NCBI GenBank assembly: GCA_018902385.1
Contig: JABSSW010000022.1
Location: 372,001 to 436,000, forward strand
Length of the DNA stretch: 64,000 nucleotides
Reading direction: 5' to 3'
Source of the DNA: Physcia stellaris
Lineage: Eukaryota > Ascomycota > Lecanoromycetes > Caliciales > Physciaceae
Notes under the pieces: generated by a model
What the model was told of the DNA's origin: nothing
Database searches by the model: none
What the model saw: only the letters and a program-made list of their open reading frames with translations
Part shown: piece after piece, positions 1 through 64,000 of the stretch
How the letters are laid out: the number at the start of each line of letters is the position of its first letter
Position numbering within the stretch: the stretch's first letter is position 1
Program-made: the position numbers and the translations under genes

Positions 1-2046
1 GTCAGCATGGTCAATCTACTCACTTACCCCGAAGACCAACAATTTCTACGAACCGCTCACGACATTTACATACAATACAACAAACTTCCTCAAGCTATGG
101 TCCTCGCCATTAGGCTGAATGACCAGGAGCTCATACGAAAAGATTTTGACTCAACGACAGACGTCGCTCTGAAAAAGCAAATGGCTTTACTAGTGGCACG
201 GCAGCAAATCTGGCTTGAGGCCCCTTCAGAAAGCGATGAAGACCAGGCCATTGTTGAGTGCTTGAGTAACGAGAAGCTTCCAGATCATTTCAAGTCATTA
301 GGGAAGGAGCTCAATATTCTCGAACCAAAGATGCCGGAAGACATATACAAAAGCCACCTGGAAAGCAGTCGAACAGCAGGCCTGACCAATGTAGATTCGG
401 CGAGACATAATCTTGCAAGTGCCTTCGTCAACGGTTTCACCAATGCTGGCTTTGGACAAGACAAGATGATGCTTGACCCAGGTGAAGGTGAAAAGACGAG
501 TTGGGTATGGAAGACGAAGGACGACGGAATGATGTCAACCACTGCTTCTATGGGTATGCTGTTGAGATGGGACGTTGAGTCAGGACTGGATCAGATCGAC
601 AAATTCACCTATGCCGAAGAGGACCAGATCAAGGCTGGAGCACTACTTGCAATTGGTATCCTCAACTCGGGGGTTCGAATAGATGCGGAGCCAGCGCTTG
701 CCTTGCTGAGTGGGCCTGAAAACATTGGAAACAAGCACTTGCCAACCAGAATGGCGTCAATAATGGGCTTGGGCCTGGCGTGCGCAGGCACCAATAAGGA
801 AGATCTTCTCGAGACACTTTTGCCCATTGTCGAAGACACATCCCTGGAAATGCAGATCTCTGCCATGGCTGCATTATCACTCGGTCTGATCTTTGTCGGA
901 TCAGCCAACGATCGTGTAAGCGAGGCTATTATTACAACATTGCATGATGAAGAGCGACAAAAGCAGCTTAAAGATAAGTGGTCTCGGTTCATGTCCTTGG
1001 GCCTTGCATTGCTGTTCTTCGGGCGACAAGAGGAAGTAGAAGTCATCTCCGAAGCTCTCAAAGCCATCGATCACCCCATTTCGAAACCAGCAGCAGTACT
1101 CGCAGAGGTATGCGCTTGGGCCGGCACGGGGACGGTGCTGAAGCTGCAAGAACTATTGCATGTCTGCAATGATCACATCGAGGAAGGCGACGAGAAGAAA
1201 GGAGATGAGCTTCTCCAAACCTATGCCGTTCTTGGACTTTCGTTGATTGCCATGGGCGAAGACGTCGGTCAAGAAATGGTACTTCGCCAATTTGGACACT
1301 TGATGCACTATGGTGAGGCAAACATTCGGAAAGCGGTGCCTTTGGCAATGGGTCTTATCAGCCCAAGTAACCCGCAAATGAAAGTTTACGACACGTTGTC
1401 ACGGTATAGCCATGACAATGACAACGATGTGGCCATAAACGCTATCTTTGCAATGGGTCTTCTCGGTGCAGGTACAAATAACGCCAGATTGGCACAGCTC
1501 CTGCGACAACTAGCGAGTTACTATCATCGTGATCAGAATTCGCTCTTCATGGTCCGGATAGCACAAGGTCTTCTTCACATGGGCAAAGGCACCATGTCAA
1601 TACATCCCTTCCACACGGACCGGCAGATCCTCTCCCAGGTGGCAGCGGCCGGTCTCCTCACGGTCCTTGTGGCCATGATCGACGCGAAGCAGTTCATTCT
1701 CGGCGACTCACACTACCTTCTCTATTTCATCGTCACAGCTATGCATCCTAGATTCTTGGTTACACTAGACGAGGACCTGAAGCCGCTACAGGTCAATGTC
1801 CGCGTAGGTCAAGCGGTGGACGTCGTCGGTCAGGCGGGACGACCGAAGACGATTACCGGGTGGCAGACACAAAGTACGCCGGTGCTGCTTGCGTACGGCG
1901 AGCGAGCGGAGTTAGAGGACGAGCAATACATCAGTCTGGCAAGCAACCTGGAGGGACTTGTTATCTTGAGAAAGGTAGGAGCTTGTCAATAGTCATCGTG
2001 AATCGCCACTAACGATTTACAGAATCCGGCATGGGAAGAGAACTAA
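1..2046 (+). CDS. RPN1: 26S proteasome regulatory subunit Rpn1 (5' partial)
   Basis: This encodes the C-terminal two thirds or so of Rpn1 (PSMD2), the large scaffold subunit of the 19S proteasome base that holds receptors for ubiquitin and ubiquitin-like shuttle proteins. The frame is open from base 1, so the first ATG at base 7 is internal and the true start lies upstream of the window. The reading shows the typical start of this segment (QFLRTAHDIYIQYNKLPQAM) and then the alpha-helical PC repeats with recurring Gly-Leu-Gly/Ala-Met-Gly patterns (for example MASIMGLGLACAGT, AINAIFAMGLLGAGT). One intron (1975-2022, GTAGGA...TTACAG, 48 bp) separates the last codons: the protein runs on through LRK into NPAWEEN and a TAA at 2044-2046, the usual Rpn1 tail. 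Without the intron the frame would stop early at 1992. About 663 residues are present and roughly 240 N-terminal residues are missing. Confidence 0.95.
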
Positions 2047-2476
2047 AGTGATTCCCACTTATCTTGGGCGACTGATGATACCATTAGACTAGAAACACTG
2101 TATGTATAATATCTAAGCGCAGAGTCTTTACGGTCGAGCCTCCAAGAGTTCTGGGAGGTACACCTTGAGCGATTTTCGAGGCAGAAACGCAAACATTCCC
2201 TTCTCGATGCTTTCTCTTAGTGTGCAGGTAAGATCATTACTAGGCCATAACCCGGTCGGTAGTCCTTAGCTTCGCGATGGTTTACTTTGCATTGCTTGCA
2301 TGACGGAAGTCGTCAGGTCGAGTTAGGTGTGACGGGCTCGGCTATGAGCCCCACCATAACCCCCCGTCACTTCCAAGTGACTCAAGAACTCACCGCGAAA
2401 TTGATAACAGCCAAGATGTCCCTCTCATCCCCTCCAAACTTGTCTACGAGCTTCTACTCACTCCATATCAGCCAAA
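2047..2476. other. Intergenic, RPN1 to MATE gene
   Basis: No gene is seen. It holds the 3' flank of RPN1 and the 5' flank of the MATE gene. The stretch just before the MATE ATG (2410-2476) is pyrimidine-rich, as is common in fungal leaders. Confidence 0.6.
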
Positions 2477-4639
2477 ATGGCCTCTCCAGTTCCAAGTCCT
2501 CAGTCCAATCGGGATCTGAGAAGGCAGCCCAGTCAGTCGCGAAGCTATAGTTCAGCATATGCTGTTTCTCCACTCGCTCAAGCCGCAATAACAAGAGACC
2601 TCGAAGAAGCCCCGGATAAGGATCTTGAAGATCTAGAGGATACTGACGATGGTGACAGCTCATCCAACTCAGGATCCTCGACCTTACGGCCAATCCCAAG
2701 CGGTCGGTCTCATGGCGGTTCCGATCACTCCATGGTTGGGTCATACCGTAGGCCTAGCTTTACCTCAGGAGGGGGTTCCAGAGCGACTGTTGTGTCAAGC
2801 CTTCGCAGCGCGGGCAGGCCGCCAACTAGAAGTGAGCGGCACGAGGCAAGGCGGGAAGAGCGGAGCCTATTGAGAGATAACAATATTATCCCTCCAAAGC
2901 ACCCCCAGAAGGGGAACTCGAAGAAGCTTGGGCGCCGGATAAGTGAAGCATTTCCCAATGTCGGTATACCTGGGGGGAACCGGAAGATTATCCCGGTTGA
3001 TGAAGAGGCTGGCGAAGAGAACGGAGAAAGCAGGACAGCGTTGCCCGAGACAGCGCCTCTGCTGGGAAACCCTGAGCTACCATATGGCGGTCAGGACTCC
3101 CCACGTAATCTTGATAAGCGTTGGGAACAAGCTGTGATGGAGGGGAGGATCAAAACTACATGGCAACGGGAAGCCAAAGTAATCGCCCGATACTCAGGGC
3201 CATTGATCTTAACCTTCCTTCTGCAATACTCTCTGACCGTTGCCAGTATTTTCACTGTTGGCCACATCGGTAAAGAGGAATTAGGCGCTGTCAGTTTGGC
3301 GAGTATGACCGCAAACATCACCGGCTATGCCATTTATCAGGGCTTGGCTACCAGTCTTGATACCCTTTGCTCACAAGCATACGGGTCAGGTAGAAAAAAG
3401 CTCGTCGGATTACAACTACAGCGGATGGTATATTTCTTGTGGCTCATAACGATTCCTATAGCCATCATATGGCTCAGTGCGGAGCAGATCCTCGTGAGAA
3501 TTGTACCAGAAGCCGATGTTGCTCGTCTAGCCGGTCTGTATCTAAGAATTGTTCTCCTTGGTGCACCTGGGTACGCCGGATTCGAAAGTGGCAAGCGATA
3601 CCTTCAAGCGCAAGGCTTGTTCTCAGCTTCTCTTTACGTTCTTTTGATATGTGCTCCGCTCAATGTACTCATGAATTGGCTCTTTGTTTGGGTAAACTTC
3701 TTCCTACTTTTGGCATCTGCCTTCCATAGTGGCCCATTTTGCTTACTGTCTCTTATAGCAATTCAAGTGGGGATTCATTGGCGCTCCCATCGCGGTCGCT
3801 GTTACCGACAACCTCTTGCCCTTGCTGCTCTTCCTCTACGTTCGCTTCGTTGCTGGTCGAGCTTGTTGGCCTGGTTTTACCCGGCGTGCTTTTCACAATT
3901 GGGGACCGATGATCCGCCTTGCAGTGCCAGGCCTCATTGTGGTAGAAGCTGAGTATTTCGCGTTTGAAGTTCTTACACTTGCCGCCAGTTACTTCGGAGC
4001 AGCTCCCCTTGCCGCCCAAAGCATTTTAGGCACGATAATAGGCATTACCTTCCAGATTCCTTACCCCGTGGGCATCGCTGGCAGCACTCGAATTGCCAAT
4101 CTGATCGGTGCTACACTTGCCGATGCGGCTAAGACAAGCGCAAAAGTCACCATGGTGACTGCCACAGTGGTGGGGCTTTTCAACATGATCATGCTGTCGA
4201 CCCTCAGGAATCATCTCCCGCAACTTTTCACGAAAGACCCGGAGGTGATCGCTTTGGCCGCGAATGTGCTTCCAATCTGTGCAGCCTTTCAGCTTTTTGA
4301 TGCGTTGGCCGCAAATACTAACGGAATCTTGAGAGGTCTGGGGCGGCAAGAAATCGGCGGCTACATACAGCTCTTTTGCTACTATGCAATTGCTATGCCG
4401 ATTAGCTTTGGTACTGCTTTTGGCATCGGCTGGAAGCTGCGAGGTTTGTGGTCGGGAGTAGCAATTGCATTGTCTTTGTAAGTAAATTTCCTCGATTGAC
4501 TCTTTCGTAGCTAGGATTCTGCCGGAGATAATGCTGACATTGAATGAATAGAGTCACTGTGATTGAATCTATATTCTTGTACCGAGCGAGTTGGGAGAAG
4601 TCTGTAGAAGCTGCGAAGAGAAGAAATGCGGAGTCTTGA
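2477..4639 (+). CDS. MATE-family multidrug/toxin extrusion transporter
   Basis: A MATE transporter, expected to export organic compounds by proton or cation antiport across the plasma or vacuolar membrane. Exons are 2477-3691, 3759-4477 and 4552-4639 (introns of 67 and 74 bp, both in phase), giving about 673 aa. The first 240 residues are Ser/Asp-rich and probably disordered and cytosolic. The MATE core begins near YSGPLILTFLLQYSLTVASI and contains the family motif LDTLCSQAYGSG. The repeated second half includes VPGLIVVEAEYFAFEVL. Exon 2 restores the conserved GFIGAPIAVAVTDNLLP. The protein ends in a short charged tail after the last helix. It is convergent with the DUF202 gene. The substrate cannot be told from sequence. 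Eukaryotic MATEs of this layout (long N-tail, Erc1-like) are common in filamentous fungi. Confidence 0.92.
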
Positions 4640-4765
4640 GTTCTGTGTTCCAAGACTCGGGTTCCAGTCGTGCAACATATGGCGTACGAGTATATAGCGA
4701 AAGGAGGTTTGGTGTGGCTGGTTTGACGATTACAAGATTCGATCATGAGTACGTATAGTTATGTT

Positions 4766-5340
4766 TCATCTGGCGGAAGCAGCGTTCGTAGCAAGGAACA
4801 GTATGCAAGCAGCAACTATAGCTGTAGCTACAATCGTGAAGACCTACACAAGCCATGATTAACCTTGTATTCTGCAACATCCCCCGAGTGATTGCATAGA
4901 AAAACGCAGAAAACACTTACCACCTGGGTCTTCCATCCGCTCTGGACCAAGGCTTGTCTTCTACTGTACTTCGTAACCGTTTTGACATAGTTCGCACAGC
5001 CACTTGCCAAACATGCCAAGCTCAGCAGCCAAAAGACCATTCCAAAGGGCAGAGCTAGCCTTCTTTCAAAGCTCGTAGGTTGCGATTTCAGATGGAAGGA
5101 GATGACAATCGCGACGCTGACGACTGACATGTAGATACTTAGTCGTAGCCATGAGAGAAAGGTTCGCTCGTTGGCGCAGTGGTCCCGGGCGTCGGACGAT
5201 TCATTAGGGAAGAGGAGCGGAGCAAGGAGCGGCCGAGAGAGGAGTAGGTGGGATTGCTCAGGGGATCGGTGGTCTATGTCAACAGCGCGCGCACCGAATG
5301 GGTGAATCAGCCATCCCATGAGCACTGAGTCTTCTGTCAT
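4766..5340 (-). CDS. DUF202 (YidH-like) small membrane protein
   Basis: A small integral membrane protein of about 165 aa with the DUF202 signature. An NERTFLSWLRLSIYMSVVS helix is followed by a charged loop and two more hydrophobic segments (GMVFWLLSLACLASGCANYV, and a C-terminal segment in exon 2). Exons on the minus strand are 5340-4921 and 4843-4766, with a 77-bp intron (4844-4920, GTAAGT...TGTAG). Splicing replaces an unspliced tail of unrelated residues with VFTIVATAIVAACILF, a third transmembrane helix, and stops at TGA 4766-4768. Family members in fungi are related to domains of vacuolar transporter chaperones, but no function is established for stand-alone copies. It sits convergent to the MATE gene. 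Confidence 0.8.
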
Positions 5341-5648
5341 TCTCGATACGTTGGTCTGGATATCGATGATGACTTCACGAAGCGTGGGGTAAGCACTAGC
5401 AAAGGGGAGAGCGGCAAGAGCCGAAATCTGGGGATGTTGACGCTAGTGACCTTAGCCGCGGTCATTTCGGGGGCTTCTATACTGCAGACGTTATATAATT
5501 ATAGTACCGTTAAATACGTCTAGCTCAGCTCGGATAATCTGACGAACTCACATTGAACTTCACAAAACAAAATCCAAAAAGGAACAAACGATAGCCCGAT
5601 TCGGGGAAAACGTCAATTTTAGAGTTTCATTCATGTCGGTTCATGTTA

Positions 5649-5684
5649 CTACGTATCCAGCATGTTATATCCTAGTGCGCCAAG
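5649..5684 (+). repeat. Left terminal inverted repeat of the Tc1 element
   Basis: A 36-bp repeat that pairs perfectly with the reverse complement of 7130-7165. It is preceded by TA at 5647-5648. Confidence 0.95.
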
Positions 5685-5800
5685 GCCGCATGGGTCTCTA
5701 CGATCTGCACCCGTTTCTAGCAGCTTCCATGTCACTCGTCATACTAATTTGTATTGCAGAGTACCTTCACACCTGCTCAACAACGGTATCAACAGCAGAG

Positions 5801-7003
5801 ATGGATATATCACTTCTTCTGAATCCAGCACCCGATGCATCGTCAATACCACCTGTTCCTGCTACGCCTCAACGTCAACGTGCAATATTATTAACTCGAG
5901 ATCAACGTCTGCAAATACAGACTCTACGCACACTGAATTGAAGTCACGACAAAATAGCTGCACATCTTCGCTCGTTGGGCATCAATTGTACTACGTATCA
6001 AGTGCAATATGCGGCAATCAATCGAGTCACTCCCCAGAAACAACGCTGCGGGCCTAAAGCCTTGTTGAATACTCTCACAAGACGACGCATAGCCGATTTT
6101 ATTATCAGTTCAAAACGTACACGTCGTATGCCTTTTATTCAGGTCAGCGAAGAGCTTCATCTGTTCGTTTCTGAGTCCGTCATGCGAAGAGCCATGCAAA
6201 AGGAGGGGATTTTTCGAAGATTGGCTAGGGGAAAACCACCCATCTCCGAGAAAAATAGGCTTTTGCGGCTTGCCTTCGCTCACGAGCATCTCAATTGGAC
6301 CCCATTACAGTGGAGCGTTATACTGTGGACGGATGAGACTTGGGTGACGAATGGCAGACATACAAGAACCTGGGTTTCTCGTCGCGTGGGCGAGGAATAT
6401 GAGGCCGATTGTATAGTCGAGAAGGAGAAGTATCAATCCGGCTGGATGTTTTGGGTAAGCTACAGCTGTACAACGCATACATTGATGCCATTTCTGACCA
6501 TATACAGGGCTGTATCTCCGGCGGTTTGGGCAAAGGTCCCTGCTTGTTCTGGGAAAAAGAGTGGGGAACCATAACATCGGAGTCATATTGTCAACGTATT
6601 CTCCCGCTTATTGATGGTATGACTGCCTTATATGCTGAAATAACAAGAGATAACTGGAATTACAGGCTGGATTCGCATGCATCCAGAGCTTTGTCTCATG
6701 CAAGACGGGGCGAGAGGGCACACTGCTCGAGCCACAATGAACGAATTTGGAGATCGAGGCATACAACCCATACAATGGCCTCCATACTCTCCAGATTTGA
6801 ATCCAATTGAAACCGTATGGGACTGGATGAAGGACTACATACAAAATCACTATGACGACAAGATGAGTTACGATCGTTTACGTGAAACCGTGAAAGCGGC
6901 CTGAAATGCAGTTGAACAGTGTCAATTGAATGATTTGATTGACTCTTTACGTAAAAGATGTTTGGCTGTTATAGCTGCAGATGGAAGACACACGAAATAT
7001 TGA
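5801..7003 (+). pseudogene. Tc1-type transposase with two in-frame stop codons
   Basis: This frame encodes a Tc1-clade transposase. Its N-terminal helix-turn-helix part ends near AAINRVTPQKQRCGP. The catalytic core has WTDETWV (first D), CLMQDGARGH (second D) and SPDLNPIE (E); the second D and the E are 34 residues apart (DD34E). It ends HTKY, as in relatives. Two introns are consistent with phase: 6455-6507 (GTAAGC...ATACAG) and 6617-6665 (GTATGA...TTACAG). TGA stops at 5939-5941 and 6902-6904 each fall where relatives carry Trp, so the copy is probably not functional unless suppressed. The changes fit G-to-A at the third base of a Trp codon, which is not the CpA context typical of RIP. Confidence 0.85.
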
Positions 7004-7129
7004 CTTCGGAACATCTCTTAATCGATTGCTCAGTCTGTATAGTAATTTGTATGGTAATCAAGCAAACAGACTGGGGAGCCCCCTTCACGATTTTCGTCCC
7101 ATCTCAGGGTCCTTTCTACCCCCTGTAGG

Positions 7130-7165
7130 CTTGGCGCACTAGGATATAACATGCTGGATACGTAG
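7130..7165 (-). repeat. Right terminal inverted repeat of the Tc1 element
   Basis: A perfect 36-bp inverted copy of 5649-5684. It is followed by TA at 7166-7167. Confidence 0.95.
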
Positions 7166-7483
7166 TACGAAATTCCAGAGACGGGCTCGGGGCTCACGGG
7201 TAACCTTGATTTGATGCGTAGTGTGGATGATTGGCTGTGATAAACTCTAGTGAGCTAAATGTATTGTAATTATAAAACGTCTGCAGTATAGAAGCTCCCG
7301 TAATTTCTGGAGCGCTGCTCACAACTTTACCACAGATGCATCAACGGCTCACATGCCCGCGGACCCTTTGCATGTACGAGTGGCTAAATGAGGACAACCG
7401 AAGTTATGCCATTATACCGCTACCCTCCCACAAGTCCCCCAGTTCTCCGTCGGTGACATTGAAGCCAAGGAACATAATCCACA

Positions 7484-10411
7484 ATGTCGATCACTAAACC
7501 AAGAAGGCCTCAGGACTCCGCTCCCGACCTCGACATCCTAGGTGACCAGGTGACCATCCATCCAGCCGGCTATGTTGCGCCCCCCTCTGCTGGTCAGGAA
7601 GGCCAGGAGAGAAACCTCGTTGAGCATATGGCCCGCTTCCGCGAATCGCCGTTTGACTTCCTGCGGGAAGTGAGCTTACATGTCTCCGGGACTGGATGGA
7701 GAGCCTACGAGGATGTCATTGGTCAGCCGATCTTCTACAATGGCTTTACCGACAATATGAAGGCTGCCGTGATGCGGACACCGATGCTCAACAGCCGAAT
7801 TGAAGAGCTAGCTGCGAGGAGGGTTGAGGTAGAAGATGAGCAAGGACTCCTCGGCGATGGTGATTCTAGGCATAGGAGAAAGGCCAAGAGGAAGATGGAG
7901 CTTGAAGAGAGCCTACGAGAAGTCGCGGAGAAGCTCACAGATGGGATGATCTGCAAATTGGAATACAAGTCGGTCATCAGGGGCGCTTACTATATCTGTA
8001 CGCAGCTCCTAACAAGAGCATATCATCAAGGTAGAATATATGCAATGCGATGCGTGGTACATATGCTGAGACTGTGTATATGTAGGTATCCATGTCTCAA
8101 GCGAAGAAGTGCTGCGGTTACGCTCTGTTGCTGAACAGGCTGCTGAGAAAAAGCACTCTATTATCTTTCTGCCATGTCACAGGTCTCACGTCGATTACGT
8201 TGCGTTGCAAATCCTTTGCTATCGACTCGGGATCGCTGTGCCTACTGTTGTAGCTGGAGACAATCTGAATTTTCCTGTGATAGGTCCTTTCCTTCAGCAT
8301 GCAGGTAAGAACGACTTATTCTCATTATAGTTCTTGTCCACTGTTTGCCTTTCCGGATTTGGTCGACTTGGTCTTGAAGTCTTCCATTCTTTTACCTCCT
8401 TGCTACTTTGATTGGTATTCGAGTACACATAGTCAAAGACAAGTACTAACAACAGTAGGTGCTATGTGGATAAGGAGAAGCTTTGGCCATGATTCTCTGT
8501 ATACCACTCTTGTGCAGTCTTATATTGACACCCTGCTACAGAATGGCTTCAATTTCGAATGCTTTATTGAGGGTGGGAGATCCAGAACGGGGAAACTTCT
8601 ATCTCCGAAATTTGGTATATTGTCGTTCTTACTCGACAGTGTGCTATCTGGTCGGGTCGAAGATGCAGTCATCTGTCCTGTCAGTACACAGTATGACAAG
8701 GTCATCGAGACAGAGTATGGTACTTTTCCAAAATAAAAAAGAACGTCACGGCTAACGTTCAACAGGTCATACATTAGCGAGCTACTAGGACAACCTAAAC
8801 CGAAAGAGAACCTCAAAGACTTTCTATCAGCCTCTTCAGTACTTTCGCTGAAGCTTGGCCGGGTTGACGTCCGCTTTCATGAGCCGTGGAGTCTTAAAAC
8901 ATTCATTGCGGAGCAGCGAACGAGAGTTGAGTCAAGCTCACCATCACCCACTCTTCAGGACCCTCAAAGCTCAGAAAGTCGGATCCGTCTTTTGAGGACC
9001 CTAGGCTTCAAGGTTCTATCAGACGTCAACGCTGTCTCAGTAGTCATGCCTACCGCTCTTGTTGGTACCGTGCTACTGACCTTAAGGGGTCGCGGTGTCA
9101 ACAAAAAAGAACTCGTCCGCAGAGTCGAATGGCTCAGTGACCGAGTCCGAGATAAGGGCGGTAGGGTGGCACATTTTGCCGGCGCGCCAACTGAAGTTGT
9201 TGTGGAAAGGGCACTGGACGTCCTCGGACCCGAGATGATTGGCACTATCGACGACCTACCGGAAACGGTGTATTACGCTGTAGATCGGTTTCAGCTCTCG
9301 TTTTACAGGAACATGACCATTCACCTCTTCATCTCCGAGGCGCTTGTCAGCGCAGCGATGTACACTAGGGTCAAATTAGGAGGAGGTCCTGATATCCAGA
9401 GAATATCCTTTGATGCCCTCTATGATCAGGTCTATTTCTTATCTCAGGCAAGTCTTTGTCCGAATAAACTGTGCATGAGTGAACAATCAACTGACAAGCG
9501 AAGGTCTATCGCGGCGAGTTCATCTACCCTACAGCAGGCCTGCTCACCAATCTCAACAAAACTCTGCAAGGCCTTGAGGCAGACGACATCATCGTCCTTA
9601 CCCGTGACAGTGCTGATAGAATCCTGACCGCTGAGCTGAGCAACGCGGAGAGACAGAAGGGAAGGGAAAACTACGATTTCTACTGCTTCTTGATCTGGCC
9701 TTTCATCGAATCGACTTGGCTGGCCGCCGTCTCCCTAATGAGTCTAACGCCCCCTTCGCTTGCAGAAAAGGATGTCTGCATCGACATCAAGCAGGTGCAG
9801 GACAAGGCCCAGCTGGTCAGTCGCTGAAGCACGCGTTTGGGTATTCCATACTGATAATTTCTTAGGCAGGAAAAACTTTGTACCACCAGGGCGATCTGTC
9901 TTATTTCGAGGCCGTGAACAAAGAAACACTCAAGAACGCATACCAGCTGTTCGAGGAGGAGGGAATGATAATCCACAATAAGAGCAAGGATCCGAAGATC
10001 CCGTCAACAGTAAGATTAGCTCCTGAATGGACGCCAACTCGAGACGAAAAGACGGGCTCCATTGTTCCTCAGGGAAAATTGTGGCAGTTTACAGAGATGA
10101 TTGCCCAGTCCAGAAGAGAAGGGTGAGTAAATCAGCCATAAACTTGTCTCCAGTCAGGCATCATGCGCTAACGTCATTGCAGAAAGAATCGCCGGGACGG
10201 AGCTACGGTCAGCACACGAGTACTTGCTTTGGCAGACAAGGTCGGTCGCGAGCTTTTGCGGGCGCCACCACATCAGAAGTCAACTCTACGAGTCCGAAAA
10301 CACCTAGGAAGCGACGGCGGAAAGAGATACAGACCAGGGCTAGGCTTTGAAAGTGTATTACTTCTCCATTGGCGAGTATTGTACATATTTACGCCGTTCC
10401 GAGAACTGTAA
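7484..10411 (+). CDS. Glycerol-3-phosphate / dihydroxyacetone-phosphate acyltransferase (PlsB/GNPAT type)
   Basis: An acyltransferase that transfers a fatty acyl group to glycerol-3-phosphate or DHAP, the first step of glycerolipid (or ether-lipid) synthesis. There are seven exons: 7484-8030, 8086-8304, 8459-8714, 8766-9447, 9504-9815, 9866-10122 and 10183-10411 (833 aa). The catalytic HX4D motif is PCHRSHVDY in exon 2. Exon 3 carries GAMWIRRSFG and the substrate-binding FIEGGRSRTGK and ICPVSTQYDK blocks. Exon 6 has the conserved LYHQGDLSYFEAVNKE. The exon 4/5 intron has a GC donor (CAG|GCAAGT, 9448-9503). The exon 3 donor is GTATGG, chosen because it restores ESYISELLGQPKPKENL. The last exon ends in REL, with no clear peroxisomal signal. 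The family includes mammalian GPAM and GNPAT; which substrate is used here is not decidable from sequence. Confidence 0.88.
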
Positions 10412-10627
10412 ATAGGTAATTCAACGAGCTATATTGCAATGCAAGCCGGAACTCCAGAATAATGTCCATCACTGGAAAGAAAGCTCTACGTAGAGATGTT
10501 TGAGTCCCAAAAAGTGAATGATAACAATATACACGGTTTGACAGGTATGCAACGCCCATATACAGGTTCAACGCCTACAGTACAAGTCCCTAATCCTTGT
10601 TTGACGATCCAACACATCGCGACCATC

Positions 10628-11453
10628 CTATCCTTCCGTTAGCATCTCCCTTTTGCAAAACGTATGCGCACACCTACCAGGTAAGCCACAGCCAGCGCCA
10701 ATCATCAAATACAGCAAAAACACCACCACAACCCCCAACATGACCATCAGCTTCATATTCTTCCACCACATCTGCCTCTTCAAGCTCCGACTCCTCATCC
10801 GGAAATCATGCGCCCCGACCCCTAACCGATCCGTCTTATCAACCAGCAGGTCAATCCTCTCCCCTCGCTCCAGCACCCGCTCAATATTCTCCGTCATGAT
10901 CCCCTTCACGTTATCAATCTCCCGCTGCGTATTCGTGATCGCGTCCTCCTTGCCCGCCTGCGTCGTCCCATACCCAATCATCAAATCCTTCAACTGCCGG
11001 TTGAAATCCGCCGCGCCGTACGGTGGCAGACCGGCAAAGTCGGTCGTGGAGGGATCGTAGCGCGAGAGGAACTGCTTCTTTATCTCCACGAGGTAGCCGA
11101 AGGGGATGCGTCTCCCGAACGAGGAGGAGGCAACGACGAGGTAGGTGAGGCCGCCGGCTGAAGGGTCGCCGTCCGGATGGTCCGAGGGCGCGTCCGCGAT
11201 GTAGTGGATGAAGTTTTGGTTGTGCGTGTAGGTTAGCTTTTGCGGTTTCGAGTGGTCGATCTTGGGCAGGATGATGGAGGCGAGGGAGGAGGTTTGGGAG
11301 GCGGCGGAGGTGGTGTGTTCCGTTAGGATGGTGGTGCGGTAGGCGATGCAGGAGCTTGGGAGGGTTAGCGGCGTGCCGTGCTATGGGTAGAGAAGAGGTT
11401 AGGGATTTGGGGGGTTACTAGAGGAGGGGCGTTGAGGAGGATGATGAGGCCAT
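10628..11453 (-). CDS. VAMP7/Nyv1-type longin R-SNARE
   Basis: A vesicle SNARE for fusion with the vacuole or endosome. It has two exons: 11453-11419 (MASSSSSTPLL plus two bases) and 11354-10628. The intron at 11355-11418 (GTAACC...CCCAAG) has a CTAAC branch site; this acceptor was chosen because it gives LLYSCIAYRTTILTEHT, the conserved longin-domain start. The longin domain runs to about residue 130 (FGYLVEIKKQF). Then comes an R-SNARE motif whose zero-layer Arg lies in VLERGERIDLL, and a single C-terminal transmembrane helix (MVMLGVVVVFLLYLMIGAGC). At 253 aa it matches the usual length of fungal VAMP7-like proteins. It is convergent with the acyltransferase gene, about 216 bp away. Confidence 0.9.
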
Positions 11454-12899
11454 GGTGATGGCTGGGTTAAGTGAAGGAGATGGTGGCTGAGGTGCTTTTG
11501 TGAGCAGATCTAGTCGATCATTCAACGAGTGCTACTAGGAGAGTAATGTCACTTGACTGGAGTTGGAATTCGTACAAGTGTTGCGCAGAGAACAATTGAA
11601 CATGAGGAAGGCGATTGCCTGCCATCATGCGATGCTTGGCGTTGACGTTAGCACGTGATCGGACTCGCTTGCACCTGCTTATTTGAGGGTTATGCAGTGG
11701 AGAAAGACGCCGAGGACGCATAACGATGATTCCCTCAACGGACCAGAGTCTTAGTAGTGACTTACAAGTTACTTCTAACCTTGCACTACTATAATTTTAC
11801 GATTATTATTAGTTCACAGTGCTCTTTGTGTGACACTGTTGGCTCACATTGATTTTGTGCCACAAATCCGTCGACCTCACCATGGATTTCGCCGAGTATT
11901 GGCCGTACTTTACAAAATCCGTACACAAAAACCCTCTACATGTGTCATATGCCACGGAACATTCCACTCCCGATTATTAGAGTAGAGATATTCACTTCGG
12001 CCAAAGGGCCTGGCTACTGTGATGGAACCACGGGGAAAGCACCCATGCCTTGAGGTTGTCTTTTGCTCCAGTGGCCATGGACAGAGCCTTTAGCATTCAC
12101 TGCGACGCGGCTATAGTTTGTTTGATGTGTCTGTAGATAGGTATGCTGGGCAAGAAGAAAGTAAGTAGAACGACGCCATCCTGTAAAAGCACTCGTGAAA
12201 TGCCTGAGAAAGTTGGAGCCAGAGAAGCAAAAGCAAATATGAAATGCAGATATTAAAAATTATTGTCAGAACCTTACTCAACAAATAAGATGGAGAGAGG
12301 ACGGCAGCAACTTAGCGTATGATCGAGTTTCCTTCGATGCGTTAGAAGCCAATCATAATGATAGAGTAGCCTAACAGATATGCGTGAGCGACTCTCAACA
12401 GGATCAGCAGCCATACATGAGTGTTGCCGACGCAGTCAAGATTAAGGTTCACTGCCATAAATGACATAGCTTCCGCAGGTCACTTCGAGTGCGTGATATG
12501 AGGAGGCAATTGCTCAATACCGCAAAAGGTCTCCATTGAGTAGCTTGATTGAAGTCCCGAATACGAGATCGCTGATGACTCTCGCGGGCCAACCCCCCGA
12601 GCTTCTCCTGACAGCTTCAGATCATTTCCCTAGATGACGTTGAGACTGTGGGGGACTGGATAGATCCGAATTGGCGACACGTATCATAGCAAGCGAGTAA
12701 GCGGCTCTATGCAAGGACGTGGGTACTTGAACTGGTTCATGGTTGTGACCTGTATCCTCAGTCGGACGCGCTAGGCCAGTCCGTTTGCCGAATATGATCG
12801 TAGAGGACCCTGCAGTAATATGTAAGCTTAAAGAAGAAACTCCAGTGGTACCTGGCCCTGGTAGAAAGGAGCCAGCCTCCATGGCACCCTTAGGAAAAG
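11454..12899. other. Intergenic, 1.4 kb
   Basis: No gene, RNA or repeat is recognised. Short open frames here lack any family resemblance. The 3' part is the upstream region of the secreted-protein gene at 12900. Confidence 0.5.
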
Positions 12900-13403
12900 A
12901 TGTTTCTGTTATCTGCTGCCCTTTTCTGCTGCCTAACAACAAGCCTCCAAACTTATACAGCCAACTCTGTCACGGATCCGTTACCATTACCGACAACTCC
13001 TAGCAACCATATCCCTCTTCCCGATCCGCGGGATCCTTTTGCGCCACGTCGGAGAGTGTTTCCCACATTTCAATTGACAGATGGCTGGCATATGCAAACC
13101 ACTGTCTTCGAATGTGCTCTTCCAGCCACCACAGCTGCTCCTATCCTGGAGCACTTCTACCAAAACATAATCTTGTGGACGTTGGTGAACAGGTGTCCCG
13201 AGCTCAGACTGTTTCGTCTCCGATTGGGAGCTTTAACGATTGAATTCCAGTGCGGTCAAGTTGCGATTACATGGCATTTTGTCCGGAGGTTTGCTGAGAT
13301 GATGTTGGTTAGCACGCGGCAAGGTTTCACTGGGGCTTACCAGATATTCTATAACCACGTCGAGGGTGTCAGGATCATGGTTGCTCTGTATATTGATCTT
13401 TAA
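12900..13403 (+). CDS. Small secreted protein, member A of a local paralogous pair
   Basis: A 167-aa protein starting with a signal peptide (MFLLSAALFCCLTTSLQTYT). The mature part is proline-rich at first and then has a compact region around LEHFY, a QCGQVAITWHFVRRFAEMML stretch and a GFTGAYQIFYN motif. The same pattern occurs in the minus-strand gene at 41275-41811 (LEHFY, DCEESPIAWQM, GWAGMYQIRLYN, then a hydrophobic VALK ending), so the two are distant paralogs. I do not know a function. Members of this kind are found as hypothetical secreted proteins in filamentous ascomycetes. The single exon, the signal peptide and the similarity to a second gene support it as real. It is isolated, with about 1.4 kb free upstream and 0.8 kb downstream. 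Confidence 0.7.
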   Translation: MFLLSAALFCCLTTSLQTYTANSVTDPLPLPTTPSNHIPLPDPRDPFAPRRRVFPTFQLTDGWHMQTTVFECALPATTAAPILEHFYQNIILWTLVNRCPELRLFRLRLGALTIEFQCGQVAITWHFVRRFAEMMLVSTRQGFTGAYQIFYNHVEGVRIMVALYIDL

Positions 13404-14174
13404 GTCAGGACTGCCCTGCAACTAGCGTGGATCACCTAGTAAATATAGAAGAAGGAAAACTCTACACGCTCAGATTGTAGAACGTTGGAGGAAAAATCAG
13501 CTTTGGAGATCAAACGGCTTCGAGATTCTTGCAACACTGAGACGACTGTGGATAAAGATAGGAAGGTAAAAGCGCTTAGGATGAATGAAATGTCAAGCTC
13601 CATTCTAGCCCAAGCAACTAGGTTATCTCATCTGATAATCTTTGGTGTTAGTGAGGAATGAGGTTGGAAGATCGGAGTCCGAAAAATTGATTCTCCCTGT
13701 GACTCGAGGGCCTGATAATCCAAAAATTTGACTCCAGAAGTAGGTTTGGGATGAATGGGAGGGCAGCGTATATAATAGATGAGCAAGAGGTTATCATTTT
13801 GTCGATCTAACCCTTCTCTGCAGCTACCACCAGTGTAGCTTGTTAGCTTATAACGTAACGCGAGAATTCAGAGAAGCAAAGACACAAAGAATGATGACTT
13901 AGGATTTAGCACCTCCTTAACACTGCCACCTCAGCATCAAGCATTCTTAATATACGAAAAAGGATAACCTGATCCAATCTATCAAGTCCTAATCTGATGC
14001 CATCGAAAACGCGAGGAGGACGAAGCCGGAAGAGAGGAGAGTCGATTAAACGCTATGTAAAGTTTACTCTTGTAGTATGCAACGCTTCTTTATGCAAACC
14101 TCAAACCTGCCCTGACGATGTGTAGTCACAAATGGTAGGGGTACATATGATACAAGTGACATAGTGATGGGGAT
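13404..14174. other. Intergenic, 0.8 kb
   Basis: A moderately AT-rich stretch between the convergent ends of the secreted-protein gene and HSP10. Nothing is recognised. Confidence 0.5.
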
Positions 14175-14659
14175 TTATTCATTAATTTTGGCGAGTAGCC
14201 TGCGAGGAGCATTAGCATGTAATCCGGGAACACGTAAGTCGGGGTTGAAGAACTTACTCATAGTCCCTGAACAGCGAATACTCCTCGTCTTTGACCTTCA
14301 CTGGGCTTCCTCCATACTACCAGGGAGCGATCAGCCATCGGGAAAGGTAAAAGTCTCAGCCATCTAGTACATACTATTGGTATCAGGACCTTGTCTCCAG
14401 GTGCGACGCTGCACGCGACTCGCTTGCCTTCTTTATCTAGCCCTCCAGGCCCAACAGCGAGCACGGTGGCCTCATTGAGTTCTTTGACGCTGCTTTCGGG
14501 GAGATAGATCCCTCCTGCTGTCTTTGCTTCGGCCTTAACTCTCTGGACGAGGACACGATCAAGGAGGGGCGCCAGAGATTTGATTGACTTGAGTGCTGTA
14601 GACTAGAAGTAGAATTAGCTGATGATTCAATACTGCTCCGGTGAAAGAGATCTCACCAT
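14175..14659 (-). CDS. HSP10: Mitochondrial 10 kDa chaperonin (Hsp10/GroES)
   Basis: The co-chaperonin that caps Hsp60 in the mitochondrial matrix. Four coding exons on the minus strand are 14659-14657 (the ATG alone), 14602-14375, 14316-14258 and 14199-14175, giving 104 aa, the usual length. Introns are 54, 58 and 58 bp. Key segments are LAPLLDRVLVQR (start of the beta-barrel), the mobile-loop region KTAGGIYLPESS, ATVLAVGPGGLDKEGKRVA, and GGSPVKVKDEEYSLFRD. The last exon supplies LLAKINE. Unspliced, the frame would end after LIPIVCTRW, so it is invisible to simple ORF calling. It is divergent from the WD40 gene at 14978; the 318-bp shared promoter holds a perfect heat-shock element at 14781-14793, as expected for this gene. 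Confidence 0.95.
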
Positions 14660-14977
14660 CTCGAATAAGGTATTGGACTGAGGTTGCAGAAGGGGAGTAT
14701 TTTGCTGACAGGACTATGGAATACGTTGGTTGCGAAATACTTGTCGATGCTGCAGCTCTCGAAAGATGCCCCAAACTCAAGAAATTTCTGGAACCAAAGC
14801 CAAGACGGCTCTTCCCGTGAAGCGCTGGACGCTTCAGCCGCCAAATGACGGGGAAAGCTCCGCAATTCTCAGAATTGTTCTCCCTTTGAGGCACTCTGAT
14901 TTATATCAGACGAGATCAAATATTGGACATTGGTGTCGCAAGCTCTCTGTGCGGGCTTTCGGGATCGCGAGGTGCCA
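14660..14977. promoter_or_regulatory. Divergent promoter, HSP10 and WDR79-like gene
   Basis: A 318-bp region between two start codons facing apart. It contains the heat-shock element at 14781-14793. No other site is confidently recognised. Confidence 0.6.
14781..14793. promoter_or_regulatory. Heat-shock element in the HSP10 promoter
   Basis: The sequence GAAATTTCTGGAA is a perfect three-unit HSF site (GAA nn TTC nn GAA). It lies about 120 bp upstream of the HSP10 start codon, in the divergent HSP10/WD40 promoter. HSP10 genes are classical HSF targets. Confidence 0.75.
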
Positions 14978-16412
14978 ATGACAACCTACAGCTCGCGTTT
15001 CTTAGGCTCGTTCAAACTCCCACAACAGAGGCCAGCCAGTGGAGCAATTGATGATGAATCCACTTACTACGCCAATTTCAATCGGGGCTTCAACGAATCG
15101 ATTACGGGCAAGAGACACCATAGCTACACTCATTTCAAGAGTGCGCAATGGTAGTGAGGTCCCGGGACAAACCAGCGATCTTCAATTAATATTCCCGCAG
15201 GTCACCGGACGGCACCACAATCCTCACTTCGAGCGCTGACAATATCTTGAGATCTTTCGTCTTGTATTTCCCCTGTCCCTTCTATCCACTCAAGCTTCTG
15301 ACTAACACTCACGCCAAAGTCAGACCCACTGATCTCCTCGAATCCTCTACACCACTTACACTTCAACCCTACTCCTCTCAACCCGTCCCAGAACCCACCT
15401 ATGCAACGGCCTTCTATCCCCCATTTTCGCTCCAAAACTCCGCCTCGACTCTCTTCCTAGCCTCTCTACGCTCCCTACCCATCCGCCTCTACTCGCCATT
15501 CGCACCCTCCAAAGTGGCTTCATATCCACTCGTCTCACCAACTACAGAGGCCTTCATAGCGCCGCACTCGCTGCTCTTCTCCAACGAAGAGCCTAATCAC
15601 TTCTTCGCTGGAAGTGAGAGCTGTATCAGTCTTTTCGACTTGCAGCGAGATGGCGACGGCCCAGTTAGCAGGATGCATACCACGACCTCAAGACGTGGGA
15701 GCGGCGGAGTGGGGATGAAGGGCATTGTCAGTGCGCTCGGGATGAGTCCTGATGGGATACTGGCCGCGGGGACATTTACCCGGAATGTGGGCCTCTACGA
15801 TGACAATGGCAATGGGGGCACTGTCGCTATCTTCCCGCTCCAGAGTCCCGACAGCCCGAGGAGCGAGGGGGATGTGGGTCAGGGGACAGGGATCACGCAG
15901 CTCCTCTGGAGCGCATGCTCGCGCTACCTTTGCGTCGTTGAACGTGGAAGTGATGGGGTGGGTGTATGGGATGTCCGAGGCACTGGCCAGCGATTGGCGT
16001 GGTTTAGGGGCAGAAAGGCGCTAACGCCTCAGCGACTCGGTGTCGATATTGCGGGTCAAGAGATCTGGGCTGGAGGTACAGATGGCCACGTCCGCGTCTG
16101 GGAAGATTTGGGTATGAAGGAAGGCAGCATCGATCCGGTTGCGGAGTTTAAAGCACATGATGGTATGTTTGAAGAAACTTGATTGGACTTTGTTGGAAGT
16201 GGAGATTACTGATTTAAAAACCAGATGCCGTTTGTGCTACTTCGCTCCACTCTTCTGGGTCTGTATTAGCAACTGCTAGTGGGCAGCAGCATTTTTCACT
16301 AGGAGGCCATGACGGGCCCCTCAGAGCCGAGGATGAAGATAACGAGGACGATGATAACGGCGGGGAGGTAGAGAGACTGTACGATGATAGCCTGAAATTG
16401 TGGGGCTTATGA
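14978..16412 (+). CDS. WD40-repeat protein, WDR79/TCAB1-like
   Basis: A 420-aa beta-propeller protein resembling WDR79/TCAB1, which in animals binds CAB-box RNAs and helps telomerase and scaRNP assembly. The fungal role is not established. Exons are 14978-15150, 15201-15263, 15324-16162 and 16225-16412 (introns 50, 60 and 62 bp). Splicing joins YTHFKSAQW to SPDGTTILTSSADNILRSFV, the family's hallmark first blade, and then LPTDLLESS. Later blades include FAGSESCISLFDL, GIVSALGMSPDGILAAGTF, LWSACSRYLCVVERGSDGV and IWAGGTDGHVRVWE. The C-terminus is a short acidic region ending LKLWGL. The start ATG (14978) was chosen as the first in-frame ATG of exon 1. Confidence 0.75.
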
Positions 16413-17031
16413 GATTGCACTTGAATATCTTGAAATAGCCAAGTTCCGGGACTGTATTTCGAATAGTCTACACCATTTGTCTAGGACCCCGGCGCTGATA
16501 GTCTATGAATTCTCAGATAGCTTCAATTGCGCTATTAGTCCATCCATCTTCGCAGAGCGGACAGCATCCACATTGAGGTCTTTCTCGTTCCTTTCACGTC
16601 GGAAGCAGATGATGCCCAAGTCGTCAAGTCGTCAAGTCGTCAAGTCGTCAAGTCGTCAAGTCGTCAAGTCGTCAAGTCGTCAAGTCGTCAAGTCGTCAAT
16701 CTCCTGACTCGTGAGACTATTAGCACGATATATCATGTTTTGAGGGGGAATGCAAGACAAAGATGTAGCAACGGTAAATTATGTTTTATTGGTAGCCGGT
16801 ATGTCACTCTGTTGATTCACATCTTGTGCTCGATAAAGCTTGCGTAGGAAAAGGAATGAATGATTGGTAGACAGCCAAGAGTCGATTCCTCTATCTCCTT
16901 ATATCGTGGTGCTAGGCTTTCAACCATTCTATCAGCCTATACCATCCATGAGCAACTTCCTCCAATGTCCAATAACCATCTCAGCTCAAGCCAAACATCC
17001 AGCACCTCGACCTTCCACATCTCCCACCCAT
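16413..17031. other. Intergenic with an 8-bp minisatellite
   Basis: The 3' flanks of two convergent genes. The only structured part is the tandem repeat at 16618-16697. Confidence 0.6.
16618..16697. repeat. Minisatellite, AAGTCGTC x 10
   Basis: Ten perfect tandem copies of the 8-bp unit AAGTCGTC. It lies about 200 bp after the WDR79-like stop codon, in a region with no supported gene. The perfect array implies recent expansion, so length is probably polymorphic. Confidence 0.97.
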
Positions 17032-19917
17032 CTACCACCTCGCATCCAAAACCCTACTCACCCTCCGAAGCACCCTGCCTCCCCCAAGCAGTACTTCAAA
17101 CCTGCTCAATCTCTCCCTCTCCGACATCCTCACGAATGCCGAGAGCCCATACTTCTCTGCCCTCTCTTCCTCTCCAAGCATCTCCGTCTCGCTCTCCGGC
17201 GGCGCTTTTAATTCCGACAGCACCACCTGCGCAGCGAACGCATTGAGCCCCGCTCGCCGGAGGAAGATCTCCCACAGCGTTTCTTCGTGTAGGAGTTTCA
17301 GGCCGGAGTTCTGGGTACAATGTTTTGCCACCAGGCTGGCGATCCATTGCGCGAGATGCTCTGTGTCGCTGTCCGTGAGTATGATTTGTGTTTCCTCTAG
17401 ATGGGCGGTGCAGAAGGCCGTGAATTCAACCAAGGCCTCGCAGTCGTTTGAGTCGAGGGAGGGGGAGTCGGTAGAGGCTTCTGGTTGCCCGAATCCGGGA
17501 TTACCAGCGCAGTTGTTGCGTATCAGGATGATTAGACGCTCGTATCGTGGTGCTGTTTGTGCAACCTTTTCATGGAGAGCTGATCTTGTGGCTTGCCCGG
17601 GCAGGGACCGCTGTTTGATTTTTTGCAGCGTTGTGATGATTAGGCCTGTGCTTGGTGAGAGGATCATGTCAGCTTCGTCAGCCGTCGACTCGGTGCCTGA
17701 AGAGTGCAAGGTGACGGTTTTGGGGGTATTCTGCCTTGGCGCTGCACGTAGTATGAAATCGCGTTCGACGAATTCTGCTAATGGAAGGAGCCGCTGTATA
17801 TGGCGAAACAGGTTCCGATCTCGAAGAAACGAAGTCGAGACTACGATTGGGCAGGGATACGGTGGCGCTGTAAATTGTGGAGCTGCGTGTGGCAAGCGAA
17901 GAGGCTTTGGATGCGATGATTCCGTTGCTGATGGTGCCAGGTTTTGACCTTTGGGCACCACGTCTTTTGCTTTAGCGTGTTGCCCCTGCTTCGGGAAATG
18001 GTGCTCTGCCGTAAGCTTCGAATTTGTTGCACCCTTGTCGCGTAAGCTCATGAAGGTCTCCAACGATGTCAATGCCGAGAAAGGCTTCTCCAGTACTTCT
18101 GCTCTCTCGCTTGGTGTTCTCTGGGTGTGTTTAGCTTGTCCGGACCTGGAAGCCATACGAGGGGAGAGCTTTGGAACCTTTCGGAATGCTTCATGGTTTA
18201 CTGGATTTAGTTTCGTAGTTGCCAGCCAGGGAGATTGATCTCCGTCTTCCTCGGCACATTCATGGTTTTCATGGTCCAGCATCACTTTCCTCTTTTTAAC
18301 AAGAGACTCAATGTCTTTAGCCTCTGGGAAGATTCCATCTTTTAGCTCTTCTTCGTCCGAGTCACCGATCTCATCGAGCAAGCGAAGCCCTTCTGGCTTC
18401 CAGGTGAGGGTACTGCTATCCACGCGCTCTGGTATACTAAGGTAGTCTTCCGTAAGATTATCATCACCAATGCTTTCATAGGTCTCGACGCGGCCGAGAG
18501 CTGCAGGGAATGGCATCCACTGGAGGGATCTCTCCGTCTCTCCCACACCCGGCCAATAATGTTTGGAGAAGTGTGTTTTCTTCATCTCCAATAACCTCTC
18601 TTTGGTATTTTCCGACTGATTATTTGTCCTGAGATGCATAGATGGGGCCTTCCAAGGCGCCAGAGGTATCGAAAAGTCCATCACTGGGACCGGGACCCTA
18701 TGTGTGGTGTCCACTTCTTGAAGCTGTTCCTGTTCGATGCTCCTCTCGGCTTTGACGGCGATCGTTGCGATGTTCTCTTCAAAGAAAGCGTCGATGTCTT
18801 CCGACGAAATATCTTCCGGCCTGGCTATAGGTGACGGTAAACTCGGCATAACCTGGCGCATAGCTTCCTGGACGCTGGTATGAGGTCTTTGCCAAGGTGC
18901 AGGCTTTTCAGACTGCGGTGGTGTCAGTGGTACTTCGACTTTGAGATCTGCGAGCGGAGTCTTTCGAATTTGTGGTGATGGAGGACTTTCGTGAACCCCT
19001 TTGAGTGGGCTATACAATTCACCGAGACTTTCTAAGTCGAAGAGCATTGGATTTGTTTCCTGGGAGTCTAGGTGGTGTGTGATCTTGCTCTTCTCAAGTG
19101 AATCCTTTCCAAGAATACCTCGCTCAAGCTCCTTTAGTTCCTGCAATGTTGGGCTAATGGGCTCAGACAGAAGTTCAAGGTGTCCAGTGTCAGACGATGG
19201 CTCATACGGTAACACCGTTGGTGAAAATGGCAGCATCGGCGGCGTCATAGGCTCCACGGCTAGTTTCTGGTGATTGGAGTCAGTGTTTTGTACGAGGGCA
19301 CAGCTGTGACGGGTGACTTGCACCTTTGTCCTTGGTATTTCCTCCACTTCGAACGAAGAATGGTCTACCGCGATCTGGTCACAGCTCATTAGGTCTCGCA
19401 TGTAGTCCAACAAGGTAAGGGAAAGTTCGAGCTTCTCAGCCCTGCATGTGTCGAAATATTTGTCTGGTAGAGCGGCATATTCTGAAGGCCAGCTCAGGCC
19501 TTCATCAGCTTCCTCATCAAGCATCTCCAGCGGTAAATGCTCGTTTGCCAGGTCTGGCACTAGTGGTGGCGCAAACTCCCGCATATCTGTCTCATGATCG
19601 GTTCTTAGCATTGGCAACTCCTGCTTGATATTTCTGATCCGGTGAGGGTCCAACTCTACCCCTTCGAATGAGTTGTGCTCCAAGCTTTCGGTAAGTGATC
19701 CGAGTAGCAAAGCTTCATCTCTACCAACGTACAGCTTTTCCTTAGGTACCTCAGCTTTTGCCTCGTCGAATTTGACGAGGTTAGGTCCATCTTCCAAGTC
19801 TATATGTGCACTCTCAGAGATCAGTAGCCCGGCTAATGGGTCGACTTCGAGGTGGTTGGTTGTCAAACCATAGAACCGGGCGTAGTCGGTCAAGGAGGGA
19901 TCAGTCATATGCGGCAT
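17032..19917 (-). CDS. Large protein with C-terminal XPF/Zip2 (SHOC1)-like region (tentative)
   Basis: One uninterrupted frame. The first ATG (19917, MPHMTDPSLTDY) gives 961 aa; a second ATG at 19908 is also possible, and the frame is open some 57 bases further upstream without an ATG. The N-terminal 600 residues are acidic, Pro/Ser-rich and likely disordered. The C-terminal third looks folded: PCPIVVSTSFLRDRNLFRHI, then ADMILSPSTGLIITTLQKIK, RYERLIILIRNN, and a final helical part (TLWEIFLRRAGLNAFAAQVV ... FEVLLGGGRVLRRVSRVLD). This order recalls a degenerate ERCC4/XPF nuclease fold followed by a helix-hairpin-helix region, as in the meiotic crossover proteins Zip2/SHOC1. No ERKxxxD catalytic motif is visible, which would fit Zip2. 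The identity is inference only. Confidence 0.55.
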   Translation of the reverse strand: MPHMTDPSLTDYARFYGLTTNHLEVDPLAGLLISESAHIDLEDGPNLVKFDEAKAEVPKEKLYVGRDEALLLGSLTESLEHNSFEGVELDPHRIRNIKQELPMLRTDHETDMREFAPPLVPDLANEHLPLEMLDEEADEGLSWPSEYAALPDKYFDTCRAEKLELSLTLLDYMRDLMSCDQIAVDHSSFEVEEIPRTKVQVTRHSCALVQNTDSNHQKLAVEPMTPPMLPFSPTVLPYEPSSDTGHLELLSEPISPTLQELKELERGILGKDSLEKSKITHHLDSQETNPMLFDLESLGELYSPLKGVHESPPSPQIRKTPLADLKVEVPLTPPQSEKPAPWQRPHTSVQEAMRQVMPSLPSPIARPEDISSEDIDAFFEENIATIAVKAERSIEQEQLQEVDTTHRVPVPVMDFSIPLAPWKAPSMHLRTNNQSENTKERLLEMKKTHFSKHYWPGVGETERSLQWMPFPAALGRVETYESIGDDNLTEDYLSIPERVDSSTLTWKPEGLRLLDEIGDSDEEELKDGIFPEAKDIESLVKKRKVMLDHENHECAEEDGDQSPWLATTKLNPVNHEAFRKVPKLSPRMASRSGQAKHTQRTPSERAEVLEKPFSALTSLETFMSLRDKGATNSKLTAEHHFPKQGQHAKAKDVVPKGQNLAPSATESSHPKPLRLPHAAPQFTAPPYPCPIVVSTSFLRDRNLFRHIQRLLPLAEFVERDFILRAAPRQNTPKTVTLHSSGTESTADEADMILSPSTGLIITTLQKIKQRSLPGQATRSALHEKVAQTAPRYERLIILIRNNCAGNPGFGQPEASTDSPSLDSNDCEALVEFTAFCTAHLEETQIILTDSDTEHLAQWIASLVAKHCTQNSGLKLLHEETLWEIFLRRAGLNAFAAQVVLSELKAPPESETEMLGEEERAEKYGLSAFVRMSERERLSRFEVLLGGGRVLRRVSRVLDARW

Positions 19918-20312
19918 ATTGATATTGCGTGGAGCGTTTGGTATCTCAGAGGCGATACTTGGTGGGAATTGCAAGACAGGATGCGAACGGAAAAGCCAGA
20001 AAGGCCAGATCGGATGGGGTCTGTTTAGGGTTCCCCAATCTCCATCTGATTACCTTACCAACCTCTAAAGCACATCAGTCGCTTGAGAAGGACTCAGCCT
20101 GGGTTTGGAAGCTGGGAGATATATTTTGCTCCTATCCACGTCGCTTCCGAAATCTATCTAATTTTACATTGGTCAAAGTATTGATGTATCAATGCACGCT
20201 CGCTAAATCGCATTGAATGCTTGAAGGCCGAGGACAGAAAACTAGCTGAAGCAAAGAAAGGCCTGCAATCCTTAACTTTGTGATCTCGCCCAGCATTCCT
20301 GGCTTGACGACC
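19918..20312. other. Intergenic, 0.4 kb
   Basis: The upstream region of the large minus-strand gene and the 3' end of the dioxygenase gene. Nothing else is recognised. A short first exon of the large gene could hide here. Confidence 0.5.
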
Positions 20313-21777
20313 TCAATCGTTGTAATTGGACGTGCCTGATCCGTCTTTGTTCACTTTCGGTAAGCCATACTGAGAACTGTAATCATCTTCCTGCGACTTG
20401 CCCATGGGGTCAAAGACTGGACGCTCGGCTTGGGAAGCGACCCGAACTGCATGGCGACGATGAGGTGCAAAGCCGTAGGACGCGGAATGGTTCTACATTC
20501 CTATTAGTGCGCTGCTAGAGGTAGCTTAAAGAAAACGGGCTTACGCAGATACGATTGTCCCAAAAAGCTACGTCATCCTTCTGCCATTGGAAACGAACAT
20601 GTAGCTCCTGCGTCGTGGAGACAACTTCGTTGAGGTAGTTGATAATCGCGTTGCTCTCAGCTTTAGGAACGCCGACGATTTCGGTGACGAATCCTGGATT
20701 GAAGAAAACCGACTTCCAGCCAGTTACTGGGTGGGTTCGAACAAGAGGGTGCTCGGTAATGACGGGATCCCGTCGAACAGGACGGCCAAGAGCCCGCGAG
20801 CCCTCGGCCTGGATGTTGGCCGAATGCAGAGCGGTCAGACTTTCTGTAGAGATTCCAGCGTCAGCTTAACTTTACTTGAACGCTCTTCATCCAACCACAG
20901 GAATCATGTCGGGATCCAATTTCTTTGCTCGCTCATGATGCATGACTTATGAATACGACAGCTGTGCGAAATACGGAGAAAAGATTCAGAAATCTACACA
21001 CCCAAATACTTCTGCATAGGCACCGAAAGAGCGTCGTACACGGCGTATTGAGAGGCCCAAAGAGTATCACCGCCACCTCCGCGAGGAGGCCCTGTAAGGA
21101 CCTTGAGTGATGTATAGCTCGGCGGTTGAAGCTCGTAAGTCACCTAGATTACAGTGTTAGCTTTGCTCGATTCCAGGTAAGCGGCATCATACGTCAGAAT
21201 GCCATAGAAAGGTTGGAGTAAATTTAGCCCTTTGATCTTTCGAGCTTTCGTCAGTATAGACAACATGGACGTCCTCTAAGCCAGGGCGGCGGGGAACTGA
21301 AGTAGTGGCATGTTTGTGTAGCTTTCCAAAGTATTGTCCAAGCTCTCGCTGGGAGTCAATGTCGAAGTCTGTCTGATCCCGGAAGAACACAACCCCTCTG
21401 ATGGAGATCAACCGAGCTAAATCGTCCTTTTGGGCATCTGTGAGCTTGGCGAGATTGACCCCACGGATCTCAGTGCCAATCTTGGGATTATAATCAAAAA
21501 CATCGGCAGCCCCGGCGAGGAGGTTGCGGAATTGAGGATGACCATGGATGCCTCGGTCGTGGTACGGCACCTCCGTCAATGGCTCCCAGTGGAGGTCCGG
21601 AAAGCATGGGCGTAGATCTTCGTACTTGTAGAAGCCATGGTCTTCCACATTGGTGCGTCCGGGTACGTATTGGGTACTGTTGATCGTGCCGGCAGGTTTG
21701 GATAAAAATTTGCCACCACTCGACTTCCCGCCAAAAGAAGCTGGCAGAGTAGTACTCTCAATCAGCGCTGGAGCCAT
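20313..21777 (-). CDS. Fe(II)/2-oxoglutarate dioxygenase, TauD family
   Basis: A TauD-type oxygenase of 401 aa; relatives oxidise taurine or other alkylsulfonates to release sulfite, using 2-oxoglutarate. Exons (minus) are 21777-21193, 21143-21002, 20843-20545 and 20492-20313, with introns of 49, 158 and 52 bp. The iron-binding HxD is in LWHSDV at the end of exon 1. The distal His is in NHSASYGFAPHRRH at the start of exon 4, followed by the Arg expected to hold 2-oxoglutarate. Other family segments are IGTEIRGVNLAKL, RGVVFFRDQ, GDTLWASQYAVYDALS and HPVTGWKSVFF. The substrate is not known. No sulfur-assimilation gene is adjacent. Confidence 0.9.
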
Positions 21778-23924
21778 AATGCCTTGATCATAGAATGCTT
21801 CAATGGAAGTGAAGAGAGAATGGGAGTCTACGTCTTATTGCCAAATACTGGAAATGGTTGGATATCTGGATACCAATTGATCAAATATTCTTGGTGAGAT
21901 ACGGAGATGACTGATGACAAGAGAAAGATGCAATAAAGGTCGATTGGTAACTAATATAATCACGTATATCGCATAGCAAAGCACGTCAGCGTTACAAAGC
22001 GACAAGGTCCGAGCCATGTCATGCTGGATACTTAGCTTTGGATACCTTTTTCCCCACCGCAATAGGCCATCCATGGCAGTCAAACACGCGCTGGATGCCC
22101 GGAAAGCATCGATGACACCCGATTTAGGTTCCGAGGTACCTGCGGCAAGGGAGGCGGTCATTCCACGGTAAGTGGTCCGACATCTTGCGTCAATCGAGAG
22201 CGATGATGGCGGCCTGCACAACACAGTGCAGGTTATCCGGCCGGTTCCTGATGGCTCTCGGTGGCGGCTCTGCGCAGACTGGACAGCAGAGACGTTGAAC
22301 GGTCGTTACCTTACACGACAGGGTTTCACTTGGGTTCCATACTTTACTCGCTACCGGACTAGGTTAAGCGTACCGCTTGTGAGATACTAGCGTGCCAGCT
22401 CGCCATTGAACTCCAGCTGTTGCGTGATCTGGTCCATGAGTGGCATCATCACCCATTTTATCATCCGACAACATACAAATACGCTATCAGTGGCTCGGCT
22501 CTCCAAATACACCCTTGAAGGACCTAGTGCTGATTCTTCACCTGCTTTCCGCTGTTAACACGCCGTCTCACCGCTCGCGGACGGTCTGCATCCCAGCGTC
22601 TGATGGCACCATGATCTCGAGCTTTGACTCCCTTGACTAAGTAGAACATCATCGTACGCACCGACTCGAGTTTCGAGAGAGCCGAGTCGCCTTCTGTCGA
22701 GGACCGCCAGGCCAATTACTCTATGATCAGACTGCTTGTTGGCTCCGTAGCGTTGGTCAGACTCGAATGGGTGCATGCTCGCTGCTGGCGTTCGGACGAG
22801 AGATAGCGTAGGTCTTTCTAAGGTGCTACTACAGCTCGTGGAGCATAAGTACAGTATCCATCTTGCATTGGTCGGGCAGATGTATGACGTGGAGAAACCG
22901 GTCTCAAGAGTCTCATACCTTTTCTCCTCCACTCTTTAGCTTACGCTATCGACATCGTCATCCCCATTCCCTCAGTCATAGTCGTCCTGTTGTAGGATTA
23001 GTGATCAATTATCGGTCAGCATTAACTGCGAAAGGTCTGAGAAAAGGGTGAAGTCAGCGACCACAGCTCTTCGAAGGAATACCACCCTAGCAGTTATCCA
23101 CGAGACAAAGAATTCCCTACGGCATTCCATGGTCAGCCCCATTGAGCCTCCATCAGAGGCCGTGGCTTTGTATGAGTGAGGCCGGTCCCCTCAAAAGTAC
23201 GCGCTGTTGCATCAGTATCTGCTCACGGGCTGAACGTTGCCATTTCTCGTAAGATTAAGATCTTAGATGTGCAGTAAGATTCCAGCTTTTTTGAACTCAT
23301 TTTCATGCCCATCTCACGGTGAACCTGGCTCTGCATTCGTTTCCCAGGATCCACAATCATGCTTGCCAATTTGAGGCCATTCGACCCTTCTTTTGTGTAA
23401 CTATGGTGCTTGACACGCCATTTCAATCCTGTATCTCATGCTTTTTTGAGAAAATAGTATACTCAATTTGTTTTCTACTCGCGAGCTCCTTCTATGATCA
23501 TCAAAGTAACACGTAGGAATAGTCTAGCAGTCCAGGCAAGCTTCGCGAGAGCGCACTTGGCGGCTTGATATGGATGCTACTTTTTTCTGGCCGATTCTGA
23601 CAATTATTTGGAGCAGCGCCAAGGATATAGAATGTCCCGAAGTCATAGAGCGAGGAAGACTCTTGTCGGATCCGTTACTCAAAATGAAAAGCGTTGAACA
23701 AGACGGACAGAGACTCACTGATTGACCTCACCATCGATGTCCGCACGGCGGGTACGTTCTCCAGTCTTCATACAGGTTGGTTCCTCCTCCTGCCGCCCAC
23801 TTTTGGTGTGGATTTTCTGATTCCATTTTTATACTTCTCAGGCGATTATTAGGGGGATGGTTTAGGGGTATCAGTATATACGCGTCGACGCTAGATCCGA
23901 GTATATCACGTAACCGTGACAAGT
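21778..23924. other. Intergenic, 2.1 kb, no convincing gene
   Basis: A long stretch without a recognisable gene. The most coding-like frame is a 54-codon one at 22775-22939 (plus strand, contains LSKVLLQLVEHKYSIHLALV), but it matches nothing I know and may be a relic. No repeats or tRNAs were seen. Confidence 0.4.
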
Positions 23925-24944
23925 TCATCCAGTAGCTCGCTGCTCGCTGCCCAGTAAAGTCGTTCTTTCGTCGACCTGCTCTTGACTTTCAGCATGACCA
24001 TTCGTTGTTCCATCCACCGTCGTCCCTAACTCCTTCCTCTTTCTTCTCTCTCTTATTTCAAATGAAATGCCCATTGCCAATAGAAATCCTTGCAGACACC
24101 CTGTCACGAGGTATATTCCCCACGTGCTCCATCCTTCCCACCCTAGTCTCCCCGCCAAGCTCGCCACCCAAACAAAGCTTCCGGGCGTTTGTATACACAT
24201 CATGGGGATGCTCAAGCTCCCTACTTTCTGTAGCCGCCATGTGGTGTAGATTTGCGGAAGGAACTGTATGGTTGCGAGAACAGTTCCGATGATACCCAAG
24301 GCGGCGGCTAAGGTATAGAGATAGCTAGAAGCCAGATACAAGACGCACACACAGACCAAGACTGTGGAGAAAAGATGTATCATACAAATCAGAGTAATTA
24401 GAACGGCAAGACGGTACGATGGGGCAGTCGACGAGAGTGGGGAGTGTGGAGAGGCGCGAGGGAAGAAGAGGAGGAAGAGGAGGAGGCTGCAGTGTAGGAT
24501 TTCATCAGTACTTCAGGGGTGTAAAGAAGCAAGAGGCGGGAAAAGCTGACATCAGGCAGAAACAACACCACTGTACTCCGACTTGGGCGATCCCCAGCAA
24601 GCCGGCAAAGCACTCAAAGCCGCTGACTTCTCGACAACAAGCTAAGTCTGCGCGACTCGCTGGTAGTGTGAGGATATTGGCAAAGGCACATGTTCCAGAA
24701 GTTGTCCCTAGGAGGACAAAGTAAGGCGAGATGCCTTCGGACGAACGACGAGCGATAATACGGTAGTGTTGTGGAAGGTAGGAGATAAGGATGCCAAGGA
24801 GGATGAAGCTGGAGGGCCATGTGAGCTGGAGCAGTCAAGACTCTCCTTTGGCAAGGATACCAAGGCGAACGCTTACATGGAGGCTCCAAAGTTCAGGTAG
24901 CTGGGAGCGGAGAGGAGCTCACAATGCTCCGATAGTTGACGCAT
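23925..24944 (-). CDS. PQ-loop repeat membrane protein
   Basis: A seven-helix protein of 295 aa with two PQ-loop motifs, the family of lysosomal/vacuolar amino-acid exporters such as cystinosin, Ypq1 and PQLC2. Exons (minus) are 24944-24877, 24808-24551 and 24486-23925. The acceptors at 24809 and 24487 were chosen because they join PSYLNFGAS to IFILLGILISYLPQHYRIIA, and FCL to ILLLFLLFFPRASP, without frame breaks. The first PQ motif is in SYLPQHYRII and the second in QFLPQIYTTWRLQKVGSLS. The C-terminal tail is hydrophilic, with a dileucine-type signal (ERTTLLGSE) that could direct it to the vacuole (inference). It is divergent from TYW1 across 327 bp. Confidence 0.82.
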
Positions 24945-25271
24945 GCTGTCTCACCTCAAGAACTATGACAAACCATAGTGAGATTTCCACATAACGCAAT
25001 TCTGGGAACTGGGTAGGTATTCAATTGTCCTGACCTACCATTTAGGCAACGTAAACAGTCAGCGCGCGAGGAAACGTGAGGCAACACGAAAATGATGCCA
25101 AGACTTTCTCAGGGTCCCATGACCCCGCCTCGCCTTTCTTTCAATCGCCAGATTTCCTCCCTTCAACCTCCTCTATCAATAAAATCCCCAGCTACAAAGA
25201 TGACTTTCGAAGGTACCTATTTGCAGTGCCACCGATCCCAGCATCTGCTAACCATCCATTGAATAGGGATC
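24945..25271. promoter_or_regulatory. Divergent promoter, PQ-loop gene and TYW1
   Basis: A 327-bp region between two start codons facing apart. No specific site is recognised. Confidence 0.5.
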
Positions 25272-27598
25272 ATGTCTACCTGGCAAGACTACCGGGTGCC
25301 CTTTCTGCTCGCACAACTAGCACTCCTGGGCCTTGTTCTGAGTATCCGTTTTGCCCAATACCGGAGTGCTCAAAGAGCCAAAGCATCGCGTACTCCACCT
25401 GTAGGAAGTCCAGTCCTGTTTTCGGGGAAGAAATATTGGCAAAAGGATGATAATGACCGGTCTTCAGACCTTACTTCCCGAAAAATCATAAAGGAAACCG
25501 ATCGGACTCCCCTAGTCGATGGAGATCGCCTACAACCCGTCGAAGCCCCTGCACTGAAGAAACTACCCAGAAGAGTGACAGGGACAAAAGTATCCAAGGT
25601 TTCTGGCTCCCAAACAGTGGATAGGAAAATATTACCTGTGGTCTTTTTTTCATCTTTGACTGGGAGTACTGAGGGGTACGCAAGGGCATTGACGGATGAG
25701 CTACGGCAATCTCTTCATAGACAATCTTCAGATGTTCTAGAGCCAGAAATACATGATCTTTCGTACATTGACTACGATGATTATTTCGTCACCCCTCCAA
25801 AACCGTCAGCGCCTGCTAAGGGCCTTCAATACTTCTACCTTCTCCTTATACCCACCTACAATATTGATACGTCCCTAAACAACTTTCTTGATCATCTGAA
25901 GGAGACTCACCATGATTTCCGCGTTGACACTGCCCCACTGTCAGATCTTGCTGGATATTCAGTATTTGGGTTTGGGGACAAGCAGGGATGGAAGACGGAA
26001 AGCGAGGGATTCTGCTCTCAAGCAGTAGAGACCGATAAATGGATGGCTAAATTGACAGCCAAAAGAGGGCGTTCCCTCTCGGGGTAGGTGATGTAAAGTC
26101 CCACGCGCAGTTGCGCCTCGAAGAATGGAGGCATGGTGTGGAAAAGGCTATTGCTGAGATCGCAAGTACTGGGAGTCTTGGTGACGGCGTTCTAGGCAGC
26201 GGCGATCCCCTCGAGAGTGATGAGGAAGGGGAAGAAATGAAAGAGGAATTACCTGGGAAATCTAAAAAAAGAAAGCCTCCGATCTCAACAAGCCTAGGCG
26301 ATTTGGAAGATATTGGAAACAGAGCCGCTTCTGGAGCCTCTGGAACTAAATTGACTACACCCATACCTGTGGACTTTACTTCAGCCAAGTCTGCCTTAAG
26401 CACTCCGCAGCCACTCAAGCAGATGGTGCCTATTTCCTCACCTACCTACACCGCCCTTACGAAACAAGGATATGCAATCATAGGAAGCCATTCGGGTGTT
26501 AAGATCTGTCGATGGACGAAATCTGCCCTCCGCGGAAGAGGCTCGTGTTATAAATATAGCTTCTATGGCATCAAATCCCACCTCTGTATGGAGACCACAC
26601 CTTCACTGTCATGTTCGAATAAATGTGTCTTCTGCTGGCGACATGGAACCAATCCAGTTGGCACGACGTGGCGTTGGCAAGTTGATCCTCCGGAAATGAT
26701 CTTTTCCGGCGCAAAAGAAGCTCACCTAAAGAAAATCAAGATGATGAGAGGTGTGCCTGGAGTCCGAGCCGAGCGTTTTCAAGAGGCCATGACTATTCGA
26801 CATTGTGCACTCAGTCTAGTCGGCGAGCCAATCTTCTACCCTCATATCAATGAATTTGTGCGTTTACTCCATGCAGACCAGATAAGCAGCTTTCTTGTGT
26901 GCAATGCGCAGCACCCTGAGCAGTTAGAGGCTTTGAAGGTGGTCACGCAATTGTATGTCAGTATTGACGCTAGCAATCGGGAGAGTTTGCGAAAAGTGGA
27001 TAGGCCGCTGCACCGAGATTTCTGGGAACGCTTTCTAAGATGCCTTGACATAATCCGAGAAAAGAGGTTTCGCATGCGAACGGTGTACCGACTTACGTTA
27101 GTCAAAGGGTTCAATATTCAGGATGAAGCAGAAGGCTACGCCAACCTCGTTGCAAGAGGGCTCCCTTGCTTCGTCGAAGTGAAAGGCGTTACGTACTGCG
27201 GGACTTCGTCTTCGGCCGGCGCGGGCCTTACGATGCAGAACGTACCGTTCTACGAAGAGGTCCAAACGTTCGTGGAGGCAATGAATGCTGCTCTAGAACG
27301 CAGAGGTCTAGACTACGGCATTGCTGCAGAGCATGCCCACAGTTGCTGCATACTGCTTGCATCGAAGCGATTCCTGATTGATGGGAAATGGCACACACTC
27401 ATTGATTATGGGCAATTTTTTAGATGCCTCGATTCTGGGGAGGAATTCACACCGGAGGATTACATGGGGCCTCCAACACCGGAGTGGGCTACGTGGGGCC
27501 ATGGTGGGTTTGATCCTGCGGATGAACGAGTGTACAGGAAAGGAAAGAAACCAACCGAGGAGGCGACTTCTGTCATTGAAGAAGAGAACAAAGCGTGA
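25272..27598 (+). CDS. TYW1: tRNA 4-demethylwyosine synthase Tyw1, with a one-base frame break
   Basis: A radical-SAM enzyme that makes the tricyclic wyosine core at G37 of tRNA-Phe from N1-methylguanosine and pyruvate. The N-terminus (MSTWQDYRVPF) has one membrane segment. A flavodoxin-like domain follows (VVFFSSLTGSTEGYARALTD ... SVFGFGDKQGW). The radical-SAM domain binds 4Fe-4S through CSNKCVFC (Cx3Cx2C), near MRGVPGVRAERFQEAM and GEPIFYPHIN. The C-terminus carries TYCGTSSSAGAGLTMQNVPF and AAEHAHSCC. The first part reads 25272 to about 26064; the rest is in another frame starting at the AAAA run 26061-26064. One base (an A) is missing relative to the family reading AKKRAFPLG. There are no splice sites at this point. 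It is either an assembly error, a real frameshift allele or a slippage site. Confidence 0.9.
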
Positions 27599-28564
27599 GT
27601 CAGAAGATGGTACTGAACGGCCAAATCAATTTCCAGCTTGAGCGAAAAGGCTGTTAGTACTGGATTAAGTTGATGCTATTCTGTTCATCGATATCGAAGC
27701 TACTACTACGAAGCGTGGAGGCAGAATACAGAGGCGGATGAGGTAAATTAAGCGAGAAACAGGGGCAAATTGGTCAACTAAAACCAACCTCATCCCTTCC
27801 TCTGGCGCTCATTAGACGTTTCGAAACGCCGCTGGAGACATCACCACTTGCTACAGATGCCATTGATTGGCGTAGAATCAATCTCTGATGTGAAATACCC
27901 CTCACCTGGCACCTGCAAGTATTCGTTGTGAAATGCAAATGTGCGACTACTGGAGGACGAGATGCCCGTGCCCTTCTCATCCTTACTGATGCGAGCGAAT
28001 GCCGCTCTGGTCAGAGTAATACTAATGATCATTGACCATGGGAATATCCCTGCCCCAGAACACCTTAGCTTGCCTGGAGTTTCAGGAACAGGTTGGTCGC
28101 CGGCGCGCCGCAGCACGACGCAAGCCAGGGGCCGGCTGATGTTTCTCGTCTTTTGTAACTCCCTAAATTGAAACCTTTTCCCTTTTTCCTCATCGATCGA
28201 TTCCTTGCTTTACCTTTGTACTTGTGAAGCATTCACACCCTCTTTAGGCATTCAGGCTTTCTGCCATCACATTCCTTTGGTTATCCTTGAAGGATATTCA
28301 CGTTCCTTGTCACTTTGCTGCCGAGCTTTCCCACTACTGCTGCTGCTAGATACCACCGAGCTTCGTTGACTATTTACGATATCAACACCAAAACAAAAAT
28401 ACCCCACTCTCGACTTTATCTTAAGCTTCGACAAGTCCCTCAAGCTCCGAGATCTGTGGTCTCATTACATTCATTCTCTTCTTTCGATACTCCATCTTTC
28501 ATAAGTACACTCGTAGAACGAGCTCTTGTCGATTACCTACCAAACCCACTTCAGAAGACCTACC
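27599..28564. other. Intergenic, 1 kb; long pyrimidine-rich leader of the LPMO gene
   Basis: No gene is supported. About 28150-28560 is rich in C and T on the plus strand, as in a long fungal promoter and 5' leader. No carbon-repressor site was assigned with confidence. Confidence 0.5.
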
Positions 28565-30026
28565 ATGCATTTCACCACCATGTATAGCGTGTGGTTGGCT
28601 GTAGCTGCCGCTACGACGGTCAAGGGCCACACACTCTTCACGAACTTCTTTGTTGACGACGCGCCGCAAGGGCTTGGAACCTGCGTTAGAATGAGTAACA
28701 ATATCCAGGAAGCCACTTTTCCCATTCGTCCTATTGGTGCCGTTACTAGCGAAGACATGGCCTGTGGTGTCAACGGCAAGAATGGTGTATCTCGTGTTTG
28801 CGGTGCAAACGCTGGGTCCAAGCTCACATTCGAGTTCCGTGACTGGTAAGTTCTCAAATCAAACCCTGCTTGAACGGTGCTGACTCTGTAATCCCCATAG
28901 GCCAGATGGAAGCCAGCCAGGTGCCATCGACATAAGCCACAAGGGACCCTGTTCCGTGTACATGAAGAAAGTTGACAATGCCATCACCGATCAGGCCGTT
29001 GGTGACGGTTGGTTCAAGATTTTTGAAGAGGACTACGATAGCAGCGCCGGCAAATGGTGTACAGAGAAACTCATTCCTAACAATGGCCACCTCTCCGTCA
29101 ACATCCCTAAAGATCTTGCTGGGGGCTACTATCTCGTCCGCCCTGAACTTCTGGCACTTCACCAAGCCGACAAGTCGCCCGCTGATCCTCAATTCTATGT
29201 CGGCTGCGCTCAGGTGTTTCTCACATCATCTGGCAACGCAGCTCCAAAGAACACTGTCTCTATCCCGGGCTACGTGCACATGAGCGATCCGGCCATGACC
29301 TTCAATATCTGGGCCACACCGATGAAGCTTCCGTTCCCTCAATTTGGACCGCCAACATACACTGGCACTTCGGCCAAGCGCACTGTCGATGTTCGTACCA
29401 TTCAGACCAAGCAGACTATCGGACTCAGGCCAGCCAACTGTATCATCCAGAACGCCAACTGGTGTGGCGTTACTCTTCCCAGCTGCTCCGACGAAGGTAG
29501 CTGCTGGAAAACCTCACAAAATTGCTGGGATCAAGCCAAGGTCTGCTACGACTCTGCTGGACCAACTGGCAGTAAGAATTGTCACAATTGGGAGAACTAC
29601 TGCAAGAGCGTTGAGACTGCTTGCAAAGGCGGCAACTTCAACGGTCCACCTTCCGCGTCCCAGTACATACCTGCCGATCAGCCCAGTCTTACAAGTTCTG
29701 GCGTGACGGGGCAATCCCAAGGGTCGTCCTCTGGTTCGTCCGACTCATCATCCGTTTCGTCCAACGCTTCCCCTCAATCATCGCCAGAGCCATATACCGC
29801 TCCTAAAAAGGGAAGCGTCAAGGGAGGTTCCACTGAGTTCTGTGGTGAGGAGAACGGTAATTTGCAATGTGCAACCGGATACTGCTGCTCAAGCCATGGC
29901 TATTGTGGAACCAACAACGATTATTGCGGGGCAGGCTGTCGGTCTGCGTTCGGTGATTGCCACGGCACATCGAAGGCCAAGAGAGTCCATAAGCAACACC
30001 TTGGACATCCCCATTTCCGTCGTTAG
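28565..30026 (+). CDS. AA9 lytic polysaccharide monooxygenase with C-terminal CBM18
   Basis: A secreted copper enzyme that oxidatively cleaves polysaccharide chains (AA9 members act mainly on cellulose and hemicellulose). Exons are 28565-28845 and 28901-30026 (intron 55 bp), 468 aa. The signal peptide ends at Gly21, leaving the copper-brace His as mature residue 1 (HTLFTNFF). The second brace His is in DISHKGPCSVYM and the axial Tyr is in QFYVGCAQVF. After the catalytic domain (to about residue 250) comes a Cys-rich segment (CIIQNANWCGVTLPSC ... ENYCKSVETAC), then a Ser-rich linker. Last is a CBM18 (hevein-like) chitin-binding module with the spacing CATGYCCSSHGYCG and CGAGC, followed by a basic tail. 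AA9 enzymes more often carry CBM1; a chitin-binding module is less usual. The first ATG (28565) was chosen over Met6, since both lie in the signal peptide. Confidence 0.95.
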
Positions 30027-30422
30027 CTACCTTGGGCTCAGCGGTCACTTATCTCAGCTGAACACCTTTCTCTTCTTATTGGTGATGCAGTCAGCTGGCT
30101 GGGCTTGCACATGTCATTTGCATGTATTGAATTTCTCTTCTTGCACAAAAGGTCAAACTAGGGTCTCACGAGTTCTACGGTCTGCTAGTATAGCATGTGG
30201 TTGCCTCGTCTTGAAGGCGATACAAACAATCCAGAAACATTAGTCTCTTGGAGATTACCTGTGCATGACGTTCGTCTCAAAAAGCAGTGTAAAGTAAAGT
30301 AGATTAGAGCAAACGCCCAAAAGGCGAAGTTCAAGTGTGGCGGTAGTACGGAGTAGTAACCCTAGCTTTACAATGTCCCCCCACATCACGTGTCAACGAG
30401 ACACGAACCCCACTTCTAGGAT
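30027..30422. other. Intergenic, 3' flank of the LPMO gene
   Basis: No gene or structure is recognised up to the inverted-repeat element at 30423. Confidence 0.5.
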
Positions 30423-30825
30423 GCTTCTATACTTCAGACGTTTTCAATTTCCAATACGTCTAGCTGACCGCGGCTATTACAGCCAAGCACGCAAAGCCAC
30501 CCTCTCTTGCGTGGCTTGCATGATAATTTCCGAATGTTTGCTGTGTCGCGTTCACAACAATCACAACACGACGCGTTTTATGTTCGAAATTTGATTTTCT
30601 CTTTATGCGTGTTTATAATTTTGACACGATGTGCTTTATCACATGTCGAAATCGTCAACATACTTTTGATTTCGAGTACACACATTGAACGTATTACATC
30701 ACATAGAATCGCTGTATTTGAGTCCTGATAACCCTAATATGGATCAGTGGCTTGACGAGTCTTGGCTATATTATCCGCGCCGAGCTAGACGTATTGAAAT
30801 TACAAAACGTCTGCAGTATAGAAGC
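30423..30825. mobile_element. Inverted-repeat (MITE-like) element B
   Basis: A 403-bp element whose ends are about 60-bp imperfect inverted repeats (30423 to about 30484 against about 30764-30825). They start GCTTCTATACTGCAGACGTT, with one mismatch in the left arm, and continue through AATACGTCTAGCT and a CGCGG-TA-rich part. The same ends bound element A at 5473-7295. The interior has no coding frame and little similarity to A, apart from a short part resembling the Tc1 insertion site in A. It ends 160 bp before the histone H4 variant start. No target-site duplication is certain; CCCACTT occurs near both flanks but not at the exact boundary. Confidence 0.75.
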
Positions 30826-30985
30826 AACCCACTTGGACCCTAATCTTCGCCATGGTAAACACAAACTCTCACTTCGTCAACATCGAACATCCACCAAGCA
30901 CGACCGCATCCCCACCATCCTCCTTTTATTATTCCAGTCACCCGAAACCCCTAGCTCAATCCTCTCCCCATTTTTCGACTTCGAG

Positions 30986-32114
30986 ATGAAGAAAATCTTC
31001 CCGTCGTGGGGAGTGCAGCCCGGGTCTTCAGCCCCAACTCGGTCGCAACCCTCGAGTTCTTCGCGGGGCAACGCAGTGCCCGCCAGCTCCGGGGCGTCAA
31101 GGCGACCGCCACCGGGCTCAACATTCATGGGCTTTGGAGGGAAAGCAGGCAGTGGGGGCAAAGTAGGGAGTGGAGGTAAAGGACTAGGTAAATCAGGAAT
31201 GAAAAGGCATAGGTAGGCTGTTTGACCCAAGACATATTCAACGTACTTTGGGAAAAGCTTCATGGGGCTCGCTGATGAAGGCAATGATCCTTAATTGGCG
31301 TGATTCTCTATCATCCAAGTCTTTCTAGCTGGTATGTCAGGTTCATCACAGAATGAGGCTGACATAATTGTCGCCGTCTAGAAAAATAATACGGGATTCG
31401 ATACGAGGAGTCAGTAAGTACTCAATTGATCAATCAGGTCAGTCGGTCACACTGCTGACTTGATAACTCCCGTGCAGCGAAAGGAGACATACGGTATGCC
31501 TTCAACGAGACTTCTTACCATGCCGAAACTGGACGCTAAGTTCTTCCAACAGACGGCTCGCTCGCCGTGGAGGGGTGAAGCGGATATCTGGCACGATATA
31601 CGATGACGTTAGAAAGGCGATGACCGACCGTCTGAATACCGTAAGCCATTTATTCGAAGACTCTGCTCGTGGCGCGAAGACTAACCGAAATCTAAGATTC
31701 TGAGAGATTGCATCGTGGTTTTGGAACATTCGGGGAGAAAAAGTACGCTTTTATCAATGTTTGCCGTCTCAATGACTGTCGAACTTTACTAATGTCACAA
31801 TCGTTTCCGCAGCTGTCACGGTCTCTGACGTGAGTTCTCTGAGGCAACGCTTATCGATGTGCCAATGCTAACCCCAGTAAAGGTAATATTTGCACTGAAA
31901 CGAGTAAGTTTCTCTTTCAGATACTGATGCTATCAATCTGGAAACATCTCTTGATCAAAATTTGTCTCGGAGCTGCATTGTTTACAGAACTAAAGGCTAA
32001 TATAAGTTCTTCACTCCAGCTTGGCCGTCCAATCTACGGTAAGCTCTCACCCTCCCAGTAACTAAAGCAGACATGCTAAACAAATCAGGATTTGAGTCCG
32101 TAAGAGGCCGATAA
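30986..32114 (+). CDS. Histone H4 variant, nine exons
   Basis: A divergent histone H4, expected to be a nucleosome core component. Exons are 30986-31212, 31382-31413, 31478-31493, 31553-31640, 31697-31742, 31813-31829, 31883-31903, 32020-32038 and 32089-32114 (163 aa); four are only 16-21 nt. All eight introns are GT-AG and in phase. The spliced H4 part aligns to canonical H4 without gaps: GGKGLGKSGMKRHRK (tail), RRLARRGGVKRISGTIYDDV (helix 1 region), then ILRDCIVVLEHSGRKTV where H4 has VIRDAVTYTEHAKRKTV, then VIFALKR and LGRPIYGFESVRGR replacing the RTLYGFGG end. A basic Gly/Ser/Pro-rich N-terminal extension of about 60 residues starts at ATG 30986; Met at 31128 is an alternative start. Neurospora crassa is known to have an H4 variant gene (hH4v); orthology is inference. 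Inverted-repeat element B ends 160 bp upstream. Confidence 0.88.
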
Positions 32115-33114
32115 ATCGGCAACTAATATTCACTCTACAAACATCTACTGATCTCAAGTCGAAGCCGATCAGATACCGGCTCCTAATTCTGCTATCTCGA
32201 TTGCAACGTATCGCCATCCATGCAGTCTAATATGAAGTCTCGAACAGCCCGTCGGAATCAAAGCATCCCAACAAGATGAAGTCGCAGACACGCAGTTTGG
32301 AAGAGCATGTCGCTTTCCCTTTTTGACACCTCGTGGAAATTCCGTTTCCACCTCACCTAACGCATCTCGCTCGTATGATATCTCCCCCGGGCGTTATAGA
32401 GGCGTTTCTCGGAGTCATCCCGAAAGATACTGACGTTACAACGCATATTACGGCATCACAAGGATTTTTGATGCTTAAAGATTGATTTTGCGCTCGACAT
32501 CAGGCCGGTCGCACGGGGTTCTAGAGGTGGGAGGGGGAGATATTGAAAGTGCGGAGAGATATTACTTCAAACCGCGAAGTCACCTTCTTATTCAATCGTC
32601 AGTCCAAAAGTTCGGGCGCAATTGCTATCTTGCTGATATTGCATGAGTCTCGTGCGTAGGCGATCGTCCGAGATTTGTCCGACAATCGAAAATGCTTGAA
32701 TTAGGGGAACTGCCGTTTGGGTCTCCGCGCAATGCTCTGCAAGGTCCAGTCAATATCTCTTATGTCGAAGCGGGCTATTTGCAACACTTTCAAGATAGCG
32801 TCGACCTCAGATCGAACTAGAATCGCAGAGATGGGATTTTTCAAGTTTAAAGGCCATACCACACAATAATGTCAAAAGCACAATCCCAGCATGTGTTTTC
32901 AAAGCCGCTCGAACTGAACACCTCTGACAGAATCAGACCATTTCCTAAGTCTTTTCGAACCCTATCTCTACCTTCCATAATCTTTATTTTATACTCGTAC
33001 AATCGCAAGCATATAACCATGAACGCTACATTCAACCATTCTTGTTATCCCCCTTTTGAAACAGTCCACATGGTGTCCTCCGTACCATACTCCGTGCCAG
33101 CTCTCGCTTTCTTT
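32115..33114. other. Intergenic, 1 kb
   Basis: Between the convergent H4 variant and UCS genes. No gene, repeat or RNA is recognised. Confidence 0.5.
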
Positions 33115-35674
33115 TCAATCCACTCCCCCTTCATCTTTCGATCGCAGTAGCTCCAGCACCTGCTCCCCGACGGCCCGCGCCTGATCCTCACTTATCCGCT
33201 GCACTACTCGCCTCACCCGCTCCATCCCTCCAGCACGCAGCAACCTCTCTCTCCCAGCTTCCACACTAGCAACACAGCCCACCGCCACCAGGCCCCTATG
33301 CACACACCCCTCATCCTCATCCTCCACCAAAGCTAGCAGCCTCTCCACACCGCCTTCTCTATCTAGTACATTCTTCACGCCCCCTTCCGCGGTCACAACG
33401 GACGCTATAGCGCCTCCAGCCGCGCTTCGAGTGGCTATGTCCTCCGAGTCTGCCAGCGCGAGGAGGATATGGATCCGTCGCCTTGCGTCTGGTGTTGGAA
33501 GCGCGAAAAGCTCGGCCCCAGCTTGTGAAGCCGTGAGGTTGCAACAGAGCTCTGTCGCGGCGCGGGCAATCATGGAATGATTGCTCAGCACTAAGTCCTC
33601 GATCTGAGGGGTGATGAGGCGGATGATTTGCTCTGCAGTTTGCGTGTCGGGCGTTGAAGCTAGATTTGTGAGGGCGAGGAGGGCCTCGAATGTTGGGAGG
33701 AGGTCGCGCGGAGCGGAGGACATACCAGTGTTGAGCGTCTCCGGAGGCGGCGCAAGGAGCGTTAAGAGTGGGCGGATGGTGGATGATAGGGGTGGGGAGC
33801 CGGAAGGAGGGAAGACGAGGGCTGGATCGATGGAGATGAGGGTACGGGCTAGCGCGTGAGAGGCGGTGTGGCGGCATAGATGGTCCTGCGATGTGTTGCC
33901 CGCGATGGAGGTGTAGATTTGCAGGAGGAGTTTGGCGGCGCCTTGCTGGGCAAATCTCCCTCTGTTCTTGGGGTGGCGAGAGAGGGAGAGGAGGATAGAT
34001 AGCATGAGCCAGGTTGAGGCTGCGGAGAAGGTTTTGTGGGAGCGGACAAGGACCAAGACTAGGGATGTTGAAGCGGTTATGATTGCGCAACGTGTTGTGA
34101 CAGCTGCTTCCGAGTTATGGACAGATTCTTGGGTCACAGAAGGGGAGGCATTGGCGTAGGCCTTCAACTGCGCCATTTTCTTCTGCTCTTCTGACATGGT
34201 AGGGAGATACCGTGTCAGATTGTCAAAAATGGTGAGAATTCCGAAGGTAACTGTAGAGTTTTGGGTTGACTTCTTGCTGGCTTCGTTGTTGGTTCGAAGT
34301 CTCTGGATGAGCGCCTCCAGAAACTTAGTATCCTTTATAAGCTGTTCTTTGACCTCTGGTTGCGACGAAGAATATGCTAAGCCTTCGATTGAGGCGTCCT
34401 GACTTATCAAGCTTGGATCCAGCGCCATTTGTTTGAGCTTCTCGACGAGATTCTCATCCTGCTGCCCGACCTTTCCCTCATTCCCTGCCGATTGGTTAGG
34501 AGCTTGCAATTTCGCAAGTATGACAGCAGCAAGTCCGGCGTTTCTTTCACTGCCATGCTTGATAACTCCCTGAAGCCACTGCATGAAATGCGTCTGTAAT
34601 GCTTGCCGACAAGCAGTGTCGAGACACGCAGCACTGAGCATTTCGAGAGCAGCTTGCTCGACCCTGTCCGATTTGTTTTTCTTTTGTAACAGAGGTGCTA
34701 GGGATGGCACGAAGCCTTCAGTGAGGAAGAACGATGAAGCAATGGAAGGGACTAAGGGAAAGACGGCGGCGGCAGCAGAAAAGGCCAGAACAAGATCCTC
34801 ATTCTTTTGGCGTGCAAATCGGATTTGTATGAATCTTAATAGAAGCTTCTGGCCATCGGTCTGGGATGCCTCAAGGTACTTCGCAGTGGCCATAGTTGCT
34901 TGACTTCGAACCTCGACGGGTAGTCGATTATCTAGGGACGACAAGACTGCATCAAAGGTCTCCTCATCTATTAGAGAGTGCAATTTTTCGGCGTCAGCCG
35001 CTAGAAGCCTAGCAATGCCTTTCAACGCTTTGCCGTCATGGTCATGCCCGACTTCCAGAAGCTTTGCCAGGAAGAGTTGAAACACATCTCTCTCGGCAGT
35101 CTCTCGAGCTGTTTCAACGGACCAAGCTGCGGCATCGAGAACGATTGTTGCAAGATAATTGGCTGAGCTGTCACCAAGCCCGTAAAAGTCCTCGAATACA
35201 AGCGTAGCAGATTCGCCAAGCCGTTGTGCTAGGAAAGTCCTGGCACCCACACACTCTCTGAGAAGACCTGCGACAGTGCGGTCGAGAAGTTCATGAGGTC
35301 TTATTCGATCCGTGAGTAGATGCTGGAGACATTCCCTGGCGGTTTCTGCCGGGACCTCGGCCGATCTCGCGAGATAGCTGACGGCTTCCTTGCCAGCTTC
35401 TTCGCTGTTTTCGTCTACGAACTTTCGACATAGCCAGAGTAGAGGGTGTACTGCATCATCAGATTGAATCAAATCGAGAGCTTCCTTCACGTTGGTACTC
35501 TGAGGTGCAAGACTGATGGCCTCTCTGAGTGCTCTGGAGGCCTCCTGCCATGACAGTCAGCGACTGTGGCCTTTTTGCGCGACATCGACCGACCTCAGTC
35601 CGGCCTGCATCATTGAATTGGACTGCTTGAGAAGCAAGCTGATCCGCTCGAGCCTGTTCTTCGATGGGAGCCAT
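33115..35674 (-). CDS. UCS-domain myosin chaperone (She4/UNC-45/Cro1)
   Basis: A chaperone that folds and stabilises myosin heads, needed for actomyosin function and, in fungi, for cytokinesis and polarised growth. Exons (minus) are 35674-35594 and 35544-33115, with a 49-bp intron at 35545-35593; 836 aa. Exon 1 plus the start of exon 2 encodes a TPR-like segment (QAVQFNDAGRTE, EASRALREAISLAPQSTN), shorter than the three-TPR domain of animal UNC-45. The rest is armadillo-like helical repeats with UCS features such as GILTIFDNLTRYLPTMSEEQ, EQKKMAQLKAYAN and LALTNLASTPD, and a well-ordered C-terminal helical bundle. Length and layout match Cro1/She4 of ascomycetes. The ATG at 35674 is the first in frame. 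Confidence 0.88.
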
Positions 35675-36293
35675 CCCGGACGAGTTCTTGGATGCCAACT
35701 AGCGATCTCAGCGGTCGAAAAGATGGATGGAGTAAGATGCCGTGCACCCTAAGGTACTTTTTGAGTAAGCTCAAGTATCATAACCTTGGGTTGAAGCGGT
35801 CTTGGCAGGGGCACTAAACGATGCAGGAACGACACTGCTATTGTTTGATATTATGACCTTGTTCTCTAGCATGGAGAGTGAAAAGGGTACAATGTCAAAC
35901 CTCAGCGCGACTAATAGATCTGCAAAGAGACAAGCTATGTAATACCGCTATTTGTCCAGAATTCAAAGGGTATCTAGATGGACAACACCTTCCCTTCAAC
36001 GCCGAAGTCTGTTCCAAAAGTACCGCACAAGCCGGATATCGGAAACCTGCCCTCGTCTCGAAAGCAGTTCGCTAATTGAAAACAGAGCGTTGACGACCTG
36101 TCAAGTCTTGACCTCCATCCTACAATTCATGGCCAATGATGACGCCCTGCTAGCGCCTAGATACTAGTACACTTCCACCTTGCTTGCCATCATCCCTCAG
36201 ACATTACCTCAAACAGATTCATTCCTCTTTCTCAACATTTCACATACATCAGGCAATTGGTGCGTTGGACTGGACCGACTGAAGATCAAACCG
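35675..36293. other. Intergenic, 0.6 kb
   Basis: The upstream region of the UCS gene and the 3' flank of the SNF2 gene. Nothing is recognised. Confidence 0.5.
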
Positions 36294-39200
36294 TCAAACG
36301 CTTCGAGCGCTTTGTAGGCGTCTTTTGAACGATCCAGGTGCTACTTTCCGTTTCCGCTTGGTGGAAGTTTCATGAACCTCGGCGATGTCAGCGCGAGGAG
36401 TTATTATGCCTGAAGATTCTAGCGTTGTTGCATCCGTCAGCGATTCCGCACGACTCGGCAACTGAGGCTCAACAGCCTTGCGTTGAAGCTCTTGCGCCCT
36501 AAGAAAGTCGTCGTGACGGTCGTCGATTTCGATGGCCCGCTGCCGACAGAATTCACGGGCTTCGGGATTCTCTTCATGATGTTGCGTACAGCTTGGACAG
36601 CTGATATAGTATGCTTGTGTCACAGCAGGAAACCCCAAAACTTCGAACTCTTTCAGATTCTCTCCCAGAAGCTCGGTTTTGTCCCAGTCGAGACAGTCTT
36701 CGCAAAAGCCACGCTCGCACCAGCGACATCGATAGATCATGCCGCCAGCATCTGTCGTCTTCTGTTGACAGTCGAAGCATTGGTGTTGCGGGCAATTAAA
36801 GCCGATCTTAGCTTTCGACCGTGCTTTGAAGTCCCTGTCTAAGCAGAGGTAATGGAAGGACCTTGGACATCCAGAACATAGTACAAGGTCGCCTCCGTCC
36901 CAACAGACAGCACAATGCTTTCGAACAGTCAGCACAATATCATCTGAACAGAAGCTGCAAAGCGTACCTCTTGATTGATGACCTCCGGCTTCTTTTCCCT
37001 CTTCGGCTCTGCGAGACGGGGATCTTTGCCCGCCAAGGTAGGCACAGCCTCCCAATCAGCGCATTGCAAGCTCTCTTTGTTGATAGCAAAGCCATCTATC
37101 ATCACTGTAGTGTTTTTCCCAATTCGTCGTTGCTCACGCGACCATTCTTGCGAGATATCACCGTAATTAGGGACGTCTCTTGCTTTCTTGTAGGTCTTGC
37201 CCTGAAAAACTCTTGACTCAACTACCTCCATCTGAGAGAGCCACTGTTTCTCATCTTCATCTTTAATGTGGTTTTCGCTGGCTTGGCTCTTGCCACCATT
37301 GGTATCTTTTGCTACTAAGTTATCCGCGGGCTTATCCTTGCACTTCTCGAGCATTGTTTCCCAATCCCAATTGAGCATCTCGTTGACATCTAGCTCTGGA
37401 TGAGCCAAAGCCTGCGCGCCTCTCCGGACCAAAGACATGAGCTGACCGGTATCCATTTGGGGCATTTCGTCGTCTGCAGTTGATGTAAGTCGGCCACCGG
37501 GGCCTTTCTTCATTTTCGGCGTTGTATGCAGATCACGCATGCTTTCCGTAACTTTGGCTGACAGATATAGTTTCTTCTGAATGCGTCCCATCATCTGCTC
37601 TTCGACGGTGCCTTGTGTGCACAACTTGTACACCGTAACAGGCTTCGTCTGACCAATTCGGTGAGCACGAGCCTCTGCTTGGAGCATTATCTGTGGATTC
37701 CAATCTTGATCAAGCATGATACACGTCGTTGCGGCTGTCAAATTGATCCCTAGACCACCAGCGCGAGTAGAGACAAGCATAACACGATACTGAGATTCCT
37801 GCTGATTGAAAAGACGAATCCCAAGATTCCTTCGTGCACGAGCAGTGCCGCCATCGAGGCGAGCGTACTTGAATTTGGATCCATCGCCACCACGAAGTAC
37901 TAAGAAATCCTCCGTGCAGTCGAGCATTCGAGTGAAGCCTGAAAATATGAGTACTTTTTCTTTCCGATTTACCACAAGCTCGTTCACTATCTTGTCAAGG
38001 AGAATGAACTTCCCAGAAGCATGAATAATGTGATCACCTATATAGTAGGGGTTCGGCTCCGCATGGGGAAGAAGATACGGGTGGTTGCAGCATTTTCGAA
38101 GTTGCATCAATAAATTCATGAGCTTCCTCCAAGCCGACTTCTTGTTCTCGTCTTGTTGCTCGGCCTCAAGTGCTTGCTTCAAAATTTCTTTGCTTTCTTC
38201 CCAGTCCGCAGTCTTCCCGTCTTTATCAAGTGCCTCGAGCTCCTCAAGACCTTTATCTTGCCAAATAGAGCTCATCTGGTTTTCTTCTTTGAGCACAGCA
38301 GCTTCTTTGCTTTGAGCGCCTTGAAAGAGATCCTCAAGTAGACCTTGATCGGCGCGAGTGAGTAGCCGCTCGTACCAAAAGCGCTGCATAGGAGTGAGTG
38401 GGACATAAAGAAGGATGTCAGTCTTTGGAGGTAAATTAAGATCAACGCCTGGACTATTCTTCATTCTCCGCAGCATGATTAGCTCCAGTAGTCGACGGGC
38501 ATTATCCATAACCTTGGTGTCAACCTTTCCCTTCGAAAGGTCGAATGAGCTCTTGAATAACTCAGATGTCCTTTCGGTAAAGACTTCGGGGTAAAGCCAG
38601 TGGAGAAGGGCCCACAGCTCTTGCATGTTGTTCTGTAACGGGGTTCCCGTAAGGATCAAGCGATATTCAGCACCAAGCCCTTGCAGGGATCTCGAAATCT
38701 GGCTTAGATCATTCTTTATCTTGTGCCCCTCGTCTAGAATCACATAAGACCATACAAATGCTCGCTTGAACCAGCCTTGTTCGGCTGCAAAGCCTTCATA
38801 TGTAGTAACGATGAGGTCGACGCCGCGTTCGTCAATAGGATAGGATTCAGCAGGGTCTAGGTCGATAACCCCTTTACCCTGTGCAGTTCGCCGGTTGTTG
38901 AGCTTGTTCAATGATTGCGTTGTCATGTTGCCATACATATCCTCTTCACCGGTAGCAACTCTTTTCAGACGTTCCCTCTCTTTAACAGGACCATGGAAAC
39001 GTAGCACTTTCAGGCCTGGCGTCCATCGTCTTGACTCAGCCATCCAAGAAGATAGAACACTGAGGGGACAAACGACAATGGCCGGCCGCAATTCTCTGTT
39101 TCCGGAGAGCTTACGATTCTCCTTTAGATACTGAAGTAGAGACAGAGTCTGTAAAGTTTTCCCTAGGCCCATCTCGTCGCCAAGGATGCCAGAAAGACCA

Positions 39201-40018
39201 TTGCGATGTAAGTATATGAGAAACGACAATCCAGATAATTGGTACGGCTTCATGGTCGCCTTGACACCCTGAGGTTGACTAGTGAAGGCCTCGTACGGTA
39301 TATGTGTATCCGGAACATTGGTGTACTGCTCATGGCGCTGATCGACAAGCCGCTGCACATGATTTCCATCAGGGAGCAAAGGCAAGAAATAATCCTTCTT
39401 GGCAATAAAGAAGTTTGCCCTCTTAGCCGCGGTTTCGCTTGCGATCTCATCTCTGACTTCATTTCTAGCGGTCTTTGGCTGTACCTGAGCAGACGGCTGT
39501 GGCCGCAACTTCTTCTTGGTGACCTTACGCTTCTTGGCCGATGGCTTGTCTCCATTTTCTTGTGCACGTAAGGACAATTGCAGGTCCGAGTGTTGTCTCA
39601 GAGAATGGCCAGCCGATGACTTTCGGGGAGGCGGAGTTCGCTCCGGCTCCGACTCTGTGTCGATAATCTCGTTTTCCTCCTCAAGGTAGACGATAGGCTT
39701 TTTTGGGGTGGAAAATGTTGACCCAGCATTGGAAGATTCGGGATCATTTTCGTCATCTGAGATCTCGTATGACACTGGCTGCTTGCGTCGAAGGTCTCTT
39801 GAAGAATGCGTCATTTTAATCTTATACGCGGGAGGTTCGGAGATGGGCAGGGAGACCTTCTTGGGCTGTGAAGTGGGCGAGAATGCGGCTAAAAGCTGTG
39901 ACGCCGTGGTGCCTTTGTGAAATTGTACTTTCGGAGACTCATTTGATGGCCGCCTTCCGAAAGCGGAGAACAATTGTGGCTTTGTAGACGCTAAGGGCGA
40001 TAGAGGGTCCAACGACAT
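36294..40018 (-). CDS. SNF2-family chromatin-remodelling ATPase with C-terminal PHD finger
   Basis: A 1224-aa DNA translocase. Exons (minus) are 40018-36968 and 36917-36294; the 50-bp intron (GTACGC...CGAAAG) joins VINQE to HCAVCWDGGDLVLCSG. The N-terminal 220 residues are disordered and charged. The helicase core has GDEMGLGKTLQT (motif I), DEGHKIKN (II), LTGTPLQNNMQELW (III) and, in the second lobe, STRAGGLGINL and ARAHRIGQTKPV (VI). The core is of the ISWI/CHD-like type. After a linker with no recognised SANT/SLIDE comes a C4HC3 PHD finger (CAVCWDGGDLVLCSGCPRSFH) and a further Cys-rich ZnF (CRWCERGFCEDCL). PHD fingers of this acidic-pocket type often read histone H3 tails. The basic C-terminal tail (TKRKRKVAPGSFKRRLQ) is a likely nuclear signal. 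Confidence 0.92.
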
Positions 40019-40468
40019 CGTGGCCAGTTATTAAAAACAAGAATTCTGCAGATTCAAGCGGCGATGAATAGAGACGATAGATATGCTGAGTTTTCTTCGG
40101 AAACTGCTCCTTGATGTGCAATGCGGAGGAGTTTTCAGGCAGCCATCGGCGATTGACGACCGGGAATTGATGATATTGATATAAAAATGGGTTGTTCTGC
40201 GAGGGCTGAATTCACGTCATCGTACCATCAGCGCACTCGAGCAATGATGCTACTTGTGCTGCCTTGCGAAAAATGGCCGTGACATGCGCGTAAGATGAAA
40301 ATTGGAGTGAAACGCGTCTAGATTGATGGAGCTAAGCCTTACGGAGGACCCATACTGCAGATCACCTGACCCCTGCTCTGTCCTAGAATGCCAAGATCCC
40401 TCCCCATGCAACTTGAGCTACGAGTATACCGACAGTAGCTTGGGCTCTGGAGTACCTCGACTCTCGAG
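40019..40468. promoter_or_regulatory. Divergent promoter, SNF2-PHD gene and POP4
   Basis: 450 bp between two start codons facing apart. No particular site is recognised. Confidence 0.5.
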
Positions 40469-41236
40469 ATGGAGAATCCATCCACAGAAGCCTCAAGGCA
40501 TATAGCAAAAGATCTTCTATCCAAAGCCCACAGTTCAGAGACGGCCTCTACACTCTTCGCTGACAAGGTCCTTCATAAATCCCTTTTCCTGCGCCCTACC
40601 TCTCCAGATCCCACGTCTCAAGATGCTCGCGCTCAACGTCGTCTTCAGCGATTGCGCAAAATAGAACACAGAAAACGAAGGCAGAAGCCGAAGCCTCTGT
40701 CGGCGAAGGAGAAGCGCATAAGCGGCATCTATGATATCCCAAAAGAGCAGCAGAAGTATGCTATTTATGTGCCACTTCATAAGATGTGGGAAGGGTACAT
40801 GTGGGAGGTGCTTGGAATTGAAGAGGGCAAAATGCCTTTCATCACTGCACAAGGAGCGGGATCCAAGCTAGCCAGTGCCGACTATCATGGGGCTGAGTTG
40901 ACAGTCGTAAGGAGTAGATGTGTGGGTATGGTAGGGTTGAAAGGGATCGTGGTCAAGGATACCAAGTTCACATTCCAAATCATTACCGTGAAGGATGCGT
41001 TGAAAAGTATAGGATCCAACATGACTTTTATGTTCTGCATTCATGCTTACCAAGCGTTAGCTGTACCTAAGAAGCATACCGTATTCCGGTTCGAGATACC
41101 ACAACCCTCTTCTTCCGAGGAAGAGGATACTCAGATCCCTTCTTTGCAGTTCGAGCTTCATGGTTCACAATTCGAACAGAGAGCTACCGACAGAGCGACC
41201 AAGAAGTTCAAGCAGAGGCCCATGGCCGATCTGTGA
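40469..41236 (+). CDS. POP4: RNase P/MRP protein subunit Pop4 (Rpp29)
   Basis: A 255-aa single-exon gene for the Rpp29/Pop4 subunit shared by RNase P and RNase MRP, which process precursor tRNA and rRNA. The N-terminal half is basic (RRLQRLRKIEHRKRRQKPKP). The C-terminal half forms the Sm-like barrel of the family: YVPLHKMWEGYMWEVLG, KLASADYHGAELTVVRSRC, VGLKGIVVKDTKFTFQIIT and VPKKHTVFRFEIP. Length and order match fungal Pop4. The ATG at 40469 is the first in frame. It is divergent from the SNF2-PHD gene and convergent with the secreted-protein gene (38 bp between stop codons). Confidence 0.92.
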   Translation: MENPSTEASRHIAKDLLSKAHSSETASTLFADKVLHKSLFLRPTSPDPTSQDARAQRRLQRLRKIEHRKRRQKPKPLSAKEKRISGIYDIPKEQQKYAIYVPLHKMWEGYMWEVLGIEEGKMPFITAQGAGSKLASADYHGAELTVVRSRCVGMVGLKGIVVKDTKFTFQIITVKDALKSIGSNMTFMFCIHAYQALAVPKKHTVFRFEIPQPSSSEEEDTQIPSLQFELHGSQFEQRATDRATKKFKQRPMADL

Positions 41237-41274
41237 GGCACCAGGCGTACTGACTCTACATCTGTCATATCATA

Positions 41275-41811
41275 TCAACCACCATCCCCAGGGGCAAGCA
41301 ATTTCAAAGCCACTCTCAGCATAACCCTGCTCACAGGATTATAAAGTCTGATTTGATACATGCCGGCCCAGCCAATTTGCGCTTCATCAGCCATCAGACC
41401 CACGACGAATGAAACCATCTGCCACGCGATCGGCGACTCCTCGCAGTCGAAACGCAACTCGAATCGGCCGCGGCGAACGCTGAAGCTATGTAGTGGGTCT
41501 AGGAAACGCCATTCCTTGAGTACTGACTCGCTGATGGCGTCATAGAAATGCTCCAAAGTTCGCGCTGCGTTGGAGATGGGGAAAGGAAAGTCCCACGTGT
41601 CCCAGGATAGAACCCAGTCGTTGGTTCTCTGTACGAGTACGCGACGAGAGATGGGCTGTACGTTTCTGCTAAGGCTTTTGGCGGTATCAAGGCTGGGTTC
41701 ATACGTGGCATGGGTTTGAGGAGCTGCAAAGCCGATGGTCTGGTGAAGACAGAAGACACAAAAGAAGATGAGTAAAGCGTTCGCCTTACCTAGTATGCTT
41801 GGGAGCGGCAT
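41275..41811 (-). CDS. Small secreted protein, member B of a local paralogous pair
   Basis: A 178-aa single-exon gene with a signal peptide (MPLPSILGKANALLIFFCVF then CLHQTIGFAAPQ). The mature region contains DWVLSWDTWDFPF, LEHFYDAI, FELRFDCEESPIAWQM and GWAGMYQIRLYN, ending in a hydrophobic VALKLLAPGDGG. It shares LEHFY, a [FL]xC...xxxW core and a GxxGxYQI motif with the gene at 12900-13403, but otherwise the two have diverged strongly. No known domain. The 3' end is 38 bp from the POP4 stop. The function is unknown; a role outside the cell is inferred only from the signal peptide. Confidence 0.75.
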   Translation of the reverse strand: MPLPSILGKANALLIFFCVFCLHQTIGFAAPQTHATYEPSLDTAKSLSRNVQPISRRVLVQRTNDWVLSWDTWDFPFPISNAARTLEHFYDAISESVLKEWRFLDPLHSFSVRRGRFELRFDCEESPIAWQMVSFVVGLMADEAQIGWAGMYQIRLYNPVSRVMLRVALKLLAPGDGG

Positions 41812-42437
41812 ACTTACAATTTACCAAAGAGTAAGAGGTCTTCGCGACTTTGCAAGAACTTATCGTTTTACTTTCACCCTCATGCTTTGCATTTTTAGAC
41901 GGTGACTTTTCGATGACGCTCAAGCGCGGCTGTCGGCAAGGGAGCAGAGCTGACTTCATACTCAAAAGGGGGTTTACTCAGGAGGACGTGCCCAAAAATG
42001 AGGGAGTAGCATTCATAATCGAGAAACCAATATCGCCATGAACGCGAACAACGTACAGCTTCTACAAAGGTGTTCGTGTCAGACAATATCTTGTATCTTA
42101 TCACACTTAAAGTGAAGAAATAGATGACGTTGGATAGTCGTGGTATAGAAACATCGCTGCGTGGAGCATCAACAGCGCTGTGCCGATGATTACCCGACTT
42201 TGAGCACTCCCGAACTGATTTGACCCTCATGTCTTCGCGAGATGCGCTGCTCATTGCTTCGGTATTGACGCATTTGCTATTCGTCTGACGTTTCACAATC
42301 TAACAGTACTAGTATTCTGTGATACAAGGGGAGCCAGAGGAAAACGGGCAGACCTAGGCTTGTCTACTCCCCAATAATGAAAGGGTCGGTTTCAAGGAGC
42401 TTCAAATGATCCCTGTAAGCACATGCAGATACACTGA
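41812..42437. other. Intergenic, 0.6 kb
   Basis: The upstream region of secreted protein B and the 3' flank of the pantoate ligase gene. Nothing is recognised. Confidence 0.5.
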
Positions 42438-43797
42438 TCACTCTCTATCAGCAGACTTCGATGGGTATTTGGAAACCGACTCCTCAGCAAATTCGTCGTT
42501 GCCTTCAGCATAGGAGAATTTGCGTACAAGTTGAGGACCCTTCGGGCGAGGACGATTAGGCTGCTGTAACCCGTAGTAGCCCCGAATTGTCGGTTCGAGC
42601 TTCGAAGTGACCAAATCAAGTCGGATGTTGTCAATCAAGCGAACTGTATTTGTACCACCACCTAGCCCAGTATCCTCTCCCTCCTGGGGATCCTCTATGG
42701 GTAGCATCTTGATTGCGCCGCTCAGGATTGCACCATCTGCAGATTCAACCTTGGAGAGCTCTTCCATTGTTTTCGGATCTGCAAGGGAGAAGTAATCGAC
42801 CACGAACAAAGCGCGCTCTTTTGGCGGTAATTCTTGCTGAATCTCTTGTGTGGCATTGGTAACTTCCCAAGCTGCAGCAAGAAGGTCTTCCCTTTTCCGT
42901 TTTCCAATCACGTAGGCATCTTGCACGTTCGTCAAAGCCTTAAGTAAGACGGTAGCAACCTCTCGCCTTCTCGAACCAAGATAGACATTCCGAGAACTTA
43001 GAGCCAATCCATCGGATTCCCTCACAGTATAACCGACTCGAACTTGGGTATCAAGTTGGAAGTCCTCGATCATTCTCCGGACGACGTAAGTCTGTTGGAT
43101 GTCCTTTTGTCCAAGGTATATCCTTTCAGGCTGCACGATGTTCAGAAGCTTCATAACGACAGTAGCAACACCCCGGAAGAACACAGGCCTCGAAGCACCC
43201 TCCAGAACTGATGACAGAGGTGTGATAGTCACGAACGATCCATGACCATCGACCTCGGATGTAGGTGGGTGGTTTGGATACATGTCTTTCGTTTTGGGTG
43301 CAAACACCGCGGTCAAGCGGCCCATTCTCGTATCTCGGTTGAGTTCAGCAGCAAGAACTGCGAGTTTATTCAGATCCTGCGGTAAGTTTCGTGGATAGCT
43401 AGCGAGATCCTCATTGACCCCGAATTGAGTCGGGTTGACGAATATCGATACGTAGACTTGCTTGTTCTCAGTAGCAGCTTGACGGATCAAAGAAAAGTGG
43501 CCGTCGTGTAAAGCGCCCATGGTGGGTACGAATCCCACGCTTTCGCCATTTAAGAGTGCATGTCTGCGTTTGTTCCGTAATGGGGGGATCGCCCTACACA
43601 GTTGAAAGGATTTTCCATCCATGTGCCTAGCAGTAATAATGCGTTTCGAAATTCTTGGAGTTATGCCTCCCAACTCGCCCCGAATGTTCGACGTTTGTGT
43701 AGGCACAACTAAGAAGAATCAGTATACTATATCTTCCTCTGCTGCTTGCCATAGGCAACTTACGTTGTATGAAAGCACCTCCCACCTTGCGACGCAT
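42438..43797 (-). CDS. PAN6: Pantoate-beta-alanine ligase (pantothenate synthetase)
   Basis: It joins pantoate and beta-alanine with ATP to make pantothenate, the precursor of coenzyme A. Exons (minus) are 43797-43764 (MRRKVGGAFIQ plus one base) and 43708-42438, with a 55-bp intron; 434 aa. The basic N-terminus could be a mitochondrial targeting signal (inference). Catalytic features are FVPTMGALHDGHFSLIRQA (HxGH nucleotide motif), SIFVNPTQFG (pantoate site), FFRGVATVVMKLLNIVQP, YLGQKDIQQ and LALSSRNVYL (SSRN, equivalent to KMSKS). It has an extra C-terminal stretch after the family's usual end (IRLDLVTSKLEP) that is unusual in bacteria but common in fungi. It is divergent from DBP7. Confidence 0.93.
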
Positions 43798-44146
43798 TAT
43801 GTACTTCGTTTAGGCAGAGGGTTGAATATATTCAGAGATCAGGCCTGGACCATTGCCATCGACACCAAGCTCTCGATGTCCAGCAATCTTTGAAGCGGAT
43901 TAGCCCATACTTCAGATCCATTACGTCTCCGCTCCGGGGGTGACCGCCGAAGTGAGATAAAGATCGTGATGGATACTGCAGCGTAGCTTCGAGTTGCGAT
44001 GCGGCGTGCCGAACAAAGTCCAGGGCCTCGGAGGCGTTTCCGCTTTGCCGGGATATCTACCTACGGAAATATTTCATCCCACTACACCGGCTTTTTCTTG
44101 GATTCCTGAGAGCTCTAACACTTTTCTTTGCAGGCTGGTCAGAGCT
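43798..44146. promoter_or_regulatory. Divergent promoter, pantoate ligase and DBP7
   Basis: 349 bp between two start codons facing apart. The DBP7 frame is open upstream to 43994, but no ATG-started extension fits the family. Confidence 0.5.
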
Positions 44147-46591
44147 ATGGCTGAGGATGGTATGCTCGTCAATTTCTCTGTCAGCGACGAGATCGGGCGC
44201 TCAAAGCCTGTCTTCAAAGGCGGCCGTTGGCGAGATCGCCTTTCCGCTAAACGAAGCATTCGCCCACGACCACCAAAGCCCACCTCCTCAGAGAGCAAAT
44301 CCATCCCTCGTACCCCAGAAGCTCCAGAAAAAGATGTGGCAGGCAAGGACAATGTAGAGCAACCCCAAGCCAAACGCCAAAAGATCGACGCACGCCCGAA
44401 ACCCACATTCGCAGCCAACAACGCCTCGAAAGAAGTCATATCCTCCCTCTTCACCTATAACCCATCATCTCGAATTTCTGCCGAAAAGGCGCAGGAAGAC
44501 GAAGAACCGGCCAAACCTTCGAACGCACCTTTACCTGACGGCATCGAGACCTTTACCTCCCTCGGCCTCTCAACCTCTCTCGCAGCTCACCTCCTCACCA
44601 AGCTATCCCTCACAAGTCCCACCGCAATCCAAGCCTCAACAATCAAACAATTACTTACTGAAGATGCCGACGCCTTTATCCAAGCCGAGACCGGCTCGGG
44701 GAAGACGCTTGCTTACCTATTGCCAATCGTGCAGCGGATCATGGCCATATCCGCCAACCAAGAAAAGAAAGTAGCTAAAAGCTCGGTGGAGTACCAAGAC
44801 CCTGCCTCCGAGAGGAAGCTTCATAGGAAAGCAGGTCTCTTCGCCATCATTCTCTCGCCAACCCGCGAACTGGCGTCGCAAATATCTTCAGTCCTCTCCT
44901 TGCTGCTTACGCGCTGTCCTTACATAGTAGCCAGCACAGTAATCGGTGGGGAGAAGCGGAAGTCCGAGAAAGCGCGGTTGAGGCGTGGTGCGAACATCCT
45001 CGTTGCTACTCCCGGGCGGCTAGCAGATCATTTAGACAACACGGAGGTGCTGGATGTGAGTCAGGTGCGTTGGCTGGTTCTGGATGAAGGGGATCGATTG
45101 ATGGAGCTGGGGTTTGAGGAGGAGATACAGGGGATTGTAGAGAAACTAGAGAAGAGGAGGTTGTTTAGCCGTGATGCTTCTGTCAGGAACACAGAGGAGG
45201 GAAATGGAAGGGATGGTCAAATGATGAAGGAGGGGTTGCCGGACAGGAGGATTACGGTACTGTGTTCGGCGACCATGAAGATGACGGTTCAACGACTCGG
45301 GGAGATCAGTTTGAAGGATGCGGTGCACATCAAAGCAGAGCCGAAACCTTTGTCACAATCATCGGGCAACACGAATAGGGAACCTAAGGTAGAAGCGGGA
45401 AATGCAGAGAAAGCCTTCCAAGCACCAGCTCAACTGAAGCAGTCGTACATCATTGTTCCTCCGAAACAGCGTTTGGTCACACTTGCTGCACTACTGAAGC
45501 ATACATTCGCTCGACGCGGGTCTGTCATGAAGGCTATTGTATTTCTTTCATGCGCAGATAGTGTCGATTTCCATTTCGAGGTCTTCGCTCGCGACATTGA
45601 CGAAATTTCCACGGACGGTGTCACGAAGCCAAAACCTTCATCGACAACCAACACCATATCCTTATCTCCATCCTTGACGTCGAAAACAAATCCGCCATTG
45701 AACATCTATCGCATGCACGGCTCCCTACCGCAATCGGTTCGGACGTCCACTCTTAAGTCATTTTCTCATTCGATGGATCCGGCAATCTTGCTCTGTACTG
45801 ACGTTGCTTCCCGAGGATTGGACCTTCCAAATATTGATCTCGTCATCGAGTATGATCCACCCTTCAGCGCAGACGACCATCTGCATCGTGTGGGCCGAAC
45901 AGCTAGAGCGGGAAAAGCAGGTCGAGCAGAATGCTTTCTCATGCCTGGCCGTGAGGAGGGATATGTCAAGGTCCTCAAAGAAGGCGTTACAGGGGGCAAA
46001 GTAATTAGATACGATGCTGAAGAGTTTTTGAAGAAAGGGTTTGCCATTGAAAAGGCCACGAAGAACCAGGGAGTTGAAAAGAGTGGTAAGAGGGGGAGTG
46101 TGGAGGAGCCGAAGAACTGGGAAGAAGCTGCGACAGAATTCCAATTGGAGGTCGAGCGTTGGGTGATTGATGGAAGTCGCTCCGGTGAGTTAGCGCGCAA
46201 GGCCTATGTAAGCCACGTGCGGGCGTATGCCACCCATGTTGCCAATGAAAGGGGAATTTTCGACGTGAAGTCATTGCATCTAGGCCACCTTGCGAAGGCT
46301 TTTGCGTTGCGGGAAAGGCCGGGTAATATGGGTCGTGGTAAAGTCGTTGGAGGATGTGTTATGAAATCGGTGAAAAGGCAACATCAGCCGGGGACGAAGC
46401 GGAAAGTTGAAGATGATACTCCCGAAAGGGCCACAGCTGTCCTCGCTGGGGAAGCCAATGGTAATGCTAATCCAAATTGGCGAAAAGCGGACGTTGATAC
46501 CGAGACCCCGAACGGAAAAGATGCAGCGAAAAGGATGCGAGCGAAGATGAAAGAGCACATGGCTGTTGCCAGCGAATTCAACATTGGTTGA
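44147..46591 (+). CDS. DBP7: ATP-dependent RNA helicase Dbp7
   Basis: A nucleolar DEAD-box protein needed for 60S ribosomal subunit assembly. The start ATG at 44147 (MAEDGMLVNFSVSDEIG) matches the family N-terminus, although the frame is open further upstream. Helicase motifs are QAETGSGKTLAYLLP (I), SPTRELASQ (Ia), VATPGRLADHL (Ib), VLDEGDRLMELGF (II, DEGD as is usual in Dbp7), LCSATM (III), TDVASRGLDLPNIDLV (V) and HRVGRTARAGKAG (VI). A family-typical insert lies between motifs II and III and in the second lobe. The C-terminal DUF4217 part contains VSHVRAYATHV and FDVKSLHLGHLAKAFALRE. 814 aa, single exon. It is convergent with ASA1, with 26 bp between stop codons. Confidence 0.95.
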   Translation: MAEDGMLVNFSVSDEIGRSKPVFKGGRWRDRLSAKRSIRPRPPKPTSSESKSIPRTPEAPEKDVAGKDNVEQPQAKRQKIDARPKPTFAANNASKEVISSLFTYNPSSRISAEKAQEDEEPAKPSNAPLPDGIETFTSLGLSTSLAAHLLTKLSLTSPTAIQASTIKQLLTEDADAFIQAETGSGKTLAYLLPIVQRIMAISANQEKKVAKSSVEYQDPASERKLHRKAGLFAIILSPTRELASQISSVLSLLLTRCPYIVASTVIGGEKRKSEKARLRRGANILVATPGRLADHLDNTEVLDVSQVRWLVLDEGDRLMELGFEEEIQGIVEKLEKRRLFSRDASVRNTEEGNGRDGQMMKEGLPDRRITVLCSATMKMTVQRLGEISLKDAVHIKAEPKPLSQSSGNTNREPKVEAGNAEKAFQAPAQLKQSYIIVPPKQRLVTLAALLKHTFARRGSVMKAIVFLSCADSVDFHFEVFARDIDEISTDGVTKPKPSSTTNTISLSPSLTSKTNPPLNIYRMHGSLPQSVRTSTLKSFSHSMDPAILLCTDVASRGLDLPNIDLVIEYDPPFSADDHLHRVGRTARAGKAGRAECFLMPGREEGYVKVLKEGVTGGKVIRYDAEEFLKKGFAIEKATKNQGVEKSGKRGSVEEPKNWEEAATEFQLEVERWVIDGSRSGELARKAYVSHVRAYATHVANERGIFDVKSLHLGHLAKAFALRERPGNMGRGKVVGGCVMKSVKRQHQPGTKRKVEDDTPERATAVLAGEANGNANPNWRKADVDTETPNGKDAAKRMRAKMKEHMAVASEFNIG

Positions 46592-46617
46592 CAAGGGACT
46601 CCCTTGATTGAGCGAGA

Positions 46618-48007
46618 TCAGTAGATATCCCACAATGATACCTTGCCGTCCTTGGAGCCGGCCGCAAGCCAATGTGTTGTTCGTGACTTGTCATCTCGCC
46701 GTTGCTGGACCGTAGTAGTCCGTGAACTCTGATCTAGAGCCTGCTTTGAACGCTGGTTTACGATGGCGACCTGGTCACAGTCTTCTAATTCATCTGGAGT
46801 CTGAAGACCAGTCGAGGAGGTAGGTTGGTTCACCGCAGCAAAAGCAGTAGCGTAGCAGCCAGCTTTGTGCCACTTCAAGACCGCGACTTCTTTCATGGAC
46901 TTGGCTGCATAAACTCTGAGGCGGGCATCCCAGCCAGCAGTAGCGAAGATACGCCCGTCAGACCGGACTTGGAGACCTTGCTGACCAGAATGCTTCGTCT
47001 GGAGGACTTTCAAAGCTCTGAGGTCAGTATTCCAGATGCTTCGTGCTGAGGGGAGCGGGTGCTTCGCAATGACGGCGTCGGCGGAAGAAGTAAAGTAGTA
47101 GTCATGTGTAGGGGCAACTGATAATGACAAGATAGGCTGAGAATGTGTCTGAGTACAATATAACCTTTGAAAAGCCGCGGATGGATCACTCTGAACGAAC
47201 ACCATGGTATGGCCGCTTTCGTAGCCGGCAGCAACTTGGATTTGAGAGGTGTCCGCAAGTATCGACAAAGCCATGACCATACCTGTGGGGAGGTCAACAT
47301 TGTTCGACAGCTTGTCGTTTTGACAACCTACCTGTGGTGATGTTCCGGTCTGCCATAATTACTGCGGCCCGTGTCTCTGATGGTAGTTGATAGATGTCAA
47401 TCTACTCAATGTAAGTTTGACACATGCTGCAGCGTATGAGGTGGACCTACACCGCCTGAATCTACCGCGTTGGGTACTGCAACCAGTATCGGTCTTGCTG
47501 TCTTGCTATCTTGAACAGCTTTGGCCAATCCTTGAGGTGGTGGCATGCCGTCGAGACACATTGCAAACGAACAGAAATTAAGCGTATTGACGGGTAGCAC
47601 ATGGAGCATCCAAGGCTGCTTTGCAAGAGCAGTTGCATCAACCGGCAGTGTTTTGTCCATCTGTTCCTCAGCTGCATTTGGTAATTGCCATACGATGAGT
47701 TTGTGATCCCTGCCATGACTGATTCACATTCAGGAGTTAGTATCGTCTTGGAAACACAGTGGATGAAGACGGACGTTATAATCCTGTCGGTACCCCAGGA
47801 ACTGACGCCCAAGATGGCCTTCGCATGAGCCTTCCAAACGGCTACTGGCCGTTTGAACGCTAGATTCCAAGAGACAATCCAGCCTTCCGCATCGCCCGTA
47901 AGTAGACGGGAGTTGCCGTCTGTGAAATGTAATGCATGTATCTGGGCAGAATGACCACGAAGAATGAAAGCAGGCTGAGCTGGAGGAAGCGAATCGTGGG
48001 ACACCAT
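46618..48007 (-). CDS. ASA1: ASTRA-associated protein 1 (Asa1), WD40 protein
   Basis: A WD40 component of the ASTRA complex, which includes Tra1, Rvb1/2 and the Tel2-Tti1-Tti2 chaperone. Exons (minus) are 48007-47775, 47718-47451, 47401-47332 and 47282-46618 (introns 56, 49 and 49 bp), 411 aa. Joined blades read PAFILRGHSAQIHALHFTDG, GDAEGWIVSWNLAFKRPV, then HGRDHKLIVWQLP across the first intron, IDIYQLPSET across the second, and TTGMVMALSIL across the third. The last exon has SIWNTDLRALKVLQTKHSGQ and the final blade WLAAGSKDGKVSLWDIY, the typical Asa1 ending. The donors GTCCGT (intron 1) and GTAGGT (introns 2 and 3) were chosen to keep these family segments intact. Confidence 0.88.
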
Positions 48008-49878
48008 TGCTCAGACCAAATCAGGGGCGTTTAAGTGGAGCGATATCTCTCTATTTGAATGTTTTTGGTTTTCAATAGTACTTGAACCGAGATGAAGACG
48101 GAAAGCAAGGGGGGAGCTTTTCAGGCTCTTCATGAGTGACAATCGCACGGCGGCACATTAAGAAGATCCTCAACATAGCTTTGAAAGTGCCGTGGCAGCA
48201 TACAGTCGCAGGAGAGGATGGGTTGAGTATCAACACCGTCCAAGGCTCGGTCCGCCCTCTTGCGATGATACCTCGGCAATCGTCTCGTGGTGGCTTCCTG
48301 CCATTGGTGCCTCGTCTGATCTGGCCGCCTGGCTTGGCCAAAGGAGACACGTTACAGAGGAGTAAGAGGCAGCCATGAGCGACGCTTGTTTGCCAAATAC
48401 CGAGACTTATATATGGCCCAATGCTGTGAAGTCGTCGATTCACTCAAGGAGGTCGGAATGCAGGCCATGTGTTTCTGGAGCCACACCGAGGTTGGTAAGG
48501 CGTGCTTCCAGCCATGCCGGCAATCCTGGATTGGTACCGGCACACTTCCAGGGACTCTATGCCAAGCTCTACCGTGCCATGTCCGATGAAGTACTCCGTA
48601 TCAGAGCACTCTAAGGTTATCCGGGAGAGTCAATGCTGCTTAGGAGAGAGGGGATGGGGGTTCGCAGACTGCCGACAGCGAGTGATTAGTTGCGATGAAC
48701 ACTGCAGGAGCATATCGTAAGAAAAGGGACTAGGTACCTTACACCCCTGCCAATGATGATTTTACGCCAGGGCCGCTTTGAGTCGTGAAAAGTCTTCGGA
48801 CGGTCTAGATCCCGACGCCTCTGACATCGGTGCGACTGACAAGATCGTCGATTGACTGGCCGGTGGGAGACGGTAGGCTCAGGGGATGTACGGTGTTGTT
48901 GCTGTCAGCATCGCAGCTGAAAAGTGTCTATTGCGATGCCTGTGTCTGAATCGTAGCGGTGCTTGGGCGCTTTGCAATCGTACAGAAATGGGTTGATGAC
49001 CTTTGGACCCTGGACTTGCTGGCCTTAGTGAGGTACCTTAGTGCCTGAGATTTGCCCATTCGGTGACAAGGTAAACGCTATATACGAGCTGCATCTGCAG
49101 AAAACTTGCAGGCTTTGCAGCCAATCCGTTCGGGATAAACGTCACTCCTACCAAGTCCTTGACCTCGTCCAAGGCTCTGGGCCTGAACTTATTGGGTACG
49201 ACTGTGGAAAGAGTGACGCCACAAGCAGCCCCCTTCTCTACAACGCGCCCTTCCTATAGCTGACCCTCCTCCTCGGCCTCACTCCATCCCACACCCCCGT
49301 TGTCCGACACCTTCTCGCCCGCTCCGTTGAAAACCTTACCCACCAGCTTTCTCAACCTTCCGCATTTCTCACACGTCTGCGAGGCCAGTGGAGCGGAGGG
49401 CAGCCGACGTGCGGGCAACTCCAAGCAAATCCGTCGCCAATCCTTCCAGGTAAGTACCAGCATCAAAGGCTGCAGTGTGCTACCCGATTCTTACTCAGAC
49501 CTCAATTCCTAGACACTTTCCCTCCCTTCCGTCTATCAAACTCCTCGTCAAGGTAGTGAAGAAGCCCGTCATACAGATTTGGGAGCAGCGACTACGTAGC
49601 CGCTGGAAGCCGTCATTCTGGCTCCACCCATTGAGAACCCCTACTTCTCCCAGCCGATATTCGACCTGGCATACCTCGAAACCCACCAGCAACAGCCATC
49701 ATCATACGCCTCGTCCACTACTTCCGAAACCACTCTGTTTGGAGAGCAGTCCAAGAACAAAAGCGCGGCTGTTGACGGCAACTATAAGAAAGATGCAAGC
49801 GTGAGGTCTGCGAAGAGGATCAAAGTGGAGCAGCCTTTGACAGGTGTCGCCGATAAGACCAATATCGATACCCTTCCA
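48008..49878. other. Intergenic, 1.9 kb; likely leader or missing 5' exon of the Zn2Cys6 gene
   Basis: No complete gene. The last 280 bp (from 49600) are open in the frame of the downstream regulator and read like coding sequence (APPIENPYFSQPIFDLAYLE). Possible introns lie just before: 49452-49511 (GTAAGT...CCTAG) and 49555-49599 (GTAGTG...CGTAG). They would make an N-terminal extension, but no start ATG was found. Confidence 0.4.
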
Positions 49879-52021
49879 ATGGCTGCACCACAACCCGCTG
49901 CGACAAGTGCGCCCGCCGATGCTGCTGCCTCGAGGCCGAAGAGAGTGCGGACGGGCTGTCTGACTTGCAGGGAACGTCATTTGAAGTGTGACGAGGGTAC
50001 TCCGGACTGTCAGAACTGCCGCAAATCCAGTAGACCCTGCAAGAGAGGCGTCAGATTGAACTTCATCGATACCCAAGTCAAGACCCCTCCCATCACACCC
50101 CCGACACAAGAATGGGATGTAGTTTTTCAAGATGAGTCGCGGGAGATTGCGTCCGAATACCGGGGTGGACTAAGTCGATACGCACATCTTGTCGTTGAGC
50201 AGGCGAATGTACCAGAACCCAATGCAGAACCACCTTATGAGTTTCCGGGCACAATGGTCGATGCTCCAACATTATCACATCAACAGTTACCTTCAATACA
50301 GGCATTGCCCCCTGGGGGCGTTGAAGCGTACTCTGGAAACCCAGAACACTATCCAGATCAGGTGCGAGATAGGCACCGCCATTCATCCACGAACTCCGAC
50401 TCAACTTTCTCCAGTTCAACGATCCCAGCGCCCCCTCAGCCTTCTTACGGCCAATCTGAGCAGACCGTGACACCACCGACCGAGACTCGAACGTGCTTGG
50501 ACTCGCCGGAAGAAGTACTGTTTATGCAAGTTTTCGTGGAGGAGGTCGGGCTATGGATGGATAGTATGGATCCCTACAAGCATGTATGACGCTTCCAGAA
50601 CCATTATTGTCGCTGTAGCAGCTGATGCTTGTAGTTCTCTCGACTTTTGCCATTTGATTCATTGAGTGAACCCATGTTATTGAATGCCTTTCTTGCGTGC
50701 GGTGCTCGTCACCTGACGTTGGTTAACCCAGCGTACCACGAAGATAAGGCACTGAACTATTACGATACTGCAACAAGTATACTTTTGAAGTCGCTGCAGA
50801 ACCCCAACCGGAATACCGTCATCTGTGCTACGACAGCTGTTATCTTGAATGTTTACGAGATCATGTCTGAAAGAGCTCTCCAAAGGATGAATCATATTGC
50901 CGGCGCTCGAGCATTGATCAAAGAGTGTGGGTGGAACGCGAAGTCTGTTGGAATCGGTGCTGCATGTTTCTGGCTCAACGTTGGTATGGAAGTGCTCAGT
51001 TGTTTGCATTTCAACTGGCAGGTCGCTTGGGATCCAGAGCAATGGGGGGTCGACATGGACTTTTCGAGGGATACAAGCCAAGGCCAAGAAGATATTTGGA
51101 CATATCGCATGGTCTACATTGTTGCCAAAGTTGCGAACTTTAGATCATCATTTCCCAGATATGCCGAATCAACACAAGAGGCGGAAAATCAAAGATTACA
51201 GAAACGATACAATGAATGGAACCGACTCAAGGATTGGTGCGACTCATGGAACAATAGTGTCCCCCGGACAATGCATCCCATGGGCTACTTGTACCCATAT
51301 CAAACGAGCACCAAATCGGCCTTCCCCGAGGTTTGGTGAGTATCCATTCTCCTCGCATCCTTTCAGTAAAGCATTCACTGACCAAAAAAGGCTCATCAAG
51401 CGAACAACCATTGTTGCACGGCTATTCTATCACACCGCCATGTGTCTACTAGCCCGCGTTAATCCTGTCCTTCCTGTCACATCCCCGGAGATGCACGAGT
51501 TGCAGACCACCCATTCTCACGACCTTTGCGGCATTGTTGCCCACGTCAAAGATCGAGGTGTTGCGAGCGTTGCGATTCGATCCCTAGCCATAGCCGCCGA
51601 GTGCCTCGTCTCTCGCAGAGAACAAGAAGAAGTTCTTACGATATTCGACAAAATTCGCAAGGAAACTGGCTGGCGTGTGGCATTCCTGCACAAAGAACTC
51701 AAAGAGAAATGGGGTTGGCACGACGAAGAAGCATTTCAGCAGCAGCAACAGCAGCAACAGCAACAACAGCAGCAGCAGCAAGCTCAGCAACAATCGCAGC
51801 AGATGCCTTCAGCCATGATGCACAACCAAATGCCAGGGTTTGGTTATCCGCAACAAGGTGGCGGGAGTTCCCTGCCTCCAGCACCTCCAATAAAGCCACA
51901 AGGACCACCGCAAGGTATCGTCAATCCTTTGTTGAGCAAGGCGGATTTCTCAGCACCTAAACATCCATATCAGAACTATTGGGTGCCACCACTGCATCAA
52001 CAGCAGTACAACCATTATTAG
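49879..52021 (+). CDS. Zn2Cys6 fungal transcription factor with polyglutamine tract
   Basis: A nuclear DNA-binding regulator. Exons are 49879-50583, 50635-51335 and 51391-52021 (introns 51 and 55 bp), at least 678 aa. The zinc cluster is CLTCRERHLKCDEGTPDC, then QNCRKSSRPC, with spacing Cx2Cx6Cx6Cx2Cx6C, preceded by the basic KRVRTG. The middle domain runs from EEVLFMQVFVEEVGLWMDSM to HFSRLLPFDSLSEPML and LNAFLACGARHLTLVNP, typical of the fungal-specific factor domain. It continues through RMNHIAGARALIKECGWNA and WLNVGMEVLSCLHFNWQ. A run of 15 Gln at about 51739-51783 begins a Gln/Pro-rich C-terminus, a likely activation region. The start is uncertain: ATG 49879 is the first in frame, but the frame is open to 49600. 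The target genes are unknown. Confidence 0.88.
51739..51783 (+). repeat. CAG/CAA repeat encoding polyglutamine
   Basis: A trinucleotide array of mixed CAG and CAA codons inside the Zn2Cys6 gene, followed by further Gln-rich codons to about 51804. Such tracts often vary in length between strains. Confidence 0.9.
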
Positions 52022-52645
52022 AGCGTTGTTTGGCTTTCGGAACATAATCTCCGAAGAATTTTCGGTCCATTGTATAAACACAAATGTCGTCACAGCGAGG
52101 CGTTTTTAACTTTATTTGGCGGCAAAGTCTTTGCATGAGCGCTGGCTAGGATTCGGATCTGGGGCTCAATTTGGGGTGGCTTGGTACACAAAGATCCATC
52201 AAAGGCTTGCTATTGGATCACTTGGGACGAGAAAACGAATGTAATAAGAATTCTATACATAGAGGAGCAGTTGCATTTGAATTTCGGAAGTGCCATGCTC
52301 TTCTTAGTTTCCAAATTTCTCCTCGAGCTACCAGTTTCATCGGGTGCCTCCTATCGGCAAAGTCTGGCTCCGCCCTGTAATAATGAATGAGATATCTACG
52401 ATCAAACAAGGCAGTCTAAGGTCTTGGGCGAGATATCAACCCAACTAGTTCCTGTTACCCCATGTCGCCAATTTCGGCCCAATTTGTTCCTATGGCGCCT
52501 GGACCCTTCCCTGACCGCTCCCTAAAAGCTCCCCAAGCCCTTAAGGAAACATCCAAAGACCATTCACAACTTCCGCTCAATCCTGACCATAGGACTACAA
52601 TTGAGAGCGCACGCATCCCAGGAGGTGAGGACGCCAAAAAGCGAA
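52022..52645. other. Intergenic, 0.6 kb
   Basis: The 3' flank of the Zn2Cys6 gene up to the tRNA. Nothing is recognised. Confidence 0.5.
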
Positions 52646-52744
52646 TGCCCATTCTCGGAATCGAACCGAGGATCTTCTCATGTCGCTATTTTTGATGTGG
52701 AAAACCAATACGAGTGAGACGCAGTACCACTATGCCAAACGGGC
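52646..52744 (-). tRNA. tRNA-Thr (anticodon CGT) with a 27-nt intron
   Basis: Read on the minus strand. The 7-bp acceptor stem pairs GCCCGTT with AATGGGC (one G-T pair), the D arm is GCATAGTGGTACTGC, and the anticodon stem TCTCA pairs with TGAGA around anticodon CGT. The T arm is CTCGG TTCGATT CCGAG and the discriminator is A. A 27-nt intron (52682-52708) lies one base 3' of the anticodon, the canonical position. CCA is not encoded. Anticodon CGT reads ACG (Thr). Confidence 0.9.
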
Positions 52745-53767
52745 GACAATTACAATAACTAGATGGTAATTGTAAATATAGTCAAAAACTGACATCTGCG
52801 TTTTAATATGTATTCGCTTGCATTAGACTGGGATTTTTTACAAGACATCAGAAGTCCGAACCGGGATTGACATATTTCCTGCAGCTTGCCTCTGTCCCAG
52901 TCTTCGATCAACTTGTGGATAGGTCCACATTGGAGGCAGCTGGCGGATGTAGGGGCAATGTTAATGACCCAATACTAGGTCAAGCCTCTTTCACAAGTAT
53001 AGATTAAGTGAAGCCTTCCGAAAGCACAGTTGATCTTGAGTCTGTCTATGCTGATGAATTCGAACAAATCAATCGCCTGCGTGACATTGGGAATCTCCTG
53101 GAGAGACAATCCGAGATGCTCCTGAATACTCCATTACCGGCTCTGATGATGTTCTCATGATTCGGGACAATGTCCGTACCCAGGACGATCGCACCAAACG
53201 CTTCGATATCTAAGGTGGTTGCCGCGACTGTAGCAAGGCTAAACTGATTTGCGGATGCTATGGGTGGGATCCCCAGTCGTCTCCACAAGCATATGGCTTG
53301 GACATGGTCGGCTGGATCTCGGGATCGATGGAAATTTTTAATGGTACCTTAGCGAAGGACATTAACACCATCCAGGCTTTGAATGTGCAGAATTTTGGAG
53401 TCCTCCGACAGTCGCTGCCCAACCTAGGGACACTACATTGTTCAGATCTACGGCGACTTGGAGCCTCAAAAATTGCATAAACTGTAGGTCGGAATTCATG
53501 CAATGATCATTTCACGGGACCTTCTGACAGCTGAAAGTTTCTTTAAAAGCACCAGTTCGTTGAGGAAATCCTGTTAGAATGCCTGGTCTTTATTACAGGC
53601 CGAGGTCGAGTCATCCCTCGGAACAGTCCAAGAGGCAATTTCAAAGAGTTGAGCAGGCGACGAATGTAAAAGACATGTATGCCACTGATGTCAATAGAAA
53701 AGTTCAAGAAATTGATATATCCAAGCAAGAACACTTCTGTAGAAGTAAGTATACGCCCAAACACCAG
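52745..53767. other. Intergenic, 1 kb, with broken coding-like fragments
   Basis: No intact gene. Several stretches read like protein in changing frames: about 53027-53110 (ESVYADEFEQINRLRDIGNL), 53115-53210 (YSITGSDDVLMIRDNV, ending in TAA) and about 53269-53480 (YGLDMVGWISGSMEIFNGTL, ending in TAA). They may be remains of a degraded gene. The first exon of the secreted-protein gene at 53768 must also lie here. Confidence 0.35.
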
Positions 53768-54591
53768 CGCTTATCTCCTTCCTGGCTCTCTTCGCCTCCG
53801 CAACGGCCTCTCCCTCTACCCGCCGAGCGGCGACCTGCACTCCACCAAGCACGATCCCACTCGACATCCTCAACTTCTCCCTCCGCGTCAATGGCCATTC
53901 TGAAGGCGCCCCGGAACTCGAAATTAACTGGGAGTCCCCCCAGTTTCCAACCTCGCCTGGGCATTTCGTGCTCAGCACCAAGCCAATGACGAGCCCGCTC
54001 TTGACTTTTCTGAACGGCAATAGGGGTGGGAATTTGTGCGATCAGGGCGATCTGTGCTCTGATTTGGGGGTTCCGAGTGGACCAGGTGAAATTCAGAGCT
54101 TTAGCTTCGAGGGCCTGGATCAGAACGCTTTGCCGCCTTTTGAGGTGAGTACTTTGGCACCTTTGTCTCATCCTCTCCCTTCTCTTCGGCCTTTTTCTGT
54201 GCCTTCACCCCGCTCTGAGATTATCGAGGGTGATGGTTTCGGCCTGGCAAAAGAGCAACAAATTCCACTTCCTAAGAGAGACCAGCAATCACTAACCTTT
54301 GAGACAATCTAGGTCTACGGCATCTGCGACGCAGACAATAACCCCACTTTGGCACTCAAACCAAGACACGACTCCGGTAAGCCCTTGTCTTTTTCCTTCT
54401 GTGCTTCCCCTCATCCCTCCCTTCTCACTACCACTAAATAATATCTAAACTAACGACCTCGTTCTTCCTGCATCACAGGCTACGAATCCTTCGCCGTAAC
54501 CAGCTTCGCGGAGGGAAGCCAGGTGATGCTGCGCAAGAACGGGCAGGTGGGCATCGGGTCTGATGTTACGCTGAAGATTGTGCAGCACTAG
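53768..54591 (+). CDS. Secreted protein of unknown function (first exon unresolved)
   Basis: Three exons with good splice sites and phase: 53768-54144, 54313-54376 and 54479-54591 (introns 168 and 102 bp). The first of these opens directly with a signal-peptide-like core (ALISFLALFASATASPSTRR). The mature part has ILNFSLRVNG, FVLSTKPMTSPLLTFLN, GNLCDQGDLCSDLGVPSGPG, VYGICDADNNPTLALKPRHD and SGYESFAVTSFAEGSQVMLR, ending VTLKIVQH. There are four Cys after the signal. An ATG must come from an upstream exon with one base left over. The ATG at 53579 (ATGCCTG|GTCTTT) would fit in phase and give MPALISFLALF, but its donor is weak. No known domain. About 185 residues are supported. Confidence 0.65.
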
Positions 54592-56162
54592 ATCGGTAGT
54601 ACACCATGAGACAGGACGGCAAGGGATGGGGTTGGGGTTTAGGATGGGGGTTAGAGGGATTGGGAAGGGTGGAAGATGGAAGGTATGAGGAGGAGAGAGG
54701 GTGACTAGATTGTTTTGAAGAGGGGGGGGAAAGATCGTTCTAGGTGATTTAGTCATTTTGGAGAGGCGTGCTCATTAGAGGAGTATTTTATCACTGATTC
54801 CTTCATTCTTTTTCCCCCTTTTTCTCTCTTACCTTAAATCCTCAATCCACAATTCCGAGATTTATATACAGCAAATATAAATTTTCCTCTCCCTGCCACA
54901 GAGACGAGAAGGCACACCACAACGAGAAAAAGAACCTCAAATCCCAACTCCCCGCATCCTAAGAAAATCCAAAGGCGTGAATCCCTTCCATTCCCCCGCC
55001 TCCCTCATCCACACCCTATAAGCCCACCTTTCATCCCGAAACGTATAGCTAGCCAACAACCACTCATCCAGCAATACCTCTCTTCCATCCTCTTCCTTAA
55101 ATCCGATAACAAGGCAGGAAAGTCTTCTCCTCTCCTCTCTCCTACTTTGGTTAGAAGCAGCATTAGCAACCCTTCTCAGTTTCAGCCAATGATAGGACTT
55201 GGGAGTTATTGGGGATTTGGGGGTTGGGTGTTGTGAGAAATGCTGATCTTAGGGGGAGGGAAGGAGAGGTGAAGAAAACAGAACAGAAAAGCAAAGGTGA
55301 AAAAAGAGAAGCAAAAGGAAGGAACTAGCCTGATGCCAAGTTAATGCGGATTTCCGTTTACGTCTTATACTAACTACCCCTGAAACACCTCCGAGTTACC
55401 CAACCTGGGACAGCAAATTCAAAGAATGATGACCGTTTTCACGTCAGCTTTTTTATACTTTTAGTACGCCTCTTGTCACAATCATTATCAATAATAGTGG
55501 CGATTGCAGAGTTTTGTTTGCACCGCACCAAAACCATGGGATAAAGCTCCTGATCTGAGTTGAGAGGACTGAGGATGGGCGGGATATGGGGAGTTGCTTC
55601 CGTTGGATGGGATGGGATGGGATGGGTGACCTGCTTCACGAACCATCACATATATTTATCCCATGCACCGATATGACAAGACGTGTACCCGTGTTTGGCA
55701 CAAGGCATATGAAGGCGATATGAAGATGATATGAAGACGACATGAAAAAAGCAGCAGCTTCTGTCTTCGTCCTAAGTCGGCTAATCGTGTATCTCTCGGT
55801 ATATTCAAAAATAAAAATAGCACCACTTGCGACCAGACCATGACATAGAGGGCAGGTTTCTAATGCCACCCTCCATCGGTGCATGGGATAGAAAGACAGG
55901 ACTACATCACCGTTCAAACTTCATTCACGACCGTCTCCTTTAGAATCCAACCCACCAACCTCGAAGCCCCATTCCTCCACCCGCCGCCTAACAAATCGCG
56001 CTGTTCTTCAATCCAAAACCCTTAAACTACGCAACTAGTCGAGATGATACGCACTTCTGTTCTCTTCTCTTCGCTCCCGTCACATCCAATACGTACACAA
56101 CAACCATTGCTCCACAATATCTATCTTCCTTCCTACGATAATGAATAAAAAAAAGATTGTCC
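54592..56162. other. Intergenic, 1.6 kb, with a possible unassigned exon and a short GGATG repeat
   Basis: No full gene is seen. A 103-codon frame without a start codon (54937-55248, minus) reads like protein (EVLLDEWLLASYTFRDERWA) and could be a 3' exon. A pyrimidine-rich stretch precedes it on the minus strand. (GGATG)4 is at 55605-55624. Confidence 0.4.
55605..55624. repeat. Short tandem repeat, GGATG x 4
   Basis: Four perfect copies of the 5-bp unit in intergenic DNA. Confidence 0.85.
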
Positions 56163-58354
56163 TCATTCAACAACAACCCTAATCCCCTTAGACTCAACCC
56201 TCTGACACGCGTTGAAGAAATCATGTCCAATCTCCGCGTCTTTCTCGTCCGTCTCGAAGAGCTTGATCTCGAATCGTCCAGGCTTGAAGATGGCTGCGAG
56301 GGTGAGGTAGAGCTCGCAGTGCGCCAAGCTGTGCCGCACATTCGTTAACATGGCGATTTATTTGGGGCGACTCGAGGAGAGAGATAAGGGGATGGGATGG
56401 GGAGACGGGTAGCAGAGTTTGCTGGAATTGGGTAGGTGATTAAGGTAGATTTACTTGATGCCAAGACATTGACGAGAACCCCTGCTGAAAGGGACGAGAT
56501 ATTTCCGCAAGCGGGCGGAGTCGGGCTGGAGCCAGCGCTCGGGATCGAATGTGCGCGGGGAGGGGAACAGGTCGGGGTTTTCGTGCATGAGGATCGATGT
56601 CATTCCGACAGGCGTCTGTGGGTAGGACGAGTACAAAGGTTAGTGAAGAGCAGATGATGGTTTGAGGAAAATTCGAGGACGAGGCAGGAGTGGACTTACG
56701 CCTCTTGGGATAGTCCAGTCGTTGTATTGGAGGTCGATGTCGGGTGAGATGCGTTGGAGTCTATGCGAGACACCGGGAGCCCATCTGGGGTCCATTAGTA
56801 TAGGTGATTAGTGGGTGGTAACAAGTTGCTGGCACCTACCTCAAGCCTTCCTGAATGACTGCACTCTACTTCGATATGAGCCGAGGTGCTAAAAATAGGT
56901 TACGGAAGACCGCGAAGAATGTTCTTACTAGGTACGGGAGCTGCTCGAGTTGACTCCATGTTGGGGTGCTAGATCTACGAAAGACAGCATCTAATTCTTG
57001 TTGCAGCTTTTGCTTAATCTCAGGGTTTGCAATGACGTGATATGATAGCACTGAAAGTGTATGTGCAACGGTCATGGACCTAGATGAATGAGGAGATATC
57101 AGCTACGGCATTCAGATATGCTGTCTCGATTAGTTTGATCCCTACCCTGCAGCCACAAGTCCAACACCTTCTCGCTCAAGTCGCTCAGTTGTCTTTTCTT
57201 CCGGTCGTAGCTGGTCATTTGTGATCAAATCGTGAAAGATGGTCTTTTGCTTGTCGACCTTTGTATCCTCGGCAATATCGGCCTGGACTTGGGTGACTTT
57301 CTCATGCACCATCTAACTTTGGTCTTAGCATGATGGACGTTTGAGGACGTCTACCATAACGTACGTCGGTGAGCAGAAACAGAGCGCTAAGGCCAGGTAC
57401 CATCTTTCGCACAATCGAAGTAGGTATCTGCCGCAATATAAACTCCAGCGAAGGAAACTGCTTGAAGAAATGAAAGGCCTCCGAAGCATCCATGACGGCT
57501 TTATGCCAAGTGGGCGCAAATTCCGGAGCGTCCAAGTAGCCATATGGATTTGCGAAAGCGTATTGACAGATGATGTCGGTAGTCAAGCAAGGGTACATAT
57601 CAATCATGTTAATCACGGTACCGCTTGCCTTAAGAGAATCGAGACGAGATGTCAACTTCTCTATCATGAGTTGTACTGAGGGTTCCAGCTGCTGCACTAA
57701 AGCCTTGGAGAAGAAAGGTGCTACAGCACCACGTCGGACACGGTGGAGCTCATGGCCTGGGGTACCGAAGATAAAGTCCATGGGACCCCAGCCTCTAAGG
57801 GACCATTCGTACTTCATCGTTCTGCGCTGCGAGGGTCCAACGTAGAGCTCATCGTAATAGCTAGTCAAATCAGGATCTAAAGAGGTAGGTAGGAGGTGTG
57901 ACCAGCGTACTCTGGATCATCTATATGTAACTCATAAGGATTTATACGAATACATGGGCCTGTGTCGATAAGTCGAGTGCCCACGAAATCACCCGAGTAC
58001 AACGGAGTAGCCTACCATATTGTGCATGCAGCTCGGCGATCTTCCAGGTCTGTCAAGAGTAGATACTTAGATTCAACAAATGGTACCCGAGCAGAATGGA
58101 TTTCCCAGGACATGCCTCTATATTTTTGCGAGAGGTTGAAGGTGGGATGAAAGAGAGGACAAAGTACCTACGTATCGGCCACGCTTGACTACGTCGAAGT
58201 AATACTCATACCAAAGTGTTGCTGCCGCCAATTTAGGTCCAGGAAATTTGGCCAATGGGCTGAAAAACAAGCGGTAGATGACGAGTAGAATGGAATAGAC
58301 AACTGCAAGGCATGGAAGCACCACAAAAAGCTCGCGCGCCGAAAGGATAGCCAT
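56163..58354 (-). CDS. Cytochrome P450 monooxygenase, ten exons
   Basis: An ER-anchored haem monooxygenase. Exons (minus) are 58354-58172, 58049-58016, 57959-57911, 57860-57365, 57312-57146, 57079-56929, 56865-56840, 56784-56700, 56615-56455 and 56328-56163. The total is 1518 nt, 505 aa, a normal P450 length. The N-terminal anchor ([20 protein letters not shown]) is followed by [16 protein letters not shown]. The I-helix is [17 protein letters not shown]. ExxR (EGLR) spans exons 7 and 8, FDPERWL is the PERF motif, and the haem loop is [10 protein letters not shown] with the Cys ligand. Introns were set by phase and by family segments such as [18 protein letters not shown] and [12 protein letters not shown]. 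The family resembles fungal trichodiene-oxygenase-like P450s. The substrate is unknown and there is no biosynthetic cluster around it. Confidence 0.92.
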
Positions 58355-58837
58355 CACACCGAGGGTCGACCGAGCAATAATGAAGCACGACGGGGCGAAG
58401 GGAGTTTTGAGCAGCTTGACAGGCGTTGCATTGACACGGAACGAGCATTTTGATCGAGCCCAGACACAGAAGGACGGGCGCAGGAGATCTGCCCCACGCT
58501 TCGCAGGGAACTAAATTAGACCGTCCCAATTAGTGAAGACATACCGCGTCCTGCTTCTCGATGACTCTGTATCATCACGTTTGAGAAGTAGATAAGGTAC
58601 ATGCAGACAGTATTGCTTTAAAGACGCATCGGGAAGTACTGAAGCAATATTGTGGCTACCGTAGTCCCAAGAAGTCACCTGTCAGAACTCAAACCAACCA
58701 TCGGGATTTATAGCGCCTCGCTAAATGCACCAATCAACAATAATAGCCCTTCCAAAATCATGACTTCGAGCCAGAACATCTCAGACAGCTTCACCTCATA
58801 GACTCCCTCTGGCCCACAGCCATACGTCCGAGCACTT
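58355..58837. other. Intergenic, 0.5 kb
   Basis: The upstream region of the P450 gene and the 3' flank of CLR2. Nothing is recognised. Confidence 0.5.
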
Positions 58838-60884
58838 CTACTGTCCACCCCAACCCTGTCCACCGTATTCCAACCCCTCACCCAGAGGTTCCATGTTCAG
58901 GAAAGCCGCCATGTCATCGACAGGGGGCACGTCCAGCTGCTGCTGCTGTTTTGCTGCACTGTCCTCTTCGGGGAAGCCCTGCTCCTCCTTTGGCCCGTCG
59001 AGCCCCTTGTTAATTCTTGTCCCCTTCGGCACTGCGGGACCAAATGCATCTTCACGATTGATGAACCGCTTGCCAGCTTGTCCGGCCGTGAGGGACGAGC
59101 TATCACCACGCGCATTCATCTCACCCCCAACGTCTTTCATGAAGCCGTGTTGCAGGAAGCTCTGGAACTCAGCCGGACCTTGGAGAATGGGCAGGAGAAC
59201 GGAAGACTCATACCAGCGCCCTTTGATGTCTTGTATGCCCACGGTATGGCTGGCCCGTGTGAGCTTCCAGGAAGAAATCTCTCCTTTCCTAGGCTGTAGG
59301 TAGCGATTGCGGAAATCGAGGTCGCGGAGAAGACGACTTGGTAAATGATTCATGGGAGGAAGGTTAGTAGGTCCATTGGATTGAACCGATGTAAAGCGGT
59401 AGATGTCGCCCCTTAACAGGATCGAAGCGGCTGCGGCACTGACGCTACCTTGCTTCAGGCGCTCGATGATTTCGTGTACTACCATGATCTCGGTGCCTTG
59501 GTTGGTCCTCGTGCGAACCGGTTCCCCTACCCAGATCTTCTCACCGCCGAGATAGATGCCGTTATAGGTACGTTCGCCGGTGGTAACGGTGTTGTTGGTA
59601 AGACCCTGGATTAGAGTGAAGCTTTCATCAATCATCTTAGACGCGAATATGCTGCCGTCCACTTCAGCATCGCCCTGTCCAAGAGCCCCAGTGAAAGCAC
59701 TTTTCCAGTCCGCAGTGTTGTAACTCAAATTCTGGGCGTTGAGCCCCGGGATAGTAGGGGCCGGGCAACTCCAGGCCAGCCAAGGTCGTAGATCGGACTG
59801 AGAATCTATGATCTTCGGGGGAGAATGCGCATAAGGATGGGATAAAGGCTGTACAAGGTACCTGGGATCCTTCGACATGGTACGATTTACGATGACTGAC
59901 AAGCCCCAAGCCGCACCCCTGCTGAACCAGACGAGCTCACCCGGACGATAGAGAAATTTTGCGTACTGAGAGTCAATCTCTTGTTCGTGAGATTTTGGTG
60001 GTGCTAGAGGAGTTGGTGTCATTATTGGGGTCATATTTCGAGATGGCACTCCTGCAGCTGGGGAAAATGCAGCTTTAGCTGGAGGCACAGCAGTTTTAGG
60101 AGATTTTCCTTGTGACTGAGGTGGATACTGCTTTGGAATCACCACCATAGGTTGTTTGGCAGAGGCAGCCGGAACAGCCTGTTTAGCTGGGGGAATTGAA
60201 ACGCCTTGCTTGGCTTGAGCCTCGGTCACGAATGAACCTGGTTTGGGTGTTTGCCTCGATTCTTTCTTAGGAGATTTCTTGGCCTCTTTAAGTTGCTCGG
60301 GAAATAAATCCTCGGCACATTGGATATCATCTGGAGCGCAGATTTTGCAAGTACAATTATCGTGATCTCCAGTTTCGTCAAGCACAAGCCACAAGAGATG
60401 GTTGAAGAAGTCCGCAGGGCTCCTATAGCGCTTCTTACGGCCAGAGGGATGGCCGTACAGGTAAGTGTCCTGCCGATCTGCTGCAGCCTTACTTGCAATT
60501 GCTGCAGCCTCGCCACCTCCCTTCGAATCATTTATCTTGACGTGCTCGTAAAGACGGTAGTTCTCTGGAAAGGAAGCTAGAATCCAATTGAAGGCTCTAT
60601 GGTGTCAGTAAGGGGAAGCATAGGGCTTAAGTCGCATACTACATACGAGCTGTCTCCTCATTGCCAATCTCTCGCATAAGCATACCTCCTAGCTTACGCC
60701 TCCATTCCACTTCTTTTGGTTCTCCGATATCTACCAGTCGATAGAAATCTCGAACACCTTTGGAATTAGGTGTATCAATCATTGCCGACGGGTCCGGGGC
60801 GTTTGCTTCCTTTTTCTTCTTTTTGTTGGTCGTATCTAACTTCCCGTCGGATGCTGAGAGATATATGAGCCTGTAAGAAGCCAT
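58838..60884 (-). CDS. Clr2-like transcription-silencing protein
   Basis: A homologue of Clr2, a subunit of the SHREC heterochromatin complex in fission yeast. Exons (minus) are 60884-60643 and 60596-58838, 666 aa. The 46-bp intron uses donor GTAGTA and a TTACTGAC branch site; the stronger-looking GTATGT donor three bases away would cause a stop. Exon 1 starts MASYRLIYLSASDGK. Exon 2 has the N-terminal Clr2 domain (FPENYRLYEHVKI ... YLYGHPSGRKKRYRSPADFF, CTCKICAPDD), a Pro/Ala-rich linker, and the C-terminal Clr2 domain (YRPGELVWFSRGAAWGLSVI, GIYLGGEKIWVGEPVR, ILLRGDIYRFTS, IQDIKGRWYESSVLLPIL). The end is acidic with a short Gln run. A role in silencing here is inferred from the family. Confidence 0.85.
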
Positions 60885-62451
60885 GACTTCTGGAAGGGCG
60901 TGTTAGTGCGTCGTATTTGAGAGTATATAGTATGATATCAGTGAATGTACGCAGAAAATTCGGCTGAAAATATGGAGAAGGGTACGCGCCAATGATTGAC
61001 AGTCGGCAACGGAATTGAGCATACTCGAAATTTGTCAAGTTTGCATTTGTTATCCAGGGTTTACGATAGTACAGGACAACGCTAAGATTCTAGGGGTCTA
61101 TCGGAAGATCCTACATACCTAACCAAAAGGTAGGCAGAGATGATCTAGTCTCCTCAAGACTGTACCTCCAATGTGTTTGGCCAGGACAACTGAATTGATC
61201 ACGCATACAAACCGGAGGCTGAAGAGAAGTATGTCATCATATTTTCATCCTCGAGTGTAGAAAGATGACCTTCATAGATTGGAACGCCCGAGAAACGCTA
61301 TCTGCATGATGGTGAATCCAGGTGGACTTCTTCGCCTATTGTCCGGTACCAACATAGGGAATAGGAAGAATAAAGGTCATGGGAAGACAAAATAGAGAAC
61401 TAAACTTACTTGGTTTTCTATCTCCATGAAGGGGCAGCCACACGGGACTACCTTAGCGGGCCAAGGGGGTCCTCAGAAATGGTCCCCGGATGAGTGCCTT
61501 ATAAGTGCTACTTTCGAATTATACAACGTTGATCGCATAATCGTCGATCTACTATAACTGTTCGATTATTAATTGTGTGAAAATAACGAATGTTTTCGAT
61601 ACATTCATTGAAATTTATCAAAAATACATGTATGATTAACATGAACTTATGCATGAAATTTGAAAATTATTAGCACACGTTCAATAGGCGAAATGTTTCA
61701 AGCATTAGCACATGCAAAATGATTGCGCATTGATCGTGCTGTGATTGAGTTCTGAAATGTGATTGGATTTCGAAGCTTGGCATTAAGGGTTCAAGTTTTT
61801 GAAGTTCTTGATGCGCACGGACGTTTGCAACGCTTCGCTAGATGCACAGTTGTTCTCGCATCAACGCCATAGTGAATTGAATGACAGATTCGTGAGATTC
61901 GCGCAAATTTGGGTCTGGGTGAAGGCTTACCGTGCGACTCCACGAGTGGTGCGGGTGGGTGATGCATGCAGGTGTTGTTAGCTAGCTCGCGCATCAATCA
62001 GGGTCCACGCCAAGGCATGATTGTAATTGCAAAACGATTGGATTTTGCAAACGATTGAGTTTGAAATGCGATTCAATACAATTACAATCATTTGAAAACG
62101 ACTATTATAGCGTCAAGTCAATGTCTGCAACTGCATCCGGTTCGAAACAATGCTTGATAGTATTTTATTACCGCTCAACCCTCCGAGGACCATTCCCGAG
62201 CACCCCATTTGCCCGCTAAGGTATCAGCAAAATTCGCCGCCATAATTGCGCGGCCCGATTGGTCCGTAGAATAATTAACGCCGGTCACCATGGTTAAATC
62301 CGAAAAGCTTCAAGGCTGCTGAAAATGAAACTGCTTCGCCAAAGTAAAGTAGAACACCTTCATAAGAGCTTACTATCCAGTTTGGCTGCCTCTTCTTGTC
62401 GGAATTGAGCCTGATGAAGACGTCCACTAGGTGCACCACCAATCGTTTGCG
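60885..62451. other. Intergenic, 1.6 kb, AT-rich with an inverted repeat
   Basis: No gene. 61500-62110 is AT-rich and full of degenerate TTGNAAANNATTG-like words. A perfect 13-bp inverted pair (ATGATTGTAATTG) is at 62017-62029 and 62079-62091. It may be a decayed repeat. Confidence 0.45.
62017..62091. repeat. 13-bp perfect inverted repeat with a 49-bp spacer
   Basis: ATGATTGTAATTG at 62017-62029 pairs with CAATTACAATCAT at 62079-62091. It lies in AT-rich intergenic DNA and could be the end of a small decayed element or a chance hairpin. Confidence 0.6.
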
Positions 62452-63665
62452 ATGGACGCGATCGATAGCTCAGAGCATTATGCAAAAACGAAGGAGGGTG
62501 CGTGATGAAACGATGAAGGCTTAAGTACCTCTACGAGTCTGACGATCTCAACACAGAGCCGCCTGCTTCACTCCTCGTCATCATCCTCGACACAAACCCT
62601 CACGGCTGGGCTCTCCTCGGCAACGATCTTCCCCTTCCAACCGCCATCTCCAATCTTTGCGTCTTCATCAACGCGCATCTAGCCTTCAACGACGCAAACA
62701 AAGTCGCCGTCATAGCCAGCCACTCCAAGCGCGCCGTCTTCCTCTACCCTCCTCCCCCTTCGTCCTCGAAAACTTCCAACGGGTCTACAACACAGAATGG
62801 CTCCGCCTCCGACATCGAGATGGCAGATGCCGCCAACGGCCACCCTCCAATCCCCCAAACCTCCCCTTCAGACGCAAACCAATACCGCCCCTTCCGCCTC
62901 GTCCAAGAAACTCTCTTCTCCTCCCTTAAAACCCTCATGGAAACCACAACCCCCGACTCCCTCTCGCCCACAACCTCCATAGCCGGCGCACTCACCCTCG
63001 CCCTCACCTACATCAACAAGCAAACCTTGCTCGCGAACTCCATCCTCCCTTCCAACGCAACTGGCGCTCAGGGGTCAAGCCTCGAGAATGCGCCGATACT
63101 GCTGACATCCCGCATCCTGATCCTCTCCGTGAGCGGCGACCTGGCACATCAGTACATACCAATGATGAACACCATCTTCGCGTGCCAGCGCATGTCGATA
63201 CCGATCGACATTGCGAAAGTAGCGGGCGATACGGTGTTCCTGCAACAGGCGTCCGACGCGACGAAAGGCATATTCATGCAGCTGGAGCATCCGCAGGGGC
63301 TGTTGCAATATTTGATGATGGGGTTCTTACCGGACGCGACAAGCCGGCGCTTTCTCATCAGTCCGACGCAGGCGGGGGTGGATTTCAGGGCGGCGTGTTT
63401 CTGTCATCGCAAGGTTATCGATACGGGTTACGTTTGCAGCATCTGCTTGAGCAGTAAGTCCGATCAGATTGGGCTTTTCGTGTCCTTTGCGCGTCCCAAT
63501 AGGTACTGATGTATTGCAGTCTTTTGTTCGCCACCCCAGGGCTCCATATGCCTGACCTGTGGCACCCACTTGTCGTCTATGGACTATGGCAAGGCGCCGG
63601 TCGTAGTTGCTAGGAAAAAGAAGAAGGGAAAGGCAAAGGAGAAGGTAGCGGGTGCGCAAGGTTGA
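62452..63665 (+). CDS. TFB4: TFIIH subunit Tfb4 (p34/GTF2H3)
   Basis: A core subunit of TFIIH, used in transcription initiation and nucleotide-excision repair. Exons are 62452-62497, 62557-63453 and 63520-63665 (introns 59 and 66 bp), 362 aa. Exon 1 reads MDAIDSSEHYAKTKE; exon 2 continues EPPASLLVIILDTNPHGWAL, the start of the von Willebrand A-like domain. Other family segments are VAVIASHSKRAVFLYP, RILILSVSGDLAHQYIPMMN, CQRMSIPIDIAKVAGDTVFL and GLLQYLMMGFLPD. A C-terminal zinc finger is formed across the last intron (CHRKVIDTGYVCSICLS, then FCSPPQGSICLTCGTHL). The tail is Lys-rich. The first intron acceptor was chosen because it gives the conserved EEPPASLL junction. Confidence 0.93.
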
Positions 63666-64000
63666 GGGAGTTGGGGTTTAATCATGTCTGCATTCAAGAG
63701 GCGTTTGATACCCGAACTGCATATATTGGCGTGCGTAATGATAGACTTTTATGTCTAACCTATGGCGCAACAAAACTAAAAATCATCATAAGACTTTGAA
63801 AGAAGGGGCCTTCTCGAGTAAAGATGGAGCATTAGGGAGCTAAGGTCGACTGCAGGTAGTGAGGCGGATGATCCTACAACAGCAAGGCAAGCTCGTAAGC
63901 AACAGCCGCCCAAACAAGCACAAGAGCTCAAGGCACCATATCATCAAACCGTGCTGGATCAATTGACAGCAATAACCAACTCCAAGCGCCGACAACCGCT
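63666..64000. other. 3' flank of TFB4, to the window end
   Basis: No gene or repeat is recognised in the last 335 bp. Confidence 0.5.

Follow-up and report, generated by a model that had tools for sequence, protein, structure and literature searches.

A predicted nine-exon histone H4-like gene in Physcia stellaris with the exon-intron layout of the H4E family

The locus at positions 30986-32114 of the window (64,000 nt of Physcia stellaris contig JABSSW010000022.1, G000:C22:372001-436000, from a genome of 43,974,083 bases in 147 contigs) raises the question of whether a histone H4 cut into exons as short as 16 nt is a real gene and, if so, which kind of H4 it encodes. H4 variants are rare, and for one of them, H4E, no function is known despite its presence throughout a fungal subphylum, according to the accessible text of its description (PMC10878826).

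The forward strand at this locus carries nine exons separated by eight GT-AG introns, giving a 492-nt coding sequence for 163 amino acids plus stop, with no stop codon within the spliced frame. The preliminary description had proposed nine exons, four of them 16-21 nt long, and the four short exons are borne out at 16, 17, 21 and 19 nt. The features of the locus and its neighbors are as follows (published sizes and positions are those in the accessible text of PMC10878826).

28956-30026, +, ORF upstream of the H4-like gene with an AA9 (copper mono-oxygenase) domain and a C-terminal chitin-binding domain
30986..31212, +, exon 1, 227 nt: first candidate ATG, N-terminal extension and H4-like tail to KRHR, then a phase-2 intron
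31127..31210, +, within exon 1: tail with GGK repeat units (FGGKAG SGGKVG SGGKGL GK), then SGMKRH
31213..31381, +, intron 1, 169 nt, phase 2: spliced alignment, splice signals
31382..31413, +, exon 2, 32 nt: spliced alignment; published size 29-32 nt
31414..31477, +, intron 2, 64 nt, phase 1: spliced alignment, splice signals
31478..31493, +, exon 3, 16 nt: spliced alignment; published size 16 nt
31494..31552, +, intron 3, 59 nt, phase 2: spliced alignment; without CTRAH
31553..31640, +, exon 4, 88 nt: RLARRGGVKRIS and the first part of helix 2; published size 88 nt
31641..31696, +, intron 4, 56 nt, phase 0: spliced alignment, splice signals
31697..31742, +, exon 5, 46 nt: spliced alignment; 46+17 equals the published 63-nt block
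31743..31812, +, intron 5, 70 nt, phase 1: extra intron, 46/17; published split 45/18, in Eurotiomycetes only
31813..31829, +, exon 6, 17 nt: spliced alignment
31830..31882, +, intron 6, 53 nt, phase 0, acceptor AAG: spliced alignment, splice signals
31883..31903, +, exon 7, 21 nt: spliced alignment; published size 21 nt
31904..32019, +, intron 7, 116 nt, phase 0: spliced alignment, splice signals
32020..32038, +, exon 8, 19 nt: published size 19 nt, for early-diverging classes and Lecanoromycetes
32039..32088, +, intron 8, 50 nt, phase 1: splice signals; outside the scored alignment
32089..32114, +, exon 9, 26 nt: FESVRGR-stop
33115-35490, -, ORF of a UNC45-like gene, downstream of the H4-like gene

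When canonical H4 was aligned to window positions 30700-32400 with splicing allowed, the gap-free alignment scored 261, compared with a maximum of 58 and a mean of 39.7 over 100 dinucleotide shuffles, which upholds the gap-free H4 alignment reported initially. When both strands of the window were covered by 148 tiles, the best tile away from the locus scored 64, and the three tiles above that value all overlapped the locus. Introns 1-7 were placed unaided by the canonical H4 alignment, and intron 8 (32039-32088), which lies beyond its end, was placed by splice signals and the published H4E position. The donors of all eight introns match GTRNGY, a pattern shared by about 5.5% of all window GTs, and a CTRAH branch-like motif lies within 45 nt of the acceptor in seven of the eight (background ~14-15% of window AGs), with none found within that distance in intron 3. 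If retained, seven of the introns bring in an internal stop; the eighth, intron 4, would cause a frameshift followed shortly by a stop. A phmmer search of the PDB with the spliced protein returned a histone H4 as the best match (E 1.2e-35), and the 60 matches listed, of 99 sequences, are all named histone H4. At the level of sequence, the locus is confirmed as a real, spliced H4-variant gene.

The exon sizes and intron phases point to a known family. H4E, published in 2024, includes hheA of A. nidulans (ANID_12228) and H4v of N. crassa and is spread across Pezizomycotina; its layout is given as a phase-2 intron, an exon of 29-32 nt, a phase-1 intron, 16 nt, a phase-2 intron, 88 nt and a phase-0 intron, then a 63-nt block between phase-0 introns, followed by 21 nt (accessible text of PMC10878826). 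A further phase-1 intron is described there 19 nt on in early-diverging classes and Lecanoromycetes and 18 nt on in Dothideomycetes, and lengthened tails at both termini also belong to the published description of the family. The window gene has intron phases 2,1,2,0,(1),0,0,1 and exon sizes of 32, 16, 88, 46+17=63, 21 and 19 nt. Phases 2, 1, 2 and 0 around the exons of 32, 16 and 88 nt are thus present, as are the 63-nt block followed by 21 nt, though the block is cut 46/17 by a phase-1 intron, and the 19-nt exon 8 followed by a phase-1 intron. Such a layout points tentatively to Lecanoromycetes or to one of the early-diverging classes. Both tails are longer than in canonical H4, by four residues at the C-terminus and by nine or 56 at the N-terminus, depending on the start codon. 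One detail of the source bears on this match: the sizes are 60/18/21 nt in the legend of its Figure 1a but 63 (45+18) and 21 nt in the main text. The window gene agrees with the text and not the legend, whose sizes fit an Aspergillus form with five added codons.

We conclude that the window gene, as judged by the published layout, is a member of the H4E family. The tiny exons are the signature of that family, so the view that they are a peculiarity of this locus is refuted by a layout conserved across Pezizomycotina (PMC10878826). The initial comparison with Neurospora hH4v was right: H4v is the H4E orthologue of N. crassa by the same source. The remark that the role of such variants is unclear also holds, as the H4E paper reports that no function was found. 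What is new here is a slightly unusual H4E member, not a new kind of protein; the window copy adds a combination of introns, a location outside the reported synteny and the idea of a lost tyrosine stack with H2B.

In the conserved core, in intron phases and exon sizes and in the longer tails at both ends, the gene is like the H4Es described from Pezizomycotina, but it differs in its extra intron. The 63-nt block is split as 45/18 only in Eurotiomycetes and usually with added codons (accessible text of PMC10878826), whereas here the split is 46/17, one base off, without inserted codons and in company with the 19-nt exon. No description of this combination was found in the accessible text of that paper. 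The 46/17 intron may be an old intron that slid or a new gain.

Two canonical H4 genes were found in the genome, one on contig C26 adjoining a divergent H3 gene and the other on C8. Neither has an intron position in common with the H4E gene, which is separate from both. A genome search with the spliced H4E protein gave eight matches, three to this gene, four to the canonical genes and one weak (E 0.06); therefore, no second H4E was found by this search. A weak H4 match on C2 (E 0.62) was also recorded. Among contigs from prokaryote genomes, where relatives could occur as contaminants, 67 pattern matches yielded none that was confirmed.

The order nudA-hheA-svf1 is reported for Eurotiomycetes and Dothideomycetes and is not claimed for other classes in the accessible text of PMC10878826. 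In this genome nudA (dynein heavy chain) and svf1 are adjacent on the minus strand (C22:88283-95456) and, unlike in Aspergilli, the H4E gene is not between them; it is found ~308 kb from them on that contig, and the synteny is absent. The nudA gene was located with the DHC_N2 profile, the Dynein_C profile having no match in the genome. An H4 relic between nudA and svf1 was considered and rejected: four spliced searches of C22:86501-96500 scored 76, 60, 56 and 58, with respective maxima of 72, 68, 67 and 69 over 20 shuffles each, and the 76, which spans low-similarity sequence, was taken as noise. Two genes from the H4E gene, an ORF for a SNF2-type helicase (window 36294-40018, minus strand) is overlapped downstream by a PHD-finger ORF, and the two probably form a single intron-containing gene for a chromatin remodeller.

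We compared the H4E gene with the canonical gene on C26 and obtained a pN of 0.286 and a pS of 0.917, the latter saturated. The two share 59 of 97 residues; in 2000 trials of random substitution to equal nucleotide divergence, of which 90 stayed stop-free, no more than 39 residues survived. This indicates that purifying selection acted on the H4E gene in the past and does not imply present use. Codon bias lent the gene no support: the core scored -7.4 bits/100 nt in frame, the best of the forward frames, and -3.4 in the best reverse frame; the reference values are -2.8 for the 10th percentile of 130 coding chunks and -6.9 to 1.8 for nine noncoding chunks. Over the whole coding sequence the score was -4.7 in frame, -10.2 and -12.3 in the other forward frames and -3.2 in the best reverse frame. 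A poor score would fit weak expression, although the test is a weak one.

Taken together, we consider it quite probable that the locus is the intact, spliced H4E (hheA / H4v) gene of a filamentous ascomycete and encodes a minor H4 variant, because the intron phases and exon sizes match the published layout, the alignment scored 261 against 58 and the gene was constrained in the past. Several observations count against this reading: the core codon-bias score of -7.4 with a better reverse frame; the sizes in the Figure 1a legend of the H4E paper, which do not fit the window gene; the 46/17 split and the location far from nudA-svf1, which both deviate from the described H4E pattern; a change in helix 2, F61R, which could weaken pairing with H3; and the lack of a phenotype when H4E is deleted in A. 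nidulans. The poor codon-bias scores and the move away from nudA-svf1, along with H4E losses in several lineages (accessible text of PMC10878826), would also suit a recently inactivated H4E whose frames are still open and whose expression is gone. We find this unlikely given nine open exons, donors near consensus in all eight introns and the strong past constraint. Still less probable is an H4 duplicate of independent origin, with no orthology to H4E and with introns acquired on its own. Its location outside the nudA-svf1 synteny and a 46/17 intron without description in the accessible text of PMC10878826 speak for such an origin, but phases and sizes match at the other seven introns, and the need for a separate gain at seven sites makes it very unlikely. 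The same source describes H4E trees as weak in signal and unstable. A kinetochore protein of the CENP-T type, suggested by CENP-T_C (PF15511) as the sole Pfam match (E 0.00054), is the least credible reading, since the 20.5 bits fall below the cut-off of 28.1, this genome's canonical H4 genes match the same profile at 32.2 and 29.8 bits and all 60 of the PDB matches listed are named histone H4; the Pfam comparison proposed earlier thus leaves CENP-T membership unsupported.

Compared with canonical H4 of the C26 type, the predicted H4E protein is identical at 59 of 99 aligned residues without gaps, and it is in helix 2 (8/28), as in the intron positions, that it departs from the canonical H4s of C26 and C8. 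By region, identity is 16/20 in the tail, 12/17 in helix 1, 8/28 in helix 2 and 7/11 in helix 3, so that of the divergence initially ascribed to helices 2 and 3, the first part stands and the second does not, helix 3 being largely kept. Similarly, the C-terminal YGFGG was thought to be replaced, but YGF is kept and the last GG alone gives way to ESVRGR. K8, K12, K16, K20, K44, R45, K79, K91 and F100 are kept and K5 is Ser; K16 is lost in many published H4Es (accessible text of PMC10878826). The changes include F61R, T71V, Y72V, T73L, K77G and Y88F, and D68, E74, H75, D85 and R92 are retained.

Counted from the ATG at 30986, the N-terminal extension relative to canonical H4 has 56 residues, and from the in-frame ATG at 31127 it has nine; both ATGs are candidate starts. 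The ~60 extra residues first proposed would hold for the upstream ATG (56) and not for the downstream one; the extension is thus possibly 56 residues, compared with 5 in A. nidulans (accessible text of PMC10878826). Codon bias in the extension, with the boundary set at 31129, two bases off the ATG at 31127, was lower in frame (-2.0 bits/100 nt) than in a second forward frame (1.7) or a reverse frame (3.9). Adjacent 18-nt units of the GGK tail are identical at 12 of 18 bases, and for that reason we call it a weak DNA repeat. Further upstream, an ATG in good context (GCCATGG, 30852-30854) opens a short frame (window 30852-30985, +), and a candidate 83-nt intron (30855-30937), in which the branch motif is absent, would if spliced put that ATG in the H4E frame.

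By orthology with A. nidulans H4E, which localises to the nucleus and interacts with H3 by BiFC (accessible text of PMC10878826), the protein would be nuclear and pair with canonical H3. In human nucleosomes H4 Tyr72 and Tyr88 stack with H2B Tyr83; T. brucei, in which two of the three stack tyrosines are missing, is reported to have unstable interfaces, and Melbournevirus particles are noted to show a similar loss (accessible text of PMC10450195). Asp68, Tyr72, Glu74, His75, Asp85, Tyr88 and Arg92 of H4 are at the equivalent H4-H4' interface (accessible text of PMC9659345). We tentatively suggest that the H2A-H2B-binding face is altered in H4E: T71V, Y72V, T73L and Y88F eliminate the tyrosines of the stack with H2B, and D68, E74, H75, D85 and R92 stay. 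The loss of the Tyr72/Tyr88 stack is common to the T. brucei and Melbournevirus nucleosomes and the window protein, an analogy of mechanism without a claim of kinship. Nucleosomes with H4E would be looser and release H2A-H2B more easily. The tail would present K8, K12, K16 and K20 preceded by two GGK lysines, which would leave room for control dependent on acetylation. Deposition would be in small amounts, perhaps under starvation, as we assume from A. nidulans, where deletion of H4E gave no phenotype (accessible text of PMC10878826). A literature search of partial coverage found no later functional work on H4E. It is a doubtful proposal, taken whole, that H4E here is a destabilised, acetylation-ready nucleosome part, its H2B-facing tyrosines gone and GGK units gained ahead of K8/K12/K16/K20, and that, judging by the 46/17 intron beside the 19-nt exon, the intron reported from Eurotiomycetes alone predates the class and slid by one base.

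Other histone-like sequences were noted elsewhere in the genome. Diverged H3 exons at C7:99255-99667 (L017, L023) have what we take to be a resemblance to centromeric H3 (CENP-A). Twelve of the 20 PF00125 loci examined, of 42 matches, are in AT-rich DNA with CC observed/expected of 0.00-0.13 and CG of 2.5-4.4. Degraded H3-like segments are carried by dispersed long repeats (L038, C30:137501-147500; L039, C59:156001-166000; L040, C6:437001-447000; L041, C27:573001-583000), whose aligned pieces are mostly 92-96% alike and which hold up to three H3 segments per copy, often in opposite orientations. In Dothideomycetes hAT transposons are known to have captured H3, there with CpA bias (accessible text of PMC6710886), whereas CpA is not depleted in the H3-like repeats here, so CpC and CpT seem to have been the targets of the C-to-T change. 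Pseudogenes of rRNA with RIP of the CpA type have been described (accessible text of PMC5555474). The sole 5.8S rRNA match found in this genome is in a mutated, rDNA-like relic (L015, C41:44500-48800, minus strand) with observed/expected ratios of 0.03 for CC, 0.44 for CT and 2.97 for CG, compared with 0.96 for CC and 0.87 for CG in the window; its loss is of the CpC/CpT type, as in the H3-like repeats.
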